Shown: positions 1 to 64,000 of the stretch, in pieces
Layout of the letters: each line of letters opens with the position of its first letter
Position numbering within the stretch: position 1 is the stretch's first letter
DNA from: Desulfobacterales bacterium
Lineage (GTDB): Bacteria; Desulfobacterota; Desulfobacteria; Desulfobacterales; JAHEIW01
Direction of reading: 5' to 3'
Assembly: GCA_030066985.1 (NCBI GenBank)
Contig: JASJAN010000010.1
Location: forward strand, 1 to 64,000
Length of the DNA stretch: 64,000 nucleotides
Position numbers and translations under genes: made by a program
Notes under the pieces: generated by a model
The model's database searches: none
The model's input: only the letters and a program-made list of their open reading frames with translations
What the model was told of the DNA's origin: nothing

Positions 1-124
1 CCAGATTATGAACAAAATTTACAGGTGGTTTTTGCAAGGGGTGTGTAAAGCCCTTTTCGCCGGAGATATCTTTTTGCATAAACACTGAGCCCCGTTTGGG
101 GCGACGGAATTTAAATACATAATT

Positions 125-333
125 ATTGCTTCTGCCCGCCGCTGTGGGGAGTGCAATTTGCGAAGCTCTGCATGGGAGCGGGTGTATTGTAACGCCGCAT
201 CCGAATGGAGGTCTGTAGGATGAAGCTGAGAGCGGAGCGACATAAGCAGAAGCATAAGCGGACTGCTTTTTACAATTTAGGGCAGCGATTTGACTTAAAG
301 CTCATGCCTCGAGGGAGGTGTGGGCTTTCTTTA
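125..333 (+). ncRNA. Possible structured small RNA ending in a hairpin
   Basis: This stretch has no convincing ORF but looks structured. A TGCCC near 133 can pair with GGGCA near 279 to close a domain of about 150 nt, and a -10-like CATAAT lies at about 118-123, just upstream. The transcript would end in the hairpin at 297-328. Size and closing stem would suit a 6S-like or other regulatory RNA, but I recognise no family consensus, so identity is open. It could instead be the long leader of the kinase gene starting at 436, although the terminator argues against that. Confidence 0.3.
297..333 (+). terminator. Rho-independent-type hairpin upstream of the kinase genes
   Basis: Arms at 297-310 and 315-328 pair over 14 positions, 11 of them exact and the rest mostly G-U wobbles, followed by CTTTATTT. 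It would end a plus-strand transcript entering from the left. Confidence 0.5.
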
Positions 334-435
334 TTTCAGCTACCATGGTTTGTTGATTCGGAAATGTTGCTGTAACAACACTAGACGAATTATTTTTGCA
401 ACCATAAAACTTCTACTGACAAGTAAATCTGATCG

Positions 436-2067
436 ATGGCAGGTAAAAAAATCAATTGCTGGGAATTCATGAAATGCGGCAGAGAGCCTGGAGGAGCCAG
501 AGCGTCTGAATTGGGCACCTGCGTCGCAGCAACGGATTCATCTTATGGAGGCATCAACGCCGGTAAAAATGCGGGGCGTATCTGCTGGGCAGTAGCCGGT
601 ACCTGTTGCGACGGAAAAATCCAGGGCACCTTTGCTGAGAAGCGCGACTCGTGTACGGAGTGCCCTTTTTATCGATTGGTTCAGGAAGAAGAAGATATTT
701 CAACTAAAACACACAAAATTCTGAACTATTTTTCAGAAGATGAAAAAAGATTTCTGGCCTCCAAGGTGACCTGTAAAATCATTGAGGCCGGCGAACGTTT
801 TATCACCCAAGGCGATGTTCAGCAAACGGCTTATATCATACAGCGGGGCGCCTGTTTGCTCGTGGTTGAAAAGGAAGGTCAATTGCACCCTGTGGGTCAT
901 CTGGGCAGAGGTGATATTGTCGGTATCCGCTCATTTCTGACCGGAGAGCCTCAGAGCGCCCACGTGGAGGCGGAAACGGCCATGGAACTCTGGGCCCTGG
1001 ATAAGGGCCTTTTTGACAATATCTCCAAAAAAGATCCGGAGTTGCTTGAATTTCTCACGGAGCTTGTCGCCAGCCGGTTCGATTCCAAAAGACCGACGGC
1101 TGACCGGGTCATTGGAAAATATATGGCGATGGATATTATTGGCCGCGGGGCATACAGCATTGTATACAAAGGCAAAAACACGGACCTGGGTATGCCGGTG
1201 GCTATCAAGATGCTCAGACACAACCTGGCGATGGATCCTGACTTTATAACAGGTTTTCGAAACGAAGCCAAAATCATTGCAGGTCTAAAACACGACAACA
1301 TTTTAAGAGTCTATGATATCGAAGAACGCTTTAACACCGTCTTTATCATCGAGGAGTTGGTTGAGGGTGAATCTTTGGCCAACATGCTATCTCGGCTGAA
1401 ATGCATACCGCCAAAATTGACCATCAGTTTTCTCATTCAACTGTGTTCGGGACTACAATATGCCCATCAAAAAGGCATCATCCATCGCGATATCAACACT
1501 TCTAACATTTTTATTCAACAAAACGATCGGCTCAAATTACTCGATTTTGGACTGTCATGCCCAATCGGAACCGAAGATTTGGCCTCCTTTGGTACCATGG
1601 CCTACATGGCACCGGAACAGATCCAAAGCGAACCCATGGATCAGCGTACCGATATTTACGCCATGGGGATCACGGCTTTTGAAATGCTTGCCGGCCAAAA
1701 TCCATTTCCGGAAACAGATGCCCAGAAGCTCATCGATTTGCATCTGAATTGCGGCATACCAGACCCGGCGGATGTGGTTGCGAACATCCCTAAAACGCTT
1801 CGGCAATTCATCCTTAAAGCCTGTCGGCGGAATCCCGATCACCGCTATCAGACTGTAACCGAAGCCCTGGATGACCTAAAGGGTCTGGCCATTGAACTGG
1901 GTATCACCGGCAAGCAATCAGATGCGGAAAAAATGAATATGACCAGCCTGTTTATGGTTTACAAAGAAAACCAACAACCGGCCGTCAAACAATTAATGGA
2001 AAGCCTTCGGGAACAGGCCAGGGAGCTGGGCATCGATTTAAAATCGGCAGATCTCTCGGATTTATAA
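436..2067 (+). CDS. Cys-rich / cNMP-binding-domain Ser/Thr protein kinase
   Basis: A 543-residue cytoplasmic signalling kinase. Residues 1-85 form a Cys-rich module with eight Cys (8, 14, 29, 50, 57, 58, 73, 76), of a type common in deltaproteobacterial sensors and probably metal- or redox-binding. A cyclic-nucleotide-binding-like domain follows (about 95-215), then a Hanks-type kinase (about 228-490) with glycine loop GRGAYS, Lys258, HRD at 350-352, Asn357, DFG at 370-372 and an APE-type motif. Two oddities: the nucleotide cassette lacks its usual Glu and Arg (GIRSFLTGEPQSA), and the catalytic-loop Lys is Asn (HRDINTSN). The last 45 residues match the tail of the next gene, so the pair arose by duplication. 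The Shine-Dalgarno is weak. Substrate unknown. Confidence 0.85.
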   Translation: MAGKKINCWEFMKCGREPGGARASELGTCVAATDSSYGGINAGKNAGRICWAVAGTCCDGKIQGTFAEKRDSCTECPFYRLVQEEEDISTKTHKILNYFSEDEKRFLASKVTCKIIEAGERFITQGDVQQTAYIIQRGACLLVVEKEGQLHPVGHLGRGDIVGIRSFLTGEPQSAHVEAETAMELWALDKGLFDNISKKDPELLEFLTELVASRFDSKRPTADRVIGKYMAMDIIGRGAYSIVYKGKNTDLGMPVAIKMLRHNLAMDPDFITGFRNEAKIIAGLKHDNILRVYDIEERFNTVFIIEELVEGESLANMLSRLKCIPPKLTISFLIQLCSGLQYAHQKGIIHRDINTSNIFIQQNDRLKLLDFGLSCPIGTEDLASFGTMAYMAPEQIQSEPMDQRTDIYAMGITAFEMLAGQNPFPETDAQKLIDLHLNCGIPDPADVVANIPKTLRQFILKACRRNPDHRYQTVTEALDDLKGLAIELGITGKQSDAEKMNMTSLFMVYKENQQPAVKQLMESLREQARELGIDLKSADLSDL

Positions 2068-2185
2068 TTATGAAAAAAATATAACGATCTGAAGCGCAAA
2101 ATTGTTGCCATCCATGGCCGCATGCGCCATAGAAGGGGTTATATAAAATAAAAAGGATAATAACCTCTTTTAAAAGGAAGATCTT

Positions 2186-3952
2186 ATGGACCAAAACACT
2201 TCTCGAAGACGGAGTCAAAGAATCGACCTGGATCCACCGGAAGTCGGGATTCTCTTTTTGGAAGAAGCTGGCTATGTTTCCGGGACCACACTGGCTCCGC
2301 CCCCCAAAAAGCTATTTGTCGACCTGATCAATCGCAGCGACGAAGGAGTGGGTATTCGGGCTGAACAAAAAATCGAGCCGGCCACTGTCTTTTATTTGAG
2401 TGCTTTTAACAAAGCAGAAAAAACCTGGGATCTGTTTGTGGGTGAATCCAAATGGATTATACCGGATGAAGAAAAAGATCAGAGGCACAAATTGGGAGCG
2501 ACCATCCAGCCGACTGAAGATACGAACGGGCTCTTTGGCGATGGTGATTCCCTTGACAAAAAAATACCGCTTGCCTCCGATTATCAATTTTTTCGCAAAA
2601 CGGATTTGTTGAAATCTATCTCCCGGGATTCGGTCTGTCCCATACTTAACTGTATAACGTTTCAGCATGTGAAGGCCGGCGAGCGGTTTATGACGCAGGG
2701 CGATCCCGGTGATGACTGCTACATCATCCAAAAAGGCACCTGTGTTATCAATGTCGAAAAAAATGGTGAGCTGATCCCGGTGGCGCGGCTGCGTGAAGGG
2801 GATATCGTTGGTGAGATGGCACTGATTACCGGAGAGCGCCGCAGTGCGCATGTGGAAGCTGAAACCGACATGCAGCTATGGCGCCTGACCAAAGAACAGT
2901 TTGATGCCATATCTGAGGTTTACCCAGACTTGCGCAGCTTTTTAACGGACCTGGTGACGAAATGGTTTGAAACCCGAACCATAACCGCTGATCGAAGAAT
3001 CGGCAAATACCTGATTACTGAAATTCTGGGAAGCGGCGGTTACAGTATTGTTTATCGGGGCGTGCATGAGGCGCTGCACATGCCGGTTGCCATCAAAATG
3101 ATGAAACATGATATGGCCACTTCTTCGGATTTCATTAAAAAATTCAGAGAAGAGGCCCGCATCATTGCAAAGTTCAATCACGAAAATATTGTACACGTCT
3201 ACGATATCGAGGAGCGCTACAAAACGCTTTTTATTATTATGGAGCATCTTGAAGGCATGTCATTGAGAACGTTGCTCAAGCGCATGCTGAAACTGCCTTA
3301 CCAGCGGGTTGTTCACTACCTTTTGCAAATCTGTGCCGGCTTGCAGTACGCCCATGCGGAAAACGTGGTGCACCAGGATATCAAACCCGGCAATCTTTTT
3401 ATTTTGCCAAATGATAAAATTAAAATTCTTGATTTTGGACTGGCCTCTCCGTGCGGCGCCGAAAGCAGTTTCACGGGCACACCCTTTTACATGTCCCCCG
3501 AGCAAATTGATTGTCTGCCAGTCGATGCCAGAACGGATATTTTCGCCCTGGGGCTTACGGCATATGAAATGCTGACCGGTCAACGTCCGTTTGCCGAGGA
3601 GGATGCCTGGAAAACCATGAATTTGCGTGTGGAACAAGACATACCGGATCCGGCAGCGATCTTGCCTGATTTGCCCGCAACACTCAGCAAATTTATCATG
3701 AAAGCCTGTGCGCGGGATATCAACCAAAGATACCAAAACGTGGCTGAGATTGTTGAAGAATTGCAACCGCTGGTTGAAGATCATGGTCCAGTACTTGAGA
3801 CCGATTCATCGGCCAGTCGCAAAATGGCGACCATGTTTTTGCTGTACTCGGATGAGCACCAGCCGGAGCTGAACCGGATGATGGAAGAGTTTTGTGAGAA
3901 AGTCAATGAGTTGGGGGTTTCATGCCGGGCAGCGGATTTTAAAGAGATTTAG
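2186..3952 (+). CDS. PilZ / cNMP-binding-domain Ser/Thr protein kinase
   Basis: A 588-residue paralogue of the preceding kinase with a different sensor front end. Residues 1-110 look like a PilZ domain: an Arg cluster at 7-12 giving RxxxR and the NRSDEG motif at 49-54 (N/DxSxxG), the two elements that bind cyclic di-GMP. A cNMP-binding domain follows (about 145-260) whose phosphate cassette keeps Glu210 and Arg219 (GEMALITGERRSA). The kinase domain (about 275-540) has Lys304, K400 and Asn403 in the catalytic loop and DFG at 416-418, but the loop reads HQD rather than HRD, a non-RD kinase. Start fixed by AAGGAAG six bases upstream. It may integrate two second messengers; that is inference from the domains. 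Confidence 0.85.
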   Translation: MDQNTSRRRSQRIDLDPPEVGILFLEEAGYVSGTTLAPPPKKLFVDLINRSDEGVGIRAEQKIEPATVFYLSAFNKAEKTWDLFVGESKWIIPDEEKDQRHKLGATIQPTEDTNGLFGDGDSLDKKIPLASDYQFFRKTDLLKSISRDSVCPILNCITFQHVKAGERFMTQGDPGDDCYIIQKGTCVINVEKNGELIPVARLREGDIVGEMALITGERRSAHVEAETDMQLWRLTKEQFDAISEVYPDLRSFLTDLVTKWFETRTITADRRIGKYLITEILGSGGYSIVYRGVHEALHMPVAIKMMKHDMATSSDFIKKFREEARIIAKFNHENIVHVYDIEERYKTLFIIMEHLEGMSLRTLLKRMLKLPYQRVVHYLLQICAGLQYAHAENVVHQDIKPGNLFILPNDKIKILDFGLASPCGAESSFTGTPFYMSPEQIDCLPVDARTDIFALGLTAYEMLTGQRPFAEEDAWKTMNLRVEQDIPDPAAILPDLPATLSKFIMKACARDINQRYQNVAEIVEELQPLVEDHGPVLETDSSASRKMATMFLLYSDEHQPELNRMMEEFCEKVNELGVSCRAADFKEI

Positions 3953-4152
3953 TATAGACAGGATTAGCTGTATCATTCAGGGCATACGCATTGCGTATAT
4001 TTCAATTTTGCCTGCCCGCCATCGTGGAGACCAAGAGCCATCTTCCAACCAACGGAAACCAGGTGGCCTCACGTGGCGGGTGGGTTTCTAAAATCTATAG
4101 AAATTTTAATTCTATTAAAACACAGCGTAATTTAATCAAGGAAAAGGTCATC

Positions 4153-5190
4153 ATGGCTGCTTCCATTCCTTCAGAAATGCGGGTGCTCGAGCTGGAAAAT
4201 TATCATGAGGACATAACCAAAACTGTTGAGGGCTTGCGTGTTGTGCAAAAGCCGACCCCGCAGCCGGGTTCCGGGCAGGTGCTCGTCCGCATAGAAGCCG
4301 CCCCCTGCAATCCGTCTGATCTAATATTTATGCAGGGGCTTTATGGCGTCAAAAAAACCTTGCCGGCCGTGCCGGGCTGGGAAGGGGCCGGCACGGTGGT
4401 GGCCAGTGGTGGTGGAATGATGGGCAACTGGCTTAAGGGCAAACGGGTGGCCTGTGGCGGCCAGGCGGATTCGGACGGCACCTGGGCTGAATATTACATT
4501 GCAGATGCCAAAACTTGCGTGCCGTTGCGCAAGGGCATTTCTTCTGAAAAGGGCGCAACCTTAATCATTAACCCGCTGACGGCCTGGGCCATGGTTGATA
4601 CGGCTAAAAAAGGCGGTCATCGAGCCATCGTCCAAACTGCGGCTGCCAGCCAGCTGGGACGAATGGTAGTGCGTCTGGCCAAAGATGCCGGAATAGCGTT
4701 GATAAATGTCGTGCGGCGCCAAGAACAGGAAGATCTGCTGAAGTCATTGGGGGCGGAAGTCGTGTTGAACTCAGAATCGGAAGATTTTGAAGCCCGGCTG
4801 CGTGAAGAATGCCTTCGCTTAAAATCGACCATGGGTTTTGATGCTGTCTGCGGGGAGATGACCGGAAAGATTTTTAGCGCCATGGCGCCGGGAGCCACCG
4901 TCTTGGTATATGGGGTGCTTTCATTTGAACCTGCCAGCGGTCTGGATGGGGGCGATTTGATATTTGGTCAAAAACGCGTGGAGGGCTTCTGGTTAACAGA
5001 CTGGGTCCGCAAGGCTGGATTCGTGCGCGTTTTTCAGGCCACCGGCCAGATTCAAAAGCACATTGCCGCTGGGTCTTTTGCAACCCAGGTACGGAAAAAG
5101 CTCAAATTAGAAGATGTCCCCGCAGGCATATTGGAATACCAAAAGGAAATGACCGCAGGGAAAATACTTATTATTCCAAAGGAAATGTAG
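4153..5190 (+). CDS. Zinc-free MDR-family oxidoreductase (quinone / enoyl-CoA reductase-like)
   Basis: A 345-residue medium-chain dehydrogenase/reductase. The N-terminal GroES-like fold carries NPSDL and a PAVPGWEGAGTV stretch, followed by a Rossmann half that binds NADPH (QTAAASQLGRMV). Catalytic-zinc Cys/His ligands of alcohol dehydrogenases are absent, placing it with quinone oxidoreductases and mitochondrial-type 2-enoyl thioester reductases. The reading frame extends upstream, but the ATG at 4153 is preferred because it follows AAGGAAAAGG and begins the conserved fold. It stands alone, convergent with the Hdr operon. Substrate cannot be set from sequence. Confidence 0.8.
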   Translation: MAASIPSEMRVLELENYHEDITKTVEGLRVVQKPTPQPGSGQVLVRIEAAPCNPSDLIFMQGLYGVKKTLPAVPGWEGAGTVVASGGGMMGNWLKGKRVACGGQADSDGTWAEYYIADAKTCVPLRKGISSEKGATLIINPLTAWAMVDTAKKGGHRAIVQTAAASQLGRMVVRLAKDAGIALINVVRRQEQEDLLKSLGAEVVLNSESEDFEARLREECLRLKSTMGFDAVCGEMTGKIFSAMAPGATVLVYGVLSFEPASGLDGGDLIFGQKRVEGFWLTDWVRKAGFVRVFQATGQIQKHIAAGSFATQVRKKLKLEDVPAGILEYQKEMTAGKILIIPKEM

Positions 5191-5382
5191 AAGTCATTTG
5201 AAAATTTTTTACCGCTGATTTGCGACTTTTGAAAAGCGCTAAGCTTGCTGCGCTAATCCGCCTGAGGCGGAGAAAACTCGGCCTGGCGTCCTCAGACAGT
5301 TCAAGATTTTGCGCTCCGCATCGCTAAGCGCTTTGTATCAAAAGCTCGCAAAATGCGCTTTAAAAAAGTTTTCAAATGGCTT
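5191..5382. repeat. Long nested palindrome starting at a stop codon
   Basis: Outer arms AAGTCATTTGAAAATTTTTT (5191-5210) and its imperfect complement ending at 5382 enclose inner arms around GCGACTTTTGAAAAGCGCT and AAGCGCTTTGTATCAAAAGC, plus a small GC palindrome TCCGCCTGAGGCGGA at 5257-5271. It begins on the base after the stop of the MDR gene and lies between convergent genes. Member of the 3-prime-end palindrome set described in the findings. Confidence 0.75.
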
Positions 5383-5470
5383 TAAATTTTGAGAAATTGA
5401 AGCCTTAAAACAAGCGGTTCTGAGGATTAGATATCGAAGCACATAAAGCAATAGAATTGATGGATGCGTA

Positions 5471-6592
5471 TCAAGTCTTCTGCTTTAAACCGGGGAATTT
5501 GCGGTCCAGCACTTTGCGGTTTTGAGCGGCTGTATCTTTTTTGCGGGCCGACCAGGTCTGGACCTTTTTTAGCGCCCGGGATGTCTTTTGGGGAAAATCC
5601 TTGGTGCGGTTTTCCTCAATAGCCGAGGGTCGGGCGTCGGCAAAAATGGCGCGGCCGACGGGTGTGCGGGTTATGACGGTGGTCCAGCCTTCCTCGGAGC
5701 CGATACCGCCAAATGATATATCAGCGTATTCGGCAGAATAATCCGGGCAGAAATAGCAGGCAAAGCGTTTCATGAACTCGAGCTCTTCGAGCATCATGGT
5801 TTTTTCTTTACCGCCTTTCAAGTGGACGATCAGCTCTTCTTTGATGTTTATTTTTTTGACATCCTTAAATTTAAATGCACCGATCTGACCGATTTTTTCC
5901 TGCTCTTTTTTGCCGAACACAAAATTACCCGAGCAAAATAAACCCAGGCAGAATTTAATCGAATCAGAGGGAATGATGCCCAAAGCCTGCATGCGCCGTA
6001 CCGCTTTGATCTGGCAGGGGGTGCCCACAAAGGCCACACGCGACAGGCCTTTTTTGATCAGGGGATCAAATTCTTTGATCTGTGAATAGGTTAAATAATA
6101 ATCGCTGAAATTGGTCATGCCGTGGGAGGTATCAAAGGAAAAGCCGGCGGCCTCCAGGATGTCTTTTTCGGTCTCCGCCAGAAACGGCAGGCGCTGAAAC
6201 GGGCCGGCCGGTTTGGTGACGATGGCGCCGTCAATGCGGCCGCGTTTGAACAAATGTACCAGCAAAGCGGTGACCACCCCGCCGTCGGTGGCCTTTTTGC
6301 GGATTTTGGGATCCACGGCCCGGGCAATACTGGTTTCAATCACGCGCCCGATGGGCGGGATCCAGCCCGAACTTTGGCGGGTTTCTTCATCCAGCTCGTC
6401 AATCTCAGGGCAGATGCTATGGCACAGGCCGCATTCAATGCATTTGGCTTCATCCGCATAGCGGGGCTTGCCTTCGCTGTCCAATTCCAGGGCAGCGTAA
6501 TTAACGGCCGTGCAAAAGGTCACGCACCCGCCGCAGCGATGGCACAGCCCAGGTTTCTGCACATCCTCAATCAAATTAGTAAAGGTTTTCAT
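5471..6592 (-). CDS. FrhB/FdhB-type flavin iron-sulfur oxidoreductase
   Basis: A 373-residue protein of the coenzyme F420 hydrogenase/dehydrogenase beta-subunit family. Two [4Fe-4S] motifs sit at the N-terminus (CHRCGGCVTFC about 17-27 and CIECGLCHSICP about 51-62), followed by the FrhB flavin domain with FVGTPCQIKAVRR and a conserved Cys pair near FACYFCPD. In this family the FAD passes electrons between a soluble carrier and an Fe-S partner. It is the last gene of the minus-strand Hdr operon, 140 bp below hdrA, and probably docks on HdrA as an electron entry or exit module. Whether the carrier is F420, NAD(P)H, formate dehydrogenase or ferredoxin is not visible. Start supported by GGAG before ATG. 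Confidence 0.85.
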   Translation of the reverse strand: MKTFTNLIEDVQKPGLCHRCGGCVTFCTAVNYAALELDSEGKPRYADEAKCIECGLCHSICPEIDELDEETRQSSGWIPPIGRVIETSIARAVDPKIRKKATDGGVVTALLVHLFKRGRIDGAIVTKPAGPFQRLPFLAETEKDILEAAGFSFDTSHGMTNFSDYYLTYSQIKEFDPLIKKGLSRVAFVGTPCQIKAVRRMQALGIIPSDSIKFCLGLFCSGNFVFGKKEQEKIGQIGAFKFKDVKKINIKEELIVHLKGGKEKTMMLEELEFMKRFACYFCPDYSAEYADISFGGIGSEEGWTTVITRTPVGRAIFADARPSAIEENRTKDFPQKTSRALKKVQTWSARKKDTAAQNRKVLDRKFPGLKQKT

Positions 6593-6599
6593 TTCAACT

Positions 6600-6715
6600 C
6601 CTGTTCGGTTGGCCGGTTTGCCTGTTACCCGTTGAGCCCGTTATAAAAAATTAGATTGAAATCCTTGTTTAACCGACTAACCGGAAACGGGCCAACTGGC
6701 TCAACCCGTACCCAT
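6600..6715. repeat. Inverted CCGGTTTA/GAGCC repeat between hdrA and frhB
   Basis: Left half has GGTTGGCCGGTTTGCC and CGTTGAGCCCG; right half has ACTAACCGGAAACGGGCC and AACTGGCTCAACCCG, the reverse complement with changes. The same vocabulary recurs at 62874-62948. The RNA could fold into one long hairpin inside the operon. Confidence 0.6.
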
Positions 6716-6732
6716 TTCCAAATGAATAAAAG

Positions 6733-9700
6733 TTAGCTAAAAATCGATTCTGATGGTACACCCTCGAATAAGCACGTCTTGAGCTGCGCAAATATCTGGC
6801 CGGTGTCAAAGCCTTTCAAATGAATGGCCGCAGAGCGGCAGGAGGCCACGCACAGCCCGCAACCCTTACACAGGGTGGCTTGAATTTCAGCTTTGCCGCT
6901 TTTTTCATCAAATTTGGGCGCCGAATAGGGGCAGATATCCACGCAAACCCCGCAGCTGCTGCAAAAGTTCGGATCTACCATGGCCACCGTGCCGCTGACG
7001 GAGACTTCCAGGGCAGATAAAACCGTTACTGCCCGGGAGGCAGCGGCCTGAGCCTGGACGATGGATTCTTCTATCGGTTTGGGTGCGTGCGCGAGACCGC
7101 AGACAAATACGCCATCGGTGGCAAAATCATTGGGCCGCAGTTTGACATGTGCCTCGGCAAAAAAGCCATCGTCATTTTGCGGCACCTTAAACATTTGCGC
7201 CAGGGGGTTGGCTTTTTGCGGCACCACCGCACTGGCCAGAACCAGCAGGTCGCTTTCGATCACCATCTGTCTTCTGAGCACCCGATCGGTAAAGGTAATG
7301 TTGAGGCCATTTTCGGCGGCGCCGACCCCGATTTCCTGGTCGTTGTCATAGCGGATAAACTTAATGCCCTGTTCGCGCGCTTCGCGGTAAAGATCCTCCC
7401 TGAGACCGTAAGCACGCAGATCGCGATATAATATGAAAATATCCGTAGCAGGATTTTGGGCCTTGAGGCTCAGGGCGCTTTTAATCGATGCGGTGCAGCA
7501 CACTTTGGAACAATAGGGGCGCTCGGGATTCCGTGATCCCACACATTGGACAAATACAGCCGTGCGACCGGGATCAAACCCGTTGCCGGCCTTGAGTTTG
7601 TTCTGGAGCTCCAGACCGGTAAGTACCCGCTGATCCTGGCCGTACAGATAGTCGTCGGGCTTAAACTCCTCGGCGCCCGAAGCAATCAGGGTCACACCGT
7701 GTTCGACAACGTTGTTTTCCCCGTTTATCTGGACCGTGGTTTTAAAATTGCCGATAAATCCATCCACATTGTCAATCCGGGCATTTAACAGCAACTCGAT
7801 GTTTTCATCAGCGCTAACATCAGCGATCAGGCTGTCGAGAAACGGGCCGATCGCCTCGGCCTGCCAAGTTTCCGCCAGGTGGCGGGCCTGGCCGCCCAGT
7901 TGTTTGTTTTTTTCCACCACCACGGTTTTGTACCCCTGATCGGCCAATGTCTTAGCCGCCGTCAGACCGGCCATGCCGCCACCGATGACCATGGCGGTCT
8001 GGTTGATTTTCATTTTGGGCTCCGCCAGGGGCTCATGCAGCGCGACCTTGGCCACCGCCATCTGCAGCAGGTCTTTGGATTTATCGGTGGCCTTGTCCAT
8101 GTCGTCTTTGTGCACCCAGGAGCACTGGTTGCGGATATTGGCCATCTCAAAAAGGTATTTGTTGAGCCCGCCGTTGATCAGGGTTTCCTGAAAAAGGGGC
8201 TCATGGGTCTTGGGTGTGCAGGCGGTCACCACCACCCGGTTGAGGCGGTGCTTTTTGATGGTCTCTGAAATCTGGGTCTGGGTATCCTGTGAGCAGCTGA
8301 ACAGGTTTTGCTCGGCGTAGACCACATTCGGCAGGGTTTTGGCGTATTCGACCACGGCGGGCACATCCACAAACCCGGCGATATTGGTGCCGCAGCAGCA
8401 GACAAACACGCCGATACGCGGCGGCTCGCCTTTGATATCGATCTCTTCGGGCAGCGCTTTGGTTTTGGTCAGCGTTCCGCGAGCATCTGCCAGCCGGGCG
8501 CCGACTTTGCCGGCCGCCGCACTGGCATCGATGACCGACGACGGAATGTCTTGCGGCTCGTGAAAAGCGCCGCACACATAGATCCCCGGTCGCGAGCTTT
8601 GAACCGGATCAAATCCGCCGGCGCGGGCAAACTGATAGGAATTTAAATCAATATCCAGTTTCTGGGCCAGCGCAACCGCCTGTTCCCGGGCGCCCAAACC
8701 CACCGACAGCACGACGATATCAAATTCTTCTGCCTGACTATGGCCGGCCGCATCGACATAGCGAATCAAGTGCTTGCCGTTATCGCCCATGGGCTCGACA
8801 TGCGTGATGCGCGATTTAACGAAACGCACCCCCAGATCATCTTTGGCCTTGTTGTAGTAGCGCTCGAAATCTTTGCCGAAGGTGCGAATGTCGATGTAAA
8901 AGATGGCCGTATCCAGGCCGTCGCTGCTGTGCTCTTTGGCCAGGATAGCCTCTTTGACAGCGTAGGTGCAGCAGACTGCCGAGCAGTAACCACGGGCGCC
9001 GATGTGTGTGTCGCGGGATCCAACGCATTGCAGCCAGGCAATTTTTTCAGGCTCGGTTTTATCCGAAGGTCGCAGCAGGTGCCCGCCATAGGGCCCGGAG
9101 GCCGACAGGATTCTTTCAAATTCCAGGCTGGTGACAATGTTGGGAGATGCTGAATAGCCGAAGGTGTCATAGGTGCTTGGATCAAAGGCCTCGCTGCCGG
9201 CGGCAATGACCACTGCGCCCACTTTCAGCTTGAGGTCTGTTTTTTGATCTTCAAAATTGATGGCGCCTGTTGGGCAAAATTTTTCACAGGCTTTGCATTT
9301 GCCTTTCAGAAAATAAATACAGGTATCGGCATCAATGGTGTATTTTAGCGGCACCGCCTGGGCGTACTGCACATAAACGGCCTTGCGCTTGCTCAGCCCG
9401 CCGTCATAGGCGTTGGATACTTTTTTGGGGCATTTTTCCGCGCAGGCATCACAGGCAATACATTTGTCCATGTCGACATAGCGCGGGTGTTGTGTCAATT
9501 GGACGTCAAAGTTGCCTTCTTTACCGCTGATACTGTCAACTTCAGTAAGGGTGAGCAACTCGATGTTGATGTGCCGGCCGACCTCGACCAGTTTCGGCGA
9601 TATGATTCACATCGCACAGTCATTGGTGGGAAAGGTTTTGTCCAACTGCGACATCATGCCGCCGATGGAACTCGAGCCTTCCACCAGGTAGACATAATAG

Positions 9701-9786
9701 CCGGAATCGGCAAGATCCAGAGCGGCTTGCATGCCGGCTATCCCGCCACCCACGACCATGACTGCGCCTGTGCCTGATTGCGACAT
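6733..9786 (-). CDS. hdrA: Double-length HdrA with in-frame UGA (selenocysteine)
   Basis: The flavin and Fe-S electron-splitting subunit of heterodisulfide-reductase-like complexes, about 1017 residues including Sec60. It starts at the ATG at 9786, two bases after the hdrB stop, with GGAG in place. The frame then meets TGA at 9607-9609, but continues in frame with high family similarity on both sides: FPTNDCAM-(TGA)[12 protein letters not shown], where relatives carry Cys. Order: FAD motif GGGIAGMQ (13-20), Sec60, Fe-S motifs [11 protein letters not shown] and CKACEKFCP, a second HdrA-type start with VCCCGTN (about 466), a second FAD motif [10 protein letters not shown] (about 604), and two C-terminal ferredoxin clusters ([22 protein letters not shown]). 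A standard caller would start it falsely at a TTG at 9558. Confidence 0.92.
9577..9609 (-). promoter_or_regulatory. Sec UGA codon with candidate bacterial SECIS hairpin
   Basis: TGA occupies 9609-9607. Eight bases later GCCGA (9598-9594) pairs perfectly with TCGGC (9581-9577); inside, CU pairs with AG and leaves an apical loop GGUCG at 9589-9585, beginning 17 bases after the UGA. A small loop opening with G at that distance fits the bacterial SECIS pattern as I recall it. The selenocysteine machinery genes are not in this window. Confidence 0.6.
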
Positions 9787-9788
9787 AA

Positions 9789-10664
9789 TTACTCCGTTAT
9801 TAGAAAGGATGTAATGTTGGTTAAATCAATTTCATTTCGATCAATGCCCAGGGTTTTTTCATCGATACCCATGCTTAAACCCAGCAATTGAGGGTACAGG
9901 ATTGGCGCCAGGGTTTCGCCGTCGTTCGATTGCGCGGCCATACGCTTTTGCACGCCGTCAAACTGCAGCTGGGTATAGGGGCAAGCGGTGCAGATAAACT
10001 GAGCACCGGTCTCCCGGGCGCTGTCGATTTTCTTTTGCGCCATATCCATGGCCAGCTGATCATTGACGCCGGTCAGGGGCGCACCACAGCAATCCAGTTT
10101 GCGGGTCCACTCGACGCTAAAGGCGCCGGTGGCCTCAACGAGTTCATCAAAAATTTTGGGAGAGACCGGATCATCAAATGCGGTTATCGAGCTGGGTCTT
10201 AAAGCATGACAACCGTAGCTGACCGCTATTTGAAGACCGCTATAGGCTTTGGAAATTTCTTCTTTTATGCGTTTCAGTCCCACATCATGATATAGGGCCG
10301 ACAACAGGTGTTTGACACTGGTTTGGTGTTGATATGCCAGATTTTCCCGGCCCAGGATACGGTTGATGTCCGCTGTCAACTCCGCATCCTGGCCTAAAAA
10401 ATATTCCGCTCGTTTTAAACTGCCGTAGCAGCACTTGCACATCACCAGCATATCTAATCCGGCTTGCTCGGCAAGCGCCAGGTTTTTGGCAGCCGACAGG
10501 ACATAGGCGCGATGATCGGAGTTGCGCACCGGATACCCGCAGCAATTAAAGCCGTCCATCTCAACCAGCTCGATACCCAGCCGGGCGCATACGGCTGCGG
10601 TAGCGTCAGCGTATTGCTCAACGCGGGAAGGGATGTTGCAGCCATGGAACAACGCAAACTTCAT
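9789..10664 (-). CDS. hdrB: HdrB: CCG-domain subunit with noncubane cluster motifs
   Basis: A 291-residue protein with two complete CCG modules: Cys9, Cys41-Cys42, Cys76, Cys79, and Cys152, Cys192-Cys193, Cys225, Cys228. Both fit the Cx(31-39)CCx(31-36)CxxC spacing that holds the paired noncubane [4Fe-4S] clusters which cleave disulfides in HdrB. No membrane segment or signal peptide. It follows the membrane HdrE/C-like gene and is translationally coupled to hdrA (two-base gap). In this operon HdrB would be the disulfide-reducing or dithiol-oxidising site; the physiological disulfide is not known (DsrC-like thiols are possible). Start supported by AAGGAAA upstream. Confidence 0.92.
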
Positions 10665-10730
10665 AAATTTCCTTTTGGAAATGGCCTTTTTTCGGTTTTT
10701 TTCAATAGCGGTGTTTTCCGCTTATGTTAG

Positions 10731-10862
10731 TTCTCACGCAAAGTCGCAAAGTTTTTTTAAATCAAACTATTTTTCTTAACTGGTCAGCGCCTTTGCATAA
10801 TTAATATCAAACAGTTCCCGTTAACGAATAATCAATAACTAATAACAAATAACCAATAACCA
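10731..10862. repeat. CACGCAAAG and AATAACC short-period repeats upstream of hdrB
   Basis: The gap between the first operon gene and hdrB holds CACGCAAAGTCGCAAAG (10731 on) with a partial complement CGCCTTTGCATAA near 10787, then seven-base units AATAATC, AATAACT, AATAACA, AATAACC at 10821-10862. The latter match repeats at 20415 and 59162. Confidence 0.65.
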
Positions 10863-10873
10863 TCCCTCGAGCC

Positions 10874-12613
10874 CTATTGCTCAATGGATGCGACCGCGAA
10901 GTTTTTCAAGCGATACAAAATATCACACACCTCCACCTGCTGCGGGCAGTTTTCCTGGCATTTGTAGCAGGTCAAACAATCCCAGATCATACCGGCACCG
11001 GACGCCATCTCGTTTAGTCCCAAACCCAAACTGCACATGATTTGATGCGGCAGCAAGCCGAGCTCCTGCTCGGGGTCATCATAGTTGGCAACCACCGGGC
11101 AAACCGTTGTGCAGCTCTGGCAGCTGAAACAATGGACGTAAGTACGGTCTTTTATGGCCGGTTGGGCTTCCGGGTCGGCCTGCGCATTCAGCGGGATGGG
11201 CGTGTCCGGATCGGTCAGGTTAACAAAGTGGCCGGATACCACCTGCCGGGCCTTATCAACCGGCGCGCTGTAACTGTCGGCGCCAAGAGTTTGTTGAACG
11301 ATCAACCCCCGGGCAAAGGAAAAAGGGCTTAACACGTAGGGCAGCGGCGGACCCTCTGCCAGCAGAGACTCGCGCACACTGTACCACAGCTCTTTTAGCC
11401 GGATACCGGAAGGACAGCGCACCGTACAGCGATCGCAGTTGGTGCACAGATAGACACCCTCCTGGATGGCGCGCATCTGGGCATCATCCAATTTTTTGCC
11501 GGCTGCCATTTTTTTGAGCAACGTCATTTTTTCCGAAGGTAGGATGTATTCGTTGCCGATGGCCTCAAAGACCATGCCCGCCGAACAGTTCAGACTGCAG
11601 CTTCCGCAGTGAGTGCAGGCATCCAGCTCCATGACCTGGCGCGTGACCACGTTGGCCGGCACTGATTTTTTCGGATCCATGACGCGGTTGGCGATCAGGC
11701 TAATGGGGGTGGCAAACAGGTGAAACATTTTGCTGAATGGCAAATAGGCCAGCCCGATAAAGCAGGCGATAATATGCACGTACCACAACAGGGTAACACC
11801 GTTGAGGTCATCCAGCCACAAAGCAATCGGTTTAATGAACTTGGCAGTGGCAAACCCGGTGAATGCATGGGATGCCGGTGCATGGCAGTCCAGGCAGCTG
11901 CTTTCGTGCACTTCAAGGCCGGCCTCCAGCAGCTCCTCGTCAAAAGGCGCCTGGATGGTGGGCGAGACCGTGCCGTATTCTTTGACCCAGAGGGTTTCCA
12001 GCGCCGCAATTTCCTCTTCGTCATCCAGACCGGCATAGTCGTCAACCATGCGCATAAATTCGCTGTGAGAGGCGATTTTAAGACCCAGCAGGGCGACTCC
12101 GGACAGCATGATCACCGCCACGATCATGATGGCATAATGATCCATTGCGCCTGTCTTAAGGCGGCGGGGCTTTACAAGGTATCGGCGAACCATGGCCAGG
12201 ATCACGCCGGCCAGCACCATGGCACCGAAAAAATCCCGCAGAAAGAAAAACGGGTTTACAGTGGAATAATATTCGCTGAATAATGCTTCTGAAATCACGG
12301 ATTCCAGGGCATGCATCAGCAACAGCAGCATAAAGCCGTAAAATATCAACATATGCGCCAGCCAGCGCGAAACGCTTTCTTTAAAAACGCGGCGCTGCAG
12401 CAGGACATCCAGCACGATCGCCTCGATGAGACCAAGGATTTTTGAGCTGAAAATGACGCGGACGAAACCAACCGCAGCCGCCTGCAGCCGTTGGGCCGTC
12501 GTGAAGTCGTTTCCCAAAATGCCGATTTTACGGCTAAACCAGGTAGAGATTTTGTAGATCAATCCCAGGAGAAAGATAACAAGAGAGGTATAAAAGAGAT
12601 AATCAAACACCAT
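10874..12613 (-). CDS. Membrane HdrE/HdrC-like fusion with a c-type heme and four Fe-S motifs
   Basis: A 579-residue predicted quinone-interacting subunit. The N-terminal third has about six hydrophobic segments resembling NarI/HdrE cytochrome b. A heme c motif CLDCH (240-244) lies between the last two segments, presumably outside the membrane. Two HdrC-like ferredoxin modules follow: CTHCGSCSLNC (333-343) with CTNCDRCTVRC (390-400), and CFSCQSCTTVC (495-505) with CLTCYKCQENC (546-556). In QmoC the order is HdrC then HdrE; here it is reversed and the Fe-S part doubled. First gene of the operon, so it likely connects menaquinone to HdrB/HdrA. Start has AAGGATG upstream. Confidence 0.8.
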   Translation of the reverse strand: MVFDYLFYTSLVIFLLGLIYKISTWFSRKIGILGNDFTTAQRLQAAAVGFVRVIFSSKILGLIEAIVLDVLLQRRVFKESVSRWLAHMLIFYGFMLLLLMHALESVISEALFSEYYSTVNPFFFLRDFFGAMVLAGVILAMVRRYLVKPRRLKTGAMDHYAIMIVAVIMLSGVALLGLKIASHSEFMRMVDDYAGLDDEEEIAALETLWVKEYGTVSPTIQAPFDEELLEAGLEVHESSCLDCHAPASHAFTGFATAKFIKPIALWLDDLNGVTLLWYVHIIACFIGLAYLPFSKMFHLFATPISLIANRVMDPKKSVPANVVTRQVMELDACTHCGSCSLNCSAGMVFEAIGNEYILPSEKMTLLKKMAAGKKLDDAQMRAIQEGVYLCTNCDRCTVRCPSGIRLKELWYSVRESLLAEGPPLPYVLSPFSFARGLIVQQTLGADSYSAPVDKARQVVSGHFVNLTDPDTPIPLNAQADPEAQPAIKDRTYVHCFSCQSCTTVCPVVANYDDPEQELGLLPHQIMCSLGLGLNEMASGAGMIWDCLTCYKCQENCPQQVEVCDILYRLKNFAVASIEQ

Positions 12614-12821
12614 ACGGCGACATCCTTATTTGATGAAACAAAAGATGTAACCAGCCAGCAAACCGGGCCGGATAGCTGACGTCAAATCAGCCTCAAAGTG
12701 GAGCGAAACGAAGGTGGAGATTCAAAATGATGTTATACGCCGCGATTTTTAGTTGGTATCGTTAACGGTCATTTCAAAACATGCAGAACATAAACAATCG
12801 AGCCAACTGCCTTACGGGGAA

Positions 12822-13298
12822 TCAGGACGATTTTTTTTGAGAGGCTTTCTGGGCCCAATCGGCTTCCATTTCCTTTTTCCACTTGGGGCTACGCTTGCGT
12901 TTCTGCGCATTCTGGATCACCTCGGGAATCAGCTGCAGCAGCCGCTGTTTATCGATGGGTTTTTCCATAAAGGTGTCCGGGCGGAAATATTCATAATCGG
13001 GCCACTGGCTGTAGTTAATATCCAATTCATCACCCATGGCGGAGATGCCGATAATGGGTGTATCCTTCAGATCTTCATCTGAGCGCACCTGTTTGCAAAC
13101 CTCAAATCCGGAAAACAGGGTCTCCATCATGATATCGAGCAAAATGACATCGGGGCGCTCTTTTTTGATTAAGTCCATTCCCGATTGGCCATCTTCTGCA
13201 GTAAGCACCTCAAAACCATTTCGTTGCAGGAAGGTCTCCATCGTAAACAGCAAGTCCGTATTGTCGTCAATCATAACGATTTTGAGGTTGTTCCCCAT
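12822..13298 (-). CDS. Single-domain response regulator
   Basis: A 158-residue CheY-like receiver. Visible landmarks: acidic pair Asp11-Asp12 (VMIDDN), phospho-acceptor in VILLDIMM, the Ser of IGISAMG, and the KP dipeptide of FMEKPI. After about 125 residues comes a charged Lys/Glu tail (KRSPKWKKEMEADW) with no DNA-binding domain, so output is probably by protein contact. It lies 210 bp below the PAS histidine kinase on the same strand, its likely partner, and just upstream of the Hdr operon, which it may control. Start follows AAGGAGCTGACC. Confidence 0.88.
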   Translation of the reverse strand: MGNNLKIVMIDDNTDLLFTMETFLQRNGFEVLTAEDGQSGMDLIKKERPDVILLDIMMETLFSGFEVCKQVRSDEDLKDTPIIGISAMGDELDINYSQWPDYEYFRPDTFMEKPIDKQRLLQLIPEVIQNAQKRKRSPKWKKEMEADWAQKASQKKSS

Positions 13299-13508
13299 GG
13301 TCAGCTCCTTTTTGGCGTCAGGTTTAAAAAGAATGAAGTCCCCAAAGCCGGATTCAACCGTCGCTATATCCTAGTTAAGCACTATGATATATAGTATCAA
13401 ACGTCCAGCTTCGTCAAGTGATTACCGGATTTTTTGCATTAAAATCAATGAGAGTTTAGATATCAAATTTTTATAGCAATTTGAGGCTAAATCTATAACT
13501 TACAAATG

Positions 13509-14597
13509 TTATTTTATTTTAAAAATAATGCTAAATCGGGTGCCCTTACCCGACGCCGAAGTTACCTCAATTTTTCCGCCGTGACGGTTGACCACCTTTT
13601 CCACAACCGCCAGGCCGAGTCCGGTTCCAGAGCTGCCTTTGGTTGAAAAAAATTCCTCATATATGTTGCGCTGGGTGTCAGCATCCATACCAATCCCATT
13701 ATCGGTGACTTCAAACATAAAATGATCGGCATCCACCAGGTCTGTTTTGACACTGACGGAATGTTTCTTTTGCTCCTTGTCGACAAAGCACGCCTCCAGT
13801 GCGTTCCAGATCAAATTGTTGAGCAACCGTCGGATGCTGGCGATGTCCAGATGGACCTCGGGGACGGCATCATTAATTTGTTGTTTTAGCTCGATATCCA
13901 AACTGGCCGCTTTTTCGCGGAACAAGGCCAGCGAATCCCGGGCCAGCTGCCCGGGCGAAATACGCTCGTATTTCAGCGGGCGATCTTTTGATGAGTACAG
14001 TATATTTTGGACCACATCGGCAATATCGAAAATATTTTTATTGACGATTTTCCATCCTTTTTGGGCCATTTCGATATTATTGTCTTTGAAGCCCTCGTCA
14101 ACGACATAGGCACCGCCCTGCAGTCCTTCCAGTATATTTTTGATGCCATGGGATAAAAGGGCGATAGACTGACCCAGGGTGACCAGTTCCTTGCGGTCCT
14201 TTTTGAGCTGGGTGATATTGGTGGCCAATTCGATGACGGCGGTAACAACCCCGTTTTTATCGATGATGGGCGACGTTTGAATGAGAACCTGGGATACACC
14301 GCCGCCGCTCAAGGTCACATTTTCCTCGGCAATATGCGGTTGTCTGTCTTCGAAGGTTTTTTGTACCGGGCAGTTGGGGCATATCTCCGATACGCATTTA
14401 TAGACCATGTGGCATTTTTTACCGATACCGTCGCCAAAATCCTTTTTAAATTTGCTGTTCACATACAACAGGTTTAAATCGCGGTCCTGAATGGAAACGT
14501 AGCAGGGCAGATAATCGACCAATTGATTAAGGTTCAACCCTGGGATAGCTGGGGAAGCGGTGGATTTATTTTCAGGGCTTTTCTTTTTGGGAGCCAT
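13509..14597 (-). CDS. PAS-domain sensor histidine kinase
   Basis: A 362-residue soluble kinase without membrane segments. A PAS domain (about 25-135) holds a Cys-rich stretch (KKCHMVYKC, then EICPNCPVQ), suggestive of metal or redox sensing. The H-box is SHGIKN, followed by the N-box NLIWNALEA, G1 DNGIGMD and G2 GSSGTGLGLAVV of the ATPase domain. Cytoplasmic and close to a lone receiver and a DRTGG protein, a combination often seen around redox enzymes of anaerobes. Probably phosphorylates the receiver encoded downstream. Confidence 0.88.
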   Translation of the reverse strand: MAPKKKSPENKSTASPAIPGLNLNQLVDYLPCYVSIQDRDLNLLYVNSKFKKDFGDGIGKKCHMVYKCVSEICPNCPVQKTFEDRQPHIAEENVTLSGGGVSQVLIQTSPIIDKNGVVTAVIELATNITQLKKDRKELVTLGQSIALLSHGIKNILEGLQGGAYVVDEGFKDNNIEMAQKGWKIVNKNIFDIADVVQNILYSSKDRPLKYERISPGQLARDSLALFREKAASLDIELKQQINDAVPEVHLDIASIRRLLNNLIWNALEACFVDKEQKKHSVSVKTDLVDADHFMFEVTDNGIGMDADTQRNIYEEFFSTKGSSGTGLGLAVVEKVVNRHGGKIEVTSASGKGTRFSIIFKIK

Positions 14598-14897
14598 GTG
14601 AGATCAACCGGAATAAAGGGAATACCGCCAACGGTGCCTGTCGAATTGCGCCTTCACTATAACCAAACGGGCCTGATAAATCAATTGTATTCAAGTTGCG
14701 CGGGCAAAAAGGGCTTGAATTATTTAGGATGCTCTATTAGGTATAATCAATTTAAACAAATGAACGTCATTCTTGGGTTGCCTGTTGAGCCAGTTTAACT
14801 TCCGACATGGGCAAACGAGCCATTCTCGTGTGACAGGGACCTTCGGCAGGTAAAGGGCTCAACCTAACAATACAGAAAGCGAGAGGGTGATGATGCC
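14598..14897. other. Intergenic region between divergent kinase and DRTGG genes
   Basis: No credible ORF or strong hairpin. It must hold both divergent promoters. A short stretch near 14780 (CCTGTTGAGCCAGTTTAAC) resembles the CCGGTTTA/GAGCC repeat found at 6600 and 62874. GAGAGGG lies upstream of the DRTGG start. Confidence 0.5.
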
Positions 14898-15239
14898 ATG
14901 AATGTCAAAGAATTTGTGGACCAATTTAAGCTGCACGTGGCCGCCGGGCAAAATGAGCTGGATCGTAATATTCAAGGCGGGTATTGCGGTGATCTGCTAA
15001 GCGATGTAATGGCCAATGCGCCCACCGGTTGTATCTGGTTGACGGTGCAAACCCACCAGAATATTGTCAATGTGGCAGTGTTGCATGAGATGGCTGCGAT
15101 TGTGCTCACCGGCGGGCAGACCCCCGACCAGGAAACCATTGATCGCGCCAATGAAGAGGGTATACCGCTTCTGATGTGGTCAAAATCGGCCTATGATCTT
15201 GCCGGTAAATCCTTTGCTGCCGGCTTGGTCAATCCCTAG
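14898..15239 (+). CDS. DRTGG-domain protein
   Basis: A 113-residue single-domain protein of the DRTGG family: the GGYCGDLLSDVMANAPTGCIWLTVQTHQ stretch is split here as GGYCGDLLSDVMA and TGCIWLTVQTH, followed by a hydrophobic VLTGGQ and IPLLMWS. These small domains are found in phosphotransacetylase and CBS proteins and as stand-alone partners of histidine-kinase-like proteins near hydrogenases. It is divergent from the PAS kinase. Ligand and role are unknown; regulation of the adjacent two-component pair is an inference. GAGAGGGTG precedes the ATG. Confidence 0.82.
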   Translation: MNVKEFVDQFKLHVAAGQNELDRNIQGGYCGDLLSDVMANAPTGCIWLTVQTHQNIVNVAVLHEMAAIVLTGGQTPDQETIDRANEEGIPLLMWSKSAYDLAGKSFAAGLVNP

Positions 15240-15330
15240 GGGTAACGATTTCTCACACGTCGGCTGTTTGGGCGGCTGTAAACCCCGTGGCATGGGCCTC
15301 CAGACGAATTTGGTTAAGCCCCAAAAAAAC

Positions 15331-15375
15331 AATACCTGCAGGCGAAAACGCTTATAAGCGCTTCGGCCGCAGGCA
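15331..15375. terminator. Hairpin between convergent genes
   Basis: AATACCTGCAGGC pairs with GCCGCAGGCATT around an inner palindrome ACGCTTATAAGCG. It lies between the DRTGG gene and the convergent coiled-coil gene. There is no long T-run, so termination is likely but not certain. Confidence 0.45.
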
Positions 15376-15414
15376 TTTAATTGGCAAATTTTTCTGGCGC
15401 TCTGGGCGCCGCTA

Positions 15415-15858
15415 TCAATTTCTTTTAATCCCCGGGGAATATTGCAGCGTCGCGCCGGTTTCCATCGGCATCCCTTTTTCAAGTTTGGCAAGATCGTTTT
15501 GAATGGTCTCAATTTCGTTTTCGATCTCTTCCAGGGCGCTTTGATGTTGGGCAATCTTTTTTTGCTCAATGACTTGTCGCGATTCCAGCTGTTTTAGCTG
15601 ATCGCGCAGCTTACTGATTTTCTCACCTCGCAGGGTGTCACTGATGCGGTCCATCAGATGACTGTGCTTGCCTTCAGGATCCGTGATGAAATACCAGGTT
15701 TTGGTTTGATAGCTGTACCAGGCTTCTCCGGAAACGTGCTTGCCTTTTAAGCGCACACCCGCTTTCCAGACCTTAAAGCCGCCTTCCTCCTTGGGAACGC
15801 CGTGGATGCGCGCCTGCCGTCGGCGACCATCCTCGCATTGAACCATCTGTTTTTCCAT
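15415..15858 (-). CDS. Hypothetical protein with C-terminal coiled coil
   Basis: A 147-residue protein I do not recognise. The first 75 residues are basic and aromatic, with a WYSYQTKTWYF stretch suggesting a small beta fold; residues about 78-130 are a heptad-rich coiled coil (LRDQLKQLESRQ, LEEIENEIETIQ). No signal peptide or membrane segment. GGAGAAAG precedes the ATG, and codon use matches its neighbours, so it is probably a real gene. It is monocistronic on the minus strand. Confidence 0.65.
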   Translation of the reverse strand: MEKQMVQCEDGRRRQARIHGVPKEEGGFKVWKAGVRLKGKHVSGEAWYSYQTKTWYFITDPEGKHSHLMDRISDTLRGEKISKLRDQLKQLESRQVIEQKKIAQHQSALEEIENEIETIQNDLAKLEKGMPMETGATLQYSPGIKRN

Positions 15859-15962
15859 AATCTTTCTCCAGCAAAATTTTACCCAAAGCCTAATGTTTTT
15901 ATGCCAGAACTGTTGGAAAAAGGCAAGAGTCCCCTTTTTGCCAAATCATTTTTTTTACTTGT

Positions 15963-16000
15963 GCAGGGTGCCGGCCGTGAAATTTTCGGCGGCACCCTGC
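15963..16000. terminator. Strong GC-rich hairpin after the DUF1641 gene
   Basis: GCAGGGTGCCGGCCG pairs with CGGCGGCACCCTGC, one bulged base. It lies 13 bp below the stop of the minus-strand SQR operon. On that strand no U-run follows, so it may protect the 3-prime end or pause transcription rather than act as a classic terminator. Confidence 0.5.
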
Positions 16001-16012
16001 CAATATAAAAAA

Positions 16013-16705
16013 TTAAGCGATCGGTTCTGCTTCCTGGGAGGCGGTGCTGCTGCCACCATTTTTCAGATCGCCCATGGCTTTGGTTAACTCCATTAATACG
16101 CCTAAGCCCTGGCGGGCTTCTTTGCTGGACAGCGCCCCCAGCATGCCAAAAGGTCCTACCGGTTTGGCATTGTCCAAATCCACTTTGCCGGGCAATGCGG
16201 CCATTTTTCCCAGAAAGGCCTGGGCCTGCGGACTGCTGAGGCTCTGGGCCAGGCCCAGAAGGGCTACCAGGCCATCACCGATCTGATCGACATCATCGGG
16301 GCTGTAAGCTGCGGCCACTTTGGCGCGTACATCCAGGGTTGATTGGATAATTCGCAGGACGCCTTTTTGCTCGAGGTCATCCAGATAATTGATCAATTGC
16401 GGCACGGATGACTTGAGCAGGGGTTCAATGGTAAGCGCAAAGTCGACGACATTTTCCATCTGTTCCAGGGCAAACTGCATGTGCTTGACACTGCGTAAAA
16501 ACCGTTTGCCCAGCGCTAACAGATCTTCCAGCTGAAAGCCGGATTCCACATCTTCAAGCTCTCGGATCAACAGCCGAAATGCCTGACCGCTCAGGGGGAT
16601 CAAATCTTCTCTGAGCTCATTGATGCCCCTGGCCGATGCCGATACCGGTGCCAGCTGCGCTTCAATGCGATCGAGTCGCTCAAGAATTTGTTCTTCGGTT
16701 GTCAT
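16013..16705 (-). CDS. DUF1641 protein paired with sulfide:quinone oxidoreductase
   Basis: A 230-residue helical protein of the DUF1641 family. N-terminal TTEEQILERLDRIEAQL is coiled-coil-like; the family region runs about 35-205, with GFQLEDLLALGKRFLRS and a Gly/Pro-rich VGPFGMLGAL near the end. No cofactor motifs. DUF1641 genes habitually accompany SQR-type flavoproteins, as here: 10 bp below sqr with GGAGG before ATG. It is presumably a membrane-docking or assembly partner of SQR; function is not established. Confidence 0.8.
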   Translation of the reverse strand: MTTEEQILERLDRIEAQLAPVSASARGINELREDLIPLSGQAFRLLIRELEDVESGFQLEDLLALGKRFLRSVKHMQFALEQMENVVDFALTIEPLLKSSVPQLINYLDDLEQKGVLRIIQSTLDVRAKVAAAYSPDDVDQIGDGLVALLGLAQSLSSPQAQAFLGKMAALPGKVDLDNAKPVGPFGMLGALSSKEARQGLGVLMELTKAMGDLKNGGSSTASQEAEPIA

Positions 16706-16715
16706 GGCGGCCTCC

Positions 16716-17957
16716 TTATGCTTGGGTCATGACGTGGCGCATTTTACCGGCCATTGTCATTTGTTGTTCCAGTGGCAATTCCACACCCTTGAGCATCATG
16801 TTCCAGTAAACCCACTTGAACATCATTTTGCCCCAGTAGTTCATGTAGCTGTCGCCCAGCAGGCTAAAGGGACCGAGACCCGGAAATGGAAATTTGCCGG
16901 GCAGCGGTTCATATTCATAGTTAAAATCAATCAAAAACGCTTTTTCATGACCCGAGCAGATAAAGCAGGTGGCATGGCCGTCAAAGGTCCCGTGAGGTTC
17001 CTGGCCATCGATTTCACGCAGCAAATTTTCAACCACTGTTTCGGATTCATAGTGGGCCACCGCACCGGCCTTGGAAGCTGGTACGTTGGTGGCATCGCCG
17101 ACGACGTAAACATGGTCGGCATTTTTGGCTTTGAGTGTGAAATGGTCGGTATCGACGAAGCGCAGCGGGTCCTCAAGGCCAGAGCCTTCCAGGAAATTGG
17201 CGCCAAAATTGGGCGGAATCGCTACCAGTAAATCGTAATCCACTTTTTCGCCCTTGTGCGATTCAATGGTCTTTTCATCGACATTGACCTGTGCGATATC
17301 AAAATTCGGGGTGACCTTGATATTTTTTTCAATGGCAATATCGCCCAGGATGCTTGATGCAATCGGCTTAGAAAATGCACCGGCCATGGGTGTGACCAAT
17401 TCAACTTCCACATCACCGCGGGCGCCTTTGGTTTCAAAAAACCAGTCGGCCATAAAGACAAACTCGATTGGGGCCACCGGACATTTATATGGTAACTCAG
17501 CGATGTTGAGCACGACGCGTCCCTTATCGAAATATTTCAACTTTTCATATAAGGCTATGGCACCATCCAGCGTGTAAAAATCATGAATGTCTTTACGCCA
17601 TCCATCCATCATGCCCTCAACTTCTTCTGGCTCGATATCGCAACCGGTGGCGATCACAAGCCAATCATAGTTGTATGTCCCCTTTTTGGCTTGTACTTCA
17701 CGTTTGGTCGTATCGAGACCAACCACTTCGTCCAATACGAAATCAACGCCTTCGGGGATGAATTCCCGTTTGGGTTTTTTACAATCTTCTTCGGTATAGA
17801 CACCGAATGGAATAAACAGCCAACCCGGCTGGTAGTGGTGGACTTCATCATTGTCGATGATGGTAATCTGCCACTCTTTGGTGCTGAGCTTCCTGCGCAA
17901 TTGGGTGGCTACCATCGTTCCACCGGCTCCTGATCCTAAGATAACAATTTTTTTCAT
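16716..17957 (-). CDS. sqr: Sulfide:quinone oxidoreductase-type flavoprotein
   Basis: A 413-residue FAD disulfide oxidoreductase. FAD-binding ILGSGAGG at 6-13, second dinucleotide segment near 100 (VIATGCD), and a late VVGDATN motif at 285-291. Cys106, Cys159 and Cys331/Cys334 (CFIC) occupy the places of the three redox Cys of SQRs, so sulfide oxidation to polysulfide with quinone reduction is the best call. The C-terminal 60 residues are aromatic and amphipathic (YMNYWGKMMFKWVYW), suited to dipping into the membrane. Operon with DUF1641 and close to an Rrf2 regulator. AGGAGG precedes the ATG. Related flavocytochrome c or type-II NADH dehydrogenases are less likely. Confidence 0.85.
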   Translation of the reverse strand: MKKIVILGSGAGGTMVATQLRRKLSTKEWQITIIDNDEVHHYQPGWLFIPFGVYTEEDCKKPKREFIPEGVDFVLDEVVGLDTTKREVQAKKGTYNYDWLVIATGCDIEPEEVEGMMDGWRKDIHDFYTLDGAIALYEKLKYFDKGRVVLNIAELPYKCPVAPIEFVFMADWFFETKGARGDVEVELVTPMAGAFSKPIASSILGDIAIEKNIKVTPNFDIAQVNVDEKTIESHKGEKVDYDLLVAIPPNFGANFLEGSGLEDPLRFVDTDHFTLKAKNADHVYVVGDATNVPASKAGAVAHYESETVVENLLREIDGQEPHGTFDGHATCFICSGHEKAFLIDFNYEYEPLPGKFPFPGLGPFSLLGDSYMNYWGKMMFKWVYWNMMLKGVELPLEQQMTMAGKMRHVMTQA

Positions 17958-18106
17958 GGTATCCTCCTGTTTAGTAATCGGTTGGCTTAAAACAAAATAA
18001 ATTGAATCCCTTATATTATTTTTGAAAATTTGGAATATGCTCTTGCCACCTCATGTATTCATCGCACGCATATCCGGGCAGGTTTTGGATCTACAGGTGC
18101 AATATG

Positions 18107-18526
18107 TCAATCATCCCCGGCATAATTTCCATTCATCAGATCGGATATGGTTGTCGAATCCAGTTTTTGATACAGAACCTCGGTGGCATCGCGCCAGGCC
18201 AGGCGAACCTGGCAATCATCAGACATGGGACATTTCTCTGGAAAGCTGACGCATTCGACCAGATCGGCCTGCCCCTCAAACAATCGCACCACCTGACCCA
18301 GCGAAATATTTTCCGGCTTTTCGGCCAGTAAATGCCCCCCCTTGGGGCCGCGCACGCTGGTCACTAATTTGGCCTTTTTCAATGGTCGAATGAGCTGTTC
18401 GAGGTATTTGACCGATATGTCCTGGCGCTTTGAGATTTCACCGATTTGTACTGGGCCTTGGTCCCTGTTACGGGCCAGATCAACCAGGATTCTGGTTCCG
18501 TAGCGGCTTCTTGTGGATAGTTTCAT
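18107..18526 (-). CDS. Rrf2-family regulator with three-Cys Fe-S site
   Basis: A 139-residue winged-helix regulator. MKLSTRSRYGTRIL at the N-terminus and VTSVRGPKGGHLLA are Rrf2 hallmarks. Cys92, Cys99 and Cys105 match the three cluster ligands of IscR/NsrR (IscR: 92, 98, 104), so it probably senses Fe-S status, NO or redox. The frame opens earlier at a TTG (18559), but the ATG at 18526 begins the family sequence. It is transcribed toward sqr, 149 bp above it, and close to cysE/cysK: control of sulfide oxidation or cysteine synthesis is plausible. A palindrome just upstream may be its own operator. Confidence 0.85.
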   Translation of the reverse strand: MKLSTRSRYGTRILVDLARNRDQGPVQIGEISKRQDISVKYLEQLIRPLKKAKLVTSVRGPKGGHLLAEKPENISLGQVVRLFEGQADLVECVSFPEKCPMSDDCQVRLAWRDATEVLYQKLDSTTISDLMNGNYAGDD

Positions 18527-18557
18527 ATATCTCTGCCCCTGGTTTTCAGAGTTTATC

Positions 18558-18606
18558 AATCTATATAAGATTAGTATGAATTAGCGACAAACGTCTCTTG
18601 TGTCAA
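18558..18606 (-). promoter_or_regulatory. Candidate Rrf2 promoter and operator
   Basis: On the minus strand a consensus TTGACA (18606-18601) lies 75-80 bp above the rrf2 ATG. Between it and the gene is the 15-bp palindrome AATCTATATAAGATT (18558-18572), positioned to block transcription. Typical of an autoregulated Rrf2 gene, but the -10 element is poor. Confidence 0.4.
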
Positions 18607-18717
18607 GCAAAAAAATACATTTTTAAGGAAATATTGTGCGGGATTGTAGATTTTTTGACCCGCTGGAATGTATAAATTTTAAAACAACGTCGCAAGTTGA
18701 ATGGCCGAACCTTCTTA

Positions 18718-18746
18718 TTGACATGACCCCGATCGGGTTTATTATT
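18718..18746 (+). promoter_or_regulatory. Sigma-70-like promoter with CCCGATCGGG palindrome
   Basis: TTGACA (18718-18723), 17-base spacer, ATTATT (18741-18746). The spacer holds the perfect 10-bp palindrome CCCGATCGGG, a possible operator. It would drive the small coiled-coil gene at 18831. Confidence 0.4.
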
Positions 18747-18830
18747 AGGATATTATTATAATTTTTTGATTATTCGATACAAAATTCAGTCGGTATCTGA
18801 TGATTGCAGATAATTAGAAAGGGGGCAGCT

Positions 18831-19121
18831 ATGGATGTAAAAGACTATTGCCATTCCATGGAAATTGAGCTTAACGGCTGGAAAGCAAAAATGTACAATA
18901 TGATTCGCAAAGTCGATAAGCTTCGTGGCGCCGACAAAGATAAGCTTGCAGCCCAGGTAGAGGGTTTGCATAAACACATCGAAGACATCGAGCGGATTGT
19001 CAATACACTACAAACTGAGTGCCCGGCGGATTTTGGTCCTCAGAAACAGGAAATTGACGCATCTCAGGATGAGATGAAGAAAAAATATGATGATGCTATG
19101 GCGGCTGTCCTGCAATTTTAA
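18831..19121 (+). CDS. Small helical hypothetical protein
   Basis: A 96-residue acidic/basic helical protein I cannot assign. Heptad patterning through KMYNMIRKVDKL, LAAQVEGLHKHIEDIERI and SQDEMKKKYDDAM suggests a coiled coil. Two Cys (6 and one near 66). The frame opens earlier at 18804, but GAAAGGGGG sits correctly before the ATG at 18831. A clean terminator follows, so it is an independently expressed unit. Confidence 0.7.
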   Translation: MDVKDYCHSMEIELNGWKAKMYNMIRKVDKLRGADKDKLAAQVEGLHKHIEDIERIVNTLQTECPADFGPQKQEIDASQDEMKKKYDDAMAAVLQF

Positions 19122-19176
19122 CAGGGATCTGTTTAATACAAGGCTTGCCTTAATTTTTCACAATGATGTGATGTAT

Positions 19177-19223
19177 AAAGCAGAGCTCATTAACCTGCTA
19201 AGGCGGATTAAGCTCTGCTTTTT
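19177..19223 (+). terminator. Rho-independent terminator
   Basis: Perfect 11-bp stem AAAGCAGAGCT / AGCTCTGCTTT followed by T's, 55 bp after the small helical gene. Confidence 0.85.
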
Positions 19224-19414
19224 CATTTTAACTGATTCAAACCGCAGAGCGCTTATGGATAGATCTCCACATGGTAATATACATTACCGGGTTTGTGGAA
19301 TGACGGTTGTGCCTGGCGCTTTGTTTATTGGGCATCTGATTTGACCTAAATCAATGCCCGCTCAAGCGATCATCGTCTATACCATTTTAAGTGAGTACGT
19401 ATGGAGGTAAATCA

Positions 19415-20413
19415 GTGGTGGAACAAAAAAAGCAAGACACGTGCAAAATAGATTTCCATGATCTGAGCTCGATCAAAGCCCGTTTGCCCGAAATTGCCGA
19501 GGACATAATCCAGAGCTGTACAGATCAAGAGTGTTACACGCACGTCGATTATGAGCCGATACCATCACAGGAAGGCGTCATTGAAATCATCAACCGCCTC
19601 AGAGAAATTCTTTTTCCGGGATATTTCAGTCAGGCTAAACTTGATCCGGCCAATTTAAAATACGCCGTCGGGCAATCTGCGACCGCCCTGTTTGATCTGC
19701 TCTCCGAACAAATTTGCCACAGTATTCGACACGATTGTTTACGATATGATCAACCTTGCAGCGAATGTGATGAGCAGGGATACCGACTGGCCCTTCAGTT
19801 CTTGGAAGCCATTCCAAAGCTTCGCAAAGCTCTGGCAGCTGATGTGCGTGCAACCTACGATGGTGACCCGGCGGCCAAAAGTTTTGATGAGGTTATTTTC
19901 AGCTATCCGGGAATATTCGCCATCACCGTATATCGGATTGCGAATCTTTTGCTGAATATGGGGGTGCCGCTACTACCGCGCATTATGACCGAATACGCCC
20001 ACAGTACAACCGGTATCGATATCCACCCGGCCGCCAATATCGGTAAAAACTTTGTCATTGATCATGGTACCGGTGTGGTCATCGGTGAGACCACCAAAAT
20101 AGGCAACAATGTCCGCATTTACCAAGGGGTCACACTGGGCGCGCTATCCATTCCCAAGGGCACCATTGAAGACTTCAGAGGTAAGAAACGTCACCCAACC
20201 ATTGAAGATGATGTTATCATTTATTCCGGTGCGACTATTTTGGGCGGAGAAACCCTTATCGGAGCCCGTTCGGTCATCGGGGGCAATGTGTGGCTGACCG
20301 AATCGGTGCCTGCAGATACCACCGTTGTAATTGAGACCCCGCGACTGATCTATAAGTCGAAGAAGCAGAAGCTGTTGAGGGAGCAGCTCAAAGCAGCCCA
20401 TCAGTCTGGTTAA
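19415..20413 (+). CDS. cysE: Serine O-acetyltransferase
   Basis: A 332-residue enzyme that acetylates L-serine with acetyl-CoA, first step of cysteine synthesis. An N-terminal helical region (about 1-170) is followed by the left-handed beta-helix of hexapeptide repeats ([40 protein letters not shown]) with the catalytic His-Asp region DIHPAA and IDHGTG. A GTG start at 19415 is chosen because GGAGGT lies six bases before it; upstream in-frame codons lack a ribosome site. The long N-terminus is of the SAT type found in many anaerobes. cysK follows 193 bp below. Confidence 0.93.
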
Positions 20414-20414
20414 T

Positions 20415-20580
20415 GGTTATTCGTTATTGGTTATTGGTGGTTCTTAGGCGGCGTTTTCTTCGGCTGAAATTAAAAGTAATTTTCTACTATAATGATCTAA
20501 GTCGGCCACGAAAACTTCTATTCGTTTTTTTATCAGTTCTATCCAGTTTTCCAATAAAGAATAACAAATAACTAATAATG
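20415..20580. repeat. Inverted TTATTGG-type seven-base repeats before cysK
   Basis: GTTATTC GTTATTG GTTATTG at 20416-20437 is mirrored by CCAATAAAGAATAACAAATAA at 20552-20572. The 193-bp cysE-cysK gap is therefore largely one potential hairpin. Same family as 10821 and 59162. Confidence 0.65.
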
Positions 20581-20606
20581 CGCAGCATTTTTACGGGAGG
20601 TTAGAT

Positions 20607-21530
20607 ATGAAATATCATTCTATTATCAGCAGCGCCATTGGTTCAACGCCGCTGGTGCGGCTGAATCGAATTAATGAAGGTCTGGATGCGGAGATTCTGG
20701 CCAAATTGGAATTTTACAATCCACTGAATACCGTTAAAGACCGTATTGCTGCTTCGATGATTGCCGCCGCTGAACTGGATGGTTCAATTACATCGAAGAC
20801 TCTGATCGTTGAGCCCACCAGCGGAAATACGGGTATCGCGTTGGCCTTTATCTGTGCTGCTAAAAATTACCGTCTGTGTTTGACGATGCCCGATACCATG
20901 AGCATCGAACGACGCAAACTGCTCATCCACATGGGGGCGGAGCTGGTTCTAACCCCTGGTGCCAATGGCATGCCCGGGGCGATCGAAAAAGCGCAGGAGA
21001 TATTAGAATCCGAAAAGAATTCCTTTATGCCCAATCAGTTTAACAACCCGGCCAATCCCAGAATTCACCGCGAAACCACTGCGGAAGAAATTTGGCAGGA
21101 TACCGAGGGCCAGGTCGACATTCTGGTTGCCGGTGTCGGGACCGGCGGTACCATTACCGGGGTGTCGCAGGTCATCAAACCGCGCAAACCGTCTTTTAAG
21201 GCCATTGCGGTGGAGCCCACCGACTCACCGGTACTTTCCGGCGGCCAAAAAGGACCTCATAAAATTCAGGGAATCGGTGCCGGTTTTGTACCGGATGTCC
21301 TGGATCAGTCACTGCTGGATGACGTGGTGACCGTTTCCAACGACGACGCATTTGAAACATCGCGCCAAGTGGCCAAAATGGAAGGCATTGTTTGTGGTAT
21401 TTCTTCCGGTGCGGCGGTGAAGGCGGCTCTTGAGGTAGCCAAGCGCCCGGAATCCAGCGGAAAAACCATCGTGGTCATTATCCCCAGCCCGGCTGAGAGG
21501 TATATCAGCACGCCCCTCTTCGAGGATTAA
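20607..21530 (+). CDS. cysK: Cysteine synthase (O-acetylserine sulfhydrylase)
   Basis: A 307-residue PLP enzyme that makes cysteine from O-acetylserine and sulfide. PLP Lys in NPLNTVKDR (about residue 42), substrate loop PTSGNTGIA, phosphate loop [10 protein letters not shown] and the C-terminal ISSGAA Ser. Length is that of CysK. GGGAGG precedes the ATG. Forms a functional pair with cysE, and shares sulfide with the nearby SQR. Confidence 0.94.
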
Positions 21531-21672
21531 AAACGATTTCAAAAATGCATCTAATGCCCAAGGGCTGTGTTAAAAACCGATTCAAAATGCTCGAATACTA
21601 TCGTGTATGCTCCACTTTTGAATCGGTTTTCGCCTTGCCCTTGAGCATGATCTACTATTTTTGAAATCGTTT
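21531..21672. repeat. Long nested palindrome at the cysK stop
   Basis: Outer arms AAACGATTTCAAAAATG and CTATTTTTGAAATCGTTT; then CCCAAGGGC and GCCCTTGAGC; inner arms AAAAACCGATTCAAAA and CTTTTGAATCGGTTTT; apical ATACTATCGTGTAT. It begins on the base after the stop codon and lies between convergent genes. Shares its plan with the elements at 29161 and 39497. Confidence 0.8.
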
Positions 21673-21728
21673 CTAGTACCCCAAAAGAATTTTGATGGCG
21701 ATTTGATAATGCACCAAGAATAGATTGA

Positions 21729-23138
21729 TTACCTTTGAACGGCCATGGCGGCTTCCATTAAGGCCTCTGCAAAGGTCGGATGCCCGTGAACGGTGCGGGC
21801 GATATCTTCCGAGCTGCCGGCAAATTCGACGGCCAGCACACCTTCTGCAATCATATCGGCTGCCCGTGGCCCGATGATGTGTATGCCTAAAATCCGATCG
21901 GTTTTTTCATGGGCAAGAACCTTCACGAGCCCCTCTGTCTCACCCAAGCAGCGAGCGCGTGCCACACCGGTGAAGGGATATGTTCCTGAACGATAGGGAA
22001 TATTGCGTTCTTTGACCTGCTCTTCGGTCAAACCCACACTGGCCACTTCCGGCCAGGTGTAGATGATAGATGGGATGGCGTCGTAATTGACATCACCCGG
22101 TCGCCCGGCGATGATCTCGGCCACCGCGATCCCCTCAGCCGAGGCTTTGTGCGCCAGCATGGGGCCGGGAATCAGGTCACCGATGGCATAAATCGACGGA
22201 ATATTGGTTCGATAGGCCTGGTCCACTTTTACACATCCGGCGTCTGGATCGGTTTCAACCCCCACTTCCTCAAGGCCCAGACCGCTTGTTAAGGGTCGCC
22301 GCCCGACACTTACCAGCAATTTATCACAGGTAACCGTTTCCTTTTTTCCCTTGGTTTCCAGTTCGACTTTAATGTTTTTGGCCATTTTTTTGGCCCGGGT
22401 GACCTTTGAATTCATGTGAAATTTGAATCCCTGACGTTTAAGAACCCGCTGCAATTTGCGGCTTACCTGGCCGTCGGTGCCGCTGGCGATGTTAGGCAGC
22501 ATTTCAAATACGCTCACCTTGGCGCCCAGCCGCAACCAGACCGAACCCAGCTCCAGACCGATATAACCGCCGCCGACGATGCCCAGGTGTTTGGGTACCG
22601 CATCTAATTTTAAAGCGTCGGTGGAGCTGATAATCTTACTGCCGTCAAATGGCAGATCCGGTAAAGAAATGCTTTCACTGCCGGTAGCCAGAATAATGGC
22701 TTTGGCGGATAAGGTGGTTTTTTTCTTTTTTTTTGACGAACCTGATCCCGATTCGATTGTTACCTGATCGGGCGCGGCTAGCCGCGCGGTACCCTCAATG
22801 ATTTCCACCTTATGGCCCTCAAGCAGCCTTTTGACATTTTCAGTCAGATCCTGAACCACTTTTTCTTTGCGGGCCATCATCGCCGCCAGATCCAGGCCGA
22901 TACGACCGGTTTTGATACCGTGATCGGCAAACTGGCTTTTAGCGAGCTGCAGATATTCGCTTGAATCCAGCAGGGCTTTGCTGGGGATACAGCCGACATT
23001 CAGACAAACACCCCCCAGGCGAGGTGCTTTTTCAATACAGGCGACTTTCAAACCCAGCTGGGCGGCGTGCACAGCAGCCACATACCCACCGGGTCCGCTG
23101 CCAATAATGATCACATCATAGGTGCTGTTTTCAGCCAT
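21729..23138 (-). CDS. lpdA: Dihydrolipoyl dehydrogenase (E3)
   Basis: A 469-residue FAD enzyme that reoxidises the lipoyl arm of 2-oxoglutarate dehydrogenase with NAD+. FAD motif GSGPGGYVAA, redox disulfide CLNVGCIPSK, NAD motif GGGYIGLE, FAD-side YAIGDL and the HGHPTFAEA active-site His. Start at 23138, two bases after the sucB stop, with GGAG inside the sucB end: coupled translation. Oddity: a Ser/Lys insert SGSGSSKKKKKTTLS around residue 150, encoded by A-runs of 9 and 7 (22718-22734 on the plus strand), where relatives are shorter. Confidence 0.94.
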   Translation of the reverse strand: MAENSTYDVIIIGSGPGGYVAAVHAAQLGLKVACIEKAPRLGGVCLNVGCIPSKALLDSSEYLQLAKSQFADHGIKTGRIGLDLAAMMARKEKVVQDLTENVKRLLEGHKVEIIEGTARLAAPDQVTIESGSGSSKKKKKTTLSAKAIILATGSESISLPDLPFDGSKIISSTDALKLDAVPKHLGIVGGGYIGLELGSVWLRLGAKVSVFEMLPNIASGTDGQVSRKLQRVLKRQGFKFHMNSKVTRAKKMAKNIKVELETKGKKETVTCDKLLVSVGRRPLTSGLGLEEVGVETDPDAGCVKVDQAYRTNIPSIYAIGDLIPGPMLAHKASAEGIAVAEIIAGRPGDVNYDAIPSIIYTWPEVASVGLTEEQVKERNIPYRSGTYPFTGVARARCLGETEGLVKVLAHEKTDRILGIHIIGPRAADMIAEGVLAVEFAGSSEDIARTVHGHPTFAEALMEAAMAVQR

Positions 23139-23140
23139 AA

Positions 23141-24463
23141 CTAAATCTCCATCATTATGCGTTCCGGGTTTTCGGTACATTCTTTGATGCGTTTGAGAAA
23201 AGTGACGGCTTCACGACCATCGATGATGCGGTGATCATAACTGAGCGCAACATACATCATGGGCCGGATAACGATCTGGTCGTCTATCGCCACGGGCCGT
23301 TTTTCGATACGGTGCATGCCCAAAATTCCGCTCTGGGGCATATTCAAAATAGGTGTACTCAACAGCGATCCGAAAACACCGCCATTGCTGATGGTAAATG
23401 TTCCGCCCTCCAAATCCGACAGTTCCAGTCGATTCTCCCTTATTTTATTGACAAAATCGATAATGGCCTGTTCCAGTTCGGCGAAGTTGAGCTGATCGGC
23501 ATGGCGGATGACGGGAACCACCAGCCCCTTTTCTGAACCTATGGCAACTCCGATGTGATAATAATGATGGTAGATGATGTCTTTATTATCGATATAAGCG
23601 TTGACTTCGGGAAATTCCTTGAGCGCTTCTACACAGGCTTTGATAAAAAATGACATCATACCCAGGGAGATGCCGTATTTTTCTTTGAAGCTGTCTTTAT
23701 ACTGAGCACGCAGCGCCATCACCCGGGTCATATCGATATCGTTAAAGGTGGTGAGCATGGCCGTATTTTGCTTGGCAGCCAGCAAATGAGAAGCAATTCG
23801 CTGGCGAATAGGGCTCATCGGTTTGCGCGTGATCACTTCTTGGCCGGGCTGTGGTGTATCAGCTGATGGCTGCAGTTGGGTTGGGACGGGTTTTTGAATG
23901 GCTGCATCGCCTGGAGAGGTCGCTGGCGGCTGCAGCCCTTCCATAAACAGGATAACGTCTCCTTTGGTGATGCGCCCGGCGGGCCCGCTCCCTGAAATGA
24001 GGGCCGGATTAAGGTTTTTCTCGGCGATTAAGCGGCGAACAGATGGCGCCAGACCTTCCAAATCAGGTGATGGTCTAGATGGTGCAGGTGTGGATTGCGG
24101 TTCCGGTGGCAGCGGGGTCGGTGGCGAAGGTGTTTCCGGTGCCGGTGCTTGAGGTTCTGCGGCGGGTGGTGCCTCCTTTATTTGAGGTGCTTCCGGTGCC
24201 GCCGGCGCTTTTGCAGGTTTTGGCGCCACCGCGGTGTCAATCGTGCCGACCACAGCGCCGATGGCAACCGTTTCGCCTTCCTGAACTTTGATGGCCAGTG
24301 CGCCCGCAGCTTCAGAAACAACTTCTAAAGTGACCTTGTCGGTTTCGATCTCAAAAAGGGGCTCGTCTTTTTGGACCGTATCACCATCACTTTTAAACCA
24401 CTGGGCCAGCAAGGCCTCTGTAACCGATTCGCCCACGCTGGGGACCTTCACCTCTATTATCAT
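23141..24463 (-). CDS. sucB: 2-Oxoglutarate dehydrogenase E2 (dihydrolipoyl succinyltransferase)
   Basis: A 440-residue core subunit. Lipoyl domain (1-75) with ETDKVTLEV, Lys modified by lipoate; a Pro/Ala/Glu linker (about 80-130); peripheral subunit-binding domain ([14 protein letters not shown] to ITKGDVILF); catalytic domain ending in SYDHRIIDG, whose His and Asp are catalytic. The DKVTLEV lipoyl motif and catalytic domain are of the succinyltransferase type rather than the pyruvate type. Flanked by E1 upstream and E3 downstream in one operon. GAGG before ATG. Confidence 0.94.
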
Positions 24464-24525
24464 ATGTGCCTCTTTTTCATTTACAACAAATTATCAGCGG
24501 TATTTAAATTAAGAACTTTTCCCTA

Positions 24526-24683
24526 TCAGGTGTCAGGTGTCATACCAGGGGACAGAGAACAGAAAACAGAGGGCAGAAGATATTCGGTTGTCTTATCTAA
24601 CAGTGTTTTTCATCTGTCGTCTGACCTCTGTAATCTGAAAATCTGAAACCTGAATCCGCTTGCGGCGGAACACCTGAAACCTG
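24526..24683. repeat. Inverted CAGGTGT-type repeat between sucA and sucB
   Basis: TCAGGTGTCAGGTGTC with CAGAGAACAGAAAACAGAGG on the left and TCTGACCTCTGTAATCTG with CTGAAACCTG on the right can fold on themselves. A small TCCGCTTGCGGCGGA palindrome sits at 24655-24669. Clearly the same element as 55035-55175, with a half copy at 35131. Confidence 0.7.
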
Positions 24684-24711
24684 TTTGAGACCGGCTGCAG
24701 GCCGGCTCAAA

Positions 24712-27462
24712 CTATCCGGCCACGGCTTTGCCTTTACCCTTGCGGATGGTCGGCGGGCCTAAAGCCTGCGCAACGATCGCCTGTTGTTCCAATTTGGCAA
24801 GGCTAGGAAAGCCCGAAGCCGGGCTGGAAGACGCTTTTCTGCCGATATATGTGAATGATTTTTCGGTAACAGCGTTCAGGCGCGGTTGTACAAATTGCCA
24901 TCCCCCCATATTTTGCGGTTCTTCCTGTACCCAGAACCATTTTTTGGCCTGACGATATTTTTGGAATATCTTTTTGAGCTGCGATTCGGGAAACGGATAG
25001 AATTGTTCCAGCCGCACGATGGCAACCTCAGTTTTGCCCATCTCTTTGCGGTTTTGAAACAGCTCGTAAAAGATCTTACCGCTGCAGACCAACACCGTTG
25101 ATGCCTGTTTAGATCCTGCGGGATCATCTAAAACTGGCATAAAATGTCCGCCAGACAGGTCTTCAATAGTTGATACCGCCAGTGGGTGTCGTAACAAGCT
25201 CTTGGGTGTCATGACAATATGGGGTTTGCGAAAGGGCGCTTTGACCTGACGACGCAACAAGTGGAAATATTGCGCCGGTGTGGTCGGGTTGCTCACCTGG
25301 ATGTTGTCGCCGGCACACAACTGTAAAAAACGCTCAAGCCGTGCACTGGAATGCTCGGGGCCCATGCCCTCATAGCCATGGGGCAGCAGTAACGTCAGGC
25401 CGCTGAGCCGCTGCCACTTGGTTTCACCGCTGGCAATAAACAGATCAATAACGGACTGGGCATTATTGACAAAGTCACCAAACTGCGCTTCCCACATCAC
25501 CAGGCTGTTGGGTTTGGCCAAAGAATAGCCGTATTCAAAACCAAGCACTCCGGCCTCAGATAAAAGGCTGTCATAAACATCAAAGCGGGCCTGTTCGGTA
25601 TCGATTGAATTTAAGGGGTGGTAGGGTGTTTCATTCTGGATATCAATCAAAGTGCTGTGACGCTGGCTAAAGGTGCCGCGCCCGCTATCCTGGCCGCTGA
25701 GACGTACAGCGAAGCCTTCTATGAGCAAAGACGCAAACGCCAGCGACTCGGCATTGGCCCAATCAATACCCTCGCCTTGCTCAACCGATTCTAAGCGCTT
25801 TTTAAGCAGCCGTTGCAATTTGGGGTTGAGGTTAAAGGCTTCCGGTACCGTATTTATTTTTTGGGCCAGCGAGATCAGGGCGTCTTTATCGACTCCAGTA
25901 GGAATGGTCTCATCGGTATAAGTGGCACTGATGCCTTCCCATTGTTCAAAAAAACGGGAATCGGGAAACGGGCATTCACTGCCGTGAACGGTCTCATAAG
26001 CCTGGTCCAAGCGGCTGTTGATTTCCGTTGTGAGCTTATCGAGATCTTCGGGTTTGGCAATGCCCTCGGCAATTAGCTGCTCGGCATAAAGCTGGTGTAA
26101 AGAGGGGCGCTGTCGGATACGGTCATACATACCGGGCTGGGTAAAATAAGGTTCATCGCCCTCATTATGTCCATAGCGGCGATAGCAGACCAGATCGATG
26201 ACCACATCTTTGGCAAACTCGCGGCGGTAATCCGCGGCCAGCTGCATGACATGCACCACCGCTTCGGGATTTTCGCCGTGCACATGAAAGATGGGGACCA
26301 TCAGCATTTTTGCGATGTCGGTGGAATATCGAGTGGAGCGTGCATTTTCGGGAAGGGTGGTGTAACCAATCTGATTGTTGATGATGATGTGAATCGTGCC
26401 GCCGGTTTTATAGCCTTGCAGCTGCGACATATTCAAGGTTTCAGCAACGATGCCCTGTCCCGCAAAGGCGGCGTCGCCATGCATTAACAGGGGCAGAACC
26501 TGAGCGCCGCTGCTGTCGCCGGTCAGATCCTGGCGGGCACGGGCAAATCCCTCAACCACGGGGTTAACCGCTTCGAGATGACTCGGATTGTTCATTAAAA
26601 ACATGCGCAGCTGTTGACCGCTGGCGGTTTTAAGGTCGGCCAGGTAACCATTGTGGTACTTCACATCGCCGGCACCGACGAGTTCTTCGGGGTTATAGCA
26701 GCTTTCAAACTCGCTGAGGATATCTTCATAGGGCCTCTGGAGGATGTTGGCCTGAACATTTAGTCGGCCGCGGTGCGCCATGCCGAGAATGATCTCTTTA
26801 CCGCCGAATTCAGCCACATGCTGAATTAAAAAATCCAGGGCGGCAATCAAGGCTTCACCCCCTTCAAGGGAAAAACGGGTGACGCCGATATATTTTTTAT
26901 TTAAAAAATGTTCAAACAAAGTCGCTTGGGTCAGATTGTTTAAAATGCGCTGTTTGGCATCCGCCTCCAAACGGGGCTGGTTGCGATCCGGTTCCATGCG
27001 GTTCAAAAGCCAGCGTCGCTCCGATGGGTCCTGCAGGTGCATGAATTCCACACCAATGGAGTGACAATAGGTCTCTTTGAGCGCCTGAATAATATCTTTC
27101 AGGGGTGCATGTCCGGCCGTGGTGAAACGGCGGGTAAAAAAGTCGCGCTCCAAATCCTCCGGGCTTAGGTTAAAGGCCTCCAGATCCAACAGAGGATGCG
27201 AGGTCGGGCAGGCTGCCAGCGGATCAAGACAGGCCAGCAGATGGCCCAGATCGCGGTACCCATAAATCAACGATTCGACTCGTGATTGCCGCAACAGCTG
27301 TTCTTCCTCAAAGCCCTCACCGGCTTGAGGGATTCCGGAAGCCGCCAGTTCAAATCCTTCAAAAAAAAAGCGCCAGTCCTTGGAAACGCTGGCGGGGTCC
27401 GTTTTCCACCGTTTATATTGTGCCTCAATATACTCGGCATTCCAGGCGGCACTTAGCTCCAT
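24712..27462 (-). CDS. sucA: 2-Oxoglutarate dehydrogenase E1
   Basis: A 916-residue thiamine-diphosphate enzyme that decarboxylates 2-oxoglutarate, the committed NAD-linked oxidative TCA step. N-terminal WNAEYIEAQYKRWKTDP is the E1o docking segment; HRGRLNVQANI, the GDAAFAGQGIVAETLNMSQL region (GDAAFAGQG and ETLNMSQL) and NNQIGYTT are conserved E1o blocks around ThDP and the substrate. C-terminal transketolase-like half includes LPHGYEGMGPEHSS. Full family length. Sulfate reducers often use ferredoxin-linked oxidoreductases here instead, so this operon suggests an NAD-linked oxidative TCA cycle. Confidence 0.95.
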   Translation of the reverse strand: MELSAAWNAEYIEAQYKRWKTDPASVSKDWRFFFEGFELAASGIPQAGEGFEEEQLLRQSRVESLIYGYRDLGHLLACLDPLAACPTSHPLLDLEAFNLSPEDLERDFFTRRFTTAGHAPLKDIIQALKETYCHSIGVEFMHLQDPSERRWLLNRMEPDRNQPRLEADAKQRILNNLTQATLFEHFLNKKYIGVTRFSLEGGEALIAALDFLIQHVAEFGGKEIILGMAHRGRLNVQANILQRPYEDILSEFESCYNPEELVGAGDVKYHNGYLADLKTASGQQLRMFLMNNPSHLEAVNPVVEGFARARQDLTGDSSGAQVLPLLMHGDAAFAGQGIVAETLNMSQLQGYKTGGTIHIIINNQIGYTTLPENARSTRYSTDIAKMLMVPIFHVHGENPEAVVHVMQLAADYRREFAKDVVIDLVCYRRYGHNEGDEPYFTQPGMYDRIRQRPSLHQLYAEQLIAEGIAKPEDLDKLTTEINSRLDQAYETVHGSECPFPDSRFFEQWEGISATYTDETIPTGVDKDALISLAQKINTVPEAFNLNPKLQRLLKKRLESVEQGEGIDWANAESLAFASLLIEGFAVRLSGQDSGRGTFSQRHSTLIDIQNETPYHPLNSIDTEQARFDVYDSLLSEAGVLGFEYGYSLAKPNSLVMWEAQFGDFVNNAQSVIDLFIASGETKWQRLSGLTLLLPHGYEGMGPEHSSARLERFLQLCAGDNIQVSNPTTPAQYFHLLRRQVKAPFRKPHIVMTPKSLLRHPLAVSTIEDLSGGHFMPVLDDPAGSKQASTVLVCSGKIFYELFQNRKEMGKTEVAIVRLEQFYPFPESQLKKIFQKYRQAKKWFWVQEEPQNMGGWQFVQPRLNAVTEKSFTYIGRKASSSPASGFPSLAKLEQQAIVAQALGPPTIRKGKGKAVAG

Positions 27463-27686
27463 TGTGAATTTACCTTTTTTAATTCAAAATGAGGGTCAAC
27501 AACCAAACTTTACATGGCGATCATAAGAGAAAGCCCTATACCTGTCAATTTTTATTTGGCCGGCTGGCAACTATGCTATCTTATGGATATTTCATCTATA
27601 AAATGCTATGCTATATGTATAGTTGTATTGATTCTATAGCTATTTTTCTAAATTGCAAGCAATACGATTTGTTAAAGGAATATTTG

Positions 27687-29162
27687 ATGACATCATTTGC
27701 ATTACCTCGATCTGAATCCGAATTTAAAGAATGGATTCTGGAGCTGGTCAACACCCTTTTGACGATTATGGAAGAAAAAGATGGATCTCTTAAAAAACAC
27801 TCCAAACGCGTAGCCGATAACAGCGCTAATTTTTGTGAGCAATACAAGCTGCTGCCGGAAAATGAAAATTTTGATCTCTATCTTGCCGGTTTGCTGCATG
27901 ATTTTGGGATGGTTTTTTTCCCGAATACGCTCTTATTAAGTGATCCTAATGATCGAAGCGATGAGGAAAAAGTTCAGATGCGAAAACACCCGGTGGTGGC
28001 TGAAACCATTCTTTCCAATATGAGCTCCCTTAAAGGTATATTGCCTTTTATTCGGCACCATCATGAATCCATTGACGGCAGCGGCTATCCCGACGGCCTG
28101 AGCGGCGAAGATATCCCGCTCGGGGGGCGCATTCTTTGTCTGTTCAATGAACTGGATACCATGATTTACCCGTATTCAAAGGAGCCGGCTGCCAGCACCT
28201 CTGATGCGCTTGCTGCCATAAAAAATGACGCCGGCAAACACTTTGACCCTGAACTGATCGAGCAATTCGCTGAGTTTGTCGAAGCCACGTCCGCTCAATC
28301 CGATGATTTTCTGCTGAAAAAAGAAACAGCCTCCATTAAGCAGATTTTTACCAAAATCATTCAGGATTTCAATTCGGGCAAAATTTTGCCGCCGGTAATG
28401 CCGCAGGTCGTCAAAGAGGTAAAGGGGGTTATCCAACAGCCCAATTCAACGGCAGATCATGTTGCGGCTGTTATCGAGAAAGATCCGGTGATATCGTTGC
28501 GCTTGATATCGGTTGCCAACAGCCCGATCTATCGCGGTATTCACAAAATCAGAAATTTAAAGGAAGCCATCCCCCGCCTGGGGCTAAAAGAAACGCTAAA
28601 CCTTGTCATTGCCATTGCCAACAAAAGCCTCTACGAGACCGATCGGGCCCAATTCAGAATTCTAATGGATAAACTATGGGTGCATTCACTCGCATCAGCT
28701 TACGGTGCCAAACTCATCGCCGAACACCTGAAACTGGATGATCCGGAAAATTATTTCCTGATGGGTCTGGTGCATGATGTTGGCAAGTGTTTGCTGCTGC
28801 AGGCATTTACCAACATTTCCAAAACCAGAAAAATCAACTTCGATGTTATCCAGGCCAATATCCAACAGGGTCATTTGAGTATCGGTGGCGTCTTGTTGCG
28901 TCGCTGGGGTTTTGATGATATTGTCGTAAAAGTTGTTACCCGGCACGAAAACCTTGCGCCGAAACCGGAAACCGAAAAAGAGCTTCTGGTGGTGCATGTG
29001 ATCAACCTGCTGACCCGCAATATCGGTTACAGTCTCTTTGACGAAGAAGTGGATCTTGAGGAGCTGGAATCTGCTAAAATTCTGGGAATTGAGCCGGAAG
29101 CACTCGAAGCAATTGGTGCTGAGATTAAATTGATTATCCAGGATGTTGCCCACCTATTCTAA
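27687..29162 (+). CDS. HD-GYP plus HDOD signalling protein
   Basis: A 491-residue cytoplasmic protein. Residues about 20-180 are an HD-GYP domain with HD at 71-72 (LLHDFG), HHE at 125-127 and the intact DGSGYP (130-135), so cyclic di-GMP hydrolysis is plausible. Residues about 215-400 are an HDOD domain (LPPVMPQVV, SVANSPIYRG, GLVHDVGK). The pairing suggests coupling second-messenger turnover to a downstream output. The frame opens 66 codons earlier, but AAAGGAA precedes the ATG at 27687 and the earlier part is not domain-like. Divergent from sucA. Confidence 0.85.
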   Translation: MTSFALPRSESEFKEWILELVNTLLTIMEEKDGSLKKHSKRVADNSANFCEQYKLLPENENFDLYLAGLLHDFGMVFFPNTLLLSDPNDRSDEEKVQMRKHPVVAETILSNMSSLKGILPFIRHHHESIDGSGYPDGLSGEDIPLGGRILCLFNELDTMIYPYSKEPAASTSDALAAIKNDAGKHFDPELIEQFAEFVEATSAQSDDFLLKKETASIKQIFTKIIQDFNSGKILPPVMPQVVKEVKGVIQQPNSTADHVAAVIEKDPVISLRLISVANSPIYRGIHKIRNLKEAIPRLGLKETLNLVIAIANKSLYETDRAQFRILMDKLWVHSLASAYGAKLIAEHLKLDDPENYFLMGLVHDVGKCLLLQAFTNISKTRKINFDVIQANIQQGHLSIGGVLLRRWGFDDIVVKVVTRHENLAPKPETEKELLVVHVINLLTRNIGYSLFDEEVDLEELESAKILGIEPEALEAIGAEIKLIIQDVAHLF

Positions 29163-29237
29163 AAGCTATCTCAAAAATGCATCTAATCCGCCGGAGGCGG
29201 ACCTTTGGACGTGATCCACTATTTTTGGATAGTTTTT
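29161..29237. repeat. Palindrome at the HD-GYP/HDOD stop
   Basis: AAAAGCTATCTCAAAAATG mirrors CTATTTTTGGATAGTTTTT, with TCCGCCGGAGGCGGA at 29187-29201 in the middle. The arm-and-spacer wording (AAAAATGCATCTAAT, GTGATCCACTATTTTTG) repeats that of the element after cysK. It starts inside the stop codon. Confidence 0.75.
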
Positions 29238-29421
29238 GAAAAACATTCAACTCCTCACTTGAAGCTAAAGTCTTCTTTGAATTAACCTATCTACTTGTCA
29301 TACCTGTAAATATCCTTATTTTAGTCCAATTACAACCAGCCCATTTAATTGACTTTTGGCTAATTTTGATGGTAATCCTACTCGTAAACCCGCACATTCA
29401 ATCAGCAGCTTGGAGGCATGC

Positions 29422-30510
29422 ATGTTCACCAGATTAAAACGAGTTTTGTGCGTTTTGATTTTAAGCGGATTGTTATTAAACTTCTGTATTACGGCTCTTT
29501 GGGGTCAGGACAAACCAAAAGGTCCGCCTCCTGCTGTCGTTAGTGTCGCACCGGTAAAAACCGGTGAAGTTAGCCCTCAAACAGAATTTATCGGAACCGT
29601 ATTTTATGAAGAGGTGTCCGATGTCGCCTCTGAGGTGAGCGGACGGGTGGAAGAGGTGCGCTTTGAGGAGGGCCAGCATATCAAAAAGAATCAAGTTCTC
29701 ATCAAACTGGGTGCGGATATTCTACAAAAGCGGCTTTTGGGAACATCGGCATCTTACGAACAGGTTTTAATTGAGCTTGAAATTGCACGTATTGAGCTCA
29801 AGCGCATGGAAAAGCTCTATAAAACCAAATCGATATCTGAACAATCTTATGACGAAGACCGTTTTGAGGTTAAAGGAATTGAAAAGCGGGCGGACTCCCT
29901 GAAGGCAGAGGTAGAGCGCATTGAAATTGAGCTGCAGAAAAAAGTGATTCGGGCTCCGTTTGACGGGGTTGTCATCAAACGCCATGTAGACCGCGGGGAA
30001 TGGCTTGCAGAAGGGGCGACGGTGGCTGTATTGGCCAAAGATGATGTGGTCGATATTGTGGCCGATGTTTCTGAAAAATTTATTCCTTATGTTCAAGTTG
30101 GGATGCCGGTCCAAGCGACCATCAACGGCAAGGAGATAACGGGATCGGTTATAGCAATTGTGCCCCGCGGAGATGTGGCTACCCGCACGTTTCCAGTCAA
30201 AATTCGAACACCGAACACACTGGCGCTCATAGAAGGCATGTCGGCCAGAGTGGTGCTGCCGGTTGGTCAGCCCCGCAAAGCGCTGGTGGTTCCCAGGGAT
30301 GCGGTCATAACCGTATTTGGTCAAGTTGTCGTCTATGCGGTTAAAGAATCCAAAGCCCAGATGATCCCGGTAAAGGTTATCGGCTATCAAGGTTTGGTTG
30401 CCGGCATAGAAGGTGCGGGTCTGGCCGAAGGTATGCAGGTGGTGGTCAAGGGCAATGAGCGGTTACGCAACGGTCAAATGGTCTCCACTTCTTTGTATGA
30501 AAATAAATGA
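29422..30510 (+). CDS. RND efflux periplasmic adaptor (membrane fusion protein)
   Basis: A 362-residue adaptor linking an inner-membrane RND pump to an outer-membrane channel. An N-terminal signal segment (RVLCVLILSGLLLNFC) is followed by barrel-sandwich halves VSGRVEEVRFEEGQHI and VIRAPFDGVVIKRHVDRGEW, a coiled-coil hairpin between them (about 105-165), and a beta-barrel/MP domain. GGAGG sits five bases before the ATG at 29422, so the longer upstream frame is rejected. The pump gene follows; no TolC-like gene is nearby. Substrate unknown. Confidence 0.88.
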   Translation: MFTRLKRVLCVLILSGLLLNFCITALWGQDKPKGPPPAVVSVAPVKTGEVSPQTEFIGTVFYEEVSDVASEVSGRVEEVRFEEGQHIKKNQVLIKLGADILQKRLLGTSASYEQVLIELEIARIELKRMEKLYKTKSISEQSYDEDRFEVKGIEKRADSLKAEVERIEIELQKKVIRAPFDGVVIKRHVDRGEWLAEGATVAVLAKDDVVDIVADVSEKFIPYVQVGMPVQATINGKEITGSVIAIVPRGDVATRTFPVKIRTPNTLALIEGMSARVVLPVGQPRKALVVPRDAVITVFGQVVVYAVKESKAQMIPVKVIGYQGLVAGIEGAGLAEGMQVVVKGNERLRNGQMVSTSLYENK

Positions 30511-30568
30511 GAATATTTTCTGTATGATTAAATCGGAAAATAATTCTTTTAAATTCTCATTTATTTTC
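30499..30568. terminator. AT-rich 16-bp hairpin overlapping the adaptor stop
   Basis: GAAAATAAATGAGAAT (30499-30514, containing the TGA stop) and ATTCTCATTTATTTTC (30553-30568) are exact complements 38 bases apart. It may attenuate transcription into the pump gene. Confidence 0.55.
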
Positions 30569-30586
30569 ACCCCGCGGGCGAGCCGT

Positions 30587-30677
30587 GGGCTTCCATAGGT
30601 CCGCCTCAGGCGGATTATTCAAGGCGAAGCATAGTTCACTATAGCTTCGCCCTTAACTGCCGTGCCTATGGAAGCCT
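30587..30677. repeat. Nested palindrome between adaptor and pump genes
   Basis: Outer arms GGGCTTCCATAGG and CCTATGGAAGCCT; TCCGCCTCAGGCGGA at 30600-30614; inner arms AAGGCGAAGC and GCTTCGCCCTT with apical ATAGTTCACTAT. The GCCGTGCC module also occurs in the element at 39497. Confidence 0.75.
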
Positions 30678-30772
30678 CCGACTTGGACAAAGATGTGTAC
30701 CTAATGTATTGTCTTTTCAAAATTCATCTGACTCTAATGTCAAATAACGGATAATAATTAACGGTAGTGTCT

Positions 30773-33700
30773 ATGAATGCTGTTAGATTCTCCATCGAAA
30801 AACCGGTTACCGTGATCGTGGGTGTGATTCTCATCGTCTTGTTTGGCATCATCGGTCTAATAAGGATGCCATATCAATTAAGCCCCACCGTGATCGAACC
30901 GGAAATCAGCGTCACCACCACTTGGACCGGTGCCACGCCTTACGAAGTTGAGCGGGAAATTATCGAAGAGCAGGAAAAAGTATTAAAGGGCATCCCAGGG
31001 CTGGTGGAAATGGAAAGCGAATCATTTAATTCCCGTGGCAGCGTGACGCTGAGGTTCAGCCTCGGGACTGATCCGGATGATGCCCTGCTGCGGGTTTCAA
31101 ACAAGCTCAACGAGGTCCCTTCTTATCCGGAAAATGTCGATAAACCCGTTATCACCGCTACTGGTGCCGCTACCTCACCAGTGATCTGGATGGTGCTAAA
31201 GACGACGGGTGATAATCAACAGTCGCCCTATCAGTATCGGACCTATTTTGAGAACAATATTCGTCAATATATAGAGCGTACCGCCGGTGTCGCCGATCTT
31301 TTTATCGGCGGCGGCACTGAAAAAGAGATGCATATCATTGTTCAACCGGAAAAACTGGCGGCTTTCGGGCTGACCATATCCGAGCTGATCGATATTTTGC
31401 GTGCTGAAAATATTAACATTTCCGCCGGCATTATGGGGGTGGGGCGGCGGGATTACCGCATCCGGGCCACGGGTGAATTTCGATCACCCGCAGATATCAA
31501 ATCCATTGTGATTCGCTCCACCGGCCAGCAGCGTATTCGGGTATCGGATCTGGCGACAGTTGAATTCGGTTATGAAAAATTGACCACCGCCATGTTGCAC
31601 CTGGGTCAAGAAGGGATTGCCATCGGGGTCAAGCCGGAGCCGGGCGCCAATATCCTGGATTTATCCGACCGTCTGGAAGCAGTGGTCGAGCGTTTGAATA
31701 CTGAAAAACTGGCACCCGACAGCATCAAGCTCGATTGGGTGTATGATCAGCGGCCCTACATTCGGGGCGCCATCAATCTGGTGCGTCAAAATATCCTTAT
31801 CGGTGGAACCCTGGCCATCATTGTATTATTGCTTTTTCTAAGAAGCATCATCTCTACGGTTATCGTGGCCACAGCCATTCCGATCAGCATCATCGGAACC
31901 TTTACGTTTATGCATGTGATGGGGCGCAGTTTGAATGTGGTCAGCCTGGCCGGCATCGCGTTTGCCGTCGGTATGCTGATCGACAGTGCCATTGTGGTGC
32001 TTGAAAACATCGACCGCCATCGCAATATGGGAAAACGTGCTTTTGAGGCCGCCTATGATGGGACCCGTGAAGTCTGGGGCGCTATTTTAGCCTCCACCCT
32101 GACGACCATCGCCGTGTTCTTACCGGTCATCTTCATGGAGGAAGAAGCCGGCCAGCTGTTTCGCGATATTGCCATCGCCGTCACTTTTGCCGTTGGGCTG
32201 AGCCTTTTTGTTTCTGTTTCGGTGATACCGATGTTTGCGCGCCAGCTTTATGAGTTGACCCGCAAACCGATGAAATCCCGTTCCACAAAAGAATTGCTGT
32301 CTGGCGGAGGCTCGCGCCTGATTGACGGGTTGATGTCGCTGGTCAAGTGGGTCACCCACAACTGGATCACCCGAATCGCTACAGTAATCATTTTCAGCCT
32401 GGTCTCGATTTTCGGTTCCATGATGTTGCTTCCCAAAGCGGAGTATCTGCCGCACGGCAACCGCAATCTGGTAATTAGCCTGTTGATTCCGCCACCGGGT
32501 CTGTCATTTGACGAGCGCAAGGCCATCGGGGAATATATTTATCGGGTCAATGCGCCCTATATCGGCAAAGACCACAATGGATTTCCGGGCATTAAAAATA
32601 TGTTTTACGTGGGCGCTGAGCAAATCATGCTATTTGGTGCCATCAGTACCCATGAACAGCGCGCCGGCGAATTGCTGCCGTTGTTCACGCGCACCATTTT
32701 TTCCATTCCCGGTATGTTCGGAGTCAGCACCCAGGCGGGTGTCTTTCAAACTTCCCTGGGACGCGGCCGGACCATCGAGGTCAACATTAGCGGCGATGAT
32801 CTCAATCGAATCGTCCAGGTGGCCGGGGCCATGTTTGGCGCTATCATGAAAGAAATTCCCGGTTCACAGATACGACCGGTGCCGTCGCTGGAGCTGCTGT
32901 TTCCCGAGGCGCGCCTGGTGCCGCTGCGCGATCGTCTTAAAGCGGTTGACATGACGGCCAGGGATTTCGGTGTTGCCTTAGATGTCCTTATGGACGGCAG
33001 GGATATCGGGAATTTCAAAGAAGAAGGCCAGAAAAAAATCGACCTGATTTTAAAAGCGTCCGAAGAAGACATTCACTCGCCGGAAAAACTGTATCACTCT
33101 ATGATCGCCATTCCCGGTGGGCGCGTTGTCCCAATTTCATCCCTTGCCAAGCTGGAGCGAACCACCGGAATCACCCAGATCCGTCATCTTGAACGCCAGC
33201 GTACCATTACGTTGCAGGTGACCCCGCCGTTTTCCATTCCGTTGCAGGAAGCCATGGAAACCATTACCACCCGGATTATTCAGCCGATGAACGGACAGAA
33301 CATGTTGCGCGGCACCGATGTTCGACAAAGCGGTGTGGCGGACAAGTTAACCGACGCACGTCAAACCCTGCAGTGGGATTTTATCCTGGCGGCGATCATC
33401 GCCTATTTGCTGATGTCCGCTCTGTTCGGGAATTTTGTTTATCCGCTGATCATTATGTTTACCCTGCCGCTGGCGGCGGTCGGCGGGCTTTTGGGGCTGA
33501 AACTGGTTAACTGGCTTGTTGCGCCCCAGCCCTTTGATATTCTCACCATGCTGGGGTTTATCATTCTTGTCGGTGTGGTGGTCAACAATGCCATCTTGAT
33601 TGTCCACCAGGCCTTAAACAACGTGCGTCTCAACGGTATGACGTATCAAGAAGCGGTCCTGATGTCCACGCGCACCCGCTTGAGACCAATCTACATGAGT

Positions 33701-33880
33701 GCGGCCACTTCCATTTTCGGCATGCTGCCGCTGGTGTTGGTGCCCGGTCCGGGATCGGAGTTTTACAGAGGACTGGGCAGCGTGGTTTTAGGCGGTCTGG
33801 CCATTTCAACGATCTTCACCATATTTGTCATCCCGGCCTTGCTGATGTTTGCCATTAAGATGGAACGACCCACAGCATGA
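30773..33880 (+). CDS. RND multidrug/heavy-metal-type efflux pump
   Basis: An inner-membrane proton-driven pump of about 1035 residues, AcrB/MexB superfamily. N-terminal RFSIEKPVTVIVGVILIVL is the first helix; large periplasmic loops follow TM1 and TM7; the middle has GMLIDSAIVVLENIDR, with the proton-relay Asp of TM4, and the fourth-helix VVNNAILIV repeat near the C-terminus. About 12 membrane segments. An in-frame GTG six bases upstream is an alternative start; ribosome site is weak. Substrate cannot be predicted. Confidence 0.9.
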   Translation: MNAVRFSIEKPVTVIVGVILIVLFGIIGLIRMPYQLSPTVIEPEISVTTTWTGATPYEVEREIIEEQEKVLKGIPGLVEMESESFNSRGSVTLRFSLGTDPDDALLRVSNKLNEVPSYPENVDKPVITATGAATSPVIWMVLKTTGDNQQSPYQYRTYFENNIRQYIERTAGVADLFIGGGTEKEMHIIVQPEKLAAFGLTISELIDILRAENINISAGIMGVGRRDYRIRATGEFRSPADIKSIVIRSTGQQRIRVSDLATVEFGYEKLTTAMLHLGQEGIAIGVKPEPGANILDLSDRLEAVVERLNTEKLAPDSIKLDWVYDQRPYIRGAINLVRQNILIGGTLAIIVLLLFLRSIISTVIVATAIPISIIGTFTFMHVMGRSLNVVSLAGIAFAVGMLIDSAIVVLENIDRHRNMGKRAFEAAYDGTREVWGAILASTLTTIAVFLPVIFMEEEAGQLFRDIAIAVTFAVGLSLFVSVSVIPMFARQLYELTRKPMKSRSTKELLSGGGSRLIDGLMSLVKWVTHNWITRIATVIIFSLVSIFGSMMLLPKAEYLPHGNRNLVISLLIPPPGLSFDERKAIGEYIYRVNAPYIGKDHNGFPGIKNMFYVGAEQIMLFGAISTHEQRAGELLPLFTRTIFSIPGMFGVSTQAGVFQTSLGRGRTIEVNISGDDLNRIVQVAGAMFGAIMKEIPGSQIRPVPSLELLFPEARLVPLRDRLKAVDMTARDFGVALDVLMDGRDIGNFKEEGQKKIDLILKASEEDIHSPEKLYHSMIAIPGGRVVPISSLAKLERTTGITQIRHLERQRTITLQVTPPFSIPLQEAMETITTRIIQPMNGQNMLRGTDVRQSGVADKLTDARQTLQWDFILAAIIAYLLMSALFGNFVYPLIIMFTLPLAAVGGLLGLKLVNWLVAPQPFDILTMLGFIILVGVVVNNAILIVHQALNNVRLNGMTYQEAVLMSTRTRLRPIYMSAATSIFGMLPLVLVPGPGSEFYRGLGSVVLGGLAISTIFTIFVIPALLMFAIKMERPTA

Positions 33881-34127
33881 TGATCAATTTTTACTTTAGC
33901 CTTTGTCACCCCTCTTTTACCTTAAATCCTTATTCCTTTCCTGAAATGTGTCTAAGGTTGAGGAATTCTGCCCTTTTTATTATTGCTCACGCGAAGCCGC
34001 CATTCATTTTAACTCGCATTAGGCAATCTATATGATTTTTTTTGAGCCGAAGCAACCTTGTCAACCGCTCTTTCAGCATTAAATTTAATATCTTGGACTA
34101 TATATTGACGGTTTAAAGAGGTGCAGG

Positions 34128-35123
34128 GTGAACAATATTGCCTTAAGCGGCATCAAGCCAACCGGAACACTGCATATCGGCAACTATTTAGGGATGATCA
34201 AGCCGGCCTTTGACCTGATTGAAAATTATCAAACCTTATATTTTGTGGCCGATTATCATGCCCTGACCACCGTCAAAGACAAAGCAACCTTGAATCAGCA
34301 TGTCTATGACGTTGCTGCTACCTTGTTGGCTTTGGGGCTGGATCCCCGCAAGGTCATTTTCTTTCGCCAGTCCGATATCCCGCAGATTTATGAATTTACC
34401 TGGATTTTAAGCTGTTTTGCCGCCAAAGGATTGCTCAATCGGGCACACGCCTATAAAGCAGCGGTCGCTGCCAATCTTAACGCTGGGAAACAGTCCGATG
34501 CGGATATTAATACCGGTTTGTTTAATTATCCGGTTTTGATGGCGGCTGATATCCTAATCTACGGCGCGAATTGGGTGCCTGTGGGCCAGGATCAACGTCA
34601 ACATGTAGAAATTGCAAGAGATATTGCAGATGCTGTTAACAGCATCTGTGGGAATGTGTTGACCTTGCCGGAAGCCTTGATACAGGAAACAGTGATGACC
34701 ATACCGGGTATTGACGGCCGCAAAATGAGCAAAAATTACGATAACACCATCCCCATCTTTGCCGATGACACATTCCTGCGCAAACAGGTGATGCGAATTG
34801 TTACAGATTCCAAACACCCGGAAGATCCCAAAAGTCCGGATGAATGCAATGTGTTTGGCATCTATAAACACTTTGCCGCTGAGGATACCATCGCGTCCCG
34901 GCGCAAGGCCTATCACGAAGGGGGATTGGCGTACAGTGACATCAAACAGGAGCTGTATGAGCTGCTCAGCGAGTTTTTTGGCCGACACCGGGACACCTAC
35001 CATAAGCTGCTGGCGGATAAACCTCATCTGGATGCTATTTTGAAACAAGGTGCTGAAAAAGCACGCGCGATAGCCGAACCCATGCTTGACCGAGTGCGTC
35101 GGGCCATTGGTATAAGGCGCTAA
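34128..35123 (+). CDS. trpS: Tryptophanyl-tRNA synthetase
   Basis: A 331-residue class I synthetase charging tRNA-Trp. Starts with SGIKPTGTLHIGNYLG (HIGN signature) and has KMSKN near residue 200 for the KMSKS loop. Length typical of bacterial TrpS. GTG start with GAGG upstream. Single copy in the window; housekeeping. Confidence 0.94.
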   Translation: MNNIALSGIKPTGTLHIGNYLGMIKPAFDLIENYQTLYFVADYHALTTVKDKATLNQHVYDVAATLLALGLDPRKVIFFRQSDIPQIYEFTWILSCFAAKGLLNRAHAYKAAVAANLNAGKQSDADINTGLFNYPVLMAADILIYGANWVPVGQDQRQHVEIARDIADAVNSICGNVLTLPEALIQETVMTIPGIDGRKMSKNYDNTIPIFADDTFLRKQVMRIVTDSKHPEDPKSPDECNVFGIYKHFAAEDTIASRRKAYHEGGLAYSDIKQELYELLSEFFGRHRDTYHKLLADKPHLDAILKQGAEKARAIAEPMLDRVRRAIGIRR

Positions 35124-35130
35124 TCAAAAT

Positions 35131-35236
35131 TAGGTGTCAGGTGTCAGGTTTCAGTTCAAAAATATAGGTTAAGAGTTCAAATTTCAGCGTTGCGTGTTAC
35201 GCGTTTCGAGTTTTGCGGTTTGAGCAGCCAGCGGCC
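35131..35236. repeat. Repeat fragments after trpS
   Basis: AGGTGTCAGGTGTCAGGTTTCAG belongs to the CAGGTGT family (24526, 55035). About 35 bp later, GTTGCGTGTTACGCGTTTCG and TTTGAGCAGCCAGC match, with few changes, the block at 52360-52400. Two families adjoin here. Confidence 0.65.
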
Positions 35237-35392
35237 AAAGAAATGAAATGATAAATTTTGAACCAATCGAGTTTATGCTGTTATTATTTTGAATTTAGTA
35301 AATGATGAATTATTTTATACATACGTGAAATTATTGCCTTGAATAAAAAGCTATTTCCTCGAATCTGAGGTTGTGATAAAAGGAGGCTGCTC

Positions 35393-35650
35393 ATGATTAC
35401 CAAAGAAGAACTTTGCCAAAAAATAATTGCCTTGTATCCAGATATTGGGCAATGCGGTATTGATGTCAACGTCGAATTTGATAAGGATCAAAATTCCTGG
35501 GTGGTGGATCTTAAAAAAGATAAGATTGAGCTGAAGACTTTCTTGGAAGAAGGGGATGCCGAAAAGTGCATGATCGGCGAGCAATGTGTCAGCCTCGGTA
35601 TTGAAATCGCTCAGCTCAGGGCCAATATTGAGCGCATGCCGACCCGGTAA
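35393..35650 (+). CDS. Hypothetical small protein upstream of fumC
   Basis: An 85-residue acidic protein, not recognised. Four Cys (8, 21, 59, 65). Pattern of one helix (KEELCQKIIALYP), strands (DVNVEFD, SWVVDLKK) and a C-terminal helix (SLGIEIAQLRANIERM) suggests a small alpha/beta fold. AAAGGAGG precedes the ATG, and the gene ends 20 bp before fumC, so the two are probably co-transcribed. Confidence 0.7.
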   Translation: MITKEELCQKIIALYPDIGQCGIDVNVEFDKDQNSWVVDLKKDKIELKTFLEEGDAEKCMIGEQCVSLGIEIAQLRANIERMPTR

Positions 35651-35670
35651 ATCGTCTCCCCGCGCCATTG

Positions 35671-37065
35671 ATGATGAAATATCGGAAAGAAAAAGACACC
35701 ATGGGAACCGTCATGGTTCCGCAAGAAGCCTATTATGGGCCCCAAACCCAACGGGCGGTTGATAACTTTCCTATTGGTCGCTTAACCATTCCGGCTAACT
35801 TTATTCACGCCCTGGCTTTGGTTAAAAAGTGCGCCGCGCGGGCAAACAAAGAGCTGGGATTGTTAGATGCCAAGCTGGCCGACGCTATCGAAAGCGCCGC
35901 GCAAGAAGTCATCGACGGTCAGCTTGACGATCAATTTGTCATTAATGTCTTTCAGACCGGATCCGGTACTTCCACCAATATGAATATGAACGAAGTGGTA
36001 GCCTGCCGCGCCAATGAGATTTTAAGTGGTAAAAAGAGCGGCAAAACACCGGTCCATCCCAATGATCATGTCAATCTGGGCCAATCGAGCAACGATGTGA
36101 TCCCGTCGGTGATCCATATCGCTGCCCTGCTATCCATCCGTGAGAATCTTATTCCCGCTCTTCAATCGCTTCAGAAATCGCTTGTGAAAAAAGCGCAAGC
36201 CTTTGCCAACATCCATAAAATTGGCCGAACACATTTACAGGATGCGGTTCCCATGGTACTGGGCCAGGAATTTTCCGGCTATGCCCGCCAGATCGAACTG
36301 GGGATTCAAAGATTAGCTGCGGCCGAAGACCGGCTTGGCGAGCTGGCTTTGGGTGGTACGGCGGTGGGCACCGGCGTCAATACCCATTCTGAATTTGCCA
36401 GCCGGGTTATTGCCCTGCTTTCTTCTGATACAAAGATTGTGTTTCAGGAAGCAGCCAATCATTTCGAAGCCCAGGCTGCCCAGGATGCCGCCGTAGAGAC
36501 CAGTGGTGCTCTGAAAACCCTGGCAGTGAGCCTGACTAAAATCGCCAACGACATTCGTTGGCTGGCTTCGGGCCCGCGCTGCGGTATCGGTGAAATCAAC
36601 CTGCCATCATTACAGCCGGGTTCATCCATCATGCCGGGTAAAGTCAACCCGGTGATACCCGAAGCCGTTATCCAGGTGGCGGCCCAGGTAATGGGCAATG
36701 ATACCACTATTATGTTGGGCGGGCAGGGCGGTAATTTTGAACTTAACGTGATGCTGCCGGTAATCGCTTACAATCTGTTGCAATCCATTGAGCTGCTGGC
36801 GGCAGGGGCAAACGTGTTCACCCAAAAATGTATTGATGGCATCACAGCCAACGAAGAAGCCTGTGCAGGCTACATCGAGAAAAGTCTGGCGCTGGCAACG
36901 GGGCTGGTACCTAAGATTGGATATGATAAGGCTGCTGCGGTTTCAAAAAAAGCCTATGAGTCAGGTAAAACCGTACGGCAGGTTGTACTGGAAGATAATA
37001 TTTTAACGGAAAAAGAATTTGACCGGTGGCTGCAGGGTCAATTCAAAACATTTGATGATGTTTGA
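35671..37065 (+). CDS. fumC: Class II fumarate hydratase
   Basis: A 464-residue oxygen-stable, Fe-S-free fumarase interconverting fumarate and malate. The superfamily signature GSSIMPGKVNP is intact, as are TGSGTSTNMNMNEV, the HPNDHVNLGQSSND block (HPNDHVNLGQSS) and GRTHLQDAVP. Aspartase is the main alternative, but the HPNDHVN and signature context favour fumarase. The oxygen-stable class fits the aerobic theme of the window. Start is either of two consecutive ATGs (35671, 35674). Confidence 0.88.
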   Translation: MMKYRKEKDTMGTVMVPQEAYYGPQTQRAVDNFPIGRLTIPANFIHALALVKKCAARANKELGLLDAKLADAIESAAQEVIDGQLDDQFVINVFQTGSGTSTNMNMNEVVACRANEILSGKKSGKTPVHPNDHVNLGQSSNDVIPSVIHIAALLSIRENLIPALQSLQKSLVKKAQAFANIHKIGRTHLQDAVPMVLGQEFSGYARQIELGIQRLAAAEDRLGELALGGTAVGTGVNTHSEFASRVIALLSSDTKIVFQEAANHFEAQAAQDAAVETSGALKTLAVSLTKIANDIRWLASGPRCGIGEINLPSLQPGSSIMPGKVNPVIPEAVIQVAAQVMGNDTTIMLGGQGGNFELNVMLPVIAYNLLQSIELLAAGANVFTQKCIDGITANEEACAGYIEKSLALATGLVPKIGYDKAAAVSKKAYESGKTVRQVVLEDNILTEKEFDRWLQGQFKTFDDV

Positions 37066-37433
37066 ATTTAGCTTGGCTATCGGCAATTAAAAATATATAA
37101 AAGCAAAGCTGGTCATGTCATTTTTTCTCCTGCTAAGCGGGATTTCACTTCTAAAATGTAAAAATTAATGTGTTCAACAAGCGCTATGATAAGCAAATTG
37201 CTTACGGCCCGATATTTCGGATTAAATACACGACCTTCCAAACGTAAAGGCGTGGATGCCAATCATCCCAAATATCGGTCCCCGATCAACTTCATTAATT
37301 AAAAAAAGCATAGCGCCTTTCAGAAAAAAACATGACCTTTTTACAGTGCGATTTAAAAGTAAACTGTTTGAAAAGGCTATCTCACAGAAACTGATAATAG
37401 GAGCTGTTGCGTTGAAAGAGAAGGAGGAAATAC
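37066..37433. other. Intergenic region after fumC
   Basis: No credible gene. GCCCGATATTTCGG near 37208 and CCAAATATCGGTCC near 37267 form a weak inverted repeat. A 67-codon open frame at 37256 lacks a ribosome site and family resemblance. The last 60 bp presumably carry the promoter of the small zinc-ribbon gene. Confidence 0.5.
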
Positions 37434-37640
37434 ATGGCCCGAAAGTATTACAAGGTTAAAACTGCCTGTCCACAGTGTGGCTGCACCGAGCTGACAACAC
37501 TCACACCTGAGGAAATCAAAGAAAAATACGGCGAGGTTGCCAATTTTGACATGGAATGCGGTGAATGCATGGAAAAATATACCGCTGATAGAAAGAGCGC
37601 CTGTCCGGAATGGGATGAAGACTGTAAGCTACAAGAATAA
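37434..37640 (+). CDS. Small zinc-ribbon-like protein
   Basis: A 68-residue protein with two Cys pairs, CPQCGC (12-17) and CGEC (42-45), plus later Cys residues in SACPEWDEDC. The first pairs would bind one zinc as a ribbon. Acidic C-terminus. AAGGAGGAAAT precedes the ATG. Function unknown; small proteins of this sort may bind nucleic acid or act as redox switches. Confidence 0.75.
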   Translation: MARKYYKVKTACPQCGCTELTTLTPEEIKEKYGEVANFDMECGECMEKYTADRKSACPEWDEDCKLQE

Positions 37641-37654
37641 AGGCAAAAAAAACA

Positions 37655-37780
37655 CTTCACCACTGAGGTCACGGTCTTCGACCCTGAGCTCAGACCGAAG
37701 GGAGCACGCAGAGAAAATTTTAAAAATTAATACTCCACACGGGATTGAATCTCTGTGCTCTCAGTGTTCTCTGTGGTAAA
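37655..37780. repeat. CACAGAG/CTCTGTG inverted repeat
   Basis: TTCACCACTGAGGTCACGG on the left and ATCTCTGTGCTCTCAGTGTTC with CTCTGTGGTAA on the right. The second copy of the family is at 47485-47588. Here it forms the whole leader of the UbiA gene. Confidence 0.65.
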
Positions 37781-37810
37781 AAAACGCATTCCTATACAAG
37801 GAAAGAGTTA

Positions 37811-38758
37811 ATGGCCGAAACCTCGTGCCAGTATGATTTTACCGGCTTTGAGCGCCTGAAGCTTTTTTGGGCGCTTTCCAGGACCCCCCATGGCTTGTTG
37901 GATATGTCCACTGCAGCGCTGGCATCACTGCTATGGCTGGGCCATTTCCCTTCATTTAGGATTATTGCCCTGGGGCTGATTACTGTTTTTGCCGGATATA
38001 CGGCAGTGTATGCCCTCAATGACGTGGTAGGCTACCGTTCAGACAAAAAGAAGCTTCAACAGGGGAATCTGCGTGAGATCGAGGACTGCCATGATCTCGA
38101 TGCCAAGCTTGTACGCCACCCAATGGCGCGCGGGCTGCTGAGTTTTAAAGAAGGGCTTGTCTGGTCGGTGGCCTGGTCGCTGCTGGCCCTTATTGGTGCC
38201 TACCTGTTAAATCCCGTTTGTGTATTGATTTTTGTTGGCGGTTGTGTTCTTGAAACGATCTACTGCTATATGTGGAATGTCAGCCCTTCGCGGACCATTG
38301 TCAGCGGGGTTGTCAAAGCCGCCGGCCCGATTGCAGCCGTATATGCGGTTGATCCGAATCCGGCGCTATCTTTTGTGCTCGTCCTATTTTTGTTGCTGTT
38401 TTTCTGGGAAGTCGGCGGCCAGAACGTTCCCAATGACTGGATCGATCTGGAAGAGGACGTGCGTTTCGGCGCCCGCACTATCCCCATTCGTTTTGGGCTT
38501 GAGCAGGCCAACACTATCATATTCGGCTCCATTATGCTGACATTGATCCTGTCGGGAGTATTGTTAACCTTGTCTCCGATCACTTTCGGGCTTCCGTTTA
38601 TCATTGGCTTTGCGCTGGTGGGGTTTTATTTTTTATTGCTGCCGACCATCACATTATTTCGAACAGATGAAAGTTCTCATGCCATGATTTTGTTTAACAA
38701 AGCCAGTTATTACCCGCTGGCGATGCTGGTTGTTGTGGTTGTTAAGTTGCTCTTTTGA
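37811..38758 (+). CDS. UbiA-family prenyltransferase
   Basis: A 315-residue integral membrane enzyme, about eight or nine helices, that attaches a polyprenyl chain to an aromatic acceptor, most likely in menaquinone synthesis. The second Asp-rich motif is canonical (NDWIDLEED, about residue 210); the first reads NDVVGYRSD (70-78), where Gly74 replaces the usual second Asp. Start at ATG 37811 after AAGGAAAG, not the earlier in-frame codon inside the repeat. UbiE/MenG lies 3 kb away. The acceptor (DHNA or a futalosine-route intermediate) is undetermined. Confidence 0.82.
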   Translation: MAETSCQYDFTGFERLKLFWALSRTPHGLLDMSTAALASLLWLGHFPSFRIIALGLITVFAGYTAVYALNDVVGYRSDKKKLQQGNLREIEDCHDLDAKLVRHPMARGLLSFKEGLVWSVAWSLLALIGAYLLNPVCVLIFVGGCVLETIYCYMWNVSPSRTIVSGVVKAAGPIAAVYAVDPNPALSFVLVLFLLLFFWEVGGQNVPNDWIDLEEDVRFGARTIPIRFGLEQANTIIFGSIMLTLILSGVLLTLSPITFGLPFIIGFALVGFYFLLLPTITLFRTDESSHAMILFNKASYYPLAMLVVVVVKLLF

Positions 38759-38783
38759 TGAAGGAATTCTGAGGAGGTTTTTA

Positions 38784-39497
38784 ATGCAGGAATTTGACCA
38801 GGCCGAACTTGAAAAATACGATGGCAAAGATGGGCGCCCCATTTATATTGCTTACAAGGGCAACGTCTATGATGTGACCAACAGCAAATTGTGGAAAAAT
38901 GGCATGCATATGAAGCGCCATCATGCCGGCGAAGATTTAACGGCTGATATACAGGGGGCGCCGCATGAGCCCGATGTTTTAGAAAGATACCCCCAGGTGG
39001 GCACGCTGAAAGAAGAAGCAATTGCAGACGAACCTGAGATGCCCCGCTTTTTGGCCCGGCTGCTGGAAAAGCAGCCTTTCCTCAGACGGCATCCCCATCC
39101 GATGACGGTTCATTTTCCGATTGTTTTTACGTTTTCCACGTCGGTTTTTAACATTTTGTATTTGATGACCGGCATAAAGTCCCTGGAGGTCACTGCCCTG
39201 CATTGCCTGGCGGGCGGCATTTTGTTTACCGCTGTCGGCATTGCCACCGGCGTCTACACCTGGTGGTTGAATTACCTGGCCAAACCCATGCGACCCGTCA
39301 AAATCAAAATACCGCTGACCCTTTGCCTATTGGCCACCCAGATCATTCTGTTTGTCTGGCGCATCTCCGATCCGAATGTCCTCGATTCCATCCAGGGCGC
39401 CAGCATTTTGTATCTATTGCTCGTGCTGGCGATGATTCCGATGATTACGGTTATTGGGTGGTTTGGGGCTTCGATGACCTTCCCTGTCGAACACTAA
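38784..39497 (+). CDS. Cytochrome b5-domain / DUF2231-like membrane protein
   Basis: A 237-residue fusion. Residues 1-75 resemble a cytochrome b5-like heme domain (YKGNVYDVTNSKLW, then MHMKRHHAGEDLT holding the heme His region). Residues about 95-235 are a four-helix membrane domain beginning HPHPMTVHFPIVFTFS, typical of DUF2231, with conserved His suitable for heme. Probably a small membrane electron-transfer protein in contact with quinone. GAGGAGG before ATG; 25 bp below the UbiA gene, so co-transcribed. Confidence 0.78.
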   Translation: MQEFDQAELEKYDGKDGRPIYIAYKGNVYDVTNSKLWKNGMHMKRHHAGEDLTADIQGAPHEPDVLERYPQVGTLKEEAIADEPEMPRFLARLLEKQPFLRRHPHPMTVHFPIVFTFSTSVFNILYLMTGIKSLEVTALHCLAGGILFTAVGIATGVYTWWLNYLAKPMRPVKIKIPLTLCLLATQIILFVWRISDPNVLDSIQGASILYLLLVLAMIPMITVIGWFGASMTFPVEH

Positions 39498-39640
39498 AAC
39501 TCGTTTCTGAGCACTCATCTTTTGGCCCAGGGCGGTGTTGTCCCGCGAATTGAAATACTCACGTACTTCGTGTACGCTCCCTTTTCAATTCACGGGACGC
39601 CGTGCCCTGAACCAAAACCTGGGCGCTCAGAAACGAGTTT
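39497..39640. repeat. Long nested palindrome at a stop codon
   Basis: Outer arms AAACTCGTTTCTGAGC and GCTCAGAAACGAGTTT are exact complements; CCCAGGGCGG faces CCGTGCCCTG; inner arms TCCCGCGAATTGAAA and TTTTCAATTCACGGGA; apical ACGTACTTCGTGTACG. It begins in the stop codon of the b5/DUF2231 gene. Best-preserved example of the family. Confidence 0.85.
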
Positions 39641-40185
39641 ATTATTTTTGAATAAGGTCAATTTTTGAAGCGGCCCACGGCCTTTTGAACACCTTAATTT
39701 ATTAAAAATAAATGTGAAATCCCGCATTTTGCGGGAGCCCTCAAACAAGATCTAACGCCCTAAAAGCCGATTTAGTGTTTTTAGTAGAGACGTCGTTTAT
39801 CCCTGTCCAGCATAATTTGGAACCTATTGTGACGCTTCGGTCGAAAACTGGAAATTTCCCCCATGCGCTTGAAGATTAAAAATAATAGGTGTATAATGTT
39901 TTTATGGATAAACGAACTGCCATAAATGTTGATCAATTCCACGATACGCTCCGCAAAAAGCACATCTTGTGCCACGAACATGGGCCACCCCCTGTAACGA
40001 CCTGACTATTCACCTAGCTCCTGTAATTAAACAAGCACCGATTCAGCCAGTCTGAACTGGAAGTGGTTCGCTCTACTTTGACGGATCGCGCCTTTAACGA
40101 TCCTGTTCGGTCTCCACCACAGCTTTGCGGTGCGTTGTCTATCATTAACCATCAACACCATTATTTGCAAACATAGGAGGAAGAT
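39641..40185. other. Largely empty region before the cytidylate-kinase-like gene
   Basis: Holds a small hairpin TCCCGCATTTTGCGGGA (39719-39735) and one doubtful minus-strand ORF (39781-39981, listed separately). Otherwise no gene. TTGACG near 40078 could be a -35 box for the plus-strand gene at 40186. Confidence 0.45.
39781..39981 (-). CDS. Doubtful small ORF
   Basis: A 66-codon frame, MFVAQDVLFAERIVELINIYG at the start being longer than I can assign; hydrophobic middle (IIHLLFLIFK) and basic tail. GGGGGTGG lies close to the ATG, and a small hairpin follows 45 bp after the stop on this strand, which favours a real gene. It could also be the remnant of a longer lost gene. No family recognised. 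Confidence 0.3.
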   Translation of the reverse strand: MFVAQDVLFAERIVELINIYGSSFIHKNIIHLLFLIFKRMGEISSFRPKRHNRFQIMLDRDKRRLY

Positions 40186-40995
40186 ATGGCCGTTATTACT
40201 ATTTCAAGAGGATCTTACAGCCGTGGCAAAGAAATTGCCGAAAAAGTTGCTCAGAAGCTGGGTTACGAATGCATCTCAAGAGATCTGCTTCTGGAAGTGT
40301 CCAAGGAACACAATATACCCGAATTAAAGCTGGAGCATGCCATTCATGATGCACCCGGTATGCTCGAGCGCTTGAACCGCAAAGAAGAAAAATATATCGC
40401 TTACATCAAATCCGCACTTTTAGAGCACCTCAAAGTCGACAGCGTTGTCTATCACGGCCTTGCCGGCCATTTTTTTGTCAAAGACGTCCCGCACGCACTT
40501 AAGATAAGGGTCTTGTCGGATATGGAAGATCGGGTTCAGCTGGAAATGGAGCGCAAGAACATCGATGCCGAAGAAGCTCGCAGCATGCTTGAAAAAGACG
40601 ATGAAGAGCGTCGCAAATGGAGCCGACGCCTTTACGGGATTGATACGGCTGATCCCAGTCTGTACGATCTGGTTGTCCACATCAAGCAACTAACGGTGGA
40701 TGACGCCGTTGATTTGATTTGCGACACTGTCTCCAAGGAGCATTTCAAAACAACCCCTGAATCGCAGCGCCAGATCGAAGATCTGGCTTTGAGTGCCGCC
40801 ATAAACAAGGCGCTTATAGACGTAGGACCGGACATCAGCGTCTGTGTTGACAATCAGACCGCTTATATTGACACTGAAGCGGCCATCTGCGCTGAGGAAA
40901 GTTTTGTAAAGGAAATCAGAGAAGTGGTTGAAACTTTCGAGGGCATATCGGATATCAAGATCGACTGCCATCCAATCGTTGCGCTGAGCGAATAA
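40186..40995 (+). CDS. Cytidylate-kinase-like family protein
   Basis: A 269-residue P-loop protein. Nucleotide-binding ISRGSYSRGKEIAEKVAQ near the N-terminus, then the CISRDLLLEVS segment and LID-like KDDEERRKW SRRLYG, as in AAA_26 cytidylate-kinase-like proteins; the C-terminal 60 residues (about 205-269) form an extra small alpha/beta domain. True cytidylate kinases differ in the substrate loop, so the substrate is unknown. AGGAGG before ATG. Stands alone and is convergent with the methyltransferase gene. Confidence 0.8.
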   Translation: MAVITISRGSYSRGKEIAEKVAQKLGYECISRDLLLEVSKEHNIPELKLEHAIHDAPGMLERLNRKEEKYIAYIKSALLEHLKVDSVVYHGLAGHFFVKDVPHALKIRVLSDMEDRVQLEMERKNIDAEEARSMLEKDDEERRKWSRRLYGIDTADPSLYDLVVHIKQLTVDDAVDLICDTVSKEHFKTTPESQRQIEDLALSAAINKALIDVGPDISVCVDNQTAYIDTEAAICAEESFVKEIREVVETFEGISDIKIDCHPIVALSE

Positions 40996-41004
40996 GGTAA
41001 ACGG

Positions 41005-41038
41005 CAACGGTGTGCAAAATGAAAATTGCGCACCGTTG
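41005..41038. terminator. Bidirectional hairpin between convergent genes
   Basis: CAACGGTGTGCAA and TTGCGCACCGTTG pair over 13 positions with one G-U wobble, ten bases after the kinase-like stop and 50 before the methyltransferase end. No long T-run. Confidence 0.6.
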
Positions 41039-41090
41039 AAGTCAAACTGTCGGATAGCGGCATTCACAAAGCTTTGGCCATTCAACTGGT

Positions 41091-41741
41091 TCAGTCTAAC
41101 ACCACCTTGCAGGCATCCTCATGGCGGGCGCAGGAAATGGACTGGCTGTCGGCTTTAACGCCCACCCCCAAAATGCCCATGCTTTTGAGCTCAAAGCTGT
41201 GGGTTAGTGTTAAATTGACGTCTTGAAACGCGCGGCGCAGGTCCTGGCTATTGAAGCGATCTTTTTGCGGATGGACGAGAAGATGTTTGGTGATAAAGTT
41301 TTGATACAGACTGGGATAGTATTCTTCCATAAAATAGACGCCACCGTGTTTTAACACCCGGTTAACTTCAGCCAAGCCATCTCTCCAAGCAGGAACGTGG
41401 TGTAAAAATCCAAAGCCAAATACGGCATCCAGAGATTGATCTGCATAAGGTAGCCGGGTCGCATCACCAACACACAGGGAAATGCGGCAGCCGTTGTGAC
41501 CATGTATACGGCGGCTTGCCTTTAGGATCATTTGCAGGTCCAAATCTAGAAGATATAGTCGGGTGGGTTGATACACCTTGCGGATTAGGTTGGCACCGAC
41601 TCCCCGCCCGCAGCCCACTTCTAAAATGGTACTGCCGGTCTTCAAAGCGACTGTGCCTCTAAACCACTGCATCACTAGATTTTGCTTAATGTGTCTGACC
41701 GGACTGTTTACAAACCAGCGCTCTAATCTGTTCAGTTTCAT
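41091..41741 (-). CDS. Class I SAM-dependent methyltransferase
   Basis: A 216-residue methyltransferase. Motif I ILEVGCGRGVGANL, acidic motif LLDLDLQM, motif IV DAVFGFGFLHHV and post-motif VLKHGGVYFMEE. Sits 30 bp below ubiE on the same strand, so it may share a quinone or lipid substrate, but the family is too broad for a substrate call. Confidence 0.85.
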   Translation of the reverse strand: MKLNRLERWFVNSPVRHIKQNLVMQWFRGTVALKTGSTILEVGCGRGVGANLIRKVYQPTRLYLLDLDLQMILKASRRIHGHNGCRISLCVGDATRLPYADQSLDAVFGFGFLHHVPAWRDGLAEVNRVLKHGGVYFMEEYYPSLYQNFITKHLLVHPQKDRFNSQDLRRAFQDVNLTLTHSFELKSMGILGVGVKADSQSISCARHEDACKVVLD

Positions 41742-41771
41742 TTTACGAATTTCAATATTGGGTTTTAATTA

Positions 41772-42578
41772 TTATTTGACTGCCAGATGAATAACAGCGA
41801 TTCCGTTGGTCAGACTGCGATATGTTACCTGTGAAAAACCAATTTTGGTGAGTAACGCTGCAAGTTCATCCGGCAGCGGAAACATACGAATAGACTCCGG
41901 CAAATGGGTATAGGCTTTGCGGTTTCCGGCAATCAATTGGCCCAGAAACGGCATGATATAAAACGAGTAAAAATCATAAAGCCAGCGAAATACAGGCCAG
42001 GTGGGTTTGGAAAACTCCAAGCACATGAGTTTCCCACCAGGCCTCAACACGCGGTACATTTCTTCAAATCCTTTTTCCATATTCGTCACATTGCGAATGC
42101 CAAAACCCACCATGGCGGTATCAAAATGGTGGTCAGGAAAAGAAATCGACTCGGCATTTCCCTGGATGTACCCCATCCGATCTTCAATATCGGTGCCAAT
42201 CACTTTGTGGATGCCGGCCTGTATCATGGCCCGATTGAGGTCATAAATAACAACGCGACCGGCAGAACCGACTGCTCTGGCAGCCAAAATCGCCAGGTCG
42301 CCGGTGCCGCCGCAGACATCCAGGATGCGATTGCCAGGGGCCAAATTGATCATTCTGACAGCTGTGCGCTTCCAGGCGTAATGTATACCGAAACTTAACA
42401 GGGTGTTCATGAAATCATAGTGGCGGGCTACCGAGTTAAAATGCTGAATAACCCGATCGGTTTTAGCAGTAGCACTGATGCGCTCATAACCAAAATAAGC
42501 CTTATCGTCACTTTTTGACCTGTTTTTAATTTGTGTTTGGCGTTTTTTCTCTTCGAGCCATTCCATATTTTTTCCCAT
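41772..42578 (-). CDS. ubiE: UbiE/MenG demethylmenaquinone methyltransferase
   Basis: A 268-residue methyltransferase that C-methylates the quinone ring, last step of menaquinone synthesis. Family signatures YDFMNTLLSFGIHYAWKR (YDxMN near the start), motif I ILDVCGGTGDLA, GFGIRNVTNMEKG and the terminal LTNGIAVIHLAVK. It has about 30 extra basic residues at the N-terminus (MGKNMEWLEEKKRQTQ). Works downstream of a UbiA enzyme such as that at 37811, and would supply the quinone pool used by SQR, the Hdr membrane protein and ACIII. Confidence 0.9.
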   Translation of the reverse strand: MGKNMEWLEEKKRQTQIKNRSKSDDKAYFGYERISATAKTDRVIQHFNSVARHYDFMNTLLSFGIHYAWKRTAVRMINLAPGNRILDVCGGTGDLAILAARAVGSAGRVVIYDLNRAMIQAGIHKVIGTDIEDRMGYIQGNAESISFPDHHFDTAMVGFGIRNVTNMEKGFEEMYRVLRPGGKLMCLEFSKPTWPVFRWLYDFYSFYIMPFLGQLIAGNRKAYTHLPESIRMFPLPDELAALLTKIGFSQVTYRSLTNGIAVIHLAVK

Positions 42579-42970
42579 TCCATGAGAAAATATATACCTA
42601 ATTTTCGGTAAAAATTGCCGAAATTAAGGATAACATAATCAGATTAACGTTAAAGTTCAACCTGAAGATTCGACTTTGGGTAATTGGGCCGTATGACCCA
42701 AGAATCATGGATTGATCATAATTCAAACGGCGAATGTGCTGATAGTCAATGATTTGACAGCCTTCGACCAATTACCAATGACTAGCCCGACTGAAATTTT
42801 GGCTAACGTTTCGCACTTATTCACGAAATGAAAAAGATTGTTTTTAATAGAAAATTTGGCATGAATTCTGCTTTTAGAAATAGGGTCATATCTATTGACT
42901 ACGCTGCTTGCAACAATAGATTCAAGCTCCGTGGATGCGGTATTTTATGGCCGGAACAGGAGACATAGAG
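42579..42970. other. Regulatory region of the Cys-rich microprotein
   Basis: No ORF. Contains inverted GGTAATTGG (42679-42687) and CCAATTACC (42778-42786), about 70-200 bp above a sigma-54 promoter, where activator sites normally lie. The left end must also hold the ubiE promoter on the other strand. Confidence 0.5.
42857..42872 (+). promoter_or_regulatory. Sigma-54 (-24/-12) promoter
   Basis: TGGCATGAATTCTGCT has the invariant GG (42858-42859) and GC (42870-42871) exactly ten bases apart and differs from TGGCAC-N5-TTGCT at two positions. It would start transcription about 12 bp on and serve the gene at 42971. Confidence 0.7.
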
Positions 42971-43153
42971 ATGAGTTGTTCTGAAACCAACTATTGTAAA
43001 AAGGAAAAAATGTCCGTCTGTACCGCTGAAGATTCCAAACAACAGGAAAAATGTAGCTTTTTCGAAAAATCAAGCTACGAACATCGATGTATGTACTTCA
43101 TCTTTGATGAGTATTGCGATTGTCTTAACGCGCAAATACATACGAAACGGTAA
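42971..43153 (+). CDS. Cys-rich microprotein under sigma-54 control
   Basis: A 60-residue protein with seven Cys (3, 9, 17, 28, 40, 49, 51), no signal peptide and a mixed charged sequence. The Cys spacing fits no ferredoxin or rubredoxin I know; a metal-binding or redox role is possible. The frame opens at 42935, but AGGAG lies before the ATG at 42971. The sigma-54 promoter implies inducible expression by an enhancer-binding protein. Function unknown. Confidence 0.65.
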   Translation: MSCSETNYCKKEKMSVCTAEDSKQQEKCSFFEKSSYEHRCMYFIFDEYCDCLNAQIHTKR

Positions 43154-43346
43154 ACGGTCAGATTAAAGCCAGGACAGATATTTCAACAGAGGTTCCCGGA
43201 TGAGCCGCCTGGAGGCGAACCAGCAGGATCGCGGTTCCATGACGGTTAGATAGGGCAAAGGTACGAGGTTTTAAACCCCAAAATGACAGATTGGTTATTC
43301 TGGGTGCCCTTGCGGTGAGAAAATAACGCCCCCCTAAATTCCCCTT

Positions 43347-45758
43347 TTAAGCTTCGGCAAACTTCTTTGCCAGATCATTATCGATAACATAAATGCAGAT
43401 TTCTTTGGCACCCTGTTGGGTATATTTGCATTTTTCACATAAATTATTAATCAGATAGGTGACATCGTCTCTGATGCGCTTGTCATAGGTTTTAAAATCT
43501 TCGTGATCGTAATCTTTGATGGCCCGCCGAAAGTTTTCGTTTTTAAGAAAAGGATCCAGCACTTTTTCCTTCAAATTGTGCACATAACGATCATGCATTG
43601 ACTGGTATATCTTGGTTTCTGAGATTGGAACACCCTCTACCATGATTTCCTGGGTAAGTGTTTTGGAGGTATATTCCTTCTGGGTCTCATCTCGAAACGT
43701 TTTGCGTTGATTACGATCAGCCTTGGGTCCCAGCAATTTTTTCTCGATGCTTTCCAGAAATTCTTCTGTAATTTCAAGCTTTTCATTGGTGTAGGTGCAG
43801 GTCTCAATTGAACCGATCTCAAAATTAATGGCAAACAGATAGTTTTGGATCTCCCTGGCAATCTGTTCTTCATTATAGTAGTAGAGCGATTCCTTGACCT
43901 CTTGCAGGATGGTGTAATCATACATGCGCAGCAGGGAATCCAAAAACCCACCGGGGATCAAATCTCTGATTTCCTTGCGGGCTTTGGTAAAAAAATTGCA
44001 CAGATCTGACATATTGATGAGCTTATCTTCTTTGGCATAGGTCGAGTAAAATCGATTAAAAATGTTGATGGAATCACGACCAGAGATACCTTTTTCACCT
44101 TCGGTTTCAGATTCGGCAATAATTTTACGCCGTTTCTTGGCGGTCAGTCGCTTGCGGTCCTTTTGCAACAACCAGGTGGGTATATATCCGGTATAGATTT
44201 CCATTTTTAGCAGCTGTAAATTTTCATCACAAAAAAGACGATAGCGTGCGGGGTCTTTGATCCAATTCAACATGGCGTCTGATTTGGTATTCAAACGGGT
44301 GGAGATAATAACTCTGGCAAAATTGTGCAGCACCCGCGGCAGGAAACGTTCATCAATATGCCGGCCAAAAATATTACGATAAATCTCCACTTCGGTGGAA
44401 AGATCCATTACATACGGTATTTTGATATATTCAACCCGGTCCAAAAACGATTGAAATCCCTGGATATTTTTTTCATCTTCTGGATTCATCACCGCCAGCA
44501 GCAGGGAGTTGACATTTTCTTCAATATCTTCCACCTTGTGGACTCCCTCACTGATGATATTGTGCAACTCGATTAAGCGCTCGGTATTGTGGGATTTGAT
44601 GTCCATGAGGGCATAAATCCCGTTATTGGTCTTGGCGTATTGTGAAAAAATGTATTTGACCAGATTGCTATCCCTGAGAAAATTGTTGATGCGCCGCTGG
44701 AGCATCATATTGCTAAGCACATTTTGTTTCATGGGGTGGTCTCCGGGATTAAACACACTGATGCCTTCACCCAAGCGGCGGCTGAAGCGATAGGGTCGCG
44801 CATACAGCATTTCAAATACCCGTTGAGGGCTCTTTAACCGGCTTAAAAGAGCTTCGTACAATGAACTGCAGATCGTACAGGGCTGATCTCTAAACACCCA
44901 ATCATATTCTTTTTCGGTGGATAGCTGCCATTTAAATTTGTCGTTTTTAAATAAATCATCAAAAAATTCGCGGCGATAATGCTTGGGAATCATTAGCAGA
45001 GGATTGTCATGGCTGGGGCAGGGGATCTCAACAAAATCCTCATCAATATAGGGGGTGTCGGAACCATTGAGCAACTCCTCTGCATCGGTGGATGAATTGA
45101 GCAGCCTTTTGCCACCAGCGGAAGGGTTCAGATCCGCATCTGTGTTTTCCAGCAGGCCGGAAAGCTGTTTGAGAATGGGATGGGCCTCATAATCTTTATA
45201 TTGGCCGAAGGTGTTGCGGTCAAAGCGCCAGACCGTCTCATATCGAAAGCCGGATTCGGTATTGGCGTACTCTTCAAACTTGGTGAGCATGTTATTCAAG
45301 AAGGTACTTTTACCGCAGCCTGGCGGCCCTTTAAAGATATAGATCTTGTTTTGCTGGGTGCCGCGCTTGAGCGATTCCACTAGGTTCACCAGGCGGTTGG
45401 CAAAAAGACGATCGGCAAAAAATGGGTTGTCAGTTCCTTCTACGAACAGTTTGCTGCAATCATAATAGGCAAAGTTGATGGATTCTGGGTCATCGGGGTA
45501 TTCATCAACACCTTCACCAACATAGGCCTTCATCATATCGTGAAACACCTGAAAAATATTACGTGTCACGGTTTTGGGCTGGTTAACCAGCTCATTGAGA
45601 AAGACCTCAAAGGAAATCGAGGTGCGCTGCTCCTGGGTACTCATATTCTGGTTAAGATTGAGCATCGCTTTTTTGATACTATCTTCAGCGCCAATATCAG
45701 CTTTGGCTTCCTTTTCCCCTTTTTTTAAGGCTTTGATGGCTTTTTTTACTTTGCCCAT
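43347..45758 (-). CDS. PrkA-type AAA protein kinase, long form
   Basis: An 803-residue relative of PrkA/YeaG. Walker A FKGPPGCGKSTF near residue 146; the AAA part is interrupted by a roughly 100-residue insert with CPSHDNPLLMIPKHYRREFF and QPCTICSSLYEALLSR, the latter suggesting a metal-binding Cys pair; the C-terminal 200 residues are charged and helical (EKKLLGPKADRNQRKTFRDE is family-like). It is about 150 residues longer than E. coli YeaG and than the paralogue at 49707. Last gene of the cluster, 18 bp below spoVR. Family members act in stationary-phase and nitrogen stress; kinase substrates are unknown. Confidence 0.88.
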   Translation of the reverse strand: MGKVKKAIKALKKGEKEAKADIGAEDSIKKAMLNLNQNMSTQEQRTSISFEVFLNELVNQPKTVTRNIFQVFHDMMKAYVGEGVDEYPDDPESINFAYYDCSKLFVEGTDNPFFADRLFANRLVNLVESLKRGTQQNKIYIFKGPPGCGKSTFLNNMLTKFEEYANTESGFRYETVWRFDRNTFGQYKDYEAHPILKQLSGLLENTDADLNPSAGGKRLLNSSTDAEELLNGSDTPYIDEDFVEIPCPSHDNPLLMIPKHYRREFFDDLFKNDKFKWQLSTEKEYDWVFRDQPCTICSSLYEALLSRLKSPQRVFEMLYARPYRFSRRLGEGISVFNPGDHPMKQNVLSNMMLQRRINNFLRDSNLVKYIFSQYAKTNNGIYALMDIKSHNTERLIELHNIISEGVHKVEDIEENVNSLLLAVMNPEDEKNIQGFQSFLDRVEYIKIPYVMDLSTEVEIYRNIFGRHIDERFLPRVLHNFARVIISTRLNTKSDAMLNWIKDPARYRLFCDENLQLLKMEIYTGYIPTWLLQKDRKRLTAKKRRKIIAESETEGEKGISGRDSINIFNRFYSTYAKEDKLINMSDLCNFFTKARKEIRDLIPGGFLDSLLRMYDYTILQEVKESLYYYNEEQIAREIQNYLFAINFEIGSIETCTYTNEKLEITEEFLESIEKKLLGPKADRNQRKTFRDETQKEYTSKTLTQEIMVEGVPISETKIYQSMHDRYVHNLKEKVLDPFLKNENFRRAIKDYDHEDFKTYDKRIRDDVTYLINNLCEKCKYTQQGAKEICIYVIDNDLAKKFAEA

Positions 45759-45776
45759 GAGGTCTTCTCTCCGGTA

Positions 45777-47462
45777 TTAACTTGCTGCTGGTTTGTGGAC
45801 ATCTGAGTTCGCTAAAGTGACTTTGGACAGCTTGCGGTCTTTCATGGTGTATAATACCCGTCCCCATTTTATATCCATTTGTTTGCCCGCCTCCTCAGTT
45901 GGCAGTGCCATGCCCGGAATCGGAATCCGAATCTGTTGCGGTTCGACCTTTTCCACCTCACTGGTTTCCAGTTTGACGGTAGCGCCCCACATATATTCGA
46001 TGCCCATCATGGTATTGGCAATAAATTCTTTAACGAGCGGTTTGCCCTCGAAGTGATGATATAAATAAAGGTCTCCATTTTTGGATTTTTCCAAATCGAT
46101 GATGATATGGGGCGGATGATACAGGGTATCAAAGAGCATCTGGCGATAATCTTCTGCTTTGCGGCTTTTTACGTAATATTCCCAGACACCCCTGTTCTGA
46201 TTGAGCCGTTTGCCGGCCACAAACAAATTATTTCGATTGATAAAATCCTGATCGACAAACGTGTTAATGAACATAAAATCGTTCAGGTTTTCGCGGACAT
46301 TATAAACAAAGGCCTGGCCGCTTCCGGTTTTGGCATCAAATTTTTCCCTTTGGCGGGCATCCCGTAAGCGTTTAAACTCGATTGAATATTTGCCTTTATC
46401 CGCCAGTTCCTCGATGTAATGGAAAATCCGCATCCCCAAAGCATAGGGATTCATTCCCACCCGCGGCAATGACGTCACGAAGGCATGGGTACGGGCAAAA
46501 TCGACCTCGTGTCCTTCGATGCGGTCGTCCTGCAAAAACAGCTTCTCGTGCCAGTAGCTGGCCCAACCTTCATTCATGATTTTGGTTCGGATTTGAGGCT
46601 GAAAAAACAAAGAGGTCTTGCGAACCATCTCGATTACCGGTTTCATCCAGCGATTTTCTTCCTTGTTCAAAAAGTCGGAATGTTTCAATATATGCTGCAC
46701 CAAATCCAGCTTTTGATCGGTGCCTTCTTTGAGGCGTTTTTTATAGATGGCATCAAATTCCGGATATTTCCGAAGCACTTCCGCAAAAAAGGCTTTTTCG
46801 CCATGATCCTTGCTGGTTTTGATGCACTCGTTGTACCGTTCAACCTCTTTTATATATTCATTGATTTTTACCTGTTTTTGAGATTGTAAAAATTCATCAA
46901 AATAAAAATCCAGCATCTTTGATTTGTTGGCAATCTGCGGCCGGTTCCAGGTGGCCAATTCACTGTGGTATCCTACCAGATTATCGATGCTGCGGGCAAA
47001 CTCAATGACGTAGTCCAACCAGCGGCCCTTTTCGGATCGGAATTTAGCGATCATGCGTTTATCCGATAGTGCACGGCCGGTGAAGTCATATTCCCAGGTG
47101 TGCCGAAAATACAAATTGTTCTGGAAAAAATCGATATGGGCCAGCACATGGTAAAAAATCATGACATTCATCCAGTCCGGATTGTTGTCATTGTAGTATG
47201 AGATGGCCGGGCGCGTATTGATTACCGTTTCATAGGGATTGCTGGGGTACAGTTCGTAACGGCCCTTTTCTTTGAGCACTTCGACATCATGAACCCAGTA
47301 ATCATAGAGAGTGGGGATCATCAATTTGGGGGTCAGTTCGATCAAATCCCGGTTGGTGACAATATATTCCAGGGTTTCATCCTGAAAGTTCAGCCCGGCT
47401 TCCCGGGCCCGCTCTTTGCACCCTTCCATGATCTTTTTGGTATGCTGATCAATTAATTCCAT
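45777..47462 (-). CDS. spoVR: SpoVR family protein
   Basis: A 561-residue SpoVR/YcgB-type protein. Family blocks include NEGWASYWHEKLF (metal-binding-like HExx region), NPYALGMRIFHYIEE and VYNVRENLNDFMFINTFVD (the latter split as NVRENLNDFMF and NTFVD). No signal peptide or membrane segment. SpoVR is regularly linked to PrkA and DUF444, as here: DUF444 above, PrkA below. Biochemical function is not established. Length is within the family range. Confidence 0.92.
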   Translation of the reverse strand: MELIDQHTKKIMEGCKERAREAGLNFQDETLEYIVTNRDLIELTPKLMIPTLYDYWVHDVEVLKEKGRYELYPSNPYETVINTRPAISYYNDNNPDWMNVMIFYHVLAHIDFFQNNLYFRHTWEYDFTGRALSDKRMIAKFRSEKGRWLDYVIEFARSIDNLVGYHSELATWNRPQIANKSKMLDFYFDEFLQSQKQVKINEYIKEVERYNECIKTSKDHGEKAFFAEVLRKYPEFDAIYKKRLKEGTDQKLDLVQHILKHSDFLNKEENRWMKPVIEMVRKTSLFFQPQIRTKIMNEGWASYWHEKLFLQDDRIEGHEVDFARTHAFVTSLPRVGMNPYALGMRIFHYIEELADKGKYSIEFKRLRDARQREKFDAKTGSGQAFVYNVRENLNDFMFINTFVDQDFINRNNLFVAGKRLNQNRGVWEYYVKSRKAEDYRQMLFDTLYHPPHIIIDLEKSKNGDLYLYHHFEGKPLVKEFIANTMMGIEYMWGATVKLETSEVEKVEPQQIRIPIPGMALPTEEAGKQMDIKWGRVLYTMKDRKLSKVTLANSDVHKPAAS

Positions 47463-47484
47463 TCGGTATACACCTTAAAGAAGG

Positions 47485-47588
47485 TTTCACCACAGAGCTC
47501 ACAGAGATCACAGAGTAATTTTATAAGATTTCATCTTCTCTTGTTTGTGTATTCAATCTCTGCGCGCTCTGAGTTCGCTGTGGTTAAA
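47485..47588. repeat. CACAGAG/CTCTGCG inverted repeat
   Basis: TTCACCACAGAG CTCACAGAG ATCACAGAG on the left (nine-base units) and TCAATCTCTGCGCGCTCTGAG with GCTGTGGTTAA on the right. Sister of 37655-37780; fills the DUF444-spoVR gap. Confidence 0.7.
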
Positions 47589-47611
47589 CATAGATGCCAG
47601 ATATTAATCGG

Positions 47612-48994
47612 CTATTCTGAAATTAGATGTTTAATTCCTTCGATTAACCGTGGTTCGCCGGCATTTTCCGGCATGACATCCAGCCGGATGAATTCCGCTT
47701 TTTCTGTCAGCAGCCCGGATTTTTTTAAGTATTTTTCAACTTCTGTGTTATGCGTCGCTTCTTGTGTGTGTTCGGCGATGGAAATGCCGACCCGACTGGC
47801 GTAACTCAGCATTTTTTCCAATTGTGGCAGGGACTCTTTGCCATCTGTGTCCCAATCATCACCGTCGGTGCCGTGAAAAATGTAAATGTTGTAATCCCGG
47901 GCCAGGTTTTCTTTTTCAACAATTTCGTTAACCAGACGGTATGCTGAGGACACTTGAGTACCGCCGGCCACTGCTGAGTTATAGTAAGTGTAAAAATCCT
48001 TTACCTCTGAGGCCTCGGTATCATGCAGAATAAAACGTGTTTCCACCTGCATGGCATACTGATATAATAGCCAACTATAAATGAGGACGTGTTGAGCAAC
48101 CACCAATTCTGTTGACCTGCCGGCCATCGACCCCGAATAATCGCGCAGAAAAAAGACCATGGCCTGGGATTCGTAGTCTTTTTCCCGGGACAGCACCCGA
48201 TAGATCATATCAGCAGGTGATACCAAAAATTGTGACGGATCGATCGCGTTGATGTCGGGCAGGTTTCCAAGGTGAATATTGGTTTCAACTATTTCTTTTA
48301 ATGTGGCTTTTTTATCCAACAGTTGCCCAAACCCGCGGTGTCGATCGGTCAGATCATAGGTGTAGCGGGTGAGGGATCTTTTCTTACCTTTGTCTTTAAG
48401 ATTCGGCAGCTGAAATTTTTCGGTCAGGATGCGGCCCAGATCATAGGCGTTGGACTCCATTTCGTGCTGAGCGCCCTCCCCCTGTCCGGGACCGGTACCG
48501 TCACCCGCGTCGGGTTGATGGATGGGTTGCTCACCGATCACTTCGCCCTCTTCTCCATCGCCGGAGCCGCCATAGGGCTCTTCTTCTGAGTCCTGTAATG
48601 ATGGGTCATGGATGAATTTTTCTTCAACAGTGGAGGGAACAACCACGACTTTATCTTTGCCGCCCTTCCCAGGCTTTATCAAACGGCCAACGTTGATTTT
48701 GCGTGGGAACCCATCTTCTTCGCGCTGTTTGTCTCTTTCCAAAAGTTCATCGATGGATCGCAGGCTGGTGCTGTGGGTGCTTTGCAATGCGGTGATGCCC
48801 TGTAAAAATGTCAGGTCATCATATTGGTAAATATTCTGAAATTTACGAAATGATTTTGTGGTCCCAGTGTTGGCGCTATCGGGCAGGTGATGGGAGCCAA
48901 CCATTTCCAGCTCGGCCAGAATCTTACGCTCCAGCTCGGGCGTCAGCCCTTTTTCTTTCAGACGCTCATATAGCTCTTTACTTTTTGGATCCAT
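47612..48994 (-). CDS. DUF444 (YeaH-type) protein with von Willebrand A fold
   Basis: A 460-residue protein of the YeaH/YhbH family. The first 200 residues are charged and flexible (SGDGEEGEVIGEQ); the C-terminal half is vWA-like with the MIDAS motif DYSGSM (DxSxS) and FHGTDGDDWDTDG for metal binding. In enterobacteria yeaH follows yeaG in a stress operon; here a PrkA gene lies upstream and spoVR downstream. Likely a partner of the PrkA kinases. Confidence 0.9.
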   Translation of the reverse strand: MDPKSKELYERLKEKGLTPELERKILAELEMVGSHHLPDSANTGTTKSFRKFQNIYQYDDLTFLQGITALQSTHSTSLRSIDELLERDKQREEDGFPRKINVGRLIKPGKGGKDKVVVVPSTVEEKFIHDPSLQDSEEEPYGGSGDGEEGEVIGEQPIHQPDAGDGTGPGQGEGAQHEMESNAYDLGRILTEKFQLPNLKDKGKKRSLTRYTYDLTDRHRGFGQLLDKKATLKEIVETNIHLGNLPDINAIDPSQFLVSPADMIYRVLSREKDYESQAMVFFLRDYSGSMAGRSTELVVAQHVLIYSWLLYQYAMQVETRFILHDTEASEVKDFYTYYNSAVAGGTQVSSAYRLVNEIVEKENLARDYNIYIFHGTDGDDWDTDGKESLPQLEKMLSYASRVGISIAEHTQEATHNTEVEKYLKKSGLLTEKAEFIRLDVMPENAGEPRLIEGIKHLISE

Positions 48995-49088
48995 ATTTTC
49001 CCCCGGCCGTTAGCCAAAGGTTTCAGGTGTCAGTCAAATAACAAAAACCTGCAATTCTCTGCAATTATGCTAATCCCAGATCAATTTT

Positions 49089-49295
49089 TTATTTATCCTT
49101 TTTTGATATAGGCAGTTTGCCATTTAATCTATCTATTAAAATGGACATTGGGCGAGCCATAACTTTGGCCCTTTCTAATACGCTCCATTTTTCAGTGCAT
49201 ACAGCTATTATAAAGGCGATCAGCAATATTAAACAAATTGTCACTACATATGGCATCATGCACCACTTAATGAGTGCAATAAATATTTCTGTCAT
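49089..49295 (-). CDS. Small membrane protein between DUF444 and PrkA
   Basis: A 68-residue protein with one long hydrophobic stretch (MPYVVTICLILLIAFIIAV, about 14-32) and a basic tail (RLNGKLPISKKDK). GGAG lies seven bases before the ATG. Orientation matches the cluster. An overlapping plus-strand frame (49117-49428) begins with TTG and lacks a ribosome site. Not recognised; possibly a membrane anchor for the cluster. Confidence 0.5.
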   Translation of the reverse strand: MTEIFIALIKWCMMPYVVTICLILLIAFIIAVCTEKWSVLERAKVMARPMSILIDRLNGKLPISKKDK

Positions 49296-49335
49296 ATTTA
49301 ATCTCCGACTGAAAAATCTTATATGGAATCAGAGG

Positions 49336-49465
49336 GAGATTGTCACAAAACATTTTTTTGACCAATGTAATAAACTGTGTTATCTTTTTATTAATCTAGA
49401 TAGATTTATTTCGTTGGTAGCGTCTTGAATCTATCACTAACTAAAGGCCGTTTTGTGACAATCTC
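49336..49465. repeat. Perfect 16-bp inverted repeat, MITE- or attenuator-like
   Basis: GAGATTGTCACAAAAC (49336-49351) and GTTTTGTGACAATCTC (49450-49465) are exact complements 98 bases apart, enclosing AT-rich DNA. The right arm is also part of a terminator hairpin (49445-49481). Confidence 0.7.
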
Positions 49466-49481
49466 TCAAAGCGGCCTTTTT
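49445..49481 (+). terminator. Rho-independent terminator
   Basis: AGGCCGTTTTG pairs with CAAAGCGGCCT (11 bp, one G-U) and is followed by TTTTT on the plus strand. No plus-strand gene precedes it, so it implies an unannotated plus-strand transcript. Confidence 0.7.
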
Positions 49482-49582
49482 CTATGCCGCTTTGCTGCTT
49501 TCACAATTGACGGTACTAAAAAAACCTTCCAAATCTTGGCTCAATGATATTTGCTTTAATCACCCCCCGAGAATTAAGTGTT

Positions 49583-49705
49583 GGAAACAGGGAAGTTTTT
49601 TGAGGAGCAAGGCCGCACAAAGTTTTTAGCCTGAGGCGTACTTGCAGTACGTTGAAGGCTAAAAACTGCGGAGAACGCAGCTCCTCGGAAAAATCCCCTG
49701 TTTCC
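49583..49705. repeat. Nested palindrome next to the prkA stop
   Basis: Read on the minus strand: outer arm GGAAACAGGG...GAGGAGC, module TGCGTTCTCCGC, inner arm TTTTTAGCC, apical ACGTACTGCAAGTACGCCTCA, then GGCTAAAAA, TTGTGCGGCCTT, GCTCCTC and CCCTGTTTCC. It starts one base after the stop codon. Shares its modules with 56711-56833. Confidence 0.85.
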
Positions 49706-49706
49706 A

Positions 49707-51764
49707 CTATTTTTCGTCTTCTTGTGTGCAAAAATACTCGATCGTCTTCTGCGCACAGGTCTTACAGTAACCCAGCTTATTGAGCATGGTTTCAATCATG
49801 CGATCGTAAAGCTTTTGGTTTTCTTCATTGGTGCGGTTGGCCAATGCACCGATCAAGCTGCCGGCGCCGGCGATATCGGATTTCAGACGTACGTCGGTGA
49901 CGGCTTTAACCAGTTCCAGATTGTCCATAAAATCGTAATCCGGATCGACTGAGATTTTCTGACCATAAATTTTACGAATCGACGTTCGAAAAGACTCTCG
50001 CTGCTCCTCGGTTTTAAGCCCCAGACGCTCCTCGACGCTGTTGATATAGCGCTCGTCGATTTTTAAAGCCTTCAGCTCCCCGTTTTGCGGATCTTTGTAT
50101 TTCCACATCTTGTCCGGGCCTAAGTTTTCGGCATCAATTCCGATAATCATGTTGACATAGTTCATCACATCTTTGCGAATGGCATAAGGCTCATCCATGT
50201 AGGCATTGAACATCTCGGTCATGATGCGTTCGCGATACAATCCCTTGCCGGTTTTGAGATCTTCAAGATATTTGGACCGGTCGTTGGCTTCGGTCACGTA
50301 ATCCAGAACAATGCGTTCCAGTGCTCTGAAGATGTCGTATGCGAACATGCACTGGCCTTCATTGGTTTCAGAGCTTTCAATCAACAATTGAATGGCCCGA
50401 CCCAAATTCCGTTGCCCCAGACCTTTTTGACCAAAACGGTTGATAATCTCCGGATCCTGGTTGAGGGTGTCGATGACTTCCGCCAATGTTTTGATGCTTT
50501 TTTCGCCGGCAACCTCTCCTGCGGCCAACTTCATGGTTTCCACCGGTGTCAGTTTTTCAGAGCGCGGCAGGCGGCTTAGAACCGAAGTCACCGAAGCGGC
50601 GTAATTTAAGTTGGGATCCTGATGTAAATCTTCACGGGTCAGGGTGGTGCGGGTTTCACTTCCGATGGCATAGCCGGTCAACTGTTTTTGCAGTTTGTAA
50701 TTGGTATTATGGGATACGTAACAGATGCGGCAGCGGTCAACGATGGGCGCTTCTTCTTTTTCTGACAGAAAGCGGTGAAATTCGGAATTGTTGCTGGTGG
50801 CCACAATTAGGGTATCGATCGGCCATTTGAAGCCGTCGATCTCAATGTTACGGTTCTGAATTACACCCAGATAAACCTGGACCAGGTCTTTTTTGTTCTT
50901 ATAGATTTCGTCACTGAAATGAATCCCGCCTCCGGCGACCCGTGCCAGGGCGCCCCGACGCAGATCAAAACGATAGGGATTGTTGGTATCGGTGATATGC
51001 AACAGGCGCTGAATGGATTCTTCACCCAGCAGATCCACGGCCGATGATGTAATTTTGTCTTTGGCCGGATATTTTCCAGTGACCGTACCCAGGCTTTCAG
51101 TCAATGGTACGGGTGTAATTTCGATGAATTTGAGCATTTCATCGATGTTGCCGTCGCAATGATTGCGCAGATCATTCCAGATATAGCCGCTGCAGGCGCC
51201 TAGCGGCCGATAATCGGCATAGAATTTTTCGATATCTTTATCGGAAAAGCCGATCTGTTTGGCCAAAAATGCCTGGGTTTCATCCGGATCATCAAACAGA
51301 TTCATGGCCAGGATCATGGGGTCTTCGTAAGTCTGGGATTCAATTGTGGTAATTTTGCCGTAGTTGCCGAGCTTCTCCAGATTCAAGAATTTAAAGGTGA
51401 ACTTACGATTTTTTTCCTTGGCCAGAAAACTGCGATATTTGCCCGACAAAAATTCCACAAAATAGGTTTTGCCGTTACCCGGTTCACCCACCAGGACAAA
51501 GGCCATTTCCTTGGAGGAACCATTTTCGGCGGCATCTTTCACATATGACACAAAACTGTTGATTTCATCATACATGCCGATAACGTGCTTGGCGCCATTG
51601 CGGAATATCTTAAAATCATAGGTTGTCTTACCGTTCACCACCACTTTTTCAATTTCACTTTCCAGGATCATGCGGGAGACTCCCTGGAAAGCATTTTCAA
51701 ACCGCAACTTGCCGTCTTTGACAGCTGCCAAGTGCTGGTGAAGCGTGCTTGAATTTTTAGGCAT
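49707..51764 (-). CDS. prkA: PrkA serine protein kinase
   Basis: A 685-residue PrkA/YeaG kinase. Walker A VGEPGNGKTYF (about residue 94), then HFSDEIYKNKKDLVQVYLG and ATSNNSEFHRFLSE as in PrkA AAA domains; the C-terminal PrkA domain has GQRNLGRAIQLLIES and, at the very end, Cys pair GYCKTC. Close to E. coli YeaG in length. GGGAGG before the ATG at 51764 rules out the longer upstream frame. First gene of the PrkA-DUF444-SpoVR-PrkA cluster. The Cys pair at the tail is absent from my memory of YeaG and may add metal sensing. Confidence 0.92.
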   Translation of the reverse strand: MPKNSSTLHQHLAAVKDGKLRFENAFQGVSRMILESEIEKVVVNGKTTYDFKIFRNGAKHVIGMYDEINSFVSYVKDAAENGSSKEMAFVLVGEPGNGKTYFVEFLSGKYRSFLAKEKNRKFTFKFLNLEKLGNYGKITTIESQTYEDPMILAMNLFDDPDETQAFLAKQIGFSDKDIEKFYADYRPLGACSGYIWNDLRNHCDGNIDEMLKFIEITPVPLTESLGTVTGKYPAKDKITSSAVDLLGEESIQRLLHITDTNNPYRFDLRRGALARVAGGGIHFSDEIYKNKKDLVQVYLGVIQNRNIEIDGFKWPIDTLIVATSNNSEFHRFLSEKEEAPIVDRCRICYVSHNTNYKLQKQLTGYAIGSETRTTLTREDLHQDPNLNYAASVTSVLSRLPRSEKLTPVETMKLAAGEVAGEKSIKTLAEVIDTLNQDPEIINRFGQKGLGQRNLGRAIQLLIESSETNEGQCMFAYDIFRALERIVLDYVTEANDRSKYLEDLKTGKGLYRERIMTEMFNAYMDEPYAIRKDVMNYVNMIIGIDAENLGPDKMWKYKDPQNGELKALKIDERYINSVEERLGLKTEEQRESFRTSIRKIYGQKISVDPDYDFMDNLELVKAVTDVRLKSDIAGAGSLIGALANRTNEENQKLYDRMIETMLNKLGYCKTCAQKTIEYFCTQEDEK

Positions 51765-52322
51765 TTTTCCTCCCATCGTATATGGTTGTTTGAAATTATT
51801 GTTGTTCAGCGTGTGGCTCAAGCTGCCAGCTCGTGGATTTATTAGAATTCGTCCATTTTGTTCAAATCATGAACATCTGCGGGGATGCTGTTTTCACCTT
51901 CGGGCAGGAATTGACTGGCTGGAAATTCAAAATCTATACTAAATACAAGTTCTTTTTAACCCCAATGCCTCGTGTTCCCTAACCAAATGTGTAAGCATCA
52001 ATCCTGTTTTGGCAACTTGGATATTAAAAAAATTAACGCCTTTTTGACGTTATATTGTAACATTTTTTGGCAGCTTTATCCTATTTTGAACTCAGTTTTT
52101 AGGCACTTCGCAGGCACATTTTTAATTCCGTTTTGTGGTCGATTCACGGCAATCCGGCTAACTCCTCATAATTGCTTTACTTTCGCTTGTAGACGGTTCA
52201 AATGCCACAACCTAAGCCATTTACGGTCGACTCAACAATGCTGTTCCTTACAACACATCTACATATATAGATGCAAAAATAATACCATTGGTAACAAAAT
52301 GTTTAATTAAATCGATATTTTT
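51765..52322. other. AT-rich upstream region of the prkA cluster
   Basis: No credible gene in about 560 bp. It must contain the prkA promoter on the minus strand; I found no clear sigma-54 or sigma-70 pair there. Short repeated GGCA/GGCAC motifs near 52095-52118 are unexplained. Confidence 0.45.
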
Positions 52323-52491
52323 GGTTCCTAGGTTCCTAGGTTCAGAGGTTCAGAGGTTGCGTGTTACGTGTTCCGAGTTTAGTGGTTTAAGCAGCCAGCA
52401 AGCAACAGGCCGAAGTCAGAAGCCAGGCGATAAAAACCAGCGGACATTGACCTTAACCTTTGAACGCTGAACCTTGAACCTCGGAACCCTG
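52323..52491. repeat. Eight-base GGTTCCTA/GGTTCAGA repeat reaching into ccoI
   Basis: GGTTCCTA GGTTCCTA GGTTCAGA GGTTCAGA on the left; TTGAACGCTGAACCTTGAAC and CTCGGAACCC on the right. The right arm lies inside the ccoI reading frame. The inner block GTTGCGTGTTACGTGTTCCG matches 35189. Confidence 0.75.
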
Positions 52492-54993
52492 AGCGGAGTG
52501 CTTACGGACCAGCATCAGCGTGTTTCCGATGACGCTGATGCTGCTCAAAAGCATGGCGCAAACGGCCACCAACGGGTTCAACAGGCCGCTCATGGCGATG
52601 GGGATACTGATGACATTGTATGCGAAGGTAAAGACCAGGTTCTGATGAATTTTTTGGTTGACCACTGTAGAAAATGTCAGAAAATCAATGACTTGTTCGG
52701 GTTCGGCCCGCATCAGGGTCACAGCCGCCACCTCTTCGCCCAGATGCGCCCCGGAATGGACCGCCAGCGAAAGATCAGCCTGCACCAGAGCAGGGGCGTC
52801 ATTGATGCCATCGCCGACCATCGCAACAAGGTGATTTTGTTTCTGCAAGGCTTTAACGGCGGCTACTTTATCGTTTGGTGTTTGGCCGCCGAAAGCCTCG
52901 GGAATTCCAACAGCCTCAGCAACGGCACGCGTCGTCTGAATGCCATCACCCGAAACCAGTTGGGTTTTTAACCCGCGCTGCTGCAATTGCTCAATGGTTG
53001 TTCTGGCGCCGCTGCGAAGGGTGTCTCCAAATGCGAAAATAGCGGCCGGCGAATCGCCGATACTCATAAATACGTATGAATCTGTTGATGTTGGCTGTAT
53101 GCGATTGAAATCATATTCTTTTTTGAAGTCGATGAGGGTGTCCCCCATAAAGCCCGCTGAGCCGATTTTTACAGGGGTATTTTCAAATAGACCGGATATG
53201 CCGTTTTCGGCCGTCTGAATTTGTTCGATTTTCGCCGGCTGTAAATGGCGTTTTTTGGCCTGCTGCCGTATTTCCCGGGCGATAAAATGATCTGAATCCA
53301 TTTCAAGACCGGCCGCTAGGTGAAATACCCCATCCCGATCTTGAGAACCCAAAGTGATCACCTCCTGCAGGGTCCAGTTACCGTGTGTGACTGTCCCGGT
53401 TTTATCAAATACAAATGCACTGACGCGTTGTGCCATGTCAAAGGCTGCAAAATCCCTCACCAGAATTCCCTTTTTGCCGGCAATTGATATCCCGGCCACC
53501 CGGGCCAGGGGGATGGCGATTCCCAGCGCGCAGGGACAGGAGATGACCATGACGGTCACAGCTCTTAAAATGGACGCTTCCACCGATATACCGCTGAGGG
53601 CACATATAACGGCGGTGGCAGCTGCCATTGCCAGAATGACGGGCACAAACCATTGCAGGATGACATCTGTTTTACCTTCGATAGGCAACTTGGTCAGCAG
53701 CGTTTTTTCAATGATTTGCATCATCTGACCCAGGGTGGCATCATCACCGACTTTTTCGGCGCTGACTTTAAATTCGCCCTGCTGGACCCGAGTGCCACTT
53801 CTAACAAAATCCCCGGTCTTTTTGGCAACCGGCACCGGCTCGCCGGTCAACGCGGATTCATCCACGCTGCCACTGCCGGCCAGGATGTGCCCATCCGCCG
53901 GTATAATTTCATTTTCAGCCACACGAAAATGGTCAGCGGGTGCCAGTTGTTCAATGGCCACATAACGGCCGTCGGGAAAATCACGATTACAGATCCTAAC
54001 TTTTGTAGGTGCCAGCGCAAAGAAATTTTCCAGATCCATCAGCACTTTTCTTTTGGCGCGGCGCTCGAGTGCTTTGCCGAGCAATACGAGGGTGATCAGC
54101 ATCGCGGCGGTGTCATAGTAAAGATGGATGCTGCCGCGTAAAAGGTTAAACGTGCTGTAAAAATAAGCGCTCAAGGCCCCGATAATGATCAGGGTTTCCA
54201 TGCTGAAGGCCGCATGGCGCAATCCTGCCCAGGCTTTTTTGTAAAAATCATATCCGCCGTAGATCAAAACGGCACCGGCCATGACAAACATGGGCCAGGA
54301 TATTTTCGCAGCATTTTCGGCTGAAAAGTCTGTAATAAAGCCGGTATATAGAGCAAAAGATAGCATCATCACATTCATGGTCAAAAAAGCCGAGACTGCA
54401 AAACGCACAAATTCCCGTGAGAACTCCTTGGTTTTGCCGGATTCCTCAACCGTTGCTGCCTGGAACCCAAGTTTGCCGATGCTTTGAATGATCTGATCAG
54501 GAGAGACCTTGATAGGATCGTAAAGTACCTGTAGCCGGTCCGTTGAAAAATTGCAGGTTGAATCGATGACACCCTGGGTTTTTTGCAAAGATTTATCGAT
54601 GACCCAGGCACAGGCCGAACACCACATTTTGCTGACCAACAGCGTAAGTGTCAGGGCATTAGGTGCCTCAATTGATGCGGATGCTTTGGCGGCATTTGAC
54701 TGGGCGTCATCACCCACGGAAGCGGTATCGCGTGAAATTTCGATGAGTTGCTCTTCAGAAGCCGGAATAATACCTTTGGACTGGCATTGCTTGAACAATT
54801 GGGTTTCTTTAAACGATTCAGGATTGGGCGAATCTGAAGCTTCCATCAGGATGGTGAACACTTGCCGGCAGCCGTGGCAGCAGAACGCATAATCGGCTCC
54901 AGCGATAGCGGCGGTAGCTGTTTTGTAGCGCAGTGGAAGGCCGCACAGGTCACATTTTTTCGAGGTGTTATTTGAGTCAGGGTGCTTAACCAT
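52453..54993 (-). CDS. ccoI: CcoI-type copper-transporting P1B ATPase
   Basis: An 846-residue copper exporter needed to load the CuB centre of cbb3 oxidase. N-terminal Cys-rich domain (CDLCGLPL, FCCHGC), a heavy-metal domain with CSAC (MWCSACAW), eight membrane helices, TGEP, the CPC metal motif (ISCPCALG), DKTGTVT phosphorylation site and GDGINDAP. The extra N-terminal Cys domain is the FixI/CcoI hallmark. Transcribed with the cbb3/ACIII cluster, 257 bp below it. The last dozen residues (GSEVQGSAFKG) are encoded by an intergenic-type repeat. Confidence 0.93.
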   Translation of the reverse strand: MVKHPDSNNTSKKCDLCGLPLRYKTATAAIAGADYAFCCHGCRQVFTILMEASDSPNPESFKETQLFKQCQSKGIIPASEEQLIEISRDTASVGDDAQSNAAKASASIEAPNALTLTLLVSKMWCSACAWVIDKSLQKTQGVIDSTCNFSTDRLQVLYDPIKVSPDQIIQSIGKLGFQAATVEESGKTKEFSREFVRFAVSAFLTMNVMMLSFALYTGFITDFSAENAAKISWPMFVMAGAVLIYGGYDFYKKAWAGLRHAAFSMETLIIIGALSAYFYSTFNLLRGSIHLYYDTAAMLITLVLLGKALERRAKRKVLMDLENFFALAPTKVRICNRDFPDGRYVAIEQLAPADHFRVAENEIIPADGHILAGSGSVDESALTGEPVPVAKKTGDFVRSGTRVQQGEFKVSAEKVGDDATLGQMMQIIEKTLLTKLPIEGKTDVILQWFVPVILAMAAATAVICALSGISVEASILRAVTVMVISCPCALGIAIPLARVAGISIAGKKGILVRDFAAFDMAQRVSAFVFDKTGTVTHGNWTLQEVITLGSQDRDGVFHLAAGLEMDSDHFIAREIRQQAKKRHLQPAKIEQIQTAENGISGLFENTPVKIGSAGFMGDTLIDFKKEYDFNRIQPTSTDSYVFMSIGDSPAAIFAFGDTLRSGARTTIEQLQQRGLKTQLVSGDGIQTTRAVAEAVGIPEAFGGQTPNDKVAAVKALQKQNHLVAMVGDGINDAPALVQADLSLAVHSGAHLGEEVAAVTLMRAEPEQVIDFLTFSTVVNQKIHQNLVFTFAYNVISIPIAMSGLLNPLVAVCAMLLSSISVIGNTLMLVRKHSAQGSEVQGSAFKG

Positions 54994-55034
54994 GGAGCCA
55001 GGAAAATTCTAAATAATAATTTCTATAATCAAGT

Positions 55035-55175
55035 TGTCAGGTTTCAGGTGTCAGGTGTCAGCAAAAAGATGACAGAGAGCAGAAAACAGAGGACAGAAAG
55101 GCTATTTTGTTTTAATTCCCATCTGTCGTCTGACCTCGTTCTTCTGACACCTGACACCCGACACCTGAAACCTGG
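55035..55175. repeat. Inverted CAGGTGT-type repeat above ccoI
   Basis: GTCAGGTTTCAGGTGTCAGG and ACAGAGAGCAGAAAACAGAGG on the left (split: ACAGAGAGCAG, AAAACAGAGG), CATCTGTCGTCTGACCTCG and CTGACACCTGACACC on the right. Same element as 24526-24683, including CATCTGTCGTCTGACCTC identical in both. Confidence 0.8.
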
Positions 55176-55250
55176 ATAGGTCTTACTGCCGAACCCAGAA
55201 TGTAATATGAAAAAAACACGAAAGAAAGTGAAGTTTGGGATTGAAGAGAA

Positions 55251-55769
55251 TTATTCTCGCGTGCCAAGGGATTTGACAAAAGCAACGACTCGCCAGCGAT
55301 CATCGACGGTGATGGTCGCGTGCAATGGGGGCTGCCGGCCATCGGGGATGCCATAGCTGACATTTTTAAAAAGTACACCGGCCGGGCTGTTTTGGACTTT
55401 GGCGCTGCGCAGATCGGTCGGCAAAGGCGCAAAGCTCTGACCGACGCTGCCGTTGCCGTCGTATTTATGACCGTGGCACTGAGCGCAATAGACCAGGTAT
55501 ACGGCTTTACCGCGATCGATCGCAGCCGGCTGGTTCAAATCGAAGGGAGATGGTATGTCGGTTCCGGCCGATACCCGGAAAATGGCTTCGCCACCGTTTA
55601 CCGGGACTATGCCAGCCTCCTTGATCAGCAGCGGCTCTTCGTAAGGCCGCACGGCAGGTGTTTCCCGCATCCGGCCATAGCGGAAGTTATTATCATAATA
55701 GACGAGCGCATTGTAGGCAACCAGAACTACAATGACGACACCAATCAAAAAGCCAATTACCTTTTTCAT
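55251..55769 (-). CDS. actE: ActE-like monoheme cytochrome c
   Basis: A 172-residue membrane-anchored cytochrome c. One N-terminal helix (FLIGVVIVVLVAYNALVYY), then NNFRYGRMRETPAVRPYEE resembling the ActE leader, and one heme site CAQCH (95-99). C-terminal DDRWRVVAFVKSL matches ActE. In ACIII this subunit passes electrons from the complex to the oxidase. Here it lies at the end of the cbb3 genes rather than beside ActD. Start abuts the stop of the previous gene. Confidence 0.78.
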   Translation of the reverse strand: MKKVIGFLIGVVIVVLVAYNALVYYDNNFRYGRMRETPAVRPYEEPLLIKEAGIVPVNGGEAIFRVSAGTDIPSPFDLNQPAAIDRGKAVYLVYCAQCHGHKYDGNGSVGQSFAPLPTDLRSAKVQNSPAGVLFKNVSYGIPDGRQPPLHATITVDDRWRVVAFVKSLGTRE

Positions 55770-56054
55770 TTATTCAACACCTTTAAAAGGAATAATATAC
55801 AAATGCTTTGGGTTTTCTTCCTGACCCTGCTCTTTGAGCACATGCTGAGCGTAAGGTAATGGGTAATAAGGATCCCAAATGGCATAAGCAGACTCCGCAG
55901 GCACATCATCTATCGGTCGATAATCCCAGTCGGGCTGCCCAAGGTCCCCAATAACGGTATATGCCAGCCACCCCTTGAAGACAATGATGGCGACAAATAA
56001 AAGTACCAATAGCCAGGTTTTGACTGCCGAGGCATGGTGATCCGTATTTTCCAT
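55770..56054 (-). CDS. Small membrane protein of the cbb3 cluster
   Basis: A 94-residue protein with one hydrophobic helix (WLLVLLFVAIIVFKGWLAY, about 14-33) and an acidic, aromatic C-terminal part (DWDYRPIDDVPAESAYAIWD). Its ATG overlaps the stop of the previous gene (TAATG), so it is translated with the oxidase. Not recognised; probably an accessory subunit of the oxidase/ACIII assembly. Confidence 0.72.
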   Translation of the reverse strand: MENTDHHASAVKTWLLVLLFVAIIVFKGWLAYTVIGDLGQPDWDYRPIDDVPAESAYAIWDPYYPLPYAQHVLKEQGQEENPKHLYIIPFKGVE

Positions 56055-56329
56055 TAGATTCTGACCTCTAAAGTACCAATTAAGACGATATAGGCGAATA
56101 CCCAGATAATGGTTCCAATCAGTATGAGACTTGCCACCAGGGGAAAAGGCGCGTTGCGGCCTTGAATACCGCCGGGAAATTCCTCGATGATGCGCGTTTC
56201 GCGTTCTTCCGCATCTTTACGCTTGACGTAATAAAACCCCAGGCCGATGATAAACAGCACAACCGTTGCCAGGGCCGGAAACAGATACATAACAAAATGC
56301 TGAATGCCCAGTAAGGTAAAATATCTCAT
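56054..56329 (-). CDS. Small membrane protein resembling the CcoP N-terminus
   Basis: A 91-residue protein with two helices (YLFPALATVVLFIIGLGFY and PFPLVASLILIGTIIWVFAY). The segment FPGGIQGRNAPFPL between them resembles the FixP/CcoP N-terminal domain (GI-x-N-PLP), although there is no heme motif. It may be the separated membrane anchor of CcoP whose heme domain is fused to CcoO at 56842. That split is inference. Confidence 0.6.
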   Translation of the reverse strand: MRYFTLLGIQHFVMYLFPALATVVLFIIGLGFYYVKRKDAEERETRIIEEFPGGIQGRNAPFPLVASLILIGTIIWVFAYIVLIGTLEVRI

Positions 56330-56380
56330 AGCCGGATTCCTTGAATGTTTTTTAAATCAAACCCTTTCTGCTAGGAGCCA

Positions 56381-56644
56381 TTATTGCATCCCTTTTATCA
56401 AGGAAAAGACCACTACCGCCACAGCGCTTGCAAGGCATAGGCAAACCAGTGAAAAAAGAGCAGCGGTTTGAATGCGCGCAAATCTGGGTATTTTTGCCGG
56501 TTGGGTTTGCATTTCATTTTGCAGCGGCAAAAAGCGCGCCCTTTGCTGGTCATTAAACTGCCCGCTGTTCAGCGCCCAGAAAAACACCACCAGGCTGATA
56601 ACAAATCCGGCAGCCATATATGCAATAAAGTAAGGGTAGTACAT
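56381..56644 (-). CDS. ccoS: CcoS-like cbb3 maturation protein
   Basis: An 87-residue membrane protein with two helices. The first is followed by WALNSGQFNDQQRARFLPL, the conserved CcoS block (W-A-x-x-SGQF-D). CcoS helps insert redox cofactors into cbb3 oxidase. Unusually, a C-terminal second helix (LVCLCLASAVAVVVFSLI) extends it beyond typical CcoS. Between ccoO and the small membrane genes, same strand. Confidence 0.7.
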   Translation of the reverse strand: MYYPYFIAYMAAGFVISLVVFFWALNSGQFNDQQRARFLPLQNEMQTQPAKIPRFARIQTAALFSLVCLCLASAVAVVVFSLIKGMQ

Positions 56645-56710
56645 CTTAGTTAAATAGTTGATTGGTCAAATAGTTAAATAGTTAATAAATCAACGATCAA
56701 GCAAGTTATA

Positions 56711-56833
56711 CGAAAATAGGAACTTTATTCGAAGAGCCAGGCCGCACAAGGATTTTAGGTTGAGGCGTACGTTTGGTACGTCGAGGCCTAAAATCCGCGG
56801 AGAACGCAGCTATTCGGAAAAAGGGCCAATTTC
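56711..56833. repeat. Nested palindrome at the ccoO stop
   Basis: On the minus strand: CCGAATAGC, TGCGTTCTCCGC, ATTTTAGG, ACGTACCAAACGTACGCCTCA, CCTAAAAT, TTGTGCGGCCT, GGCTCTTCG. The fixed modules equal those at 49583-49705 while both sets of arms differ and re-pair. Begins eight bases after the stop. Confidence 0.85.
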
Positions 56834-56841
56834 GCCTAATG

Positions 56842-57774
56842 TTATGGTTCCCAGGCCGCATCTATACCGCGCGGTTCGGCATTGGCATCGCTCTGGTTAA
56901 TAAAGTAAACTGCAATGTAATCACCGACCTCCCAGAGCTTCTGGGATTCCAGCTCTTTTTTAAAATACGGCATGGCCGTTCCGGTTATGCCGTTCATCAG
57001 CTGATAGTAGATAATCCCGCCGGATATCTCGCGGCCCTTCAAAATCGTGAAATTTAACGGCGGCGGATATATCCAGGGCTGGGCCGGGCCCATGCCGTCT
57101 CCGATGGGGCCGTGGCAGCCGATACAATTATTCTGATAAATTTTATGTCCCCGCTGCAAGCTGGCCTTGGTGGTCGGGTACGGATTCGGGATGTTGCGCC
57201 ACCCTTCCGGCACAATTTCTGCCAGCCAGCGGGCGTTTACATCAGGTCCGGCCTCATAGGCCTTGATAGATTCGGCTTTCCAGTAACGCTGGCGCTCCAT
57301 GCGCCGGTCGGCATTTTTAAATCCCAGGCTTTGAATATATTGAGTCAGTTGATGAATGCGTTCCATACCCAGCCACTCAAAGGGCGGCATAATCGAGCTC
57401 GGCCGCGTGTAACGCGGATTGATAAAATGAGCGATATGCCAGTCATCTGGGTGCTCGCCGCCTTCCTGTGACAGGTCCACACCGGTGCGCTGGGATCCCA
57501 GCGCCACGGGTTCGTCGGCCACATAATCGCCGGTTTGGGCAATGCGATGTGCGCCGTGGATCCAATCGATGGCCCGGATGGACTGACTGTGACAGTAAAC
57601 GCACCCGTTCTCCAGGTAAATTTTACGGCCTTCATTTTCAATTGCCGTGCGAGTGCGAAAAATTTCAGAAGGTGTCTTATCCTGGGTGGCATAGGGCCAG
57701 TAGACGACGATCAATGTAATAGCCGCCAACAGGGCCAGAATACCCGTGATAATGACAGTCGGGGTCATTCTCAT
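56842..57774 (-). CDS. ccoO: Diheme CcoO-cytochrome c fusion of cbb3 oxidase
   Basis: A 310-residue membrane-anchored diheme cytochrome. An N-terminal helix (VIITGILALLAAITLIVVYW) precedes a CcoO domain with heme site CVYCH (58-62) and MPPFEWLG; then a second c-type domain with CIGCH (217-221), GDGMG and a late MPYFK axial Met. Normal CcoO has one heme; the second domain looks like a CcoP heme module joined to it. Its ATG overlaps the ccoN stop (ATGA). Feeds electrons to the CcoN heme-copper centre. Confidence 0.88.
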   Translation of the reverse strand: MRMTPTVIITGILALLAAITLIVVYWPYATQDKTPSEIFRTRTAIENEGRKIYLENGCVYCHSQSIRAIDWIHGAHRIAQTGDYVADEPVALGSQRTGVDLSQEGGEHPDDWHIAHFINPRYTRPSSIMPPFEWLGMERIHQLTQYIQSLGFKNADRRMERQRYWKAESIKAYEAGPDVNARWLAEIVPEGWRNIPNPYPTTKASLQRGHKIYQNNCIGCHGPIGDGMGPAQPWIYPPPLNFTILKGREISGGIIYYQLMNGITGTAMPYFKKELESQKLWEVGDYIAVYFINQSDANAEPRGIDAAWEP

Positions 57775-59159
57775 GTTGCAACTCCGCGATTAAAATATAG
57801 CGATCGAATGACGTTATATAATCCGATATATGCGCCAATCATAATAAACAATCCCAGCGAGGCTCTTAAAATGTAATAGGGTTGAATCATGGGCAAGGTG
57901 CGATAAAGGGCTTCACCATTGTACCAGGCATTGCCCTGGATGAGTCCAACAACCGTCAGGACCACCGCAAAGCCCGTGACACCGATCAGCACCAGCCAAT
58001 ATTGAACGTCGGCCAGAAATTTACTGTACAGGGGTTTGCCCGTAATTTTGGGTAAAATGAAATACAGCCCGCCAAGGGCTGTTACCCCGGCAAATCCGAG
58101 CACACCGATATGGGCATGGCCGACCACCCAGTTGTTGAAGTGGGTGATGCGCTGCACATGCGGCAGGGCCATCATTGAGCCCTGGATATTGACAAAGAAA
58201 TAAAATATGGTGCCGGTCAACACGAATTTGGCGCCAATGTCAGCATGAATCTCCCCCAGCTTGCCTTTGATGGTGTACCATAAATTGATCAATACGATCA
58301 TAACCGGAATTACCATGGCGACACTGTCAACAATCGAGATGGTTTTCAGCCAGGTAGGCACGGGCACCTGCAGCAGGTGATGGGTGCCGATATGGGTATA
58401 AACGATGATCAAAGACCAGAACCCTACCAGTGACAGCGTGTGGCTCCACAGCGGGCTGCGTGTGGCAATCGGCAGCACATAGTAGGCCACCGCCAGACCC
58501 ATGGGCGTCAATAGGAGCCCGAAAATATTGTGCCCGTAAAACCATAGAAGGATGGCATCCGGGATACCCACCAGGGCGCCGGTATCGGGTTTCCAAATGA
58601 CATTGCCAAGGCAATAAGTGATGGATGTCAAAAGGACAGCGGCGGTCGTATACCAGATGGACACATATAAAATGGGCTCTGCACGCTTGCGGATGGTCAT
58701 TAAAATGTTGAATACGACCAGGGAGAAACTGATCACCACCATAATATCAACTGGCCATGGCAATTCAGCGTATTCGCGACCCTGGGTGTGCCCAAGACTG
58801 ATACCGATCATACCGGCGGCAACCGTAATATTCCAGAAAATGGCGCTGAATATGCCGAGCTTATGGCTGAACAGCTCGGTCCGCAATAGTCTGGGAAAAT
58901 AATAAAAGGCTGCCGCCAGTAAACCCGGGGTTACAAAACCGAACAATACAGCGTTGATGTGCATGGGCCTTACCCGGCCAAAGTGAATATATTCGACATT
59001 CGCCAAAAAATCCGGCGCGATCAAATAGCCCGCGGCAATCATGCCAAAAGAGGTTGCCGCGGCAAACCAGAGTGCGGATGTCAGCGTAAATGCCTTGGCG
59101 GTCGGATTGCTCGATGACACCTTTTCAGTGACTTCAGTCGACAAATTTGGTTCTCCCAT
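57771..59159 (-). CDS. ccoN: cbb3-type cytochrome oxidase catalytic subunit
   Basis: A 462-residue, 12-helix heme-copper oxidase subunit I. RPMHINAVLFGF holds the low-spin heme His; WFYGHNIFG supplies a CuB His; THIGTHHLL gives the two adjacent CuB His; VVGHAHIGVLGF near the end holds the other heme ligands. These are cbb3 (C-family) features: high oxygen affinity and proton pumping. No Shine-Dalgarno: the start directly abuts seven-base repeats, so initiation may depend on the RNA structure. Follows the pentaheme gene. Confidence 0.93.
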   Translation of the reverse strand: MGEPNLSTEVTEKVSSSNPTAKAFTLTSALWFAAATSFGMIAAGYLIAPDFLANVEYIHFGRVRPMHINAVLFGFVTPGLLAAAFYYFPRLLRTELFSHKLGIFSAIFWNITVAAGMIGISLGHTQGREYAELPWPVDIMVVISFSLVVFNILMTIRKRAEPILYVSIWYTTAAVLLTSITYCLGNVIWKPDTGALVGIPDAILLWFYGHNIFGLLLTPMGLAVAYYVLPIATRSPLWSHTLSLVGFWSLIIVYTHIGTHHLLQVPVPTWLKTISIVDSVAMVIPVMIVLINLWYTIKGKLGEIHADIGAKFVLTGTIFYFFVNIQGSMMALPHVQRITHFNNWVVGHAHIGVLGFAGVTALGGLYFILPKITGKPLYSKFLADVQYWLVLIGVTGFAVVLTVVGLIQGNAWYNGEALYRTLPMIQPYYILRASLGLFIMIGAYIGLYNVIRSLYFNRGVAT

Positions 59160-59161
59160 GT

Positions 59162-59259
59162 TTGTTATTCGTTATTTGTTATTGGTTATTTGTTTCTGGC
59201 ATATCGGCTTTATCTCAATTTCGTATAACGAATAACCAATAACTTTTAACCTATAACGA
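59162..59259. repeat. Inverted TTATTGG-type repeats before ccoN
   Basis: GTTATTC GTTATTT GTTATTG GTTATTT on the left, ATAACGAATAACCAATAAC on the right. They fill nearly the entire 101-bp gap between the pentaheme gene and ccoN and end two bases before the ccoN ATG. Confidence 0.75.
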
Positions 59260-59260
59260 T

Positions 59261-59773
59261 CTAGCTATGGCACGCCAGCCAGCAGTCCACATTGGCGCCC
59301 TTTTTAAAATGGCATGTAATGCACTCATTCATATACCAGGTTTTATGCGGCAGACGCTGTAGGTTCTGCACCTGTCCATGGCATTCGGTGCAGGCGATTT
59401 TACTGTTAATATGGCGCTGGTGATTAAACAGTACGTGTTCGGCCACATAATTGACTTTGACCCAGGGCGTTGGCGTGTTGGTGTTAAAATATTCGTGTTC
59501 CTTTTTTATCCAGGGGTGGTTGGCAATAATATAGTTATGGCAGTGCAGGCATTTTTCCACCGCCGGGATCCCTGGATGATTGGAATAAGCCACATAGGGG
59601 TGGCAGTATTGACACTGGATTTGCTTGACCCCGCTGTGAACATTGTGGCTGAAGGGAATCGGCTGCTCCGGCCCGACATCGCCGTAAGGCACCTTGTAGA
59701 ACAGGAAAATAAACACCGCGATGGCCAACCCGGTGATCAACGTGGTCAAAATGATAATGGCATTTTTGCTCAA
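59261..59773 (-). CDS. actA: Pentaheme-type cytochrome, ActA-like
   Basis: A 170-residue membrane-anchored multiheme cytochrome. Helix at about 6-25, then heme sites CQYCH (54-58), CLHCH (75-79), CTECH (128-132), CITCH (151-155) and a C-terminal CWLACH (164-169), which has three residues between the Cys. The rest is rich in His (NVHSG, NHPG, NHPW, NHQRH) for axial ligation. ActA of ACIII is a pentaheme cytochrome. It usually opens the operon, whereas here it follows actF. A second ActA upstream of the window cannot be excluded. Confidence 0.8.
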   Translation of the reverse strand: MSKNAIIILTTLITGLAIAVFIFLFYKVPYGDVGPEQPIPFSHNVHSGVKQIQCQYCHPYVAYSNHPGIPAVEKCLHCHNYIIANHPWIKKEHEYFNTNTPTPWVKVNYVAEHVLFNHQRHINSKIACTECHGQVQNLQRLPHKTWYMNECITCHFKKGANVDCWLACHS

Positions 59774-59805
59774 GGGTTCGATACCTCGTTAAAAATGTTG
59801 CATCT

Positions 59806-61026
59806 TTAAGCCGACGGCTCGGTCTGACTGCTGCCGGCAATATTCGGAAAGCGCCTTAAAAAATAGCTGACGGCCATGACCATCAAACCGAAAAATCCCA
59901 CTGTTATTAATCCATCGGTCACATTCAGCGACAGCGAATGCGCACCATGACTCAGCGCCGGCGCCAGCAGCAGCAGATGTTCAAACCAGAACCCGATGAT
60001 GATGACACTACACAAAATCACCATGAAAACAGGCTTTGATTTAACCTTTTTATTTAGCAAAATCACAAACGGTATGATGAAGCAGACGATAAAAATGCTC
60101 CAGGCCAGCTTGCTCCACGGGACCATCACAGTACGCTCGATGACATAATAGGTTTCTTCCGGAATATTGCCGTACCAGATGACGGTCAGCTGAACATAAA
60201 AAAAGTCAGCCCACAGCAGGCAAAAAGCCAGAAACAATTTTCCGATATCATGAAAATGGGCAGGCGCCAGACCGGATGATTCACCATTTCGAATCCAAGT
60301 AATGGCTGCCAGGATGATCAGGGCACCCAAGCCGACATAAAAGGCTTTGACAAAGCTGTAGCCGCCGAACAGGGTCGATATCCAGTGGGGGTCCATACTC
60401 ATGACCAGGTCAAAGCCGATCAGACTCAGCACCAGCGTAAACGCCAAAATATATAGCCCGGCCCAGATGGTCATTTTTTTCTTAACCTGCTCGATGCTGC
60501 GATTATTGCGAACCCAGCCTCTGTGAACCATTTTTCCGAATGTACCCTGATTCTGGTTGGCATCCGCACGAAGCTGAAGTGCATTGTACAAATAGGCAAA
60601 CCCAATGGCATACAGTAACAGCAAGCCGACACAATCGCGTGTGAACAGAAAGGGAATATTGAGCCAGACTTCTTTGCCGTGCAGATCCTCGTGCAGCCAC
60701 GGAAAGATATGGGTTCGTCCCAAAAATAAGATCAGAAACAGCACGAACGAAAGCGGGAAAAAGGACGCAAAGGACTCCGCTAGGGCTGATAACGGACCGC
60801 TCCAGCGGGCTTTGGTCATATGCATCACCGTTGAAAAAAGTACCGCCCCCTGGGCAATGGCGGACCACAGTAGAAAATTAATTAAATAGGCCTGCCAGGC
60901 TTTTTCCGGATGATCGCCCATAACGCCGTAAATGAAGGCTGCCAATCCAATGATAATCAGGACAATGGAAAGCCAGCCCAGCGACGATTTTTGCGATGCA
61001 GCGGCTTTACTATTTTTTTCTGTCAT
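59806..61026 (-). CDS. actF: ActF: NrfD-like membrane subunit of ACIII
   Basis: A 406-residue, roughly ten-helix membrane subunit. YLINFLLWSAIAQGAVLFSTVMHMTKARW is the family's first block (given here as LLWSAIAQGAVLF and MHMTKARW); HDIGKLFLAFCLLWADFFY and WYGNIPEETYYV follow. ActF lies next to ActC in ACIII and helps build the proton channel and menaquinol site. It follows actD by 25 bp. Length matches the family. Confidence 0.9.
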   Translation of the reverse strand: MTEKNSKAAASQKSSLGWLSIVLIIIGLAAFIYGVMGDHPEKAWQAYLINFLLWSAIAQGAVLFSTVMHMTKARWSGPLSALAESFASFFPLSFVLFLILFLGRTHIFPWLHEDLHGKEVWLNIPFLFTRDCVGLLLLYAIGFAYLYNALQLRADANQNQGTFGKMVHRGWVRNNRSIEQVKKKMTIWAGLYILAFTLVLSLIGFDLVMSMDPHWISTLFGGYSFVKAFYVGLGALIILAAITWIRNGESSGLAPAHFHDIGKLFLAFCLLWADFFYVQLTVIWYGNIPEETYYVIERTVMVPWSKLAWSIFIVCFIIPFVILLNKKVKSKPVFMVILCSVIIIGFWFEHLLLLAPALSHGAHSLSLNVTDGLITVGFFGLMVMAVSYFLRRFPNIAGSSQTEPSA

Positions 61027-61050
61027 GCCATTGAACCTTCGGTTATCGAT

Positions 61051-61557
61051 TTAATCAAATACCCTTACTTCCCCTCCGTTTTGCTTAAAAAAATCTTTTA
61101 AATCATCCTGCTGTGTGGTTTCGCACGCTGCCAGCACACCAAAATGCTCGCCCGAGCAGCGCGGGTCGTAATTTTCCATGTGCTTAGCGCTGGGCAAGCG
61201 CGCCTGAGTAAGCAGGCCGATGACATTGCCGAAAACCGCAAACAGGATCGTAAATTCAAAGCCCACTATAAAAAACGGAATCAACGATATGATGGGTTTG
61301 CCGCTGACAATCAAATTCCACTCGATTGAACAATAGACGGCCAGGGCAAAACCACTGATGAGACCCAGGATGCCGCCGGTTAAGGTAAACCAGCCCACCT
61401 TGCTTTTTTTCAGGTTAAGGGCATCCATAATCTTGTGGCTTGGAATCGGACTATGTACACGTATAAACTGGTATGCCGATTCTTTGAGAGCAGCCAGTGT
61501 GGATATCACCTGGTCTTCAGTTTTAAACAGCCCCATAATGTATTTTTTACCCTGCAT
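61051..61557 (-). CDS. actD: ActD: DUF3341 subunit of ACIII
   Basis: A 168-residue membrane protein of the DUF3341 family. N-terminal cytoplasmic ferredoxin-like part (GLFKTEDQVISTLAALKE), two helices (LTGGILGLISGFALAVY and IIPFFIVGFEFTILFAVF-like), then the typical DPRCSGEHFGV and a short C-terminus. Start at 61557 overlaps the last codons of actC, with GGAGG inside that gene. No cofactor. Structural subunit of ACIII. Confidence 0.88.
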   Translation of the reverse strand: MQGKKYIMGLFKTEDQVISTLAALKESAYQFIRVHSPIPSHKIMDALNLKKSKVGWFTLTGGILGLISGFALAVYCSIEWNLIVSGKPIISLIPFFIVGFEFTILFAVFGNVIGLLTQARLPSAKHMENYDPRCSGEHFGVLAACETTQQDDLKDFFKQNGGEVRVFD

Positions 61558-62863
61558 GACTGCCTCCATGGTCGAGTGTTTCTTTCATTTCGGTCATCGA
61601 GACCGATGGCAGATGCTTGGCAAACAACATAAACAGGAAGAAAAACAGACAGAAACTGCCCAGCATGATGCCGTATTCGATCATTGAGGGCGTGTACAAT
61701 CCCCAGGCATGGGGCGAAAAGCCGCGGGCCACGCCGCCGATGATGATCACAAAGCGTTCCCACCACATGCCGAAGTTAACGATCAGCGATATGATAAATA
61801 AAGAAGCAATTGTTGTGCGGACCTTTTTGAACAAAAACAGCAGGGGTATGAGTGTGTTGCACACGACCATGAAGTAAAAGCCCCAGCGAAATTCACCGGT
61901 TGCCCGCCAGCGGAATTGCTCGATTTCGACCGCATTGTGGCTGTACCAGGCGATAAAAAATTCGGTGGCATACGCGAAACCGACAATCAGGCCGGTAAAA
62001 ACAATGGTCTTGGCCACATTTTCCAGCACCTCTTTGGTGATGATTTTCTGGTAGCTAAATAGTTTGCGTAAGGGAATCATCAGGGTTAGCACCATGGCCA
62101 ATCCGGAATGGATGGCGCCGGCCACAAAATAAGGCGCAAAAATAGTGGTATGCCAGCCGGGCACAATCCCCAGGGCAAAATCCCAGGACACAACACTGTG
62201 TACCGATATCACCAGCGGTGTCGCCAGAGCAGCAAAAAACAAATAGCCACGGGTATAATGCCGCCACTGCTCGTGTGCGCCGGTCCAGCCCATGGAAAGG
62301 AATGTAAAGATTTTCTTGCGTATCCCTTCGGACCGGTCACGGATGGCTGCTAAATCCGGCAATAAACCCGTATACCAGAAAAGGGAGCTGACTGTCAGAT
62401 AGGTGCTGATGGCAATGACATCAAACATTAAGGGGGATAAAAAATTGGGCCACAGCAGCCGCTGGTTGGGATAAGGGATCATGTACATGACCTGCCAGAC
62501 ACGACCCAGATGGATAAACGGAAAAAGCCCGGCAATGCAGACGGCAAAAACGGTCATGGTCTCGGCTGCCCGGGCAATGGGGTTGCGCCAGCCGGCCCGG
62601 AACAAGTGCAGGATGGCAGAAATCAGCGTTCCGGAATGCGCAATTCCCACCCAGAAGACGAAGTTGATCAAATAGGTGCCCCAGGCCACCGGATTGTTTT
62701 GCCCCCCGGCTCCGATGCCGACAACGATCTGATAAATCCAGCAGGCAGCGCCCACCAGCACACCTAAAAATAGAACCGCGACAATCGCCCAGTAGTACCT
62801 TTTAGGCGGCGTCAATGTGTTTAATACGGTTTGATCGATACTCGCGTATGTTAGTTCCGGCAT
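61547..62863 (-). CDS. actC: ActC: NrfD-like quinol-binding subunit of ACIII
   Basis: A 438-residue, ten-helix NrfD/PsrC protein. Blocks include WGTYLINFVFWVGIAHSG, FPFIHLGRVWQ, WDFALGIVPGWHTTIFAPYF and MWWERFVIIIGG. The His and Asp residues in these helices line the menaquinol site and proton path. ACIII oxidises menaquinol and passes electrons through ActB Fe-S clusters and ActA/ActE hemes. Lies between actB and actD, coupled to actD by an 11-bp overlap. Confidence 0.92.
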   Translation of the reverse strand: MPELTYASIDQTVLNTLTPPKRYYWAIVAVLFLGVLVGAACWIYQIVVGIGAGGQNNPVAWGTYLINFVFWVGIAHSGTLISAILHLFRAGWRNPIARAAETMTVFAVCIAGLFPFIHLGRVWQVMYMIPYPNQRLLWPNFLSPLMFDVIAISTYLTVSSLFWYTGLLPDLAAIRDRSEGIRKKIFTFLSMGWTGAHEQWRHYTRGYLFFAALATPLVISVHSVVSWDFALGIVPGWHTTIFAPYFVAGAIHSGLAMVLTLMIPLRKLFSYQKIITKEVLENVAKTIVFTGLIVGFAYATEFFIAWYSHNAVEIEQFRWRATGEFRWGFYFMVVCNTLIPLLFLFKKVRTTIASLFIISLIVNFGMWWERFVIIIGGVARGFSPHAWGLYTPSMIEYGIMLGSFCLFFFLFMLFAKHLPSVSMTEMKETLDHGGSHAG

Positions 62864-62873
62864 AATTTTAATC

Positions 62874-62948
62874 GTTTCCCGTTTCCCGGTTAGGTTAGAT
62901 TGTCTTCAACCGGCTCAACTGGCTAAACCGGCCAACAGGCACAACCTG
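62874..62948. repeat. CCGGTTTA/GAGCC repeat between actB and actC
   Basis: CGTTTCCCGTTTCCCGGTT then CAACCGGCTCAACTGGCTAA and ACCGGCCAACAGG. Same family as 6600-6715. It occupies nearly the whole 89-bp gap. Confidence 0.6.
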
Positions 62949-62952
62949 ATGT

Positions 62953-64000
62953 TTACGCCTCGCGTAAAACCTTTTTAAGATAGATGACAGCCGGTTTGGT
63001 GTTTAAATAGCCCATGGCCTGGTAGGCCCGGGGATCATCCACCAGCTGTCTGACCCGGCTTTGTTTGTCCATCAAACTGCCAAAAACCAGCGCATCGGTT
63101 GGGCAGGTTTGCACGCAGGCCGGAATGACCTCGCCATCGCGGATCAAGCGCTTTTCATTGTTGGCATTGGTGTGCGCAACCTTGATGCGCTGGATACAGA
63201 ATGAGCATTTTTCCATCACCCCTTTGCTGCGCACAGTGACGTCGGGATTGAGCTGCACATTCATGGGATCCGGCCATTGCCAGTCGAACCAATTGAAGCG
63301 CCGCACTTTATAAGGGCAATTCTGGACGCAGTAACGTGTTCCGATGCAGCGATTGTAGATCTGGTTATTGAGGCCCTCTTTTGAATGGTGCGGGGCATAT
63401 ACCGGGCAGACCGATTCGCAGGGGGCGTTATCACAGTGCATACAAAGCATCGGTAAAAAGGTGACCTTTGATTTTTGATGCGGATCCTGAAAGCGCTCGA
63501 TGCTTAGCCAGGTCATCTCCCGTCCTTCGAGCACACGCTCTTCACCCACAATGCCAATGTTGTTTTCGGCATAGCAGGCGGCTGTGCAGGCGCCGCAACC
63601 AATGCAGCGATCCAAGTCGACGACCATGGCCCAGCGGTATTTTTCATGATCATGGGGCGGATAAAAATCGCGTTTGGGATCATACCCTTCCGGCAGCGGC
63701 AGGGTTAAGGGAAAATCTTCCATGGTCAGGCCGGTTCTTTTGGGTATTTTCCCCTGGTTGAGTTCTGTCAGGCCGACGGTCAGTGCGAATGGTCTTTCAT
63801 GCTGGGTTCGGCTGCCGTACATATAGGCCAGGTCCAGCTTGCGGCCGGTTGAACTGATCTTAATTTGATCGGTTGAAAAAAGCGGTCCCCCGGATTCCGT
63901 ATTCGCCTCGGATGGCAAGATGGCCAGCGGATTGACACCCTTGCCCTGGGCGTAACGCCCATAGGCCTGATGGCCCTGGCCAATATTCATGGCCACTTGG
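62953..64000 (-). CDS. actB: ActB: Fe-S subunit of ACIII, C-terminal part
   Basis: Only the last roughly 349 residues are present; the frame continues past the window edge. This part holds the ferredoxin-like half with motifs CIGCGACTAAC, CMHCDNAPCESVC, CIGTRYCVQNC and CSFCIQR with CVQTC, consistent with four clusters (one commonly [3Fe-4S]). Upstream sequence RPFALTVGLTELNQGK and RWAMVVDLDR is of the ActB B2 type. The N-terminal molybdopterin-like domain, if any, lies outside. Carries electrons from the quinol site to ActA. Confidence 0.9.
   Translation of the reverse strand, partial: QVAMNIGQGHQAYGRYAQGKGVNPLAILPSEANTESGGPLFSTDQIKISSTGRKLDLAYMYGSRTQHERPFALTVGLTELNQGKIPKRTGLTMEDFPLTLPLPEGYDPKRDFYPPHDHEKYRWAMVVDLDRCIGCGACTAACYAENNIGIVGEERVLEGREMTWLSIERFQDPHQKSKVTFLPMLCMHCDNAPCESVCPVYAPHHSKEGLNNQIYNRCIGTRYCVQNCPYKVRRFNWFDWQWPDPMNVQLNPDVTVRSKGVMEKCSFCIQRIKVAHTNANNEKRLIRDGEVIPACVQTCPTDALVFGSLMDKQSRVRQLVDDPRAYQAMGYLNTKPAVIYLKKVLREA

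Follow-up and report, generated by a model that had tools for sequence, protein, structure and literature searches.

The hdrA gene on contig JASJAN010000010.1 of a Desulfobacterales bacterium (GCA_030066985.1) contains an in-frame TGA at codon 60, which raises the question whether this codon ends the protein or is read as selenocysteine (Sec). Sec-containing HdrA is an established selenoprotein family of methanogens and Deltaproteobacteria (PMC1794560, PMC2702500, PMC5109826, PMC13188914). A first reading made from the letters of this DNA (the sequence-only reading) had named such proteins for methanogens and some Desulfobacterota, in agreement with the literature: Sec-HdrA including hdrA fusions was reported for Deltaproteobacteria in 2006 (PMC1794560), and a Sec form is known from Methanococcus maripaludis (PMC11097638). 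New in the present study are the comparative definition of the RNA element behind the TGA, the switching between Sec and Cys with apparent reversions on a tree of 72 rows, and a ligand role proposed for the residue.

Here, we present a computational analysis of this gene within a window, i.e. the whole stretch of DNA analysed, of 64,000 nt (positions 1-64,000 of the contig). The hdrA gene is very probably (roughly 93%) a selenoprotein gene in which the TGA is recoded as Sec; comparison shows the predicted recoding machinery, a conserved UGA and a conserved hairpin. In the proposed mechanism, SelB with Sec-tRNA would bind a hairpin located 15 nt behind the UGA, and Sec would be inserted as residue 60, a place occupied by Cys in other HdrA proteins. 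In this fused protein, Sec60 of the first half may then serve as the fourth ligand of a [4Fe-4S] cluster that is held, among Cys463/465, Cys498 and Cys523, by the N-terminal domain belonging to the second half.

Materials and Methods

The genome under study (own genome) comprises 5.07 Mb in 81 contigs and is 97.8% complete and 2.9% contaminated. In total, 119 loci were compared, 39 of them from the own genome and genomes of the family and at least 80 from named contigs. The search of the named contigs was carried out with two peptides, one of which required TGY; for this reason, and because the loci are the matches listed, the ratio of TGA to Cys among them is not a frequency. A motif script located 118 sites at which the column of residue 60 holds either Cys or TGA (51 TGA and 67 Cys, among the matches listed). 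Removal of three near-copies left 48 TGA genes to be compared with 67 Cys genes, again among the matches listed, and the statistics on both ignore shared ancestry. The Cys locus L115 was missed by the script and is thus not part of the 67. A Cys subset comprised 27 genes, namely those Cys genes among the matches listed whose loci are of the own family or of Desulfobacterota type.

A tree was calculated from 72 proteins (31 Sec and 41 Cys, among the matches listed), excluding the columns of the Sec site and of the 12 residues that follow it. The structure of the hdrA product was modelled with AF2 from a 58-row alignment (pLDDT 90.4, pTM 0.91).

Results

The reading frame of hdrA

The features of the locus are collected in Table 1.

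Table 1. Features at the hdrA locus; positions refer to the window.
Feature	Position	Strand	Evidence
hdrA, fused HdrA, 1017 residues, putative Sec60	6733..9786	-	translation, PDB alignments, AF2 model
In-frame TGA, codon 60 of hdrA, predicted Sec codon	9607..9609	-	TGA in 4/4 covering relatives; aligned to Cys197 of 5odc_A
bSECIS-like hairpin CUGGUCG-AGGU-CGGCCGG	9574..9591	-	synonymous-site constraint and conserved pairing in TGA genes
Alternative hairpin, loop GGUCG, foldable, not conserved	9577..9598	-	folds and comparison over TGA genes
GGAG, probable ribosome-binding site of hdrA, within the 3' end of hdrB	9792..9795	-	sequence
hdrB, CCG-domain protein, directly upstream	9789..10664	-	PF02754; TIGR03288 235 bits, below cut-off 345
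QmoC/HdrC-like membrane protein, cytochrome-b-like part with fused HdrC-type Fe-S domains	10874..12613	-	Fer4, weak Nitrate_red_gam, weak QmoC/HdrC
FrhB/FdhB-like protein with 4Fe-4S sites, downstream	5471..6592	-	PF04432, PF04422

Translation agrees with the frame given by the sequence-only reading, with 59 codons ahead of the TGA and 957 behind it, followed by TAA at 6735-6733. The start was also placed correctly: the hdrB stop TAA (9791-9789) is followed by a gap of 2 nt and the ATG at 9786, and a probable ribosome-binding site, GGAG at 9795-9792, is present. Gene calling with table 11 gives an ORF of 941 aa starting at TTG 9558, compared to 1017 residues read with Sec, and thus loses the 76 residues that automated annotation had been expected to lose, including the first GxGxxG (FAD) motif.

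This ORF corresponds exactly to the product of a restart at TTG 9558 and would therefore suit the explanation that the TGA acts as a genuine stop, or that the gene is broken, with translation ending at residue 59 or resuming at the TTG. Such a reading is contradicted by the conserved frame with its FAD motif ahead of the TGA, by the retention of the TGA in relatives and of the hairpin in TGA genes and by the complete Sec machinery of the genome (the last two described below), and we consider it very improbable.

The protein belongs to the HdrA family by sequence, as 5odc_A is matched at an E-value of 7.6e-191, and by fold, as residues 1-435 of the model superpose on residues 138-568 of 5odc_A (Z 34.9, 1.6 A). 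For the second half of the model, the rows returned by VIA-align are general thioredoxin-reductase folds, so the HdrA identity of this half is taken from sequence alignment and not from structure comparison. The NCBIfam equivalog models for HdrA, which describe unfused HdrA and HdrA2, all score below their curated cut-offs (NF040770 953 versus 1100, NF041778 741 versus 1400, NF041891 697 versus 1300). The protein is hence filed only as an HdrA-family fusion outside those models.

The column of residue 60 in homologues

In the sequence alignment, the partner of residue 60 in 5odc_A is the second of the Cys residues in TFPTNDCSICILAPK. This is residue 197 of the chain, since the alignment opens with query residue 9 at chain residue 146 and is ungapped there. 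Cys was found at this column in the solved HdrA chains shown and in Cys-type relatives, as had been claimed. TGA is present at codon 60 in all four genus or family relatives that cover it (L036, L037, L038 and L045, the latter a copy from genome G001 with a match limited to residues 1-471); TGC or TGT at this codon, named beforehand as evidence against recoding, occurs in none of these orthologues. In the fifth relative, G004, the match begins only at residue 405 and codon 60 lies outside it. Furthermore, the own genome harbors four additional HdrA genes with TGA at the column (L023, L024, L025 and L028), one of which is long, at about 1478 codons, and the TGAs of all five HdrA genes fall at one column. 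The TGA is also carried by loci L088 and L124 of the culturable relatives Desulfospira joergensenii and Desulfoluna spongiiphila.

A sequencing or assembly error for TGC or TGT might be suspected, as TGA is one base away from a Cys codon and the genome is a draft of 81 contigs. It is refuted by the occurrence of TGA at this place both in separate genomes (protein identity 80-94%) and in the four paralogues, and is extremely improbable.

Of 395 genomes belonging to the phylum, 117 contain PTNDC[AS]M-TGA according to a pattern search, and TGA together with the start of the stem was detected in 109; the control columns with reversed patterns were zero. A TAG reported in L026 was considered with respect to pyrrolysine; this reading was rejected, as the TAG terminates that long HdrA gene at its natural end.

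Selenocysteine machinery and genetic code

The search for selA, selB, selC and selD that had been proposed yielded scores above cut-off throughout: SelA reaches 614 bits (cut-off 268), SelB 376 bits (cut-off 242), SelD 356 bits (cut-off 125) and tRNA-Sec 75 bits (cut-off 47). In addition, ARAGORN calls a tRNA-SeC with anticodon tca, and selD itself contains one in-frame TGA. All 14 control genomes show weaker matches to SelB, SelD and tRNA-Sec, mostly below the cut-offs, and for this reason only scores above cut-off are counted. Absence of the machinery, which would have spoken against Sec, is thus not what the genome shows. Together with the TGA in the covering relatives and the Cys column in homologues, this result upholds the recoding of this hdrA copy as very probable.

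A general change of TGA from a stop to a sense codon found no support here and can practically be dismissed, since TGA terminates 9 of the 36 chosen ORFs of the window and the five own HdrA TGAs share one column.

A codon-usage scan of the window for read-through TGAs missed the known HdrA TGA at the scan's threshold (low power). In a relaxed version, the HdrA TGA ranked 4 of 333, in a scan with little power.

A conserved hairpin behind the TGA

The strongest evidence for the predicted recoding is found at the RNA level and consists of synonymous constraint and a hairpin. The hairpin at 9591-9574 covers positions +16 to +33 counted from the TGA, i.e. the six codons +6 to +11. Its loop AGGU of 4 nt starts at +23, which is 22 nt after the TGA, and has G in the second position. 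This agrees with the bSECIS model, in which a small apical loop with G in its first two bases is located 16-37 nt from the UGA (PMC13188914).

Among the matches listed, codon homozygosity at +6 to +11 amounts to 0.84, 0.76, 1.00, 1.00, 0.72 and 0.84 in the 48 TGA genes, compared to 0.22, 0.28, 0.51, 0.28, 0.27 and 0.20 expected from the codon use of these genes. The 67 listed Cys genes show values near background (0.24, 0.30, 0.49, 0.49, 0.26 and 0.18, with an expected range of 0.20-0.51), and their commonest residue at +9 is Cys, not Val. The Cys subset, again among the matches listed, is likewise near expectation (27 genes, 0.23-0.52 versus 0.21-0.55), with Leu at +6 slightly raised (0.48 versus 0.31). 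Codons beyond the element are also raised in the TGA genes, mostly to a lesser degree, such as Ser at -20 (0.54 versus 0.21 expected), Asp at -4 (0.84 versus 0.60), Ile at +1 (0.59 versus 0.36) and Lys at +5 (0.76 versus 0.51).

The pairing shows the same distribution. With G-U counted, all seven pairs are formed in 44/48 TGA genes versus 2/67 Cys genes among the matches listed, and in none of the 27 listed genes of the Cys subset. With the pairs fixed, -4 kcal/mol is reached by 39/48 TGA and 2/67 Cys genes among these matches; the nine TGA genes falling short are explained by six genes with an AGUG loop and weak stems and three others without the element. When the search was loosened to all bSECIS-like hairpins with an energy of at most -5 kcal/mol, 47/48 TGA genes were positive versus 8/67 Cys genes, among the matches listed. 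In the second copies of L088 and L128 (both TGA), the hairpin is shifted and has the loop GGUC, and L144 (TGA) has a weak hairpin only. Over 47 distinct TGA rows among the matches listed, 97.6% of the cells are paired; covariation in these rows is thin, with two pairs showing one double change each. Of 500 shuffles, 21 to 27 equalled the change measures and two equalled the percentage paired. The hairpin thus accompanies the TGA and is lost in most Cys genes. The Cys locus L115 retains the full element of its Sec relatives, which means that element and TGA are not strictly coupled.

Folding energy gave three folds with z-scores of -0.06, -0.28 and -0.21, none of which beats shuffled sequence; as these values are near zero, energy cannot be used as proof of a hairpin and the comparison was used instead. 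The hairpin with loop GGUCG claimed by the sequence-only reading is indeed foldable (9598-9577, the third of the three folds) and overlaps the conserved element; it is misplaced and not conserved, the conserved element being 9591-9574. As a candidate it was rejected: over the 47 distinct TGA genes among the matches listed, 77.5% of its cells are paired, 432 of 500 shuffles pair equally well, and of the seven pairs one is disrupted in 29 and another in 36 of these 47 genes.

Switching between Sec and Cys

On the tree of 72 proteins, at least seven changes between the Sec and the Cys state were counted (six on an earlier tree of 58 rows). The trees have no outgroup and carry quick-search supports, so that the direction of the switches is inferred. 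L068 (Cys) is sister to L067 (Sec) with a support of 99, inside the clade of the window protein. Both loci lie in the same QmoC/HdrC-HdrB-HdrA neighbourhood, and the stem of L068 is partly decayed (CTGGTCGAAGTCGGAAGA). L083, L085 and L086 form a Cys group within Sec relatives, with L086 one mismatch away from the canonical element. L115 from Desulfobulbus rhabdoformis (Cys) is placed inside a Sec group, and its element agrees letter for letter with those of L091 and L093. These three patterns are apparent reversions from Sec to Cys. The table of the 2006 survey, in the part available, gives no Sec-to-Cys event for HdrA, and remnant SECIS-like structures are described there for other cases (PMC1794560).

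The Sec copies L024, L025 and L142 lie within a Cys clade yet share the element, which is exact in L024 and L025 and differs by one loop base in L142. Their similarity to the main Sec clade exceeds that to their Cys neighbours only near the TGA. Among the copies of the own genome, the 18 nt are identical, but agreement is limited to 44-58 of 87 nt on the downstream side and to 53-61 of 75 nt on the upstream side. A transfer of the UGA and its hairpin as a cassette among paralogues by gene conversion was looked for, and no tract was seen beyond the element. The shared element of these three copies may reflect convergence or a very short conversion tract.

Fused architecture and a possible role of Sec60

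The protein is composed of two HdrA halves. The first (about residues 1-440) carries residue 60 and has no N-terminal domain, and the second (about 454-1016) has the N-terminal domain and no equivalent of Cys197. At the second-half equivalent of residue 60, Pro648 is found, and among the matches listed a Cys anywhere in the stretch around 648 occurs in 2/58 rows; C463, C465, C498 and C523 are kept in 58/58 of these rows. Cys197 has been described as a ligand of the Fe-S cluster of the N-terminal domain that is supplied by the other HdrA copy of the dimer, and tandem or fused HdrAs were reported to have Cys197 and the N-terminal domain in complementary halves (PMC9012536). This source speaks of the M. 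wolfeii structure and 5odc is titled M. thermolithotrophicus; we assume the same protein from the number 197. The present protein follows the pattern, with the Cys197 column in one half and the N-terminal cluster domain in the other. Complementary halves and Cys197 as a ligand in trans make Sec60 the leading candidate to complete, as fourth ligand, the coordination of the second-half cluster. The fused HdrA could hence be its own dimer partner with Sec60 as fourth ligand to the second-half [4Fe-4S] cluster, an arrangement to which we give somewhat less than an even chance.

Alternatively, Sec60 could be inserted to act with Cys57 as a CxxU redox pair (Cys57-x-x-Sec60); the two would form a selenenylsulfide close to the flavin, and Sec60 would take no part in Fe-S ligation. 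HdrA has been placed among CxxU motifs in reviews (PMC13188914, PMC9312934), and Cys57 and residue 60 are both invariant in 58/58 rows among the matches listed, partly by construction as one search peptide contained both; the equal invariance of Cys57 would suit such a pair. Against it stand the description of the solved complex, in which Cys197 of one HdrA copy ligates the cluster of its partner (PMC9012536), and the matching pattern of loss in fused HdrAs, including the window protein, and we regard it as less likely than not. On ligation of an Fe-S cluster by the Sec of HdrA, no statement was found in the literature searched outside subscription journals, as far as its text was available. 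A 2026 review states that direct Sec-ligand interactions need confirmation.

Neighbouring genes

The hdrB neighbour is kept in L036-L038, L045 and L066-L069, the QmoC/HdrC-like gene in L036-L038, L045 and L067-L069, and the FrhB-like gene in L037, L038 and L046. The QmoC model scores 70.8 bits at a cut-off of 300, so membership in QmoABC is not indicated, and the match to the HdrC model is also below cut-off. These neighbours suggest a membrane-linked Hdr complex that exchanges electrons among quinone, ferredoxin and an FrhB-type site. More specifically, HdrA, HdrB, the QmoC/HdrC-like membrane protein and the FrhB-like protein might form a flavin-based, quinone-linked Hdr complex, an assignment that is tentative.

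Discussion

Several known systems resemble the locus in part. Syntrophobacter fumaroxidans and Syntrophus aciditrophicus have Sec-HdrA in several copies per genome as well as hdrA-hdrA fusions; their operon is glpC-hdrA-frhD-frhG-frhA, whereas QmoC/HdrC-like, HdrB and FrhB-like neighbours are found here (PMC1794560). The sulfate reducer Desulfobacterium autotrophicum HRM2, with a full Sec machinery, has Sec in HdrA1, HdrA2 and the long HdrL1 and HdrL3. There, mvhD follows all HdrA/HdrL genes but HdrA4, in contrast to the FrhB-like gene at the present locus (PMC2702500). In Desulfococcus multivorans (dmul_C02770/80), the hdrA UGA is likewise followed by a SECIS, and unlike here the gene is apparently the hdrA1 located beside mvhD1 and a gene for a pyridine nucleotide-disulphide oxidoreductase (PMC5109826). 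HdrA-U of Methanococcus maripaludis is a Sec form of HdrA whose Cys isoform rises under Se shortage (PMC11097638); archaeal hdrA SECIS elements are located in untranslated regions (PMC11227280), whereas the hairpin described here is part of the coding sequence.

With respect to architecture, ANME HdrA3/HdrA4 and Moorella share the two HdrA units with Cys197 in one and the N-terminal cluster domain in the other. In ANME HdrA3/HdrA4 the cluster domain is in the N-terminal half and Cys is present, whereas the order is reversed here and Sec is predicted (PMC9012536). The single mention of selenocysteine in the text of this source on fused HdrAs, as far as available, concerns FdhA. The Methanothermococcus thermolithotrophicus protein (HdrA, 5odc_A) differs in being unfused with Cys at 197, and is alike in the fold of residues 1-435.

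The analysis provides a corrected reading of a core energy gene that is otherwise truncated by standard table-11 calling, and PTNDC[AS]M-TGA constitutes a sharp and reusable signature for Sec-HdrA. The orthologues L067 (Sec) and L068 (Cys), located in the same neighbourhood, offer a natural comparison pair. With the Sec residue mapped onto the described trans ligand Cys197, the role of selenium in HdrA becomes a question for spectroscopy. Tentatively, we propose a natural Sec ligand on a [4Fe-4S] cluster across the pseudo-dimer interface, which would tune the potential or the O2 sensitivity of the ferredoxin branch of electron bifurcation and would not act as a thiol-type catalyst. Desulfobacterota may repeatedly switch this ligand between Se and S through gain or loss of a single 18-nt hairpin.

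Element variation among related HdrA genes

Two Cys-type HdrA genes (L068 5121 and L115 5172, the latter from Desulfobulbus rhabdoformis), with TGT at the selenocysteine site, are placed within Sec clades of the HdrA protein tree. The hairpin element is partly decayed in the former and complete in the latter, and both appear to be fossils of a bSECIS. A second, separate Sec group (L024, L025 and L142) lies inside the Cys-type HdrA proteins and retains the 18-nt element, which is identical in L024 and L025 and differs by one loop base in L142; this group may have arisen by convergence or by transfer of a very short stretch.

Among TGA-type HdrA genes, the usual element is replaced in the copies L088 8835 and L128 10004 by a hairpin at a shifted position, GGAUGUC-GGUC-GACAUCC. 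Six further loci, mainly from Desulfobulbales (L091, L093, L097, L104, L107 and L108), show the loop AGUG, not AGGU, together with a weaker canonical stem, and AGUGC-GGUCG-GCACU may be the true element of this group. The orthologue in the related genome G001, a one-contig assembly, matches the HdrA of the window only over residues 1-471 and is possibly a broken or split gene (L045).

Further probable selenoprotein genes in the genome of the window

The N-terminal HdrA part of a long HdrL-like gene contains the same TGA and hairpin as the hdrA of the window. The SelD gene also includes one in-frame TGA, and SelD is therefore probably a selenoprotein as well.

Other TGA-containing genes of the genome
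Gene	Locus	Contig	Positions	Length
HdrL-like	L028 + L026	7	111301-115719	~1478 codons
SelD	L018	48
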